Source of the DNA: Vampirovibrio sp.
GTDB lineage: Bacteria > Cyanobacteriota > Vampirovibrionia > Vampirovibrionales > Vampirovibrionaceae
Assembly (NCBI GenBank): GCA_021323475.1
Contig: JAJQJM010000007.1
Span: forward strand, 1-41,207
DNA length: 41,207 nt
Direction of reading: 5' to 3'
Shown here: one piece after another, positions 1 to 41,207 of the stretch
Numbering within the stretch: the stretch's first letter is position 1
Layout: the number at the start of each line of letters is the position of its first letter
Notes under the pieces: model-generated
What the model saw: only the letters and a program-made list of their open reading frames with translations
Told to the model about the DNA's origin: nothing
Database searches by the model: none
Program-made: the position numbers and the translations under genes

Positions 1-122
1 TCCTGATAGATAGCTGCCGGCCCCGGGTACGGTGGAACACCGCCCATATTGGGTGGCGGAGGCGGTGGATATCCATATCCGGACGGCGGAAAAAACCCCG
101 TCGGCGGTGGCATGTGAGCCAT
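1..122 (-). CDS. Pro/Gly-rich protein, N-terminal fragment cut by the window edge
   Basis: Reading the minus strand from an ATG at 122 gives an open frame to the window edge. About 40 residues are visible, dominated by proline, glycine and tyrosine, with runs such as GYGYPPPPPPNMGG. A purine-rich GGGGGA lies about 10 nt upstream of the ATG, which supports this start; a second ATG follows three codons later. Proline/glycine/tyrosine-rich N-termini of this kind are usually disordered and often precede membrane domains, but nothing beyond the N-terminus is visible, so no function is assigned. It is divergent from the aspartyl-protease gene, with about 200 nt between them that must hold both promoters. 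Confidence 0.5.
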   Translation of the reverse strand, partial: MAHMPPPTGFFPPSGYGYPPPPPPNMGGVPPYPGPAAIYQ

Positions 123-328
123 AACTGCTTGTCCCCCACTGTGTCTAAGTGTTTATGCCTGTCCCTGTGAAGGTAACCCCTAGATACCTTCATGAGCATA
201 AAAACAAATTGCAGGATTTTGTTGCTACTTCTGTAAAAGAAATTCTGAAGACGTTTTAAATTTAAAGAAAAATTGCATACTGCCGATAAGCCAAATAACA
301 ACCCTTTTTTGACACGGTGAGGATTGGA

Positions 329-1189
329 ATGCATTTGGCGTCTGAGTTTAAAAAACAGATCGGCTTGCTGATATTGGCCGCATTGGTTGTCGTGCCCCTG
401 GCACCAGCGCTGGCACAAGGTCCGTCTGTCAAACAGGCGGGGTATCATGCCTCAGGCTATGCTAATGCGGTTCAGGCATACCGCCAGGGAGATTATCAAC
501 AGGCTGTTCGCCTGTTTAAAGGCATTGTGGCCCAAAATGCCCCAAATACGAATGCCCACTATTATCTGGCCTTATCCCTGGATAGGCTTGGGCAATTGCC
601 GGAAGCCGCCGGTGAATATGCCTATGTTACCCGCCATAGTCGGGAAGCTAATATTGTGGCTTATGCCAAAGAGCGGTTAAGCGTCATTCAGGCTGCCACG
701 GAGCCGATTGCTTCTCAACACCTGCCCGGTGGAAACATGGCGATGGTTGCTGCTGGCAGCAGGCGGGCTGCTACTGCTTATACCGGGTCTGCGGCGCAAA
801 TTGCGGTTCCGCTGAAAAACAGCAAAAACGCCCTGATTGTGGACGCGCTGTTGACTCAGGGCACGTCTCAAACCGGCGGAGCGTTCATCATTGATACCGG
901 GGCCACATATACCTCAATTTCCCAGGAAATGGCCGAGCAACTAAATCTGGACCTGAGCAACTGCGAGACGGTTCAGATTACTACCGCCAATGGCCGGATT
1001 GAAGTGCCCAAGGTCATGTTGCAAAGCCTGAACGTGAATGGGCTGGAAGCCCATAACATAGAGGCCACGGTGATTCCTGTCAGAAGCGGGGCCAGCTTTT
1101 CGGGTCTGTTGGGGCTCAGCTTTATCCGGCAGTTCGTGGTCACGATTGATCCGCAGGCCAATCAACTGATTTTCCAGAAGAATCAGTAG
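329..1189 (+). CDS. Secreted TPR / retropepsin-like aspartyl protease
   Basis: The product is 286 residues from the ATG at 329, preceded by GGTGAGGATTGGA (a good SD); an in-frame GTG at 317 is less likely. Residues 1-29 form a signal peptide (basic start, hydrophobic core, APALAQ at the end). Residues about 45-120 contain one or two TPR-like helical pairs (YRQGDYQQAVRLFKGI, then a repeat around NAHYYLALSLDRLG). Residues about 160-286 form a single-lobe aspartyl protease domain: IIDTGATYTSI (Asp189 catalytic) and the later hydrophobic GLLGLSFIRQF flap-side motif. Single-lobe enzymes of this family act as homodimers. I infer a periplasmic protease with a TPR scaffold; the substrate is unknown. 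The stop codon overlaps the convergent ORF at 1183 by 7 nt. Confidence 0.8.
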   Translation: MHLASEFKKQIGLLILAALVVVPLAPALAQGPSVKQAGYHASGYANAVQAYRQGDYQQAVRLFKGIVAQNAPNTNAHYYLALSLDRLGQLPEAAGEYAYVTRHSREANIVAYAKERLSVIQAATEPIASQHLPGGNMAMVAAGSRRAATAYTGSAAQIAVPLKNSKNALIVDALLTQGTSQTGGAFIIDTGATYTSISQEMAEQLNLDLSNCETVQITTANGRIEVPKVMLQSLNVNGLEAHNIEATVIPVRSGASFSGLLGLSFIRQFVVTIDPQANQLIFQKNQ

Positions 1190-1623
1190 GGTTTACGGCT
1201 CTTTGTGCCCTGTCTCCGTATGGCGGAGGTAATGGCGGTGCCGGCTCCGGCGCCAATCAGCCCGCCGCCCATCAGGCCCCAGATGCCCTTGAACAAAAGC
1301 CCCATCGCTCCTAATCCGATGGCGCCGATTTCAGCGCCCAGCCGGGGGGTGATCATATCTAGCGTAAACGGCTTTTTATCCAGTCCGTTCTGCTTCAGCC
1401 ACAATGAAAACAGGCTCTGGTGCGGAAAGGGGTAAGGTGGCCGTAGGGCCAAAGGTGCCTGAAGCGGTATCGCGGGCGGATTTGGCTCTCTGGAAAAAAA
1501 ATCCGCAGGCAAAGAGAGGAAGGGCGATACTGGCTCTGTAGTGGGCGACATGGCAAACGCCGGTGGATAGCCTGGCCTTGCAAAGGCAGGCGGAACCGTG
1601 CTGTTTGGCAAAAACTGGACCAT
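1183..1623 (-). CDS. Hypothetical Pro-rich protein with Gly-rich hydrophobic C-terminus (possible frameshift at 5' end)
   Basis: About 146 residues from the ATG at 1623 (GGAG lies about 13 nt upstream). The N-terminal half is proline-rich and without obvious fold. The C-terminal about 50 residues are rich in Gly/Ala/Leu (LGAEIGAIGLGAMGLLFKG, then GGGLIGAGAGTA) and end in a basic tail, like a short glycine-zipper membrane segment. I do not recognise a family. The upstream part of another minus frame, starting near 1717 (MSPLYPLKISGKALGHLYYN...), also looks protein-like and runs into this ORF one frame off near a T5 run. The real gene may therefore be longer and frameshifted. Convergent with the protease gene. 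Confidence 0.4.
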   Translation of the reverse strand: MVQFLPNSTVPPAFARPGYPPAFAMSPTTEPVSPFLSLPADFFSREPNPPAIPLQAPLALRPPYPFPHQSLFSLWLKQNGLDKKPFTLDMITPRLGAEIGAIGLGAMGLLFKGIWGLMGGGLIGAGAGTAITSAIRRQGTKSRKPY

Positions 1624-1864
1624 CCTCGCAACGCTTCTCCACAATCCAATCCGTCTGATTATAATACAGATGCCCCAACGCTTTGCCAGAGATTTTTAAT
1701 GGGTAGAGTGGGCTCATCAATCAGTCGGACCATCCGGTGTGGTTGGCGTCTGTTTCAGGAAGGCGTCTTTGGCCGATTAAGCGGCTGATATGCCCGTTTA
1801 AAATTGAAACGCTTTCCCCTTGCATCCTTTTTGCGTTCCGGTTTGGACGTTCCGGATCAGCAAT

Positions 1865-1893
1865 TTGTGGGCAAGTATCCTTTTATCTATAAT
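1865..1893 (+). promoter_or_regulatory. Sigma70-type promoter for the aminotransferase gene
   Basis: TTGTGG (1865-1870) and a perfect TATAAT (1888-1893) are separated by 17 nt. They sit about 30 nt upstream of the ATG at 1924, which has AAAAGGATT as ribosome binding site. The rest of the gap (1624-1864) shows no gene on the plus strand and no clear structure. Confidence 0.55.
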
Positions 1894-1923
1894 ATTGGGA
1901 TGGTAAAAAAGGATTAAATCACC

Positions 1924-3135
1924 ATGAGTACCCCGAATACCGCTTCCGAAACGAAGCTAAAAGCACCGGCCCACCGTTTAACCAAGCTCCCGACCTATGT
2001 GTTCGCGGAACTGGATGAGCTGAAAGAGGCGGCGCGAGCGCGGGGTGCGGATCTGATTGACTTGGGCATGGGTAATCCGGATCAGCCGACCCCGGCCCCC
2101 ATTGTGAAAGCCATTCAGGATGGTGTGGCGAATCCCGCTAACCACGGCTACCCCAATTTCAAGGGTAAGCCGGAATTCCGGGAGGCTGTTGCCAACTGGA
2201 TGCAGCGTCGCTACAACGTGACCCTCGATCCTGAAACTGAAGTGCAGCCGTTAATAGGCTCCAAGGAAGGTTTGGCGCATATTACCTTTGCGTACATCGA
2301 TTCCGGTGATTACGCGCTGGTGCCGTCGCCTTACTACCCGGTGCATTCCCGCGCCACATGGATTGCGGATGGCGAGGTGTATCACCTGCCGCTGACCGCC
2401 GAGAACCGTTTTCTGCCGGATTTGGACAGCATTCCGGAGGAAATAGCCCGAAAATCCAAGATTTTCATCGTCAGCTACCCCAATAACCCGACGGCGGGCG
2501 TGGCGGATTTGGCATTTTATGAAAAACTGGTGGCCTTCTGCCGCAAGTACGGCATTGTGCTGGTCAGTGATTTAGCTTACGGAGAAATCAGCTTTGATGG
2601 CTACAAGCCGCCCAGCATTTTTAACGTGCCGGGCGCCAAGGATGTGGCCATTGAATTCCATTCGTTCTCCAAGAGCTTCAACATGGCAGGCTGGCGAGCC
2701 GGTTTTGCAGTCGGTAATGCCGAAATCGTGAAAGCCCTGTACTCCATTAAAACCAACCTGGATTATGGTCTGGCTTCCGCGATTCAGGACGGGGGCATTT
2801 ATGCCCTGAATAATGCTGAAAAATTCATGCCAACCATTGTCCAGACCTATCAGGAACGCCGCGATGTGGTGGTTAAAGGCTTCCGGGAACTCGGTTGGGC
2901 CTTGGAAGCGCCGAAAGCAACCTTGTATGTGTGGTTGCCCATTCCCAAGTCCTTTACGGATTCCAAAGAGTGGTGCCGCTACCTGATTGATAAGGCCGAT
3001 GTGGTGATTACGCCAGGCGTTGCTTTCGGTGAAGCCGGGGATCGCTATTTCCGGGTTTCGCTGGTTTCTCCCAAGGAAACCTTGCAGAAAGCCATTGAAC
3101 GCTTGAAAGAGAGAGGCATCCGATACGAATCATGA
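1924..3135 (+). CDS. PLP-dependent aminotransferase (LL-diaminopimelate / AlaC-type alanine transaminase family)
   Basis: This 403-residue protein is a fold-type I, class I/II aminotransferase. Visible hallmarks are the substrate loop LGMGNPDQPTP (residues 47-57), YPNNPT (185-190), the cofactor aspartate in SDLAYGE (Asp216), the Schiff-base lysine in SFSKSFNMAGWR (Lys250) and the phosphate-binding Arg258. Overall pattern and length match the DapL/AlaC branch, which makes LL-diaminopimelate directly from tetrahydrodipicolinate or transaminates alanine/glutamate. Sequence alone does not decide between these. DapL activity would fit a Cyanobacteria-related lineage. Its stop overlaps the start of the downstream epimerase (ATGA at 3132-3135), so the two are translationally coupled even though a metabolic link is not obvious. 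Confidence 0.85.
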   Translation: MSTPNTASETKLKAPAHRLTKLPTYVFAELDELKEAARARGADLIDLGMGNPDQPTPAPIVKAIQDGVANPANHGYPNFKGKPEFREAVANWMQRRYNVTLDPETEVQPLIGSKEGLAHITFAYIDSGDYALVPSPYYPVHSRATWIADGEVYHLPLTAENRFLPDLDSIPEEIARKSKIFIVSYPNNPTAGVADLAFYEKLVAFCRKYGIVLVSDLAYGEISFDGYKPPSIFNVPGAKDVAIEFHSFSKSFNMAGWRAGFAVGNAEIVKALYSIKTNLDYGLASAIQDGGIYALNNAEKFMPTIVQTYQERRDVVVKGFRELGWALEAPKATLYVWLPIPKSFTDSKEWCRYLIDKADVVITPGVAFGEAGDRYFRVSLVSPKETLQKAIERLKERGIRYES

Positions 3136-4142
3136 CCTATCAGTATGCGGGAAAAACCTATTTGGTAACCGGTGGGGCCGGGTTTATCGGTTCCCATCTG
3201 GCCCGGACGCTGCTGGAACACGGCGCGGACGTGATTGTAGTGGACGAATTCAACGATTTTTACGACCCGGCCATTAAAGAAGCCAATTTGGCGCCGTTTG
3301 CCCATAATCCGCATTTCCGGCTGTACCGGCAGGATATCCGCGAGTTTATCGGTTTGCGGGATATTTTTGAGCATCATGGCCGGGCGCTGAAAACGGGTGG
3401 CATCATTCATCTCGCGGCGCGAGCGGGCGTTCGTCCCTCGCTGAAAGAGCCCCGCCTGTATTTGGATACCAACGTAACCGGCACCTTGAATCTGGCGGAA
3501 CTGGCCCGTGAGTTTGAGGTGAAAAAGTTTGTGTTCGCCTCTTCCAGCTCCGTTTACGGCGATAGCCCCGGCCGGGTTCCCTTTGCGGAAGATCAGGACA
3601 TTTCCAAGCCCATTTCTCCGTATGCGTCCACCAAGGCGATGGGTGAGAGCCTGCTGTACACCTATAGCCACCTGTATAACCTGCAGGTAGTGGCATTGCG
3701 TTTCTTTACCGTATATGGCGCCGGGCAGCGGCCGGATTTGGCGATTCACAAGTTTACCAAGCTGATTGATCAGGGCTTGCCCATTCCCGTGTTCGGAGAC
3801 GGTTCCACCCGTCGGGATTATACCTACATTGATGACATCATTCAGGGAGTGATGGCGGCCATTGCGTATGAGCAAACACCCTATGAAATCTTCAATCTGG
3901 GAGAGTCCCAAACCACGGAACTGTCTACCTTGATTCACCTGATTGAGGAAAATCTGGGCAAGCGGGCCAAAATTGACCGGCAACCCATGCAGCCGGGAGA
4001 CGTTTCCGTAACCTATGCGGATATTTCCAAGGCCCGCAAGCTGTTGGGATATAACCCCCAAACCAAAATCAGGGATGGTCTGCCGAAATTCGTGGAGTGG
4101 TACCGCAATTGGAAACAAATGCGTACCATGATGCCTGTATAG
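3132..4142 (+). CDS. NAD-dependent sugar-nucleotide epimerase, probably UDP-glucuronate 4-epimerase
   Basis: A 336-residue extended short-chain dehydrogenase. It has the Rossmann motif [10 protein letters not shown] (residues 13-22), the nucleotide-sugar region DEFNDFYDPAIKEANL, the SSSSVYG strand with the catalytic Ser/Thr, and the catalytic pair in PYASTKAMGE (Tyr164, Lys168). The NDFYDPAIK segment and the AARAGVRPSL stretch are typical of UDP-glucuronate 4-epimerases, which interconvert UDP-glucuronate and UDP-galacturonate. A UDP-glucose 4-epimerase role is less likely. The ATG overlaps the aminotransferase stop by 4 nt. Its presumed substrate is the product of the UDP-glucose dehydrogenase encoded about 200 nt downstream. 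Confidence 0.8.
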   Translation: MTYQYAGKTYLVTGGAGFIGSHLARTLLEHGADVIVVDEFNDFYDPAIKEANLAPFAHNPHFRLYRQDIREFIGLRDIFEHHGRALKTGGIIHLAARAGVRPSLKEPRLYLDTNVTGTLNLAELAREFEVKKFVFASSSSVYGDSPGRVPFAEDQDISKPISPYASTKAMGESLLYTYSHLYNLQVVALRFFTVYGAGQRPDLAIHKFTKLIDQGLPIPVFGDGSTRRDYTYIDDIIQGVMAAIAYEQTPYEIFNLGESQTTELSTLIHLIEENLGKRAKIDRQPMQPGDVSVTYADISKARKLLGYNPQTKIRDGLPKFVEWYRNWKQMRTMMPV

Positions 4143-4285
4143 CTTGAATCAGCAAACAGGGCAATATTCTTTTCCCGCTTTCAGGCAATTCAAATTTTGT
4201 ATGGGTTTTGAAATAGTATGTTCCTGAGCAGAGAAGTCGAGTCTGAAGCTTGCCTTGGATGAGTTTTTTGGCTTTGCTCTTGGGT

Positions 4286-4291
4286 TACAAT
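4286..4291 (+). promoter_or_regulatory. Candidate -10 box upstream of UDP-glucose dehydrogenase
   Basis: TGGGTTACAAT carries a TACAAT -10-like hexamer with a partial TG extension. It lies about 47 nt before the GTG start at 4338, in the 195-nt gap after the epimerase gene. No strong -35 box was found, so this is a weak call. Confidence 0.3.
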
Positions 4292-4337
4292 GGTTTATAT
4301 ACCTCATTTCTCATTGATTAGATGGAGAACCCCTAGC

Positions 4338-5702
4338 GTGAAAGTCTGTGTGGTTGGTACCGGATACGTTGGCCTGGTGGCCGGAACCTGTCTTGCCGAG
4401 ATGGGTAATGATGTAATTTGCGTGGATAACAATCCCGCAAAAATTGAGTCCCTGAGACAGGGCCATGTGCCGATTTACGAGCCCGGCCTGGAAGAGTTAA
4501 TCCGCTCCAACACCAAGGAAGAGCGTTTATTTTTTACCACCGATCTGGATGCGGCAGTAAAGAAATCGCTGATCTGCATCATCGCGGTTGGTACTCCCGA
4601 ACGGGAAGACGGTTCCGCTGACCTGACCGCCGTGTTCAACGTAGCCCGCCAGATTGCCAAATCCATGGATGGCTACCGAGTGATCGTGACCAAGAGTACG
4701 GTTCCGGTCGGTACTGCGGATCAGATTCGCGCCATTGTGGCTGAAACCACTACCCATGAGTTTTCCATCGTTTCCAATCCGGAGTTCCTGAAGCAAGGGG
4801 CTGCGGTAGATGACTTCCTGAAGCCGGATCGGGTGGTTATTGGTGCCGACAATCAGCGCGCCTTCGACATTATGCGCGAACTGTACGGTCCCTTCCTGCG
4901 CACCGGCAACCCCATCATCAACATGGATATCAAATCCGCCGAGATGACCAAGTATGCCGCCAACGCGTTCCTGGCCACCAAAATTTCGTTCATCAACGAG
5001 ATGAGCACCCTGTGCGAAAAAGTGGGCGCGGATATCTCTATGGTACGTACCGGCATTTCCACCGATAATCGCATTGGGCCGCAGTTCTTGTTCCCCGGCC
5101 TGGGCTACGGTGGCTCCTGCTTCCCTAAAGATGTAAAAGCCCTGATCAAGACCGGTCAAGAAAACGGCCACGCCATGAATATTCTGGAAGCCGTTGACGC
5201 CAAGAACGATCAACAGCGTGTAGACTTCCTGGAAAAGATCTTCAGCTACTTTGAAGGCGACCTGAAAGGCAAAACCTTCGCGTTGTGGGGTCTGGCGTTC
5301 AAACCCCGTACTGATGACCTGCGGGAAGCGCCCAGCAAAACCATCATTGAAGCCCTGCTGGCCAAAGGCGCCAAAATTCAGGCGTTCGACCCGAAAGCGA
5401 CCGAAACGGCCCGCCAGATTTTCGGCGATACCATTAAGTACTGCGACAATTCTTATGAAGCGCTGCAAGGGGCCGATGCCCTGTTGCTGGTGACTGAATG
5501 GAACGAGTTCCGTCGTCCCGATTTCGAGAAAATGAAAAAACTGATGAAGCGCGCCGTGATTTTTGATGGCCGCAACCAGTACGAAATTGAGCGGATGGGT
5601 CGTCGTGGCTTTGAATACTTCTGCATTGGCCGCCCCACATTGGACCTACCGTCGGATGAAGAAGGCACTTCCGAAATCCAACGGGAGAGCGCCGGAGTAT
5701 GA
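4338..5702 (+). CDS. ugd: UDP-glucose 6-dehydrogenase
   Basis: Start chosen at GTG 4338 because family members begin at [12 protein letters not shown]; a GGAG lies about 12 nt upstream, and the longer frame from 4290 adds only an unconserved leader. The product is 454 residues. It has the NAD-binding GTGYVG (residues 7-12), [21 protein letters not shown], the central [15 protein letters not shown] helix (Lys205 region) and the catalytic cysteine in GGSCFPKD (Cys261). The C-terminal NAD-linked domain includes [18 protein letters not shown]. It oxidises UDP-glucose twice to UDP-glucuronate using two NAD+. It is coupled by an ATGA overlap to the UDP-glucuronate decarboxylase gene, so flux to UDP-xylose is probably co-regulated. 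Confidence 0.95.
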
Positions 5703-6646
5703 AGCGAATTCTCGTAACGGGTGGAGCCGGTTTTATCGGCTCCCACCTGATCGAACGCTTACTGGACCAGGGCCATGAGGTTCTGTGCCTGGATAACTTC
5801 TTTACCGGCAGCAAACAGAACATTGTACATCTGCTGGACAACAAGTACCTGGAAGTGATTCGCCATGATGTGATTGAGCCGATCCTGCTGGAAGTGGATG
5901 AAATCTACAACCTGGCATGCCCGGCATCCCCGGTGCACTACCAGTACAACCCGGTAAAAACGGTCAAAACCAACGTTATGGGTATGATCAACATGCTGGG
6001 TCTGGCCAAGCGCACCAAGGCCAAGATTTTCCAGGCGTCCACCTCGGAAGTGTACGGTGATCCGGAGCAACATCCGCAAACCGAAGGCTACTGGGGCCAT
6101 GTGAACCCCATCGGCATCCGCAGTTGCTACGATGAAGGCAAGCGCATCGCGGAAACCCTGTGCATGGATTACCACCGGCAAAACGGGGTGCGGGTGAAGA
6201 TCATCCGTATTTTCAACACCTATGGCCCCCGCATGGCCATTAATGATGGCCGGGTGGTCAGCAACTTTATTGTGCAGGCGCTGCAGAACCAGCCGATTAC
6301 CGTCTACGGCGAAGGCCAGCAAACCCGCTCCTTCTGCTATGTGGATGATTTGGTGGAAGGTTTTATCCGCATGATGGACAAAACGCCGGACAATTATGCT
6401 GGCCCGGTGAATTTGGGTAACCCCGGAGAATTCACCATTATGGAACTGGCCCAAAAAGTCATTGAACTGACCGGCTCCAGATCCAAAATTGAGCGGTTGC
6501 CGCTGCCCCCGGATGACCCGACCCAGCGCCGCCCGGATATCAGTCTGGCGAAAGAAAAGCTGAACTGGGAACCCACTGTCATGCTGAATGAAGGCCTGAT
6601 CAAAACCATCGCCTACTTTGACGACCAGTTGAAACGTACCAAATAA
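5699..6646 (+). CDS. uxs: UDP-glucuronate decarboxylase (UDP-xylose synthase)
   Basis: The 315-residue short-chain dehydrogenase/reductase begins [17 protein letters not shown]. It carries the decarboxylase-specific signatures [12 protein letters not shown] (residues 71-82), [10 protein letters not shown] and RSCYDEGKR (Tyr144, Lys148 catalytic), then [14 protein letters not shown]. These distinguish it from 4-epimerases. It converts UDP-glucuronate to UDP-xylose with bound NAD+ through a 4-keto intermediate. It has no N-terminal membrane anchor, so it should be cytosolic. Start codon and upstream stop share ATGA (5699-5702). Its product would feed a glycosyltransferase for LPS or exopolysaccharide; no such transferase is in this window. 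Confidence 0.93.
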
Positions 6647-6656
6647 CTGGTTTTAG

Positions 6657-7103
6657 TTACCGCTTTGCCTGACGATCCAAAAAATCTTGTAGAATCCGCA
6701 TGGCGGCGGCCTGGTCGATGATGCCTTTTTTGCGGTGGCGCGAGCTTTGAATACCTTGCTCTCGCAGGGTTTGCGCGGCAATTTTGGAAGTCAGCCGCTC
6801 GTCCATTAGCTCCACAGGGATATTCAAACCTTCAGAAAGAATGGCGGCCAATTCCCGTGCTTTTTGGGCGGAGGCGCCTTCCTCGCCGCTCATGTGCAGG
6901 GGCAAGCCCATCACAATTTTTTTAACGTCATATTGCTTGCACAGCGCGCCAATTTCCGGCAATAAATCCTTGCCTTCATGCATGGCAATGGTGTCCAGCC
7001 CTACCGCAAAATTGCCAAAAGGGTCGCTAACGGCCAATCCCACCCGCTTTTGGCCCGGATCGACCGCTAATATACGAGGGGGCAGATCGTCATCCAGGCT
7101 CAT
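6657..7103 (-). CDS. ruvX: RuvX/YqgF family pre-16S rRNA nuclease
   Basis: The 148-residue protein has the RNase H-like motif ILAVDPGQKRVGLAVSDP (first catalytic Asp near residue 15), the KIVMGLPLHMSGEEG strand-loop, and LMDERLTS followed near the C-terminus by KKGIIDQAAAMRILQDFL (further catalytic acids). Family members trim the 5' end of 16S rRNA precursors and have been proposed as Holliday-junction resolvases. Its ATG follows the stop of the HEAT-like gene by only 2 nt, so the two genes are one transcription unit and probably translationally coupled. Convergent with the UDP-xylose synthase gene, 10 nt apart. Confidence 0.92.
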   Translation of the reverse strand: MSLDDDLPPRILAVDPGQKRVGLAVSDPFGNFAVGLDTIAMHEGKDLLPEIGALCKQYDVKKIVMGLPLHMSGEEGASAQKARELAAILSEGLNIPVELMDERLTSKIAAQTLREQGIQSSRHRKKGIIDQAAAMRILQDFLDRQAKR

Positions 7104-7105
7104 GG

Positions 7106-8824
7106 CTACAGTTCCCAGGCGGTTAACACGGTATCCACCAGGTGCTCAAAGGTTTCCGTATCCTTCAGCTCCGGGCTGGTTTGGGCGCCTTGCTTCAGGC
7201 GCAGCAGGTCTTCTTCCACGCAACGCCGTCCGTAGTGCTTGATGAAGCCTTCCAGCGGGGTTTCAATGCCTTGGTAGGCCAGCAGCTTCTGCACTTCGGT
7301 AGCAGCTAGGCTGGCAAAGGTATGCGCCTTCTGCTCATTCAGCAGATAGGCGGAATCCGCCAATCGGTTGGTTAAAATCTCTCGCCATTCGGTGCTGAGC
7401 AAGCCATGCACCATTGCTTCCGCCAGACTATCGAGCGTTTGCACAAACACGCCTTCCAACTGATTCAGGCGCATCAGGCGCTCATCCTCAGCGGCGTCGG
7501 CCATGGTTTTGGCGCAGACTTCCAATACATTCTCCAGAATGCTGGTAACCACCGGATGATCGCCCTCTTCCAGGAACCATGTGCTGAAATCCGGGTGCTG
7601 ATACAGGCTGATGCTAGCGGATTCCCATTCCTGATTGGCCCATTGGCTGCTGAGCGCCAGTGTGTCCAGTGGTTCTTCCGGAAGTAGCTCCGGATCATTC
7701 AGTAACACACTCCAGCAACTGTATTCATAAGGAAGCCGAAACTTATTTTTGTGATTGAGTGCCGCAGCCTGGTGTAATTTATGGGCGCAATACGCGTATG
7801 GCGCATGAATCTTGGTGTTTTCCTCGTGGAATTTTTCAATCAGCTTGTGGAAATCTGCCTTGGCCAATTCGTAAAAGCCAAAGCAGTCGATAATGCCGTG
7901 AATATCGTTAATGGCCACGCTCATCATGACAATGTCGCCATTGTCCCGTTCGCGGCTGATGACGATGCCCTGGTTGCCGATGCCGTCTGGAATAGTCGCA
8001 AAGCACTGGTAAAGGCGGGTCTGGGTAACCAGCGAATGGGGCTGGGACAGTTCCTGCAAGCCTTCCTGCATCCGTTCTTCCCGGTATAACCCGGCTATTT
8101 TCAGGGTGTTCATGGATTTTTTAGCGACCTTGGCAAGACGGGCATCGCTTTGGAACCAGTCCTGATTGTCCCTCAGGAACAGCGCGCTGCGAACGGTCCG
8201 CATCTCGCCCAACATGGACAGCAGCAGCTCCATGGTTTCATAGGGCGGAAGCGCCATAATGGCCGGCAGAAAAATGTTCAGCAGGTACTCGGCCGGATAA
8301 TCGGACTGCAAGGAGCGGATCAGGTTGCATTGCTCATCCACCGGCAGCGAGAAAATGAAATCGATGAAATCAATCAGCGCTTCCGGGTTCCGGGTGGAGA
8401 CTTCCAGCATGCGCTCGGTTTCCCGGTTGATCAGCCCCGCCGGATCATCCAGATATTCCAGGTACAGGTTCGGGTCGGTCTCATCGCCCAATTGGCGCAA
8501 AATCACGTTGGACGCGTCTTTAATCTCATCCGAGCTTTGAGGGTTCTGGATGATGGCCCATAACGGGGCTTGCAAGCTGTTGATGGTGCCCAGTTCCATC
8601 AGCAATTCAGACACGATTTGAATAATGCGGGCGCTGGTGGAGCGCTGTAATTCCTTCACCAGAATGCGCTGTACGGTTTCCTGATCCTCAATGGCCTGCA
8701 GCCGCTTGAGCTGCTTGCCTTTTTCCAGCTTGGAAGGCTCATCCAGCGTGTTGAGGTAATCGATCACGGCCAGCACTTCGCTGCGGACGAATAATTTTGA
8801 GGCGGGTGGCTGTGATTGGCTCAT
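7106..8824 (-). CDS. Large HEAT-like helical-repeat protein of unknown function
   Basis: The 572-residue soluble protein has no signal peptide or membrane segment. Residues about 15-260 are regular amphipathic helix pairs of HEAT/armadillo type (for example LQAIEDQETVQRILVKELQ, then TSARIIQIVSELLMELG). Residues about 265-345 look like a small alpha/beta region (GIGNQGIVISRERDNGDIVM and on). The C-terminal 200 residues are again helical. Such repeats usually mediate protein-protein contacts. I recognise no enzyme motif. The gene runs directly into ruvX (2-nt gap), which suggests, but does not prove, a role near ribosome or RNA maturation. Confidence 0.75.
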   Translation of the reverse strand: MSQSQPPASKLFVRSEVLAVIDYLNTLDEPSKLEKGKQLKRLQAIEDQETVQRILVKELQRSTSARIIQIVSELLMELGTINSLQAPLWAIIQNPQSSDEIKDASNVILRQLGDETDPNLYLEYLDDPAGLINRETERMLEVSTRNPEALIDFIDFIFSLPVDEQCNLIRSLQSDYPAEYLLNIFLPAIMALPPYETMELLLSMLGEMRTVRSALFLRDNQDWFQSDARLAKVAKKSMNTLKIAGLYREERMQEGLQELSQPHSLVTQTRLYQCFATIPDGIGNQGIVISRERDNGDIVMMSVAINDIHGIIDCFGFYELAKADFHKLIEKFHEENTKIHAPYAYCAHKLHQAAALNHKNKFRLPYEYSCWSVLLNDPELLPEEPLDTLALSSQWANQEWESASISLYQHPDFSTWFLEEGDHPVVTSILENVLEVCAKTMADAAEDERLMRLNQLEGVFVQTLDSLAEAMVHGLLSTEWREILTNRLADSAYLLNEQKAHTFASLAATEVQKLLAYQGIETPLEGFIKHYGRRCVEEDLLRLKQGAQTSPELKDTETFEHLVDTVLTAWEL

Positions 8825-8962
8825 AGTGAAAATTGTATTACAGTTACCTAGAATTCCCTAAAGGGTTAGCGGAAATGGCAAATGCCCCGTTTGGGCGGTT
8901 TTGAATCAGAAGCAGGCTCTGGCTTTCATAACGGCTCCGAATCATAAAAGGCTTTTAAACCG

Positions 8963-10342
8963 ATGACAGATGCTCTCAAACCGAATTCTCCGAAAATGAA
9001 TGCACCTAAAATGAATGCAATCGTAGCATCCGTTGCGCCGGGCAGTTTGGCCGAGGCGCTTGGCATTCTGCCGGGAGATGCACTGCTTTCGGTGAATGGA
9101 ACGGACCAGCTTGAAGACATGTTCGACTATCAATTTGAGGTCTCGGATTCAGAATACCTTGAATTACAGGTTCGGCACACCGACGGTTCAGAGGAAATTT
9201 ATGAAATTGAGAAAGAGCCGGATGAGGATTTGGGTCTGGTCTTTACCTCACCCGTATTCACCCCGATTCGTACCTGCAATAATGCCTGCCCGTTCTGTTT
9301 CATCGATCAGCAGCCTGCCGGATTAAGGCCAAGCCTGTATGTGAAGGATGACGATTATCGCTTATCCTACTTTGCCAACACCTATATTACCCTCACGAAC
9401 CTGACGCCGCGCGACCGGGAGCGGATTGCCCGGCTGCGGCCCGGCCCCTTGTATATTTCCGTCCACTCTACGGTGCCAGAAGTGCGCCGCCAGGCCCTGA
9501 AAAACCAGAAGGGCGGCAACATTATGGAAGAGCTAAGCTGGCTGAAGAGCCTGGAAGTGCCCTTCCATTGCCAGATTGTGGTATGCCCCGGCTTGACGGA
9601 TGGAGAAAGTCTGCGGCAATCGCTGGCGGACTTGGCTACCCTTCGGCCGGAAGCGATGTCTGTGGCGGTGGTGCCGGTTGGCTTAACCCAATACCGGGAG
9701 CATCTTTCCAAGCTGACGGCTGTGGATAAGGACAGCGCCGAAGGCGTTATTCGCATTGTGGAAGCCTTTAAACAGAAGTACGATGACGCCGGGGACTTCG
9801 TGTTCCTGTCGGATGAGTTTTATTTCAAGGCGGGACTACCGTTGCCGTCTTACGATGAATACGGTGACTTTCCCCAGTTGGATGACGGGGTGGGAACGGC
9901 CCGCATGTTGTTGCAGGATTTCTTCGATTTGGAAGCAGACCTGCCCGCTTCGGTGCCTCAGCCGTTTAACGTGGTGCTGCTGACCGGAAAACTGGGCGCC
10001 ATGATTTTGCAGCCCATTGCCACCCGTCTGAATGCCATTGATGGTTTATATGTGGATCTGTTGCCGGTTAAAAGCCGATTTTGGGGCGATACGGTGGACG
10101 TGGCCGGTCTAGTGACTGGCGATGACATTGTTTCCACGTTATCGGAAATGGATATTTCCGGCTATCGCTCGGCCATCATTCCATCGGTCATGCTGAAGCA
10201 ATCCACGGATGCGTTTTTGGACGGTAAAACCGTGGCGGAAATCTCCGAAACCCTGCAATTGCCGTTCCAAATCGTAACGGACTCCTACAGCGCGCGGGAA
10301 TTGGTGGATCATATTCTCCAACCCCTGCCATCCGCTCAATAA
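8963..10342 (+). CDS. DUF512-family radical SAM protein with N-terminal PDZ domain
   Basis: 459 residues. Residues about 18-60 form a PDZ-like domain (VAPGSLAEALGILPGDALLS). A CX3CX2C cluster follows in RTCNNACPFCFIDQ (Cys105, Cys109, Cys112), the 4Fe-4S site of radical-SAM-like proteins, with the family stretch RPSLYVKDDDYRLSYF after it. The C-terminal half is the DUF512 region. The family is conserved in Cyanobacteria and Firmicutes but its reaction is unknown to me. RBS AAAGG lies before the ATG at 8963. The first codons contain a 15-nt tandem repeat (8990-9019) that duplicates PKMNA and provides two extra in-frame ATGs, so the exact start is uncertain. Divergent from the HEAT-like gene; its stop lies 13 nt from the convergent TPR gene. 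Confidence 0.85.
   Translation: MTDALKPNSPKMNAPKMNAIVASVAPGSLAEALGILPGDALLSVNGTDQLEDMFDYQFEVSDSEYLELQVRHTDGSEEIYEIEKEPDEDLGLVFTSPVFTPIRTCNNACPFCFIDQQPAGLRPSLYVKDDDYRLSYFANTYITLTNLTPRDRERIARLRPGPLYISVHSTVPEVRRQALKNQKGGNIMEELSWLKSLEVPFHCQIVVCPGLTDGESLRQSLADLATLRPEAMSVAVVPVGLTQYREHLSKLTAVDKDSAEGVIRIVEAFKQKYDDAGDFVFLSDEFYFKAGLPLPSYDEYGDFPQLDDGVGTARMLLQDFFDLEADLPASVPQPFNVVLLTGKLGAMILQPIATRLNAIDGLYVDLLPVKSRFWGDTVDVAGLVTGDDIVSTLSEMDISGYRSAIIPSVMLKQSTDAFLDGKTVAEISETLQLPFQIVTDSYSARELVDHILQPLPSAQ
8990..9019 (+). repeat. Tandem 15-nt direct repeat inside the DUF512 gene start
   Basis: Two copies of a 15-mer (CCGAAAATGAATGCA and CCTAAAATGAATGCA, one mismatch) lie head to tail and encode PKMNA twice. Each copy carries an in-frame ATG, which makes several alternative starts possible. 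Confidence 0.8.
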
Positions 10343-10355
10343 GTCGCTGAGAGCT

Positions 10356-11660
10356 TTAAGACGGCTGCATTGATTTCAGCCGTTGCAGGGCTTTCATCGC
10401 CTGATCCGGTTGATTGGCCTCGACAAACAGAGACGCGAGTTGTTGCAAGGTGCTGGTATAGCGGCTGCGATCCTTGCCTTCCTTGGCGGCTTTCAGGGCT
10501 TGCTGATAATTCTGAATTGCATCTGGAAAGGCCTTTGCCTGCCTTTGTGCGCTGGCCAGATTGCTGAGAATATCGCTTTGAACCTGGGCGGGCACCGGAT
10601 GGGTTTGTAACAGTTGTGCGGCCTGTTGCAGGGTTTGGGTGGCCTGACCGGCATCGCCCTGCCGTAGATAAATACTGCCCAAATCGTTCAGCGAGCGAAG
10701 TTGTGCTTTAATATCGCCAAACTGCATATCCAGGCTTACGACCTGCTCATACGCTTGTCGCGCCTGATCCAGCTCACCGTGGTCTTCTAAAATGGAGCCC
10801 AGTGTATGTAAGGCGGTGGCTTGTTTCTGCGGCAGATTGGCCGTCTCAAACTTGTCGGCGGCCTGCTTGAACGAAGCAATGGCTTCTTCCCACCGGCCGT
10901 TCTGATCATAAAAGCGGCCTTTCAATTGCCAGACTTTGCCTTCCCACGCCGGTTTGTTCCGATCCGCCAGCAATGCCAGGGCATCTTGCAGCTTTTCCTC
11001 CGCTTCGGTGGTTTGCCCGTTTTTTTGGCAAACTTTGGCCTCTTCAATCAGGCTTTTAAGCTGGGCTTTTGTGGAGGTTGCCATACCCGCTTCCTGGGAC
11101 AATGCTTCCGCTTCGGCTTGTTGCTTTTCTGAGGCGGGAGAGTTAGCCTCCGCATTCGTTGCGGCGCTCACCGCTTCCGGTGGCAGGTCGGCATGGTAGT
11201 CAATGTCTTGCAGCAACAAGGCGTCTACCCACTCTTTCACCACCTTGGACGGTTGGCCCAGCGCATTGCTGATGAATTGATCCAGAGAGTTGGCCGCCGT
11301 GCGCAGCGTATGCTTGATGAATGGAACCTCAGGCTGCTCCTTGGCCGCTTGCAGCCGCACCACATTCAGGTAGGCAGCCACTTCGGAGCGGGTTTTTTCA
11401 TCCGCGCCCAAAGCGGTCATGGTGCTTTTGAAGTCATGAATCACCGCATCCAGAGGGATTTTCTGGAAACGGTCGAACTGAACCGCTTGCAATCCGGCGG
11501 AAGGCCGGTTGGAATCATTGCCCTCATCGCCGATAGGGGATTGCTGGGCCGATAGCCGTTGTTGTTCATCCGTTGCGGAAGTAACCGCGCCACGCGGGTT
11601 CCCAACGCCCTGAGAGCGCTGGTAACTGGGAATTAAGGGTGTATAAACACGAGAAACCAT
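10356..11660 (-). CDS. TPR-repeat protein
   Basis: About 434 residues from the ATG at 11660. An in-frame TTG at 11684 would add 8 residues; neither start has a convincing SD. Residues about 1-65 are low-complexity. About 70-160 are helical and unassigned. From about 200 to the end there are five or so tetratricopeptide units, such as GRWEEAIASFKQAADKF, GELDQARQAYEQVVSLD and GDAGQATQTLQQAAQLLQ. Each has the small-large-small spacing of TPRs. No signal peptide or membrane segment, so probably a cytosolic scaffold. It lies downstream of the membrane-protein gene (139-nt gap) on the same strand; shared transcription is possible. Confidence 0.75.
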   Translation of the reverse strand: MVSRVYTPLIPSYQRSQGVGNPRGAVTSATDEQQRLSAQQSPIGDEGNDSNRPSAGLQAVQFDRFQKIPLDAVIHDFKSTMTALGADEKTRSEVAAYLNVVRLQAAKEQPEVPFIKHTLRTAANSLDQFISNALGQPSKVVKEWVDALLLQDIDYHADLPPEAVSAATNAEANSPASEKQQAEAEALSQEAGMATSTKAQLKSLIEEAKVCQKNGQTTEAEEKLQDALALLADRNKPAWEGKVWQLKGRFYDQNGRWEEAIASFKQAADKFETANLPQKQATALHTLGSILEDHGELDQARQAYEQVVSLDMQFGDIKAQLRSLNDLGSIYLRQGDAGQATQTLQQAAQLLQTHPVPAQVQSDILSNLASAQRQAKAFPDAIQNYQQALKAAKEGKDRSRYTSTLQQLASLFVEANQPDQAMKALQRLKSMQPS

Positions 11661-11823
11661 CAGGCTTCGCTTCTGCTTACTCAACTACTAGTCATCGGTT
11701 TCGGCTGAAGCGGATCAAACTCCAACCAAGCCCGGCATAAATCCTCCAACAATAGGAGCTGTTGAAAGCATAAGCAGAAGCTGGCTTTTGTCAGGAAAGC
11801 CCCGGTTATCTTATCCGGTAGTA

Positions 11824-12864
11824 TTAGCGAGACGCCGTGTAGCTTTGACTGCTGGAAAAAGAGCTGCTACCGGCCGGTGGCGGCGGGGTAAAGCACTCTT
11901 TCAACTGAGGCGGCAACTTGCTGTAATAGATGGATAAGCCGTGATGATACGTGTAGAACTTGAAGAAGTTAAAGCCCAGATACCACGCAAAGGTGGCGAC
12001 TTCCAATGTCAGGATTAACGGCACATTGGCCTGGAAGCTGATGAATTCATGAATGTCCACGGCATTCAGCAGCCAGATGACTTCGCCCAGCGTACCGGCT
12101 AGCAGCAACAGATAGGCGGGAAATAATACATACACATAGGGCGAGCAGAAGGCAATGCGTCCGCAACGCTGCATAATGGTGGGGTTCGGCAAATCCGGTT
12201 CCGTTACGGCTACAATATCCCCGAACAGGCTGGTTAGGGCCGTCCAGATGCTGTTAAGTACCGAAAACAGGGTAAACAGCCCCAGCATCATAATCAGGAA
12301 CAATTCCACCGTTAGCTGAACCGACAGGCCCACAAACGATAAATCGCTGAACGTATTGAACAGGTAAAGCTCTACCAGCCCAACCAGAAAGGTGATGGTG
12401 CCAATGACCAGCGGGGGCAGGCAGACCATAGCCACCTGGTACAGCTTCCATTGAATCAGGGCCATCATGCCCCGGTTGCTGTCGGTCTGGTAGTCCACGT
12501 GCAGGGAATGGGGCCGTGGAAACGCCTTGGCCCAGGTGGTGTAATAAATGGTTTTAATGCGTAACAGCAATTGGAAGCCGCCCAGAAAAGACAGCGCCAC
12601 AAAAGCGATTAGCTTGATAAAAAAGTAAGTCGGCAGGTCGCCCAAGGAGGAGTCCGCACCCGGAGCGGACATGGCTCGGGTGCGGATCCATTCGATCAGA
12701 GGAACAAACAGACTCTCGCCGGTCAGGACTACTATTGGCGTTATGACTAGCAACAATAGCAATAACGGAATGACCTGGGGCGGCAGTACCATATCCAAAG
12801 CCGTCACCCCTGCCGGTAGCGAGGGCGGGACCTCATAGCTGGCCTTGCTGCTTGAGTTGTTCAT
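11824..12864 (-). CDS. Polytopic membrane protein, unknown family
   Basis: 346 residues with about five or six membrane helices: around 30-52 (a VIPLLLLLLVITPIVVL run), 85-105, 145-170, 180-215, 245-270 and 280-305. The N-terminus is Ser/Pro-rich and the C-terminus (from about 320) is a Pro/Ser-rich tail. Several charged or aromatic loops lie between the helices. The arrangement resembles Yip1-like or RDD-like bundles, but I cannot assign it. ACGAGG precedes the ATG at 12864. It begins 29 nt after the clpC stop on the same strand, so it is probably co-transcribed with clpC. Confidence 0.7.
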   Translation of the reverse strand: MNNSSSKASYEVPPSLPAGVTALDMVLPPQVIPLLLLLLVITPIVVLTGESLFVPLIEWIRTRAMSAPGADSSLGDLPTYFFIKLIAFVALSFLGGFQLLLRIKTIYYTTWAKAFPRPHSLHVDYQTDSNRGMMALIQWKLYQVAMVCLPPLVIGTITFLVGLVELYLFNTFSDLSFVGLSVQLTVELFLIMMLGLFTLFSVLNSIWTALTSLFGDIVAVTEPDLPNPTIMQRCGRIAFCSPYVYVLFPAYLLLLAGTLGEVIWLLNAVDIHEFISFQANVPLILTLEVATFAWYLGFNFFKFYTYHHGLSIYYSKLPPQLKECFTPPPPAGSSSFSSSQSYTASR

Positions 12865-12893
12865 TGGCCTCGTATTGATTCGTTAGCGGTTCG

Positions 12894-15362
12894 TTAAGCA
12901 GTCACCTGCGGAGAAGGCGGCTTTTTGCCGGGCTTTTCCGAAGATTTTTCAAAGACGATTTCATTGTCTTTCAGGCTGGCAACGATGCTGTCGCCTTCCT
13001 TGAACCGACCCAGCAGGATCTGCTCAGACAACTCGTCCTCGATTTTCTTCTGAATTACCCGTCTCAGCGGACGTGCCCCGTAGGATGGGCTGTAGCCTTC
13101 CTTCGCCAGTTCATCTTTCACTTCATCGGGAATGCTAAGCTGCATGTCCTGAGTCGCCAGGCGAGTAATCAGGTCTTTCAGCATGATATCCACGATGTTG
13201 CGGATTTCCGGCTTGGTGAGCTGATGGAAGATGATGGTGTCATCCAGACGGTTTAAGAATTCCGGACGGAACATCTTTTTCATTTCGTCCATCACGGTTT
13301 CTTTCATCTTCTCATAGCGGGCCTTTTCATCATCCTCACTCACCGAGAAACCGAACGGCGACGGGTTTTCAATACCACGCGCACCCACGTTACTGGTCAT
13401 GATGATGATGGTGTTTTTAAAGTCCACGTTGCGGCCTTTGGAATCCGTCAGTCGACCGTCATCCAGAATTTGCAGCAGGATGTTGAACACATCCGGGTGC
13501 GCTTTCTCGATTTCATCGAACAATACAACGCTGTATGGCTTGCGGCGCACCATCTCGGTCAACTGTCCGCCTTCGTTGTAGCCCACGTATCCCGGAGGGG
13601 AACCGATCAGCTTGCTGACGGTGTGGCGCTCCATGAACTCGGACATATCCACCCGAATGATGTTTTCCTGGGAACCGAAGAAGTAATCGGCCAAGGCTTT
13701 AGCCAATTCGGTTTTACCCACACCGGTCGGGCCGCTGAAGATAAAGGAGCCGATGGGTCGGTTGGGATTTTTCAAACCCACCCGCGCACGACGGATGGCC
13801 TTGGAGATAGCCGTCACCGCGTCATGCTGGCCGATGACCCGCTCATGCAGCGTTTCTTCCATTTTGAGCAGCTTCTCGGACTCGCTCTCGGTCAGCTTGG
13901 ATACCGGGACACCGGTCCAACTGGCCACGATTTGAGCGATATGCTCGGATGTCACAATGATTTTCTTGTCTTCCTGCTGCTTTTTCCAGTCTTCGGACAT
14001 CTCGCGGATTTTCTCGCGCAGTTCCGCTTCTTTATCGCGCAGATCGCTGGCGGTCTCAAATTCCTGGTTGCGGATGGCTTGCTCTTTCTCGCGGATGATG
14101 CCCTTGAGATCTTTTTCCAACGCTTTGCCTTCCGGCGGCAGCGCGCTGGAGGACAGGCGCACCCGAGAGCTGGCCTCATCAACCAGGTCGATGGCCTTAT
14201 CCGGCAGGAACCGATCGGAAATGTAGCGGGAAGACAGCTTGGCGGCAGCTTCCAACGCTTCATCGCTGATGACCAGCTTGTGGTGGGCTTCGTATTTTTC
14301 ACGCAGCCCGCGCATGATCTCGATGGTTTCATCCACGGAAGGCTCTTCCACCATAACTGGCTGGAAGCGGCGCTCTAACGCGGCGTCTTTCTCAATGTGC
14401 TTTCTGTATTCGCTGATGGTGGTTGCGCCGATGCACTGCAACTCGCCTCTGGACAGGGCGGGTTTCAGGATGTTGGCGGCATCAATGGCCCCTTCGGCGG
14501 CACCGGCCCCAATCAGGGTGTGCAACTCGTCGATGACCAGAATGATGTTCCCCGCCTGGCGGATTTCATCCATCACCTTTTTCAGGCGCTCTTCAAATTC
14601 GCCCCGGTACTTGGTGCCGGCTACCAGCAAGCCGATATCGAGCTGAACAATTTTCTTGTCGTTCAGGATTTCGGGCACGTCGCCGTTGACGATGCGCTGG
14701 GCCAAACCTTCCGCGATGGCGGTTTTACCGACACCCGGCTCACCGATGAGTACAGGGTTGTTTTTGCTGCGGCGGCCCAGAATCTGAACCACACGCTCGA
14801 TTTCTTTCTCGCGGCCAACCACCGGATCCAAGCGCTGCTCTTGTGCGGATTGGGTCAGGTTGGTGGAAAACTCATCCAGGGTTGGGGTTTTGCTGCGCCC
14901 TGGAGTGGCAGTTGTTGCCGCGCCACGGGTTTCACCCAACATGCGGATGACGTTGCTGCGGACCTTGGTGAGATCCACGCCCAGATTTTCCAGCACACGG
15001 GCGGCCACGCCTTCGCCTTCGCGAATCAGGCCCAACAGCAAGTGCTCTGTGCCAATGTAGTTATGACCGAGCTGCCGGGCTTCATCCCAGGACAATTCCA
15101 ATACCCGTTTTGCGCGCGGGGTGAAGGGAATTTCAACGGCCACAAAGCCTGAACCCCGGCCAATAATTTTTTCCACCTCGGCGCGGGCTTCCTTCAGGTT
15201 AACGCCCATGCCCTTGAGGGTTTTTGCTGCAATGCCGGTTCCTTCGCCAATCAGGCCAAGCAGAATTTGCTCGGTGCCCACAAAGTTGTGTCCCAGCCGG
15301 CGGGCTTCTTCTTGAGCCAGCATGATGACTTTTATCGCTTTTTCAGTAAATCTTTCAAACAT
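12894..15362 (-). CDS. clpC: ATP-dependent Clp protease ATP-binding subunit ClpC
   Basis: Start set at ATG 15362 because ClpC begins [14 protein letters not shown] and GAGGCGCC lies just upstream; the frame open back to 15440 is unconserved leader. The 822-residue protein has two N-domain repeats (residues 1-145), AAA+ module 1 with Walker [14 protein letters not shown], a central UVR segment ([20 protein letters not shown]), and AAA+ module 2 with Walker [15 protein letters not shown]. The C-terminal [16 protein letters not shown] is the sensor-2 region. ClpC hexamers unfold proteins for ClpP. Sequence type is that of Cyanobacteria and Firmicutes; no mcsA/mcsB/ctsR neighbours are present. 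Confidence 0.97.
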
Positions 15363-15497
15363 AGGCGCCTCAGATAAAACCGACTCTCTTGAGAATATTC
15401 TAGTATTAAATCGTGAAAGATGCGAACGTGCCTCAGCCACTCAATAACTGATGCCCCACTCCCTCATTCACTCCCCTAGTCTATCCTATTTACCGGG

Positions 15498-15525
15498 TTC
15501 ATACAAGAAAAAATCGGTTTATAAT
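15498..15525 (+). promoter_or_regulatory. Promoter for the zinc-ribbon membrane protein gene
   Basis: TTCATA (15498-15503) and TATAAT (15520-15525) are separated by 16 nt. A near-perfect SD, GGAGGTGAT, follows before the ATG at 15572. The promoter lies in the region divergent from clpC. Confidence 0.5.
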
Positions 15526-15571
15526 CCAGGTCTTAATGTTTTTCGCAGGTTTTTGGAGGTGATAGAAGCCG

Positions 15572-15823
15572 ATGCGTTGTCCGAATTGTTCAGCCGAAGT
15601 TCCGAGTAATGCCCGTTTTTGTCCTCAATGCGGCTTTATGTTGGTTGTACACGAACCCCTGCCTGAAAAGTCAGGTTTTTTTAGTGGCGGATGGACGACC
15701 TTTTTTATGAGTTTGGCCCTTAGTCTGGCGCTCTCTTATATCCTGATCATGGTTTTTCACCTGCCGATTTTTATTTTGGGCGGTGTGCTGCCGCTTTTGT
15801 GGTTCGGGCGGCGGAGACAATAG
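15572..15823 (+). CDS. Small zinc-ribbon membrane protein
   Basis: 83 residues. Cys3-Pro-Asn-Cys6 and Cys17-Pro-Gln-Cys20 form a zinc-ribbon of the kind found at the N-terminus of many short regulators. A linker rich in charged residues and two closely spaced hydrophobic helices (about 44-63 and 64-77) follow, with a basic GRRRQ end. GGAGGTGAT at the RBS and a TATAAT promoter support expression. Its last 153 nt overlap the 3' end of the convergent pseudouridine-synthase gene on the other strand. The function is unknown; a small membrane-anchored metal-binding adaptor is the plain reading. Confidence 0.75.
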   Translation: MRCPNCSAEVPSNARFCPQCGFMLVVHEPLPEKSGFFSGGWTTFFMSLALSLALSYILIMVFHLPIFILGGVLPLLWFGRRRQ

Positions 15824-16540
15824 CGCTGCTTGCTCTGTTTCCGTTAACTGGCGAACATGGCCTGCCGGTAGTTTTCCTAAAGAGATTGGGCCAAACGACA
15901 AGCGCTGCAGGGTTTTTACCAGATAGCCCAATTCGGCCAGCGTTCGCCTGATTTGGCGGTTATAGCCGGTAATCAATTCCACCCGGTAGCGCAGCGGGTT
16001 TTTGCTGTCCGGCAGGATTTTGCTCATACGGGCCAGCTTGCTTTCCGGCATCAGCTTAACGCCGGACTGTAATGTTTGGATATCGGCCGGTTGAAGCGGT
16101 TTATTCACGGTAATTTCATACAGTTTGGGTACGTGGAATCGCGGATGCGTGATCTGGTATAAGAAATTCCCATCACTGGATAGAATCAGAGCGCCGCTGC
16201 TGTCCTGATCCAGCCGCCCGGCCGGGTCTGCGGCCCGGTATTGTTCGGGCAGAAGTTCATAAATGCTTTTCTGGGTGCGTCCGGCCTTGCGACTGGTCAC
16301 ATAGCCGGTTGGCTTATGAAGCAACAGGTAGAATTTTTCGGCCTTGGGCAGTGGCTGTCCTAGAATGGTGATACGATCCGTGTCCAGGTTGACCTTGGTG
16401 CCCAATTCCGTAACGGTTTGGCCGTTAACTTGCACCTTTCCACCGGCAATTAGCGCATCCGCCTTGCGACGGGCGCAATAACCGCTGTCGGCAATGGCCT
16501 TGTTAAGCCGGATCTCCTGCGGCCTGGCTGAGTCTGACAT
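15671..16540 (-). CDS. rRNA/tRNA pseudouridine synthase, RsuA/RluB family
   Basis: 289 residues. An S4 RNA-binding domain (residues about 9-55, RLNKAIADSGYCARRKADAL) precedes the catalytic domain. The active-site Asp111 is in AGRLDQDSSGALILSSDG, and the LLLHKPTGYVTSR and TGYNRQIRR motifs are also present. Family members convert a specific uridine in 16S or 23S rRNA. RsuA, RluB and RluE cannot be told apart here. After about residue 240 a Lys/Gln/Arg-rich tail follows, presumably disordered and RNA-binding. That tail is encoded opposite the zinc-ribbon gene. The start overlaps the upstream gene by 38 nt. Confidence 0.88.
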   Translation of the reverse strand: MSDSARPQEIRLNKAIADSGYCARRKADALIAGGKVQVNGQTVTELGTKVNLDTDRITILGQPLPKAEKFYLLLHKPTGYVTSRKAGRTQKSIYELLPEQYRAADPAGRLDQDSSGALILSSDGNFLYQITHPRFHVPKLYEITVNKPLQPADIQTLQSGVKLMPESKLARMSKILPDSKNPLRYRVELITGYNRQIRRTLAELGYLVKTLQRLSFGPISLGKLPAGHVRQLTETEQAALLSPPPEPQKRQHTAQNKNRQVKNHDQDIRERQTKGQTHKKGRPSATKKT

Positions 16541-16991
16541 GGCTGAACAGTCCGAGTTGGCAGGCTTCTTCGTGAATCACGTCACAACCCAGCTCATGGG
16601 CCAGGGTGAGTGCCTGCTGATAATCATGTTGCGAGTAAAGCGGCCATTCGCCCCGAATTTCGCCTTGCACCCGAATCTCCACCCGGTCGGTAAAAATATA
16701 GAACGCCCGTTTGCCCTGGTTATCCTGCAAGCGTCCCAAGGCCCGTTGTAAGGCCTGATCCGGCTGAATGCTGAGGGATTTCATGGCAATCAGGGTCTGA
16801 ATCATTACGTTTTCCAGGTTCGTCTGGGCGGTGAGCAGTTGATCCTGATCAAAGGCTTCCAGGCACAGGCGGGCTGTTTCCAGCAAGCGGCCCAAGGCTT
16901 CACGCGAGGTGGCGGGAGTGGGATGCAGCCGCAGCCAGGCCAAATGTTGGGCCTGAGTGAGCGATGCGGTTTGAGGGGCGATTTTGCTCAT
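16503..16991 (-). CDS. Hypothetical protein, possibly a degenerate MazG-like helical protein
   Basis: About 162 residues from the ATG at 16991; an in-frame TTG at 17021 would give 172. The central helices (LGRLLETARLCLEAF, then LLTAQTNLENVMIQTLIAMK, then SIQPDQALQRALGRLQ) follow the layout of MazG-type nucleotide pyrophosphohydrolases (E-rich helix, a helix with the EELGD pattern, then ...GIDPEEALRRANEKF). The acidic metal ligands (EExxE, ExxD) are missing. The resemblance is structural inference from pattern only. The C-terminal 60 residues are mixed alpha/beta. It overlaps the pseudouridine-synthase gene by 38 nt, so the two are probably co-translated. Confidence 0.6.
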   Translation of the reverse strand: MSKIAPQTASLTQAQHLAWLRLHPTPATSREALGRLLETARLCLEAFDQDQLLTAQTNLENVMIQTLIAMKSLSIQPDQALQRALGRLQDNQGKRAFYIFTDRVEIRVQGEIRGEWPLYSQHDYQQALTLAHELGCDVIHEEACQLGLFSHVRLSQAAGDPA

Positions 16992-17127
16992 GGCTGAGAA
17001 AAGAATGGGTCTTTCTTCCAAAACGCTTCAATAAGCCCGCATTGTACCCGAAAGGTCGTGCGCAGCATATCGCAGCAGGCGGGGTAGCTCAGTAAATCGT
17101 AATATTTAGCGGGAGTATTCCCACAGG

Positions 17128-18273
17128 CTATAACTTGCCCTTTACGCTTTGAGGGGCGTAGCCGGTCATTTCCACATAGGCTTGCCCTTGAACCGATTTG
17201 CCCTGTTTGGTGCCGCTTACGTGAGAGCTGCCCTCCCAGTAGGAAACGTTGGTAGAACCGGCAGTGAACAATTCCTGATTTTCAAAGGCCGGGGTGATGT
17301 TGAGTGTTAATTGCTCAGAAGGTACGGAGATGCGCCAGCCTATCGGGTACGTGCCCTTGCTGGCCGGACTGGTCCAAGTAGGGCCAGCATTTGTAACGGT
17401 AAAATCCTTTAATGTTAGGTGACGGCTGCGGCCATCGGTGTATACAACCGTTCCGCTGGAATTGGGATCAATTTGCCCATTCTCCTGCCGCAGCAGGTAG
17501 AGCATGAGTTCGGTGTTATCGGTCAGTTGTACGCTGAACCAATCCCAACCCTGCTGGTTTTTGGCAAGCTGGTTGCTGCCGAATTCATGGTCCATCCAGG
17601 AGAGGCCAGTCACCGGATAGGCTTTGCCCTCCAGTAGCAAAATACCCTCGGTTTTCAGCCGGGTCATGGAGTAATAGTGGGATGCACACCCTTCACACGA
17701 TGCCTTTTGGCTCACCCCGTTTTTCCCATGAATGACGGGTGGTTTTTGGCTGGTGAGAAGCAGATGAATTTCATGCTTTCCATCCGGGGAATCCGCGCGG
17801 ATGAGCATGGGTTGGCCTAGTTGCTCGGCCAGCCACAGTTCATTCCACACGTAATAGGTGTCGGTGCGCGCACCGGCTACATTCAGGCCGGAGCGGTTCA
17901 GTTTTTCACTGTAGTGGAAGGTTTTATTGCTCTCATCACTCAACGCGAAGTGCGCGGCATATAAATTATTGGTGTTCCAGGGCGAGGTGCTCTTTTCCTT
18001 GACTACGCTGGAATCGTTACCCACCCGAAAAAAGGTGAGTTCATAACCGTAGCGTTTGCCCTCTTGGGTTTGCAAATGGCCGGTATAATACCACCATTCG
18101 GTTTTGTAGTCGGGATGAGAGGCGTGATCTCTTGGAAATTGATATTGATATCCCGGCAGCGCCGCCTGATACTGAAACGCCAGCGCTAATGGAATCAGCA
18201 GCAAAATGCCGAGTACGGGTATGACCCATTTGGGGAGCCGTTTTATCATCTGTAAAAAGTACCAATGCCACAT
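17128..18273 (-). CDS. AttH/CrtC-like exported protein (lipocalin-like), partner of the ABC exporter
   Basis: 381 residues. One membrane-spanning N-terminal helix (residues about 15-33, WVIPVLGILLLIPLALAF) acts as signal anchor. The domain signature HPDYKTEWWYYTGHL (around residues 51-65) opens the AttH / hydroxyneurosporene-synthase-like fold, a pair of lipocalin-type barrels. The GLSWMDHEFGSNQL motif lies near residue 220. In other bacteria this family follows an ABC ATPase and FtsX-type permease exactly as here (permease stop to this start is 7 nt). I infer a periplasmic protein that works with the exporter. Enzymatic activity as a carotenoid hydratase is not supported by any neighbouring carotenoid gene. 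Confidence 0.8.
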   Translation of the reverse strand: MWHWYFLQMIKRLPKWVIPVLGILLLIPLALAFQYQAALPGYQYQFPRDHASHPDYKTEWWYYTGHLQTQEGKRYGYELTFFRVGNDSSVVKEKSTSPWNTNNLYAAHFALSDESNKTFHYSEKLNRSGLNVAGARTDTYYVWNELWLAEQLGQPMLIRADSPDGKHEIHLLLTSQKPPVIHGKNGVSQKASCEGCASHYYSMTRLKTEGILLLEGKAYPVTGLSWMDHEFGSNQLAKNQQGWDWFSVQLTDNTELMLYLLRQENGQIDPNSSGTVVYTDGRSRHLTLKDFTVTNAGPTWTSPASKGTYPIGWRISVPSEQLTLNITPAFENQELFTAGSTNVSYWEGSSHVSGTKQGKSVQGQAYVEMTGYAPQSVKGKL

Positions 18274-18280
18274 AAAGTAT

Positions 18281-20899
18281 TTACTCCGATTTAATCACTT
18301 CCGGGGCTGGGGTTTTGGCGGCCAGTCGGGCCGGTATCAGGCCGGATAAAATGGATGTTGCCATGACTAGCAGGAACGATTGGATGAGGAAAGCCAGGGG
18401 CAGCTCGAACCGGATGGTCCAGCCGAAGGACTGTTTGTTGATGACATAAATGAGCAGATAGGACAGCAGAAATCCAACTGCCAGTCCGCTGACGTTACCG
18501 AAAAATCCCAGCAGTCCGGCTTTGATCATCACAATTTTACCGATTTGCCGGTCTTCCGCGCCCAGATATTTCAAAATGCCGAATTCCCGCCGGGCTTCCA
18601 GCACCAGGGCGAACAAGGAATTCATTACGGCCAGCAACGCCACCGCAATGGCAATTACGTGAAGGGCATAGGTAATGGCGAAGGTGCGATCGAAAATGCG
18701 TAGTACCTCCTCCCGTAGCTCCCGGTTGCTGCGGATATGCAGCAGGCTTTGACCTTTCAGGCGTGTTTGAATTTCGGTGTGGATTGCATCCGAGGAGACA
18801 TCGGGCTTCAGGTATACGGCCAGATTGCTGATGCGATCGTCTTTATAGAATTCCCGGTACCATTGACGGGGCATGACGATATAGCCCAAATCGCTGGAGT
18901 AATCATAGTACACGGCCTCCACGCGAAAGCGCTGCAAGCCGGTCGGGGTGTTCAGTGTAATTATGTCATTCTGCTTCACGTTGTTTCGGGTGGCAAATGC
19001 TTCGGTGACCGTTACGGACGGGCGGGAACGTACCCGTTTCAGCACCTGCTCCGCCGACTCTCCGTTCATAAACAGCAATTTGCCGTGCTTGGCCAATACC
19101 TCAAAATCCCCCACGCCCAAATGGGTGGGGTTGCCCCGGAATTCAATCGGGAATTCATAAAAGGCATCGACTGCCTCTACCCCTGGCAGGGCGCGAATGG
19201 TCGCCACCGCCTGTGGATGGATTCGCCCGGTTTGCTTGCTGCCGAATTTGGAGGCGGGCTCGATCCATAAATCGGCTTTCAGCGTTTGCTGCACCCAACT
19301 GACCACTGTTTGCCGGAAGCTGCTGATCATCACCGCCAGACTCACCATCATGGCAATGCCAATCATCAGGCTGGCAACGGCGACGGCCGTTCGACCCAAG
19401 GCGCCCCTTAAAATCAGTCCGGCCAATCGCCCTTCCGTTTTAAACCAGGCTTTCAGCAGGGGTAGCAAATTGGTCAGGCTGATTTTGACCAGCAGCGGCA
19501 TCCACAGCGCGGCGGCCAGAATGGTGGTAAATGCGGATACAAACCCGAAAACCGGCAAGCCTGAAACCGGTGGCAGCGATGAGCTGATGAGCGCCACCAC
19601 GGCAAGCCCGGACCCAATCAGGCTGAGCTTTCCGGATTGCTGCACGATGCGGGACTCATAAGATGCCCGTCGGCTGGCTTCGGCGGGGGCAATGCTGGTG
19701 GCTTCCAATACAGGCGCCAAAGCGCCAATCAGGGTCATTACAATGCCGAAGCCAAACGCCTGTAGAATCATCCACGGATTCACCGAAAACATATCCAGCA
19801 CTTGTCCGGTGTACAGATTAGCAACGGTGGTTGCCACCGCTTTGGCGGCATATTGGGATAGAAATACCCCGAACCCGATGCCCAAGAGGGTTCCAATCAG
19901 GCCGATGATGAATGCCTCAATCACAAACAGGCCGAAAATCTGGTGCTTTGCAAAACCGATGGCCCGAAGGGTGCCGATTTCCGGCCGCCTGCGGATAATG
20001 GTTATGGACATGGTGTTGTAAATCAGGAAGACCCCTACCAGTAAAGCGATAAAGCTGAGTGTGGTCAGGTTGTACTGATAGGAACGAATCATTTTTTCCA
20101 CCTGCGCGCTGCGCTGGGCGGGGCGTTGCACCGCAAGTCCATTCGGCAGTTGTTGCTCAAGTTTGGCTTGTACGGCTGACAACAGCGACTCCGGCACGAT
20201 TAAGTCAATCTTGCTCAGTTTGCCGTTTATTCGGAAAGCCTCTTGGGCGGTGGATAAATCCATGACCGCCAGACTGCCCCCGTACGCATTGCCCAGGCCA
20301 GATTCCGACAAGATGCCCGCCACCGTAAACCGGGCCAGCCGATCGTTCAGATACAGGTTGAATGGGCTGCCGGGTTGCAAATGGTGTATCTTTGCTAATC
20401 GTTCTCCGACATAGGCGTGGTAGGGCTTCAGAATATCGAGGGGTTGCCGGGTTTGGGCAATCAGCTGCATCTCGCTTTGCGTATCCCGAAACGTGCCCAG
20501 CATGTCCATTCCCAGTACCTGAACCACTTCATTGGATAAAGGTTCTCCGGCAGACTTGGGGGGGGGTGAGGCAGGTTCGGCCCACAGGGCCGTTTGCTCA
20601 ATGCCGGGATTGAACCCGTTTCTTTCCTCTCCCGGTAGAAGCCAAATCCAACGTAAGTTGTTCAGCAGGCGTTCATCGAACGCATCGCTTTGGGTAGGGC
20701 GAATCGTCAGGTTGCTTTTGCCGCTGACCCGATCGATGCTGTCTTTGAAGTTGCTCAGCGCCATATCGTTGGCTAAATTAATGGCCAGCAGAATGCCGAC
20801 GCCCAGCATGACGCCCAAAATCGTCAGGATGGTGCGCAGCTTGTTTTGCCACAAGGAACGCACAATCAGGCGGTATACCCATCGTTGAAATTCAGCCAT
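18281..20899 (-). CDS. MacB/FtsX-family ABC transporter permease
   Basis: 872 residues: an N-terminal membrane helix (about 15-40), a large periplasmic MacB core domain (about 45-265), three FtsX helices (about 270-430), then a second block of helices from about 480, a second periplasmic domain (about 535-745) and three final helices (about 750-860). This duplicated plan is typical of the 8-10 helix MacB-like permeases that move lipids or lipoproteins rather than small solutes. It starts 6 nt after the ATPase stop. The first periplasmic domain contains a C9 run (20558-20566 on the plus strand as G9), encoding Pro-Pro-Pro in a non-conserved loop; slippage there would shift the frame. Confidence 0.85.
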   Translation of the reverse strand: MAEFQRWVYRLIVRSLWQNKLRTILTILGVMLGVGILLAINLANDMALSNFKDSIDRVSGKSNLTIRPTQSDAFDERLLNNLRWIWLLPGEERNGFNPGIEQTALWAEPASPPPKSAGEPLSNEVVQVLGMDMLGTFRDTQSEMQLIAQTRQPLDILKPYHAYVGERLAKIHHLQPGSPFNLYLNDRLARFTVAGILSESGLGNAYGGSLAVMDLSTAQEAFRINGKLSKIDLIVPESLLSAVQAKLEQQLPNGLAVQRPAQRSAQVEKMIRSYQYNLTTLSFIALLVGVFLIYNTMSITIIRRRPEIGTLRAIGFAKHQIFGLFVIEAFIIGLIGTLLGIGFGVFLSQYAAKAVATTVANLYTGQVLDMFSVNPWMILQAFGFGIVMTLIGALAPVLEATSIAPAEASRRASYESRIVQQSGKLSLIGSGLAVVALISSSLPPVSGLPVFGFVSAFTTILAAALWMPLLVKISLTNLLPLLKAWFKTEGRLAGLILRGALGRTAVAVASLMIGIAMMVSLAVMISSFRQTVVSWVQQTLKADLWIEPASKFGSKQTGRIHPQAVATIRALPGVEAVDAFYEFPIEFRGNPTHLGVGDFEVLAKHGKLLFMNGESAEQVLKRVRSRPSVTVTEAFATRNNVKQNDIITLNTPTGLQRFRVEAVYYDYSSDLGYIVMPRQWYREFYKDDRISNLAVYLKPDVSSDAIHTEIQTRLKGQSLLHIRSNRELREEVLRIFDRTFAITYALHVIAIAVALLAVMNSLFALVLEARREFGILKYLGAEDRQIGKIVMIKAGLLGFFGNVSGLAVGFLLSYLLIYVINKQSFGWTIRFELPLAFLIQSFLLVMATSILSGLIPARLAAKTPAPEVIKSE

Positions 20900-20905
20900 G
20901 ATTTA

Positions 20906-21592
20906 TCAGGCTCCTGGCCGGATTTTGCCGTCCCGCATGCGGATGATTCGGTTGGCATACGCGGCGGCTTCCTCGCTGTGGGTGGCCATCAGGATGACCT
21001 GCCCGCCTTCCTGCGAGAGGGATTTTAGCAACTGAAGCACTGCCTCTCCGTTCTCGGTATCCAGATTGCCGGTGGGTTCATCCGCCAGAATAATATGCGG
21101 CTGATGAACCAGGGCACGGGCAATGGCAACGCGCTGCATTTCCCCGCCGGAAAGCTGGGCCGGAAAAAAATCCGCCCGGTGGCTCATGCCCACCCGTTCC
21201 AGCATGGTGCTCACGGCGTTGCTGCGTTCCGATTCCGAAAGCGACGGGTCCAAATCCAATGGCAGGGCCACATTTTCACGCACGGTCAGCGTTGTGAGCA
21301 GGTTGAAAAACTGGAAAATAAAGCCGAGCTGTTGTCTGCGGAAGCGGGTGAGCGTTTTTTCATCCTGCTGAAATACCGCTTCCCCCCGAATGAGCACCTC
21401 ACCTTCCGTGGGGCGGTCAATGGTGCCCAGGATATTCAGCAGCGTACTTTTGCCGCACCCGCTGGGGCCCATCAACGCCACGAACTCGCCGGCCTGAATG
21501 CTGAGCGATATCCCTTTCAGCGCGTTGACGTGATGCTCTCCATAGTGCTTGTAGAGGTTACGGACATCAATGATGGGTTGAGTATCAGCCAT
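20906..21592 (-). CDS. LolD/MacB-type ABC transporter ATPase
   Basis: 228 residues, the usual size for this class. Walker A is GPSGCGKSTLLN (residues about 41-52), the Q-loop lies in GFIFQFFNLL, the signature is LSGGEMQRVAIAR, Walker B is IILADEPTGNLD and the switch histidine is in ATHSEEAA. FFNLL is characteristic of the LolD/MacB/FtsE group, which powers mechanotransmission without substrate passing through the membrane. It is first in a three-gene unit with the permease and the AttH-like protein. A peroxiredoxin gene lies 82 nt upstream on the same strand. Confidence 0.93.
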   Translation of the reverse strand: MADTQPIIDVRNLYKHYGEHHVNALKGISLSIQAGEFVALMGPSGCGKSTLLNILGTIDRPTEGEVLIRGEAVFQQDEKTLTRFRRQQLGFIFQFFNLLTTLTVRENVALPLDLDPSLSESERSNAVSTMLERVGMSHRADFFPAQLSGGEMQRVAIARALVHQPHIILADEPTGNLDTENGEAVLQLLKSLSQEGGQVILMATHSEEAAAYANRIIRMRDGKIRPGA

Positions 21593-21674
21593 AGAGATTC
21601 TCTTGATAGACAGATGCTTTACGAGGCTTTATACAAAGGCATGTTGAAACGATGGAGAGAAGATTGCGGCCATG

Positions 21675-22178
21675 TTATCCGACTGGTTCGGTTGGGCTAC
21701 CCTTGCTGTGTTTCAGCAGAGACAGGGCTTTCTCCATATGGGCTTTGGCGTTGAATTGCGAAGGGTAAGCCATCCGAATCACACCCTGAGGATCAATCAC
21801 AAATGTAACCCGGCCCGGAATCAGCCCAAAGGTTTTTAACACGCCATACCGGGCGGCAACGTCCCCGTTCGGGTCGCTCAGCAGGGTAAATGGTAAGCGC
21901 TGGCTCTGGGTGAACTGCTGATGTGACGCCACGGAATCCGCGCTGATTCCTAACACTTCCGCGCCTGCCTCCTGAAACTCATGGTAAGCATTGCGAAACG
22001 CGCAAACCTGCGTGGTGCAGATGGGCGAATGATCCTTCGGATAAAAGAACAGCGCCACCCATCCTTTTTGAAGCAAGCCGGACAATTGAACCGGCTGATC
22101 GCTCTGATCCGGCAGGGTGAAGTCCGGGGCTGGCATTCCCGGCTTTAACATGGCGGATTGGTTAAACGGATTGGTCAT
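21675..22178 (-). CDS. PrxQ/Bcp-type thiol peroxidase
   Basis: About 167 residues from ATG 22178; an in-frame extension to 22232 looks like untranslated leader. Peroxiredoxin features: APDFTLPDQ at the start, FFYPKDHSPICTTQVCAFRN with the peroxidatic cysteine in PICTTQVC and a second cysteine five residues on (atypical 2-Cys PrxQ arrangement), and YGVLKTFGLIPGRVTFVID. It reduces H2O2 and organic peroxides using thioredoxin. Divergent from the Sua5 gene, with under 90 nt between the two starts. It precedes the ABC exporter genes on the same strand. Confidence 0.88.
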   Translation of the reverse strand: MTNPFNQSAMLKPGMPAPDFTLPDQSDQPVQLSGLLQKGWVALFFYPKDHSPICTTQVCAFRNAYHEFQEAGAEVLGISADSVASHQQFTQSQRLPFTLLSDPNGDVAARYGVLKTFGLIPGRVTFVIDPQGVIRMAYPSQFNAKAHMEKALSLLKHSKGSPTEPVG

Positions 22179-22265
22179 AGAAGATAGTTTATACCATTCG
22201 GTAGCCACGCGAATAGAACGGGCCTTGAGCAAGGCTATCCGGTAACGATTTTCAGGATTCAGGCA

Positions 22266-23360
22266 ATGCTGAAAAATGTTCGGTGTTTTGTTTTAATGAG
22301 AAACAAATTTGTAAGTTTGAAAGTGCATCCTTTCATGTCTCTTTTCTCTTCCTTTCCACACCTGCAACTACCTGACGGGCTTTCTTCGGAACAGCTTCAG
22401 CAGGCGGTTGCTATCCTGAAGTCCGGTGGGCTGGTGGCTTTCCCTACGGAAACGGTGTACGGCCTGGGGGCGGATGCCGAAAATCCCGCTGCGCTGGCTC
22501 GGCTTTACGAGGTAAAGGGACGTCCGACCCATCATCCGGTGATTGTGCATTTAGGTAGTGCCGAACAATTGAGCGAATGGGCCGTTGAGATTCCTTCGCA
22601 GGCGTATCAGTTGGCGCAGGCGTTCTGGCCCGGCCCGTTGACGCTGATTCTAAAGCGCTCCCCCAGGGTTCCGGATGTCGTAACCGGTGGACAGGATACT
22701 GTCGGTATTCGGGTGCCGAGCCATCCCGTCGCGCTGGCTTTACTGAAAGCCTTTGGAGGCGGTGTGGCCGCTCCATCCGCCAATCGTTTCGGTCGTTTGA
22801 GCCCTACCACGGCTGCCCATGTGCAGGCGGATCTGGGGCAGGACGTGGACCTGATTCTGGACGGCGGGGCCAGCGACGTGGGTGTTGAATCCACCATTGT
22901 GGCCTTTCGGGACAACCAGCCCATCGTGTTACGACCCGGCATGATTACGGCGGAACAGATCCAGGAGGCCCTTGCCAAGCCGATTGCATCCGTTACGAAC
23001 AAACCGGCGTCTTCCTCTACGGTCAGTCGTGCGCCCGGAACCTTGGCGAGTCACTATGCCCCTCGTACCCCATTAACCTTGCTCACCCCCGCGGAATTGG
23101 ACGAAACCCTCACCCGGATTAATACCCCCGACTGGGCCGTTGGCGTGTTGGCCCGCCGTGCTTGCCCGTTTGACCTGCGGGATAAGCCGTGGCTGGTATG
23201 GCAACAGCTTGAGGATGAGCCAAATGCCGCTGCCCGGCTGCTGTATGCCAGACTGCGCGAATTGGACAGCTTGAGCCTGGATCAGCTTTATGTGGAAGTG
23301 GTGCCGGAGGAAGGTGCCTGGGCTGCCGTTGCGGATCGTTTGAAACGGGCCGCTTACTAG
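22266..23360 (+). CDS. Threonylcarbamoyl-AMP synthase (Sua5/TsaC family)
   Basis: 364 residues from ATG 22266, which has AGGA 10 nt upstream. A later ATG at 22335 better matches family starts but lacks an SD, so the first 23 residues may not be translated. The YrdC domain contains FPTETVYGLGA (nucleotide/threonine site), KGRPTHHPVIVH, the FWPGPLTLIL motif, and TVGIRVPSHP. The C-terminal Sua5 domain (from about residue 245) begins PGTLASHYAPRTPL. It makes threonylcarbamoyl-AMP from threonine, bicarbonate and ATP for t6A37 of tRNAs. The presence of the C-terminal domain makes this Sua5-type rather than TsaC. Divergent from the peroxiredoxin gene. Confidence 0.92.
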   Translation: MLKNVRCFVLMRNKFVSLKVHPFMSLFSSFPHLQLPDGLSSEQLQQAVAILKSGGLVAFPTETVYGLGADAENPAALARLYEVKGRPTHHPVIVHLGSAEQLSEWAVEIPSQAYQLAQAFWPGPLTLILKRSPRVPDVVTGGQDTVGIRVPSHPVALALLKAFGGGVAAPSANRFGRLSPTTAAHVQADLGQDVDLILDGGASDVGVESTIVAFRDNQPIVLRPGMITAEQIQEALAKPIASVTNKPASSSTVSRAPGTLASHYAPRTPLTLLTPAELDETLTRINTPDWAVGVLARRACPFDLRDKPWLVWQQLEDEPNAAARLLYARLRELDSLSLDQLYVEVVPEEGAWAAVADRLKRAAY

Positions 23361-23377
23361 GTAGCCGGATTACGGGC

Positions 23378-23512
23378 TTAGCCCTTTTTACGACGCTCTT
23401 TGCCGGTGCGACGCTCGTTCTTGCGGCGATCTTCGGTCACGACCTGGGCTGCCTTGCGTCGTTCCTCATCGCGACGGTCCGACTTGCTTCTTCTCTCTTG
23501 GGATTCCGACAT
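23378..23512 (-). CDS. Tiny highly charged basic protein (44 residues)
   Basis: ATG at 23512 preceded by AAGAGGAG, a strong SD. The 44-residue frame is almost all Arg, Lys, Glu and Asp with runs such as SDRRDEERRK and a KERRKKG end. The codon periodicity (third-base choice) matches neighbours. Small Arg/Lys/Glu-rich proteins of this style occur as ribosome- or nucleic-acid-associated accessory proteins; I cannot assign this one. Convergent with the Sua5 gene (17 nt between stops). The GGGCTTAGCCC element at its stop, followed on the plus strand by TTTTT, could help end Sua5 transcription. Confidence 0.6.
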   Translation of the reverse strand: MSESQERRSKSDRRDEERRKAAQVVTEDRRKNERRTGKERRKKG

Positions 23513-23779
23513 GGCTTGCTCCTCTTGGGCTGTGTTGCGATAGACTGCGATGGCAGTTGGGGCTGATCGGAATCAATGCCGATCGAAGCTCCTCATTCAC
23601 GAATTGCCAATCAACTATTCAGGTCATCGGCCACTTTAAAGAAATCTTTAATACCGCTTTTTAAAATTTGATACATGAGATTGGCTGTGCTGATGATTGA
23701 CCGATTTTGTATCTGTTTGGCGGATGTTCTGTTTCGGGTTGTCCCGATAAAATGGACGGAACCGTATGAAATCGATTGC

Positions 23780-23804
23780 GCTAGCCGTTTGCCAGGCGGC
23801 TAGC
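23780..23804 (+). repeat. Perfect 8-bp inverted repeat in the CBS-gene leader
   Basis: GCTAGCCG (23780-23787) and CGGCTAGC (23797-23804) form an 8-bp stem with a 9-nt loop, about 27 nt upstream of the ATG at 23832 and just before the SD GAGGGGAG. It could be an RNA hairpin that gates the ribosome site or a DNA operator; sequence does not tell which. The rest of the gap from 23513 to 23831 shows no gene, only a plausible TAAAAT box at 23748. Confidence 0.5.
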
Positions 23805-23831
23805 CATCAATCAAGAGGGGAGAGAATCACG

Positions 23832-24272
23832 ATGCGACTTCAGGATATTATGAACCGCTCCGTGGAAACGGTGGCGCCGTCCGATTCGCTGGTGATGGCC
23901 AATGAACTGATGTGGCGCAAGCGAATTCACCACTTGGTGGTGCTGGAGGGCAGCCGGGTGGTTGGGGTGATTTCCGACACGGATTTGGGCGGTCCTAATG
24001 CGCAGGATATCCCGGATGATCGGAAAGTATCGGACTTTATGACGGCTTCGGTAGTATCCGGTAAGCCGGAAATGACTGTGGACCGGGCCATTAATATTTT
24101 CCGGGAACGGCGCCTGAACTGTCTGCCGGTGTTGGAGGGCGAGAAACTGGTTGGTATTGTCACCTCCAGCGATATTGAAAATTTGGCCAAGCGGGGCACG
24201 TCCAATCGCCGGTACACAGGTGAGTCAATCGGGCCGTATCCACCGTTGAATCCGATCCGGGATAATGATTAA
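23832..24272 (+). CDS. Twin CBS-domain protein
   Basis: 146 residues from ATG 23832 (SD GAGGGGAGA; the open frame back to 23766 lies inside the leader hairpin). Two CBS motifs fill the protein: residues about 5-60 (QDIMNRSVETVAPSDSL... VVGVISDTDLG) and about 67-125 (VSDFMTASVVSGKPEMTVD... LVGIVTSSDIE). The pair makes one Bateman module that typically binds adenine nucleotides. No catalytic domain is attached, so a regulatory or stress-sensing role is likely. Convergent with the HdeD-like gene. Confidence 0.88.
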   Translation: MRLQDIMNRSVETVAPSDSLVMANELMWRKRIHHLVVLEGSRVVGVISDTDLGGPNAQDIPDDRKVSDFMTASVVSGKPEMTVDRAINIFRERRLNCLPVLEGEKLVGIVTSSDIENLAKRGTSNRRYTGESIGPYPPLNPIRDND

Positions 24273-24309
24273 AAATTAATTCGGTTTGCCGGGTTTTTCC
24301 GGCTTCCAG

Positions 24310-24888
24310 CTAAGGATGAGCGAGTTTTCCGCCGGTGTGGCCGGTGTAAAGCCGTTTTAGCGAAATGGCGATAATCATCCAGGCGCCGCCGACCAGGACC
24401 AGGTCAATGCCCAGAAACAGACCGATTGCCCATAGGCCGGATAGCGGCCATTGGGCCCATAGCAGTATGCCAAGCAATAATGTGGTAATCCCGTTCCCCA
24501 GCATCCACCCCCACTGGTGGAAGCGGTGCGTTGCGGCGGTGAATATCTTGAACAGTCCGCTGACCATAAAATAGGCCGCCATCAGCAGGGTAATGGTCAT
24601 GGCGCTTACACCCGTGGTTTGCATGAACAAATAGCCCAGCACCATAGCCAGTAACCCGGATAGCAGATTAAGGAAAAAGCCGCTCCATTGGGGGGCGCGT
24701 ATGGCTAATACGCATTGACCCAAGCCAGCTATCAATAACAGCATGCCGAGCATGAAAATTGTTACCATCGTGGAATATACGGAAAAACTGATGGCCAGGA
24801 CACCTAATGCCATGAGTAAAATGCCGAGCGCTAAAAACCAACCCCAGTTCTTGGAAATTTCTTCAGGGCGATTTTGCAAAACATCCAT
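24310..24888 (-). CDS. HdeD/DUF308-family membrane protein
   Basis: About 192 residues from ATG 24888, where AAAGGGGGA gives a good SD. The frame stays open to 24978 and could add a 30-residue basic leader. Six hydrophobic helices in three pairs (starting FLALGILLMALGVLAISFS) match the HdeD/DUF308 repeat. Glycine-rich GxxxxxxG-like turns and WG pairs occur in several loops. HdeD of E. coli is linked to acid resistance, but most family members are uncharacterised. A short leader of 90 nt separates the alternative starts. Confidence 0.8.
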   Translation of the reverse strand: MDVLQNRPEEISKNWGWFLALGILLMALGVLAISFSVYSTMVTIFMLGMLLLIAGLGQCVLAIRAPQWSGFFLNLLSGLLAMVLGYLFMQTTGVSAMTITLLMAAYFMVSGLFKIFTAATHRFHQWGWMLGNGITTLLLGILLWAQWPLSGLWAIGLFLGIDLVLVGGAWMIIAISLKRLYTGHTGGKLAHP

Positions 24889-25019
24889 TGCTTGTTTCCC
24901 CCTTTTAGATTTATAAACCGGCAGGTGTTTCAGAGGGCTCCGTACTACCGTGGAAAGCCACTGGAATAACCTGTTCATTCTCTCAAATAAGACGAAACAG
25001 AATCTTGTTATATAACCGC

Positions 25020-25325
25020 TCTTTTAAAGTTGGGAAAATGGATCTGCAGTAATATGGTTGAACTAAATTTTAATTAAAAGGTATCCAATGCTATTCAATT
25101 TATCGGATTCAGTCAAGCAACTATTTTGAATGAGCTTGGGTTTTGAGTGGGTTATTAATAAGAAAATAACTTGCACACTTGCGGATGACGTATTTACCCA
25201 AACGGCCTGAAATTTTACCCGGTTAGAGGATATTGAAATTTTTCTTAAAACCTTAAAATAATTTCGTGAGGTGATGAAAGTCACATCATGACCCCTTTCA
25301 AGAAATTGAAGGGGGTTTTTAATTG
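25020..25325 (+). ncRNA. Candidate untranslated transcript or leader ending in an intrinsic terminator
   Basis: The AT-rich stretch from 24979 to 25399 holds no convincing gene; a 73-codon minus-strand frame (25063-25284) lacks coding character. Its plus-strand end carries two stacked hairpins, TGATG/CATCA (25272-25288) and a strong terminator (25292-25320). I infer a plus-strand transcript that ends here. No good promoter was located, so the 5' end is arbitrary. Confidence 0.3.
25292..25320 (+). terminator. Strong intrinsic terminator
   Basis: CCCCTTTCAA (25292-25301), loop GAAA and TTGAAGGGGG (25306-25315) form a 10-bp stem with a single G-U pair, followed by T5. The U-run exists on the plus strand only. 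No plus-strand CDS precedes it within 1 kb, apart from the CBS gene beyond the HdeD-like gene. Confidence 0.75.
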
Positions 25326-25399
25326 AAGATAAAGGGCATGGGCTGAGCTGATTGTGAGGATTAGCAGCTTCAGCATTGTGGCATTAGGAGGGCGTTATC

Positions 25400-26107
25400 T
25401 TGGAGAGCAAACGTTCCGGTTGGCACTCATTGGAGGGCTGGCCGATACAGGCTGGCACCCGGCAAATTGAAATACAGCTTGGAAGAGTCTGGCTTCAGGG
25501 AGAATTAACGGTGCCGGCAAAACCCCAAGGAATTGTGCTGTTTGCCCACGGTAGCGGAAGCAGCCGTTTTAGCCCGCGTAACCAGTTTGTCGCCACGGAA
25601 TTGAACAAGGCAAATCTTGCGACCTGTCTGTTTGATTTGCTCAGCCTGGAGGAAGAGCGGGAAGATCAGGTCAATGCCCGTTATCGGTTCGATATTGCCT
25701 TATTGGCCCAGCGGTTGGTTTCTGTCACGGACTGGCTGGAGTCGCATCTGCAATCCATCAACGAATTGCCGATGGGCTATTTCGGGGCCAGCACCGGGGC
25801 TGCCGCCGCCCTGATTGCTGCCGCCCAACGACCTGACCTGATAAAAGCCGTCGTCTCCCGAGGAGGTCGTCCGGATATGGCGGTTCATGTGCTGGCGAAA
25901 GTTCAGGCTGCGACCTTATTGCTGGTTGGAGGCCTGGATGATGTGGTGCTGGAATTGAACCGAAAGGCATATCGGCAGTTGCCGGACGATATTTGTAAGG
26001 AACTGGTGATTATCGACGGTGCCGGGCACTTGTTTGAGGAGCATGGAAAATTGGCTCAGGTCGCGCAATACGCCGCCCAATGGTTTGAAAAATATCTCGG
26101 TGATTAA
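25400..26107 (+). CDS. Alpha/beta hydrolase (dienelactone-hydrolase-like)
   Basis: 235 residues from a TTG at 25400 with AGGAGG about 9 nt upstream. The hydrolase core shows LFAHGSGSSRFSPRN (oxyanion region, residues 47-61), the nucleophile elbow GYFGASTGAAAA (Ser131), an acidic residue in GGLDDVV (Asp180/181) and the catalytic His210 in DGAGHLFEE. This is the DLH-like group that often stands next to, or is fused with, phosphoribosyltransferase domains; here it stands alone. Cytosolic. The substrate is unknown. Its stop overlaps that of the small convergent gene at 26104 by 4 nt. Confidence 0.85.
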   Translation: MESKRSGWHSLEGWPIQAGTRQIEIQLGRVWLQGELTVPAKPQGIVLFAHGSGSSRFSPRNQFVATELNKANLATCLFDLLSLEEEREDQVNARYRFDIALLAQRLVSVTDWLESHLQSINELPMGYFGASTGAAAALIAAAQRPDLIKAVVSRGGRPDMAVHVLAKVQAATLLLVGGLDDVVLELNRKAYRQLPDDICKELVIIDGAGHLFEEHGKLAQVAQYAAQWFEKYLGD

Positions 26108-26304
26108 TTCAGCAATTCCGCAGAACCTTTTTCCGGCAGGGGTTTTTTCCAATAGTTCTTATCCACGCCGGCGGTTGTAAACTCCTCCGCAAAATCGGGC
26201 ATGTCACCGGGAGCGGTATCGGGTTGCAGTACGTCATTATCCGGTTTATCCGGCTTGGCTGATTTGGTGATCTGCTGGGTGGATTTCTGTGGATCCAATG
26301 GCAT
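26104..26304 (-). CDS. Small acidic hypothetical protein (66 residues)
   Basis: ATG at 26304 with GGAGGA nine nt upstream. The protein is hydrophilic, rich in Pro, Lys, Asp and Glu, with the segment APGDMPDFAEEFTTAG and no hydrophobic core, so it is probably disordered. It follows a frameshifted gene whose alternative frame ends in the similar SPDDFPDNFDE, so the two look like diverged tandem copies. I recognise no family. Confidence 0.6.
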   Translation of the reverse strand: MPLDPQKSTQQITKSAKPDKPDNDVLQPDTAPGDMPDFAEEFTTAGVDKNYWKKPLPEKGSAELLN

Positions 26305-26324
26305 CGGGTTTCCTCCTGAACAGG

Positions 26325-26497
26325 TTATTCATCAAAATTATCTGGAAAGTCATCCGGGCTTTTATTGGACTGGTTCTGCCAACTTTTTTCGGAAGGCCCT
26401 TCCTCCTGCTTGGAAGCAGGCTTTTCGCTTGCAGGCTGACCCTGGTTTGCAATGCCGGCGTTTTTTTTTCTGAATCTTTGGTTGGTTGTTGAGGCAT
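26325..26497 (-). pseudogene. Frameshifted small acidic gene (A9 run), tandem relative of the next gene
   Basis: From ATG 26497 the frame begins MPQQPTKDSEKK and reaches nine A's (plus-strand T9, 26461-26469). In the ATG frame the sequence then becomes basic and unlike a protein. With one extra A the frame reads NAGIANQGQPASEKPASKQ, then ...SPDDFPDNFDE, and stops at TAA 26325-26327, 14 nt before the SD of the next gene. The total of 173 nt is one short of 58 codons. The alternative frame is hydrophilic and its tail resembles that of the downstream gene, which supports it as the real one. Either the gene is broken, the sequence has an indel error, or expression uses slippage on the A run. Confidence 0.5.
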
Positions 26498-26616
26498 GGT
26501 GATTTTACCCCCGTGGGTGTTCTTTCGTTTGAATCTTAAGTTTGAAGCATGCTGCCTGCAGAGACCATTCAGCAGACGGCTAAAATTAGCGGGCTGAAGC
26601 TGATGGTTGTCATCGT

Positions 26617-26649
26617 AAAAATACCCGACCGGATAGCCCGGCCGGGTAT
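26617..26649 (-). terminator. Intrinsic terminator of the HExxH-protein gene
   Basis: On the minus strand ATACCCGGCCGG, loop of 5 and CCGGTCGGGTAT form a 12-bp stem with one mismatch, followed by a U5 run (plus-strand A's 26617-26621). It lies 25 nt after the stop at 26675. Confidence 0.8.
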
Positions 26650-26674
26650 TAAGAGTGGTTTTAAGTGGTTTTGA

Positions 26675-27796
26675 TTAGGTCTTCAGTTTCAGGATTTTCG
26701 CCAGTTGAACCAGTTGTACCGGGGTAAACATAATCTGGTTCTTATCGATAATGGATTCGGTGGTGGAATTGAAATTAGGGCTGGCCACATCAACGCCGGT
26801 CATGGCTTTCAGCATTTTACGGAGTGTCTGGTTACCGGCGGTGGTGCTGGCAACAGTTCCTCCGTCGCTTCCGGCGGAGGTGAATGCGGCCCCGAAGTTG
26901 GCCAGCGGGGTGCCACCGGGGTATACGTTGCCTTGAGAGGTAAAGAGTCGGAGGTTGCCATTGGTGTCACGACTGTTCAGTCGGGCCATGAACTTGGTGT
27001 TCTGCCGACGGGCAAGTTCCGTGCCTGTAGTTGCCAGAGCGGGGTCTTCCAGCATCAGTTTGCCATAGAGCATCGTATCGATGGAATGGTTGATTCGCTC
27101 TTCCGGCAGGGAGTTTGCCGCATCCTGGTGCAGGCTTTCGTGGGCCATGGCGGGAGCCAGTTGACGGAAGTCCTCATATTGGTAGCGGCTGTTCATCAAG
27201 AGTTGGGGTTTGGTTTTGCCGGTCGCATCCGGTTGAATGGCCGCAATGACTCCGGCGGGCAAGTTGGCGAAGGCCACTTTGCTGTAGGTGCCTGCTTTAA
27301 TGGTATCAATGGCGGCTTCGCCGGGTGTGCCTTTTAATACGGCCACGGCGGCGCGCAAGCGGGGATCGGGTACGAATTTTTTGAGTGTGGCGTCGTTAAA
27401 TACAGCCATCCCGCTATTAATTTGAGTCGTGTTGCCTCCAAAGCGGGTTGAGAACGTCTTGGTTAGCTGGCCCTTAATCTGGGTTTCAGTGATGGTGCGC
27501 GGAGCGGCGGGTTGAGGCGTGCTTGCGGTTGAGTAAGTCTGGGGCATAAACAGATTTACGTCCGAGGGGGCAAAAGGCGGTTTTTTTAATGTATTGATGG
27601 CCGTCTGGTTTACGGTGGATACATTAGTAGCCGATGCGGTCATCGCTGCCAGAATTTTAGTGCCGTTGTTGGCTGCGGGAATCGTAGCGGGCTTATTGGC
27701 TGTAGGGGGAAGAGAAGGCGGAAGGGTGGAAAGTTTGGGAGGAATGTTCAGGAGGGGATTGAAGAAAGGGGAGGAAGAGCGGGTATTATTCAGCAT
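26675..27796 (-). CDS. Putative zincin-like metallopeptidase (HExxH), otherwise unknown
   Basis: 373 residues, ATG 27796 after GAGAGGA. Residues 1-105 are Pro/Thr/Ala-rich and low-complexity. Residues about 140-300 contain AMAHESLHQD, with His219-Glu220-x-x-His223, the zinc-binding HExxH pattern, followed by EERINH (Glu232/233 or His237 as a possible third ligand). The surrounding helix is hydrophobic, as in gluzincins. No standard signal peptide is seen, yet the N-terminal composition resembles secreted or surface linkers. The C-terminal end is Ser/Gly/Thr-rich and then helical. No close family is recognised. It is a single-gene unit with its own terminator. Confidence 0.7.
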   Translation of the reverse strand: MLNNTRSSSPFFNPLLNIPPKLSTLPPSLPPTANKPATIPAANNGTKILAAMTASATNVSTVNQTAINTLKKPPFAPSDVNLFMPQTYSTASTPQPAAPRTITETQIKGQLTKTFSTRFGGNTTQINSGMAVFNDATLKKFVPDPRLRAAVAVLKGTPGEAAIDTIKAGTYSKVAFANLPAGVIAAIQPDATGKTKPQLLMNSRYQYEDFRQLAPAMAHESLHQDAANSLPEERINHSIDTMLYGKLMLEDPALATTGTELARRQNTKFMARLNSRDTNGNLRLFTSQGNVYPGGTPLANFGAAFTSAGSDGGTVASTTAGNQTLRKMLKAMTGVDVASPNFNSTTESIIDKNQIMFTPVQLVQLAKILKLKT

Positions 27797-27960
27797 GGTA
27801 AGGATAATCCTCTCTATGGGGATTGCTGCGGGATGGCTGTTGTTATGCTTCCTGCCGATGTGGAATGCTCACTCAGCGCTTTTGTATAGCAGAATAAAAA
27901 CCCCAAAGAGATAAAAATTGTTTAATTTTTATATAAATTGATATAAATATTATTTTTAAA

Positions 27961-29988
27961 TTATGGTTCAGTTTTAATGAAGCTGAGCGGCTCAAACACT
28001 TCGACTTTGGCGCCTTTTCCCTTCAGTTCCGCCCAGCCAAGGCGCCTGGCATGGATTCGGTCTTTTACCTTCTCGTAAGTGGCTGCTGAAATAATAATAT
28101 TGGTTCCATATTCCTTGTTAATGCCTTCCAATCGAGAGGCCACGTTTACGGCGTCTCCGATGACGGTAAAATCCATGAAGTCTTCCGATCCGATATTCCC
28201 AATCACCGCTTCCCCGGTGTTAATGCCAATGCCGATTGTGATGGGAATTTTTTCTTTATCCTCCTGCCAGGCCATCATGGCGTCCCGCATGGCCAACGCG
28301 GCTGAAACCGCTTGAAATGCATGATCTTCGTTCTGTAGGGGAAAGCCCCAGTAGGCCATAATGGCATCGCCGATTAATTTATTAATGGAACCCTGGTAGG
28401 AATGTAGAATAATCTTGTTCATAGTGGAAAAATACTGAGTCAGGAAGGCTTGAACCACTTCGGGCGGATTTTGATCCGAGAAAGCGGTAAAGCCCCGGAT
28501 ATCGCTGAATAAGAAGGTCATCTCGCGGCGCTCGCCACCCAATTTAACTTTTTCGGGATGTTGTTCAATAATCTGCAGCACGGCGGGAGATACATATTTA
28601 CCAAAGGCGTAGCGCATCTGCTGGCGCTTTTTATATTCCTTGCGGTAGCGGTAGACATAAAAGCCGCCAAAGCTGATGAAAGCGGCCAGTGCCGGATGAA
28701 CGGCGTATATCCATATATTCAATTGGTTATAAGCATAAATGCACAGCAGGAAATAGCCTAAGCTGAGGGTTAATGTCATCAGCAGGCTGATCCAGACGGA
28801 TTTGAAACGCCAAATCATCAGTAGCACCAGCGAAGGCAGCAGCAGGAACGCCAGAATATTCAACCAACCGGGAGCTTGAAACACAAAGTCGTCATGCAGG
28901 GCGTTGTCCAGCATGTTGGCCACAATATAAAGCCCGTAGTATTGCGGGCTATAGATGGTTTTATGCGTATCGCTCTTATTTGGTATGGTGAATCCGATCA
29001 GGTTAAATTTATCCTTGAAATAATGAGGTTGAATGAGAGGTTCCGAAGGGAGCGGAGCTTTGTTGCATAGCGCGCCGGTTGGTTTTTCCCGGCATTCCAG
29101 AATCACTTCGGACAGCACCACATCCGAGAACGAAACCTCCGGATAGACCGGTTTATTCGGGTAAACGCCGTGTCCGTACCATTTAATCAGTGGCAATCCT
29201 TCCGAACCCAGATGTATCTTGCCGGTTTTCCAGCTCAGCAAACCATCGGGAGAGAGGGTTGCCTGTTTCTCGTCGTTTAAAAGGGCTCCTAACGGAATGC
29301 TGGGAATGACCCGATTCCCATAAAGGGAAAAAGGAATCCAACGCCGGGCTTCAGCGTTTGCGTCATCTTCAGTCTTTAAATTCAGAATGGCCTTGTAACT
29401 GAAGGAATTGGCCGCATAAAACCGCATGGGCGTATCCAGCAGGTTGGCATAGGGTGGTAGTAAACTGGCATACCGGTATTGCCGGCTGAATATAGGGAAA
29501 TGCCCCAACCCTTTAACTTGCAGACTGTTGTTATTGATAGCCTCCTGAGCCGCGCGGGGCTGTTCGTGATAGGACATACCGGGCTTTTGGTTGATATCGA
29601 AGCTCATGAGTGAGGCAAACGAGTTGGTATTTTGCAGGCTGTCCGCCAATGCGGCGTCACCCGATAAATCGTTATAATGAATTCCCCCGTTGAAGCTGAT
29701 GTCAAAGATCACGGCTTTGGGGTGGGTTCGTTTAAAGAAACGGACTGCATAGGCTGCTGCCCGGCGCGAGAGCCCGGAGCCAAACAATTGGTTATAGGCG
29801 GCAGAGCCAATCGTTTTTTGATCGAAAGCGACTAGCACGATGGGGGTTATTTGGCTGCGATCCTGAGGTGAACTGGAAAACATCTTCTGGCGAGTGGAAA
29901 GGTTGTCCAGCTCCCAGGCGTAAAATATGTTCTGGCTGGCATAGATAAACAGGAGGCCGATGAGCAGCGTAAAAAAGCTGAAAAACAT
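27961..29988 (-). CDS. CHASE2-domain adenylate cyclase
   Basis: Start set at ATG 29988, where GGGGA lies 7 nt upstream and the first membrane helix (FFSFFTLLIGLLFIYASQ) begins; the open frame to 30060 (GTG 30051 or TTG 30060) would add about 24 residues. From that start it is 675 residues: signal-anchor helix, a CHASE2 extracytoplasmic sensor (about 30-370), three helices (about 380-455), then a class III cyclase domain. In the cyclase, FLFSDIRGFT and KLIGDAIMAYWG carry the two metal aspartates, and the substrate-side FTVIGDAVNVASRLE is intact, with the transition-state Asn and Arg. Lys in NKLIGD suits ATP. It should make cAMP in response to an unknown periplasmic signal. Confidence 0.88.
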   Translation of the reverse strand: MFFSFFTLLIGLLFIYASQNIFYAWELDNLSTRQKMFSSSPQDRSQITPIVLVAFDQKTIGSAAYNQLFGSGLSRRAAAYAVRFFKRTHPKAVIFDISFNGGIHYNDLSGDAALADSLQNTNSFASLMSFDINQKPGMSYHEQPRAAQEAINNNSLQVKGLGHFPIFSRQYRYASLLPPYANLLDTPMRFYAANSFSYKAILNLKTEDDANAEARRWIPFSLYGNRVIPSIPLGALLNDEKQATLSPDGLLSWKTGKIHLGSEGLPLIKWYGHGVYPNKPVYPEVSFSDVVLSEVILECREKPTGALCNKAPLPSEPLIQPHYFKDKFNLIGFTIPNKSDTHKTIYSPQYYGLYIVANMLDNALHDDFVFQAPGWLNILAFLLLPSLVLLMIWRFKSVWISLLMTLTLSLGYFLLCIYAYNQLNIWIYAVHPALAAFISFGGFYVYRYRKEYKKRQQMRYAFGKYVSPAVLQIIEQHPEKVKLGGERREMTFLFSDIRGFTAFSDQNPPEVVQAFLTQYFSTMNKIILHSYQGSINKLIGDAIMAYWGFPLQNEDHAFQAVSAALAMRDAMMAWQEDKEKIPITIGIGINTGEAVIGNIGSEDFMDFTVIGDAVNVASRLEGINKEYGTNIIISAATYEKVKDRIHARRLGWAELKGKGAKVEVFEPLSFIKTEP

Positions 29989-30187
29989 CGCTTTTCCCCG
30001 AGAGCTTATTAAACTCAATAGGGGCTTATTTAACCCGTTTTGATCCTTCACTACAACCAACCACTCGAATTCAATGATTTGTCATTAGTATATCGAATTG
30101 TAACAATGTGTTCAAGTTTTATAATGCTGAGTCGAGAAATTGCTGTGTTGAGTAGTTTGATTGGAGACCCGCAAGGGAGGCACATAG

Positions 30188-30664
30188 GTGGAATTTTCTA
30201 AACAATTGAATAAGCGCAAACCAGCATGTCAGGCTGGGCAAAGTCTGACAGAGTACGGGCTGGTGATTGCCTTGGTAGGGGTAGTCAGTATTGCCGGCTT
30301 GAATATGCTGGGAAACAGCATTTCCTCACAATTATCCGGTTTGGCAAACGCACTCGGAAGTGCGGGTGGAGGCAACATTGCGGTAGCGGCCAGTCCGGCT
30401 CCTTCCATGCCGGCACCTACGCCGAGCGCTCCAAGTACCCCCACATCAGCAGCACCAGCGTCTAACCCAGGAGGTACTACAAACCTACCGGCCAATACCC
30501 AGGCAATGCAACCTGCTACAAACTCGCCGCCTCCAGCGAATACCACGACGCCAAGCACCACGGCAACCGCTCCGGATAGCCAGCAAGGGGCTACATTAAT
30601 TTGCAGCGGTAACGACCCGAGTTGCGGCGGCAATGTGGAAGTCGGTTTACAGAATGGCTGGTAA
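30188..30664 (+). CDS. Flp-type pilin-like protein with long Pro/Thr-rich tail
   Basis: 158 residues from GTG 30188 (SD GGGAGG). AGQSLTEYGLVIALVGVVS is the class IVb/Flp prepilin signature: cleavage after Gly18 would leave Gln-Ser-Leu-Thr-Glu5-Tyr and a hydrophobic helix. Residues about 60-135 are a repetitive Pro/Ala/Ser/Thr region, and the last 25 residues contain two cysteines (LICSGNDPSCGGN), possibly a disulfide. Flp pilins are normally about 60 residues, so the tail is unusual. No tad assembly genes or prepilin peptidase gene lie nearby. Convergent with nrdA. Confidence 0.8.
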   Translation: MEFSKQLNKRKPACQAGQSLTEYGLVIALVGVVSIAGLNMLGNSISSQLSGLANALGSAGGGNIAVAASPAPSMPAPTPSAPSTPTSAAPASNPGGTTNLPANTQAMQPATNSPPPANTTTPSTTATAPDSQQGATLICSGNDPSCGGNVEVGLQNGW

Positions 30665-30749
30665 ATTTGGCTGAACCCAATTTATAAGGGCGAAATCGTT
30701 AAGTTTTAATTAATTTGCATAAAATTTTAAATAAATTTTTGATTACCAG

Positions 30750-30789
30750 AAAAAAATCCCTCTTCCAAATTTCTGTATTTGGAAGAGGG
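30750..30789 (-). terminator. Intrinsic terminator of the nrdBA operon
   Basis: Perfect 13-bp stem: CCCTCTTCCAAAT (plus strand 30758-30770), 6-nt loop, ATTTGGAAGAGGG (30777-30789). On the minus strand it is followed by a U7 run (A's 30750-30756). It lies 28 nt after the nrdA stop and may also slow plus-strand readthrough from the pilin gene. Confidence 0.88.
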
Positions 30790-30816
30790 TTCTCTCTTAG
30801 CGTTTCAAGAGTAAAT

Positions 30817-33228
30817 TTATTGGCAGGCTTCGCAATCCGGATTGTCAATGGCGCAAGCCTGAGCGCTGCTGGGCTCTGCCTGACGGATATGCGTTTTGCC
30901 GAAGTGGGCCTGATCCACCGTTGCTTTTTCCACCTGGCTTGCGGCCAGAGAGCGCAGGTAATAAGTGGTTTTCAAACCCATGCTCCAGGCCATGGTATAG
31001 AGTTCATGTAGAAGTTTGCCGCTGGGTTGGGCCACAAACAGATTCAATGATTGGGATTGATCAATCCATTTCCCTCGAATGGCCGCCGCGCGAATCAACC
31101 AGCTTTGATCCAGCTCGAACACATCCGGGTATTTTGCCTTTAAGTCAGCGGGAACATTCTTCAGTTTGGAAAGTTGACCGTCTACCGCCTTTAAAGCAGC
31201 CACCATATCCGGCTGCCATAGCCCGCGCTTTTCCAAATCCTGCACCAGCCATTGGTTGATGACCGTAAATTCCCCGGAAAGATTGGAGCTGACATACAGA
31301 TTTTTGAAAGTCGGCTCAATGCAAGGCGTGGTGCCGATGATGTTGGAAATGGTCGCGGTGGGGGCAATGGCCATCAGGTTCGAGTTCCGCAGGCCGTTCC
31401 GGGCCACTCTAGCTTTCAGAATCTGCCAATCCAATCGCTGGTTGCGATCGCATTCCACGGGAAGGCCTCGTTCCAGCTCCAGCAGCGTCATGGTATCGAG
31501 TGGGAACAAGCCGCGATCCCACTTGGAGCCCTCGAAGCTGATATATTCGCCCCGTTCTTCCGCCAGGGCGCAGGATGCGGAAATGGCCTCGTAGCTAAAC
31601 CGTTCGACCAACGCATCGGCGACTTCCAGATGTTCTTCGGAGGCAAACGGAAGATCCAACTGATACAGCATTTCCTGATAACCCATCATGCCCAAGCCGA
31701 TGGCCCGGTGCTTCAGGTTGGCCTCTTTTGCCTCTTCGGTCGGGTAGAAGTTGATATCGATGACATTATCCAGCATGCGAACCGCGGAATGAATCGTCCG
31801 GCTCAGGCGCTCATAATCAATGCCGCCCTCAACAACATGTCGGGCTAAGTTAACAGAGCCCAAATTGCAGACGGCTGTCTCCTGAAGGCTGGTATTCAGG
31901 GTGATTTCCGTACACAGGTTGGAACTGTGCACCACGCCCACATGGTCTTGCGGGGAGCGCAGATTGCAAGGATCTTTAAAGGTAATCCACGGATGCCCGG
32001 TTTCAAATAGCATGGTGAGCATCTTGCGCCACAGCGCCTTGGCCTCAATGCGTTTTCCCTGAATTAATCCGGCTTCAAACTGGAATTCACGATCTTCATA
32101 CGCTTGTTCAAATGCGTTGCCGTATAAATTATGCAATTCCGGCACCTGATCCGGAGTAAATAGCGTCCAATGCGCGTTTTGTTGCACCCGCTTCATGAAC
32201 AGATCGGGAATCCAGTTGGCGGTATTGATATCATGGGTGCGGCGGCGCTCATCCCCGACGTTTTTGCGTAAATCCAAGAAATCCTCGATATCCAGATGCC
32301 AGGTTTCCAGGTACGCACAATGGGCTCCCTTCCGCTTGCCACCCTGATTGACCGCAATGGCCACGTCATTATCAATCTTCAGCCACGGAATCAGTCCTTG
32401 GCTTTGCCCGTTGGTACCTTGAATCAGAGAACCGGTAGCGCGAATGGGAGTCCAGTCCGTGCCGATACCGCCAGCCCATTTGGAGAGCCTTGCGTTATCG
32501 GTGTAGGCTTTGAAGATACCCTCAATGCTGTCATCCACCGTGTTTAAAAAACAGGAGGATAATTGCGGGTGAACCGTTCCGGCGCTAAACAGGGTGGGGG
32601 TGCTGGGCACATAATAAAAATCCTTGATGAGCTGGTAAAACTCAATGGCGCGCTCTTCTTTATTGGGTTCCAGCAAGGCCAGTCCCATGGCAATCCGCAG
32701 CCACATCCACTGGGGAAGCTCCAGAATCACCTGTTCCCGGTTGCGAATGAGATAGCGATCTTTCAAAATCTGGATGCCCTGGAACTGGAAATGTTGATCG
32801 GCTTTGCTATCAATCGCTTTGCTCATTTGTTCCAGATCAAAATCCAACAGCCGCTCATCCAAAATGCCTGCTTCCACGCCTTTTTGCAGGTAGTCGGCAA
32901 AGTGGGTTTCATACAGTTTTTGCAACTCCTGCTCCCGTGCGGAAACCGGGCCGAATACCTGCTGGTACAGCACCTTTAGCACCAGTCGGGCGGCCACATA
33001 CGAATAATTGGGATGTTGTTCAATCAAGGTGCGGGCCGATAAAATGGCCGACTCGTCAATTTCTTCGGTGCTGATGCCGCTGTACCAGGAAAGCTGACAG
33101 CCCAATGCCACATCGGACCAACTGACATTTTCCAGTCCTTCACAGGCGTCTTGTAATACCAGGTTGATTTTATCCTCTTGCACGGGCTCCATACTGCCGT
33201 CTCGGCGGCGTACCAGAATTGCGGACAT
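30817..33228 (-). CDS. nrdA: Ribonucleoside-diphosphate reductase class Ia, alpha subunit
   Basis: 803 residues. An ATP-cone lies at the N-terminus (ILVRRRDGSMEPVQEDKINL). The catalytic barrel has the active-site triad Asn437-Cys439-Glu441 in SSNLCTEI, the redox pair Cys226 (SSCFLN) and Cys454 (AVCNLGS), and the radical-relay Tyr pair in LKTTYYLRS. The C-terminal tail holds a CxxC (DCEACQ) for thioredoxin/glutaredoxin turnover. It reduces NDPs to dNDPs. It is the second gene of the nrdB-nrdA unit, 57 nt after nrdB, with AAAGGG before the ATG. The ATP-cone indicates dATP-regulated overall activity. Confidence 0.97.
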   Translation of the reverse strand: MSAILVRRRDGSMEPVQEDKINLVLQDACEGLENVSWSDVALGCQLSWYSGISTEEIDESAILSARTLIEQHPNYSYVAARLVLKVLYQQVFGPVSAREQELQKLYETHFADYLQKGVEAGILDERLLDFDLEQMSKAIDSKADQHFQFQGIQILKDRYLIRNREQVILELPQWMWLRIAMGLALLEPNKEERAIEFYQLIKDFYYVPSTPTLFSAGTVHPQLSSCFLNTVDDSIEGIFKAYTDNARLSKWAGGIGTDWTPIRATGSLIQGTNGQSQGLIPWLKIDNDVAIAVNQGGKRKGAHCAYLETWHLDIEDFLDLRKNVGDERRRTHDINTANWIPDLFMKRVQQNAHWTLFTPDQVPELHNLYGNAFEQAYEDREFQFEAGLIQGKRIEAKALWRKMLTMLFETGHPWITFKDPCNLRSPQDHVGVVHSSNLCTEITLNTSLQETAVCNLGSVNLARHVVEGGIDYERLSRTIHSAVRMLDNVIDINFYPTEEAKEANLKHRAIGLGMMGYQEMLYQLDLPFASEEHLEVADALVERFSYEAISASCALAEERGEYISFEGSKWDRGLFPLDTMTLLELERGLPVECDRNQRLDWQILKARVARNGLRNSNLMAIAPTATISNIIGTTPCIEPTFKNLYVSSNLSGEFTVINQWLVQDLEKRGLWQPDMVAALKAVDGQLSKLKNVPADLKAKYPDVFELDQSWLIRAAAIRGKWIDQSQSLNLFVAQPSGKLLHELYTMAWSMGLKTTYYLRSLAASQVEKATVDQAHFGKTHIRQAEPSSAQACAIDNPDCEACQ

Positions 33229-33285
33229 CGTTTTCCCTTTCTTTTGAGAATCTTAAATGGGTTGAATCATCAAGTGCGAGGCGGA

Positions 33286-34326
33286 CTAAAAGTCATCCCA
33301 CTGCAAAGCGCCACCGGACTGGTATTCGGTAATCCGGGTTTCAAAAAAATTTTTGGATTTGGTTAAATCCACCGCTTCGCTCATCCACGGGAACGGGTTT
33401 TTGGCGTTAAATCTCGCCGGTAAGTTCAGCGCGTTTAACCGACGGTCGGCAATGTAGCGGGTGTATTCCTCAAAGCTGGCCGCGTTCATACCTAAAATGC
33501 CGTGGGGCATTAATTCTCTGGCATAGGCTTCTTCCAGTTCCGCGCCTTTTACAATTTTGTTGATGATTTTGCGCTGGAAGGGCTCTGTCCACAGCGTAGG
33601 CTGCTCGGCAATGATATGATGAATCATCTCAATGCCGAAGTTCATATGCATGGACTCATCGCGCATAATGTACTGGAACTGCTCGGCGGTGCCCGGCAGC
33701 AGGTTTCTGCGGCGGAAGGACAGCATAGCGGCAAACGATGAATAGAAGAAAATACCTTCCATGATGACGTAGAAATCAATCAGGTTTTCCAGAAATGCCT
33801 GATCCGCCTCGAACGCGCCGGTGGCAAAATCATTCCGCATAATGTGCGCGACCAATTCTGAGGCGAACTTATCCTTGTCGTAAATCGCCTGAATTCGCTG
33901 GTACATGGTAAAAATTTCAGCCTCGTTCAGGCCTAGACTTTCTACAATATATTGGTAGGCATGGGTGTGAATGGCCTCTTCATACGCCTGACGGAGCAGA
34001 TACATCCGGCATTCCGGCGAGGTGATGTGCTTGTAAACGGCCAGCACCAGGTTATTGGCCACAATGCTGTCGGCTGTGGTAAAAAAGCCCAACGCCAATT
34101 TAACGACCCGCCGCTCGTCTTCGGTCAGGATGGAATCGGAGCGCCATTGCTCAATATCCTTTTGCATGGAAATCTCGTTGGGTAGCCAGTGATTGGCATT
34201 GCCTGCCAGATACGCGTCCCAGGCGAACTGATGTTTCATGGGGTAAAGCTGGACGACATCGTCTTTTCCGTTGATAATCCGGCGTTGATTCACCTGATGG
34301 GCCAAGGAAGGCATAGCGTTTGACAT
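33286..34326 (-). CDS. nrdB: Ribonucleoside-diphosphate reductase class Ia, beta subunit
   Basis: 346 residues, ATG 34326 after GAAAGGACAAC. All diiron ligands are visible: Asp86 (TTADSI), Glu117 and His120 (YEEAIHTHAY), Glu190 (VIMEGIFF), Glu224 and His227 (MRDESMHMNF). Tyr124, four residues after His120, is the expected tyrosyl radical. It supplies the radical to NrdA and needs oxygen. It is the first gene of the operon and is preceded by a 300-nt leader with a cobalamin riboswitch, so its synthesis should fall when B12 is abundant. No nrdH/nrdI genes adjoin, which fits class Ia rather than Ib. Confidence 0.97.
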   Translation of the reverse strand: MSNAMPSLAHQVNQRRIINGKDDVVQLYPMKHQFAWDAYLAGNANHWLPNEISMQKDIEQWRSDSILTEDERRVVKLALGFFTTADSIVANNLVLAVYKHITSPECRMYLLRQAYEEAIHTHAYQYIVESLGLNEAEIFTMYQRIQAIYDKDKFASELVAHIMRNDFATGAFEADQAFLENLIDFYVIMEGIFFYSSFAAMLSFRRRNLLPGTAEQFQYIMRDESMHMNFGIEMIHHIIAEQPTLWTEPFQRKIINKIVKGAELEEAYARELMPHGILGMNAASFEEYTRYIADRRLNALNLPARFNAKNPFPWMSEAVDLTKSKNFFETRITEYQSGGALQWDDF

Positions 34327-34391
34327 GGTGAGTTGTCCTTTCAGCGTTGTCGTTGAAGTAATAATTCCGCAGCCGAAATCCAGACGGATTT

Positions 34392-34475
34392 TTATACCTG
34401 TGAAACGGCATCATTTCGCAGGAAATGGACAGCCAGCATTCCGGTTAAAAGCAGTGTAGCCGTAATAAAAAACAC
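34392..34475 (-). CDS. Possible small membrane peptide in the nrdBA leader
   Basis: From GTG 34475 the minus frame reads VFFITATLLLTGMLAVHFL, then RNDAVSQV, 27 residues, a plausible single membrane helix. It has no obvious SD, and in-frame upstream codons lack an ATG. It lies between the cobalamin riboswitch and nrdB. It may be only a chance frame; the leader's structure is the stronger signal. Confidence 0.2.
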   Translation of the reverse strand: MFFITATLLLTGMLAVHFLRNDAVSQV

Positions 34476-34509
34476 CAGGTCGAAAACGCGACCGAGCAGT
34501 TATTACGGC
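34459..34509 (-). promoter_or_regulatory. Large hairpin in the nrdBA leader with U-run
   Basis: GCCGTAATAA (34500-34509 read on the minus strand) and TTATTACGGC (34459-34468) form a perfect 10-bp stem. Inside it GGTCG/CGACC forms a 5-bp hairpin followed a few nt later by U6 (A's 34467-34472). The two structures compete: the inner one resembles a weak terminator, and the outer stem captures its U-run. It lies about 110 nt downstream of the riboswitch and is a candidate expression platform. Confidence 0.45.
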
Positions 34510-34604
34510 ATTCTATTTCTCAATCAGGAGGCGCGAATGTGAATGGGAGTTGCCAAAGCAATCATCGTCATACCTTTCTTGTGCTCGCAAGAAGTGTTAC
34601 AAAA

Positions 34605-34700
34605 GCCTTCTCTTCCGGTATTCTGGCTCCCTGACTCGACAGGTTACAGTTGCGGCACAGCCCCGGACTTTCACCGGAGTTCCCCAGACGAAAGGACTTA
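34605..34700 (-). promoter_or_regulatory. Cobalamin riboswitch controlling nrdBA
   Basis: The minus strand shows the conserved core: GGGGAACTCCGGTGAAAGTC, then CCGGGGCTGTGCCGCAACTG (34646-34655 complement) and the B12-box AGTCAGGGAGCCAGAA (34621-34636 complement). These match the RFN-like cobalamin consensus: GGTGAAA, CCGCAACTGT and rAGYCMGgAgaCC. It lies about 290 nt upstream of the nrdB ATG on the same strand, with no other gene between. B12 binding normally represses downstream genes, so nrdBA is predicted to be reduced when cobalamin is available. The boundaries of the outer stem are approximate. Confidence 0.92.
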
Positions 34701-35004
34701 ATCTACTTATACAATTTTTAAGCGCCTTGGGGAATGCTTTGTAAGATTTGTAAATTTACTATCCGTCTAGCATTTGACTGTCGTCCCAACGAAGCGAACG
34801 ATGTTCGACATTAGCCGGCTCGAATCCTTAAAATAGTGGGCAGCAGGTTCCATTACGGAATTTCAGAATGCAAATGCTTATAGACAGTCAGGCAATAGCC
34901 ATTCGTTGAGGATTCAGCCACAATTAGAGTGGGTTATTGTGCATCCCCGCCATGTTTCAGCCCGGATTTCAGCTTTAAGGCTTTAAGGAAGGAATATTTC
35001 CGGC

Positions 35005-38000
35005 GTGTTAATGTCGAGTATGGAAATGCATACGAGTTGGGACTACCGCCTGGTGACATTGTCCGTGCTGATTGCCGTCATCGGGTCTTATGTCGCGTTG
35101 GAATGCGCCAGAAAACTTAAGGTGAGTGAAGGGATTCAACGGAGCCTGTGGTTTGCCTGCGGCGCCATATTGATGGGACTTGCAATCTGGACGATGCATT
35201 TTATCGGCATGCAGGCTCTTAAAATGGCGATGCCGGTCTCGTATGACGCGGCATTAAGCGCGCTTTCCATGCTGGCGGCGGCCACAGGTTCGGGGATTGC
35301 CTTTGGGCTGCTGAGCCGGAAAACCATTGACAAATTCCACCTGATTGCCGGAAGCGTAGCGATGGGAATCGCCATTCTGGCAATGCATTATATCGGCATG
35401 GCCTCTATGCGGATGCCGGCCAAGGTACATTATGATCCGGTGTGGTTCTCTATTTCCGTGGTCATTGCGATTGTGGCCTCCGGGGGAGCGTTGTGGCTGG
35501 CATACCGGCCCAAGTCCAGGATATCGCGGTTTCGTTTCATAGAAACCGTGCTTAGCGCTCTGATCATGGGGATCGCGATTTCGGGCATGCATTATGCAGG
35601 GATGGCGGCCGCTTCCTATGTGCCAATTCATGCACCTGTCAGCGCAGCCGCGCGCATTTCCACGGTTGGGCAAATTTATACGCTGGGAGACCTGCTGATT
35701 GGGGCGGGCGCCGTGTTTTGCCTGATGTTGTTCCTGTTGGCAGCCCAGTTAGGCAGTGAGCGCCAGCAGATGCTGGAGAATTTAAGAAGCAGCGAAGAGC
35801 GCTTTGCACGGGTTCTGGAAGGCTCCAACGAGGGATACTGGGAGTGGGATGTACTGACCGGGGAACTGTTTTGGAGCCCTCAGCTGCGCTTGATGTTAGG
35901 CTTGCCGCTGGATGGGAAGCCCTTGCCGTTTGAGGCGTTTTCCAGGCTGCTGACGGATGATGGCCGGGAGACTATTTTAAAAAAACTGGAGCTTTGCATA
36001 GAAACCGGCGATTCCTTTCGGGAAGAATTTAAGATGCGCCATGTGAGCGGTGCTGAAGTCGAGTGTTTTTCGCGCGGAAAACCTTATTATGATGAAACGG
36101 GCAAAATTTCGAAAATGGCTGGCATGTTGTCGGACATTACGGAGAATAAGCGCATGCATGAGGCATTGCGCGAGAGCGAGGCCCGCTTCCGGCAGATGGC
36201 GGAATCCAATTTAATCGGCATTGCGTTCTGGAATATTTACGGAAAGATCTATGACGCCAATGATATTTTCCTGCGGATGCTCGGCTATACGCAGATTGAA
36301 ATGGCTGCCGGCAAATTGAACTGGCAGCAATTAACATTGCCCCAGGAGCAGAGGGCGCATGCCGAAGCCGTGAGGCAGGCCATTACCGGGCAATCCATTG
36401 CACCCTATGAAACGCAGTTTGTTCATAAGGATGGGCACAAAGTGGATGTGATGGTTGGGTTTGCGATGTTGAAGGGGTCGCTGGAGCAGGGATTCTCGTT
36501 TGTCATGGATATTTCGGATCGGAAGGTGGCAGAGGAGGCGTTACGCGAAAGCGCCCAAAAACTTCATTATATGTCGGAGTCCATGCCGCAAAAGGTGTGG
36601 ACGGCATTGCCGAACGGCGATATTGAGTACATGAACCGGAATTGGATGACCTATAGCGGCTTGGACTGGACGGAACTAAAGCCCTGGGGCTGGGTCAGGC
36701 TGGTGCATGATGATGACGTGGAGCAAACGGAAACGGTTTGGAACGGGGCTTTGCATAGTGGTCAGGCCGCCCAATTGGAGCACCGTTTGAGACGTTATGA
36801 CGGTGTATACCGTTGGCATTTAAGTCGGGGAGTCCCGATGAAGGATGAAGCGGGAAAAGTGATTATGTGGATTGGCACCAGCACCGACATTGATGATGTA
36901 AAACAGGCTCAGCAGGCACTACAGGAGAGCGAAAACCGTTTTCGGATTATGGCGGATCAGGCGCCCCTGAATATTTGGGTTACGGATGCGGCAGGCGATA
37001 CGGTTTATGTGAACAAGAGCTGGGTTGAATTTACCGGCCTGACGTATGAGGAGTGCCTGGATAAGGGTTGGGCGGAACTAGCTCACCCCGACTGTCTGGT
37101 CGAGCTTAGGGAGCGTTATGAGGAGGCGAAGAAACATTCGGGAGCCTTTGAGTATACCTGCTGGTTCAGACGGGCGGACGGCCAGTATCGGTGGCTTTAC
37201 ACGAAAGCTGCGGAGCGGCACAATGCTTCGGGAGAGCATGCGGGGTTTATTGGGACCACAATCGACATTACCGAACAAAAACGGGCTTCAGAGGAGCTGG
37301 AGGAGCTGATTCGCGAGCGAACCAGTGATTTGCAAAAGACCAATCAAATGCTGCAATCCATTATTGAAAACGTGCCGGTTATGATTTTTGTGAAAAACGC
37401 CAGCGATTTACGGTTCGAGTTATTCAACAAGGCGGGTCAGGATATTACCGGCTATACGGACAAAGATCTGCTGGGAAAAAATGATTATGATTTTTTCCCC
37501 TCGGAGCAGGCGACCTTTTTTATTGAAAAAGATCGGGAAGCGCTGCGGAATAAGAAAATGATAGATGTTGCGGAAGAGCCGATCAACTCAAAGCACGGCG
37601 AAACCCGTATATTGCACACCCGGAAGGTGCCTATTCTGGATGAGGCGGGAACACCTGTTTACATGCTGGGCGTTTCCGAAGATATTACGGAATACAAACA
37701 GGCCCAGACCCGGATTGAAGTTTTGAATCAGCAGTTGCAGGAGCAGATTAACAGTCTCAACGCCGTAAACCGGGAATTGGAAGCGTTTTCTTACTCCGTA
37801 TCGCATGACCTGCGGGCCCCGTTAAGGACGATTGACGGCTTCAGCCAGGCCATTGAGGAAGACTATGCCGACAAATTGGATGAGGACGGAAAGCGCTATT
37901 TGACCCGTATTCGGGAAGGCAGCCAGCAAATGGCCCAGTTGATTGACGATATGTTGAACCTGTCTCGTCTGACCCGGGGAGAAATTCACAAGGAGCCGGT

Positions 38001-38430
38001 TGACTTAAGCCAGATCGCCCGCGCGTTTGCGGACGATCTTCAGGTGAATGAGCCGGAACGAAATGTGGATTTTATCATTCAAAATAACATTGTGGCCAAT
38101 GCGGATAAGCGATTAATCCAGTCTGTCCTGCAAAATTTGCTGGGAAACGCTTGGAAGTTCACCTCTCACCATCCAACGGCGCTGATTGAGTTCGGGCTCC
38201 TACAGGAACAGGATAGGACGGTTTACTTTGTGAAAGATAACGGGGCCGGTTTTGACATGGCTTATGTGGATAAACTGTTCGGCGTGTTCCAGCGGTTGCA
38301 TGATGCCCATGATTTTTCCGGCACCGGGATCGGTCTTGCCAGTGTGCAGCGGATCATTCACCGGCATGGGGGAGATATTTGGGCGGAAGGCGCCGTGGAG
38401 AAAGGGGCTACGTTCTATTTTACGTTATAA
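35005..38430 (+). CDS. MHYT / multi-PAS sensor histidine kinase
   Basis: 1141 residues from GTG 35005, 10 nt after AAGGAAGGAA; the in-frame ATG at 35011 is an alternative. The MHYT sensor has seven membrane helices (residues about 15-245) with the family's Met-His-Tyr/Phe motifs (MHFIGMQ, MHYIGMA, MHYAGMA), proposed to bind metal and sense O2, CO or NO. Four or five PAS/PAC domains follow (about 260-905), separated by coiled coils such as RESEARFRQMAESN. The HisKA helix has His934 in SVSHDLRAPLRTIDGFS, and the ATPase carries NLLGNAWKFT (N box), DNGAGFDMAY (G1) and GTGIGLASVQRI (G2). The kinase end resembles cyanobacterial phytochrome-type enzymes. The response regulator gene follows 36 nt later. 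Confidence 0.93.
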   Translation: MLMSSMEMHTSWDYRLVTLSVLIAVIGSYVALECARKLKVSEGIQRSLWFACGAILMGLAIWTMHFIGMQALKMAMPVSYDAALSALSMLAAATGSGIAFGLLSRKTIDKFHLIAGSVAMGIAILAMHYIGMASMRMPAKVHYDPVWFSISVVIAIVASGGALWLAYRPKSRISRFRFIETVLSALIMGIAISGMHYAGMAAASYVPIHAPVSAAARISTVGQIYTLGDLLIGAGAVFCLMLFLLAAQLGSERQQMLENLRSSEERFARVLEGSNEGYWEWDVLTGELFWSPQLRLMLGLPLDGKPLPFEAFSRLLTDDGRETILKKLELCIETGDSFREEFKMRHVSGAEVECFSRGKPYYDETGKISKMAGMLSDITENKRMHEALRESEARFRQMAESNLIGIAFWNIYGKIYDANDIFLRMLGYTQIEMAAGKLNWQQLTLPQEQRAHAEAVRQAITGQSIAPYETQFVHKDGHKVDVMVGFAMLKGSLEQGFSFVMDISDRKVAEEALRESAQKLHYMSESMPQKVWTALPNGDIEYMNRNWMTYSGLDWTELKPWGWVRLVHDDDVEQTETVWNGALHSGQAAQLEHRLRRYDGVYRWHLSRGVPMKDEAGKVIMWIGTSTDIDDVKQAQQALQESENRFRIMADQAPLNIWVTDAAGDTVYVNKSWVEFTGLTYEECLDKGWAELAHPDCLVELRERYEEAKKHSGAFEYTCWFRRADGQYRWLYTKAAERHNASGEHAGFIGTTIDITEQKRASEELEELIRERTSDLQKTNQMLQSIIENVPVMIFVKNASDLRFELFNKAGQDITGYTDKDLLGKNDYDFFPSEQATFFIEKDREALRNKKMIDVAEEPINSKHGETRILHTRKVPILDEAGTPVYMLGVSEDITEYKQAQTRIEVLNQQLQEQINSLNAVNRELEAFSYSVSHDLRAPLRTIDGFSQAIEEDYADKLDEDGKRYLTRIREGSQQMAQLIDDMLNLSRLTRGEIHKEPVDLSQIARAFADDLQVNEPERNVDFIIQNNIVANADKRLIQSVLQNLLGNAWKFTSHHPTALIEFGLLQEQDRTVYFVKDNGAGFDMAYVDKLFGVFQRLHDAHDFSGTGIGLASVQRIIHRHGGDIWAEGAVEKGATFYFTL

Positions 38431-38466
38431 AAGGTTCTGAGTGTCAGGTTTTTGGGAGATTATCGG

Positions 38467-38928
38467 ATGTCGAATACAATACTGCTGGTGGAAGATAACA
38501 TGAATGATGAAGAGCTGACAATTCGGGCTTTTCGGAAAAATAACCTGACCAACGAAATTGTGGTGGCTCGTAACGGTGTAGAGGCCCTGGACTATTTGTT
38601 CAAGACGGGGAGTTACGAGGGGCAGGATCCGGATGACTTGCCGCAGGTGGTTATCCTGGATTTAAAACTTCCGAAAGTCAGCGGTCTGGAAGTCCTGAAA
38701 AGCATACGAGAGCATGACAAAACCCGGTATCTTCCAGTCGTCATATTGACTTCCTCGCTGGAGGAAAAGGATCTGGTGGAGGGGTATCGGCTGGGAACCA
38801 ATGCGTATGTCCGCAAGCCGGTTAATTTTAACGATTTTACGGAAGCGGTCAAACATTTGGGCTTGTTTTGGCTGCTGCTGAACCGCTCATACGAATCGGC
38901 GGCCAAGGTGCCGTTTAAAGGTAAATAG
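38467..38928 (+). CDS. Rcp1-like single-domain response regulator
   Basis: 153 residues from ATG 38467, after TTGGGAGATTATC. Receiver features: acidic pair in LLVEDNMNDEE (Glu9/Asp10), phosphoacceptor Asp65 in VVILDLKLPKVSG, Ser/Thr switch in VILTSS, and conserved Lys in AYVRKPVNF. The inserted segment KTGSYEGQDPDDLPQV before the Asp strand is typical of Rcp1, the phytochrome partner regulator. There is no output domain. It directly follows the kinase gene, so I infer it accepts phosphate from that kinase and acts by protein contact or dimerisation. Confidence 0.9.
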   Translation: MSNTILLVEDNMNDEELTIRAFRKNNLTNEIVVARNGVEALDYLFKTGSYEGQDPDDLPQVVILDLKLPKVSGLEVLKSIREHDKTRYLPVVILTSSLEEKDLVEGYRLGTNAYVRKPVNFNDFTEAVKHLGLFWLLLNRSYESAAKVPFKGK

Positions 38929-39214
38929 CTAAAAATAACACCTCAAAACAATACCGACCTGTTTCTGCTGGCTTTGGAAATCGCAGAGAAATATTATGCT
39001 GGCTGAAAATAATATTTTTACCAGGTCAATGCCTGGTATTGAAATGGGAAGGGTATCTGAGGCGGTTTGGCTGTGATGAGTCTTTGTTTGAATTTTAGAC
39101 GTGTGGAGAATTGTGATTTGGTGATGAATTCGTTACGGTTTTAGAGAGATTGGGATATCAGATTCTCGTACCAGCTCATCATCAGCAAGACTGACAATTG
39201 AAGAGGGATATGCC

Positions 39215-39823
39215 ATGCGAGTTGATATGTGCAAGGCAAGTGCCGCTGTGGCCGGTTTCGCCGTGGTTTTTAGTATAGGCTTGACCGGGCTTGCGAGCGG
39301 CCAGTCCTTATCGGGACAGGTTAGCCAGGAGCAGCAGGAAGTGGTGCCGCAAGATAAGTTTTGGCCTGGCGCGATCACCAAATACATGACCATGACACCG
39401 GGATCCGGCCAGTTTAGCGCCGATCACCTGCGGTTTGGCAGACAGGTGGTCATTACGTTATATAACCCCAACAATTATCCCATGCGCTTCGATACGACTC
39501 AGCGGCTTGGGAAGGATTATTCCTGGGTGATACCGGCCAACAGCCAGCGCACCGTGTCGTTCCGTTACTGGAATCCGGTCAGTGATGAAGTGAAATTTCT
39601 GACGTATCAGGATCCCTCCAGTTTGGTAATTACCCAGGGAAGTGTAAAGCAGCCGGAATCGTCCACGGCGCTCATCGGGCCACCCGCCCCATCGGTCAGC
39701 GCGGCCGCACCCGTTTATCCACAGGTGCCGTCCTATACACCTTCTATTACTCCGGCGCCTGAGCAAGTCCAGCCTCAACCTTCCGAAAGCCAGGGCCGTT
39801 CGGCTGTTAGAGGGTACTGGTAG
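39215..39823 (+). CDS. Exported hypothetical protein with Pro-rich tail
   Basis: 202 residues. GAAGAGGGA precedes the ATG at 39215. Residues 1-29 form a signal peptide (VAGFAVVFSIGLTGLASGQS). Residues about 45-140 look like a beta-sandwich (QVVITLYNPNNYPMRF, then SWVIPANSQRTVSFRYW), similar in outline to cupredoxin- or Ig-like folds, but I see no His-Cys-His copper motif. From 140 on a Pro/Ser/Gln-rich tail ends in GRSAVRGYW. No function is assigned. The upstream 286 nt (38929-39214) contain one hairpin, ACCAGG/CCTGGT near 39020, and no gene. Confidence 0.7.
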   Translation: MRVDMCKASAAVAGFAVVFSIGLTGLASGQSLSGQVSQEQQEVVPQDKFWPGAITKYMTMTPGSGQFSADHLRFGRQVVITLYNPNNYPMRFDTTQRLGKDYSWVIPANSQRTVSFRYWNPVSDEVKFLTYQDPSSLVITQGSVKQPESSTALIGPPAPSVSAAAPVYPQVPSYTPSITPAPEQVQPQPSESQGRSAVRGYW

Positions 39824-39848
39824 TCCTGCTTATTGCCAAACTTCCAGA

Positions 39849-40880
39849 TTAATAACTTTTTTCCGTCAGGCGGACTTTTCCACGGAAGATCCAGTAAATG
39901 CTTGCCGTGTAGGAAAGCACCATGGGAATGGCCATCAGCGCAATGATCAGCATAATACCCAAGGTTTTTTGGGAGGATGCCGCGTTATACACACTCAGCC
40001 CGTATTGGAAATCCGGGTTGGACGGCAGCAGATACGGGAATACCCCCAGCCCGAACAGGCTCATCAGGAATACCATGTTCAAGCAAGAGAATACAAAGGC
40101 CCGAAAATCGCGGCCTTTGTATATCTCTCGCGGAATATTGGCAATGGCCAGCATATTCAAAATAGCCAGCACGAAAAAGGCGGGCTGGTTGCGGATGTGA
40201 TCGGTCATTTGCGGCACATACAGCAGCGTGGTCATGGTGGTGGTGATGTAGGAGATTACAAAAAACGCGATGGTGTTTTTAATCCATCCGCGTACCTTGG
40301 CTTGCAGTTCGCCTTCGGTTTTCATCACCACGTAAATGGAAGCATGCATGGCGAACAAGGCGATGGTGGTCAAGCCAACCAGCAAGGCATACGGATTCAG
40401 CAGGGTTAGTAAATTGCCTTGAAATTCTTTATCCGGTCCTAACGGTACGCCATACCCCACGTTGCCCAACGCGACGCCCAGAATAAACGCGCCCAGCAAA
40501 CTGCTGACCGAAAAACTGACATCCCATAGCTGGCGCCACCAGGGCCAGGGCTCCTTGCTGCGGAACTCAATGGCCACTGCCCGAAAAATCAGCATGACCA
40601 GCAACAGCATCAGCGGAATATAAAAGCCGGAAAACACCGTGGCGTACACATCCGGAAAAGCGGCGAATAAGGCCCCACCCCCGGTTACCAGCCATACCTC
40701 GTTGCCATCCCAGACGGGGCCAATGGCGTTCAACATTAACCGACGCTCCGTATCGCCACGGGTCAATAGGTGCAGGATGCCAACGCCCAAGTCAAACCCA
40801 TCCAGCATGGCATAGCCGGTTAACAGAATGCCTACCAGGATAAACCAGGTGATATTGAGATCCAGTCCCTCAAAGAGCAT
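39849..40880 (-). CDS. cydB: Cytochrome bd ubiquinol oxidase subunit II
   Basis: 343 residues from ATG 40880, where GGGAGG lies 9 nt upstream. The protein is polytopic (about eight or nine helices) and shows family motifs: the N-terminal GYAMLDGFDLGVGILHLL helix, GPVWDGNEVWLV (key Asp and Glu near the first haem-stabilising site), and the FRAVAIEFRSKEPWPWW segment. With CydA it reduces O2 to water with quinol, without pumping protons, at low oxygen. The start overlaps the cydA stop by 11 nt. Convergent with the exported protein gene. Confidence 0.96.
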   Translation of the reverse strand: MLFEGLDLNITWFILVGILLTGYAMLDGFDLGVGILHLLTRGDTERRLMLNAIGPVWDGNEVWLVTGGGALFAAFPDVYATVFSGFYIPLMLLLVMLIFRAVAIEFRSKEPWPWWRQLWDVSFSVSSLLGAFILGVALGNVGYGVPLGPDKEFQGNLLTLLNPYALLVGLTTIALFAMHASIYVVMKTEGELQAKVRGWIKNTIAFFVISYITTTMTTLLYVPQMTDHIRNQPAFFVLAILNMLAIANIPREIYKGRDFRAFVFSCLNMVFLMSLFGLGVFPYLLPSNPDFQYGLSVYNAASSQKTLGIMLIIALMAIPMVLSYTASIYWIFRGKVRLTEKSY

Positions 40881-41207
40881 TGTTATCACCCTCCCGGCTT
40901 TGAATGGTCAACCGCGGATCGTGGTGAATATCGCTGGTGCCGCTGAAGACCGGGCCTTTCTGGATTTTGCGGTTTAGCAGGAATATGAACAGGATAAACA
41001 GCAGGATATATACGGTAGTGAACATGAGAATGGATGCCAAAATCTGGTTGGCGCTGACCGTGGGCGAAATGCCATGCGCGGTTTTCAGTAAGCCATACAC
41101 AATCCAGGGCTGACGGCCCACTTCGGCGGTGGCCCAGCCGGTTTGGTTGGCAATTTGAGGCAGAAATACCGAAAACACGAACAACCATAACACGGGCTTG
41201 TTAGTGT
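40870..41207 (-). CDS. cydA: Cytochrome bd ubiquinol oxidase subunit I, C-terminal fragment
   Basis: Only the last 112 or so residues are visible; the gene continues beyond 41207. NKPVLWLFVFSVFLPQIANQ, TGWATAEVGRQPWIVYGLL (the conserved WxTAEVGRQPW of subunit I) and the terminal helix ASILMFTTVYILLFILFIF identify it. The tail is hydrophilic and ends DNNAL at 40870. It is upstream of cydB in one unit. Confidence 0.95.
   Translation of the reverse strand, partial: TNKPVLWLFVFSVFLPQIANQTGWATAEVGRQPWIVYGLLKTAHGISPTVSANQILASILMFTTVYILLFILFIFLLNRKIQKGPVFSGTSDIHHDPRLTIQSREGDNNAL

Follow-up and report, generated by a model that had tools for sequence, protein, structure and literature searches.

A cobalamin riboswitch ahead of the class I ribonucleotide reductase genes of Vampirovibrio, possibly acting through a detached upstream open reading frame

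In Streptomyces coelicolor, a B12 riboswitch controls the class I ribonucleotide reductase operon nrdABS (Borovok 2006, cited in PMC4991794); a first-pass annotation of the present locus had likewise pointed to B12 repression of the class I enzyme in other bacteria that also have NrdJ. In Mycobacterium tuberculosis, the B12 riboswitch of ppe2 gates the Shine–Dalgarno (SD) sequence of a short upstream open reading frame (uORF), uPPE2, which overlaps ppe2 at an AUGA motif and is coupled to it by termination–reinitiation (PMC11260477). In env8HyCbl and E. coli btuB, a kissing loop between L5 and L13 stabilizes the P13/ribosome-site hairpin (PMC10653944). The leader of nrdBA in a Vampirovibrio genome shares features with each of these systems. 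As in Streptomyces, a class I operon has a Cobalamin riboswitch in its leader, NrdJ is encoded in the genome and repression by B12 is expected; unlike it, the Vampirovibrio locus belongs to another phylum, has the order nrdB–nrdA without nrdS, and carries P13 over a uORF start site, whereas the Streptomyces control is described as transcriptional. As in ppe2, the aptamer is compact, without P8–P12, and the gated SD is that of a short uORF rather than of the main gene, but in place of the AUGA overlap a gap of 197 nt separates the uORF from nrdB. As in env8 (PMC10653944), the kissing loop is bulged; the hidden site in env8HyCbl and E. coli btuB, however, is the regulated gene's own, and L5 of the Vampirovibrio element reads UGCCG against a UCCCG consensus.

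The window, i.e. the whole stretch of 41,207 nt that was analysed, belongs to a genome of 3.34 Mb (95% complete) whose NrdB shows 86–90% identity to that of the closest named relatives, Vampirovibrio chlorellavorus and further genomes of Vampirovibrio. A cmscan search with all Rfam families returned RF00174 (Cobalamin) as the sole match above gathering in the whole window, with a score of 33.0 bits that barely exceeds the gathering score of 31.5 bits (E = 7.9e-5 for 41 kb against 4227 families; E = 1.5e-6 at nrdB in a whole-genome search). The match covers the aptamer core (P3–P6 and B12 box) at 34617..34684 on the minus strand. The first-pass annotation had recognized a cobalamin riboswitch ahead of nrdBA on this strand from the letters GGTGAAA, CCGCAACTG and the B12 box (GAGCCAGAATACC), all of which are present, and the Rfam comparison that it proposed thus gave a match above gathering; the distance to nrdB, given there as 290 nt, is 291 nt from the aptamer 3′ end to the ATG at 34326.

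The riboswitch lies on the coding strand in the leader of nrdB (33286..34326, minus), which encodes the class I beta subunit (PF00268, 289 bits; PRK07209, 536 bits over cut-off) and is followed on the same strand by nrdA (30817..33228, minus), encoding the alpha subunit with an ATP cone (TIGR02506, 697 bits over cut-off; domain matches PF02867, PF00317 and PF03477). A divergent gene lies upstream, at 35005, so that the leader belongs to nrdB, and nrdB has its own SD (AAAGGA), separate from that of the uORF. The NrdB protein carries a Tyr at the position of Phe127 in C. trachomatis R2. A class Ic enzyme, devoid of a tyrosyl radical, was rejected on this ground, and, since class Ic has Phe at this position, the Tyr suggests a tyrosyl-radical type of NrdB, consistent with an oxygen-dependent enzyme.

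As the Rfam score lies just above the threshold, independent support for the riboswitch matters. The aptamer is closed by a stem P1 (arms AAGTCCTTTC / GAGAAGGCTT; aptamer with P1 at 34603..34700, minus), and over 14 elements the pairing of the P1 arms is better within an element than after arms are swapped between species (p = 6e-4). Compensatory changes occur in P4, P6 and P13: in eight sequences, 8 pairs are changed on both sides, a value reached in 0/500 shuffles. A second Vampirovibrio genome, G008, has the same riboswitch before its nrdB (32.5 bits). A covariance model of the aptamer with P13 (R1) scores 131 bits in the window, which is one of its training sequences, and 16 elements are found with P13 in the model in 14 of the 18 genomes of the order. 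The threshold score (33.0 versus 31.5 bits) would be compatible with an element that is decaying or has no function, as would its absence from the nrdB leaders of the sister clade, where the full model, run with filters off, finds none in G006, G007 and G009; however, core, L5, L13, P13 and P1 are all intact, the stems show compensatory changes and the lineage model gives a high score, albeit on a training sequence, so that decay is very unlikely. The P8–P12 arms, a feature of class I cobalamin riboswitches, are not present in the window aptamer, which is thus of a compact form, and the Rfam alignment shows only a 4-bp stem and a 6-nt loop in the P6 extension. In every feature that a sequence can reveal, the element behaves as a Cobalamin riboswitch, predicted to bind cobalamin, and both the riboswitch and the B12 logic of the locus are well supported. 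The functional unit is larger than the interval first annotated, spanning positions from about 34700 to 34524, where the uORF ends. Upstream of it, a putative −10 element TATAAG (34706..34711, minus) lies within a motif, AAAAATTGTATAA, present in the nrdB leaders of the genus according to a MAFFT alignment of five nrdB upstream regions.

The presence of NrdJ and either import or synthesis of cobalamin had been predicted from the riboswitch, and the genome, probed with named families, bears out both predictions, the second in favor of import. Two class II genes are found. The first, on contig C30, encodes a protein of 1004 aa (PRK06556, 1262 bits over cut-off) with Ribonuc_red_2_N and TSCPD domains; the second is split over the ends of contigs C159 and C165, the halves matching complementary parts of the NrdJ model. 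On contig C56, a second Cobalamin riboswitch precedes a gene for a BtuB-like TonB receptor, followed by homologues of btuF, btuD and btuC. A BtuR/CobA adenosyltransferase is encoded in the genome, whereas a family search found no PduO adenosyltransferase. Family searches found no cobB/cbiA in the 95% complete assembly either, which suggests that the cell imports rather than makes B12. The Vampirovibrio cell therefore probably imports and adenosylates corrinoids. Across the genus, each genome has two types of NrdJ (one of ∼650 aa, the other of ∼930–1060 aa with TSCPD) beside the class I NrdAB.

The expression platform consists of a loop–loop contact, a hairpin and a short reading frame. Loop L5 (UGCCG, 34653..34657, minus) is complementary to loop L13 (CGAGCA, 34587–34582, minus) over five pairs with one bulged A. 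Both loops are invariant in 8/8 elements, so that the contact is seen as complementarity only, invariant columns being unable to covary. L13 caps the P13 hairpin (UUCUUG-CGAGCA-CAAGAA, 34576..34593, minus), in which covariation is visible, 85% of the cells being paired with changes on both sides in the eight aligned elements. The 3′ arm of P13 overlaps an SD, AAAGG (34573..34577, minus), placed 7 nt before the ATG at 34565 of a uORF of 13 codons (MIALATPIHIRAS, then stop; 34524..34565, minus), with a second in-frame ATG at 34571. The uORF stop (34524) does not overlap the nrdB start (34326), 197 nt further on. An SD with a start codon at 7–9 nt is found on the P13 3′ arm in 10/16 elements, and all seven nrdB and btuB elements have an SD at P13 with a start that is always ATG. 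Letter-shuffled nulls, drawn for each element, give 2–12% for any start and 0.6–4% for ATG; for the window, the null rate for SD plus ATG is 0.0095. The same layout of P13, SD and short ORF recurs at nrdB of G008, with a uORF of 37 codons, and in the btuB leaders of all five species of the genus, with 7–11 codons; the peptides at nrdB are unlike between species (13 versus 37 codons). Outside the genus, the elements of G001, G002, G004 and G005 have no SD or uORF at P13.

These last elements, together with the long untranslated spacer in the leader, would fit a riboswitch that acts on nrdBA directly, through Rho termination or RNA stability, with a uORF that is translated but dispensable. Within the genus, however, all nrdB and btuB leaders keep a strict distance between SD and start codon, which argues for a selected translation start at P13 and makes direct action improbable. 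When the window RNA is folded with the aptamer core enforced, the probability of P13 is 0.88 and the uORF SD is less open (0.28 versus 0.44); without ligand, the L5 strand is predicted to pair with the 5′ arm and loop of P13, so that the two states would be mutually exclusive. These calculations support a switch between exclusive states, and do so for the window only: in the other leaders, with the aptamer enforced and the kissing loop left out of the model, the probability of P13 is 0.02–0.33.

On balance, we favor as probable a B12 OFF switch of class I ribonucleotide reductase relayed through translation of the uORF. The ligand would most likely be adenosylcobalamin, because BtuR and NrdJ are present. 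Bound cobalamin would lock the aptamer and present L5 to L13; the kissing loop would stabilize P13, which would cover the SD of the 13-codon uORF, and translation of the uORF would stop. Expression of nrdB would then fall, most likely by premature transcription termination of the Rho type or by RNA decay in the then untranslated leader. With B12 available, nrdBA would thus be OFF and the B12-dependent NrdJ enzymes would make deoxynucleotides, the class I enzyme being reserved for B12 shortage. The first half of this scheme, in which the kissing loop would close the uORF start, draws on the motifs described above and on established kissing-loop work (PMC10653944); in the second half, we infer that lost translation of the uORF lowers nrdBA expression. 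Several facts speak against the relay: the uORFs end well before nrdB and btuB, genes with their own SD, so that a step not seen here is needed; the uORF peptides at nrdB are unlike between species; folding favors the switch in the window only; and three sister species run nrdBA without a riboswitch. The overall interpretation of the first-pass annotation is supported, with the qualification that the platform seems to act on the upstream ORF rather than directly on nrdB.

It is tempting to extend the relay to the genus, and to propose that Vampirovibrio B12 riboswitches as a rule gate a detached uORF of 7–37 codons and thereby control nrdBA or btuBFDC ∼150–300 nt downstream, probably by Rho-type polarity; this generalization is tentative, and we hold it for slightly less than an even bet. 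To our knowledge, a detached uORF at nrdB and btuB has no precedent. Elsewhere, the uORF lies against the gene that is controlled, with an overlap at ATGGTAA in G010 and at ATGA in G012, and a 7-nt gap in G013. The overlap known from ppe2 is thus seen at uncharacterised genes of G010 and G012 instead of at nrdB. If the rule were true, the detached uORFs would constitute a separate relay type of riboswitch platform that, in one lineage, may derive from overlap-coupled uORFs, while the same nrd link is served elsewhere in the phylum by terminators. If the relay itself were true, the uORF precedent of M. tuberculosis would reach into a further phylum and would come to include detached uORFs, a class overlooked by gene annotation.

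An ordinary transcription-terminating OFF switch, with an incidental uORF, is the first alternative suggested by the leader downstream of the uORF. There, a pattern scan detects a weak terminator-like hairpin (GCTCGGTCG..CGACCTGGT) followed by T6 (34466..34496, minus). At its 5′ arm lies TGCTCG (34498–34493), perfectly complementary to L13 over 6 nt. In the apo state, L13 would pair with TGCTCG and block the hairpin (34496–34473); with B12 bound, L13 would be engaged in the kissing loop, the hairpin would form before T6 and RNA polymerase would stop. This arrangement gains some plausibility from the strong terminators that most riboswitch leaders of nrdAB carry in Obscuribacterales, an order of this phylum. 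However, shuffled leaders give hairpins that are just as good (4/20; 30/150 for the best hairpin of the window leader), a 6-nt match within 100 nt has a chance of ∼2%, and the G008 leader and most btuB leaders have neither the L13 complement nor a good terminator. The window leader giving no signal against dinucleotide shuffles, an intrinsic terminator is disfavored as the main platform, and the terminating switch as a whole is unlikely.

A further alternative concerns the ribosome site of nrdB itself, which the 5′ strand of P1 would hide in the apo state, giving an ON switch or another direct control of this site. Indeed, the P1 5′ strand GUCCUUUC (34686–34695) and the nrdB site GAAAGGAC (34330–34345) are perfectly complementary over 8 nt, and three sister leaders have a shorter match, CCUUUC/GAAAGG. 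Yet G008, the one further species whose nrdB has a riboswitch, lacks the complementarity, and anti-SD-like matches of such length easily arise by chance. B12 would moreover turn a B12-independent enzyme on, contrary to the known logic. Direct control of the nrdB site is thus very unlikely, and the relay through the uORF is retained as the preferred reading.

Within the family, the riboswitch ahead of nrdB is restricted to the window and G008 among 10 genomes. In G006, G007 and G009, which carry nrdB and, in addition to NrdA, two matches to NrdJ, the lineage model with filters off finds nothing at nrdB; the nrdB leaders of G006 and G009 also lack any Rfam riboswitch match at E up to 5. A B12-box-like string seen by eye in the three leaders, GGGGAGTCAGAG, was considered as a riboswitch remnant and discarded, since the lineage model with filters off does not match it. 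Three sister species having NrdJ but no switch, NrdJ does not imply the switch, and a riboswitch at nrdB is optional in the genus rather than dictated by NrdJ. Among the family genomes searched, NrdJ is absent from G004 and G005. In a NrdB protein tree whose root inside the genus is not fixed, the two riboswitch carriers are grouped (85/86 support), which fits a gain of the element as well as a loss.

Beyond the family, Obscuribacterales and other Melainabacteria have, in the same phylum, B12-clan riboswitches ahead of class I nrd genes, ∼95–170 nt before nrdA. These riboswitches, at ten loci in Obscuribacterales and related bins, are of the Cobalamin, AdoCbl or AdoCbl-II types (RF00174, RF01689 or RF01482). 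Unlike the window, they precede operons of the order nrdA–nrdB, and most Obscuribacterales leaders contain strong intrinsic terminators, with hairpins of −13 to −24 kcal/mol matched by at most 1/30 shuffles. As judged from these leaders, class I nrd genes are repeatedly under B12 control in the phylum; a search of a collection of open-access papers for riboswitches in Melainabacteria returned nothing relevant. The same regulatory link would thus exist across non-photosynthetic cyanobacteria on different RNA platforms. In Vampirovibrio, it would tie the choice between oxygen-dependent and B12-dependent synthesis of DNA precursors to B12 supply, in an algal predator seemingly unable to make B12.

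The nrdB leaders of G009, G007 and G006, although devoid of a riboswitch, still contain an SD and a short ORF (MIIKRLHQAPE; MMIRRLHQTPE...), and ahead of the promoter the same three leaders share a block of strong conservation, TTTTACATACTAAACACGTAGTTGCTTAAACTATTTGCATGG, which may be an operator. In most Vampirovibrionales outside the genus, the gene behind the B12 riboswitch encodes an uncharacterised membrane-protein-like family of ∼430–470 aa without a Pfam match (G001–G005 and G010–G013). Its start overlaps the uORF in G010 and G012, and it is a candidate corrinoid-related protein.
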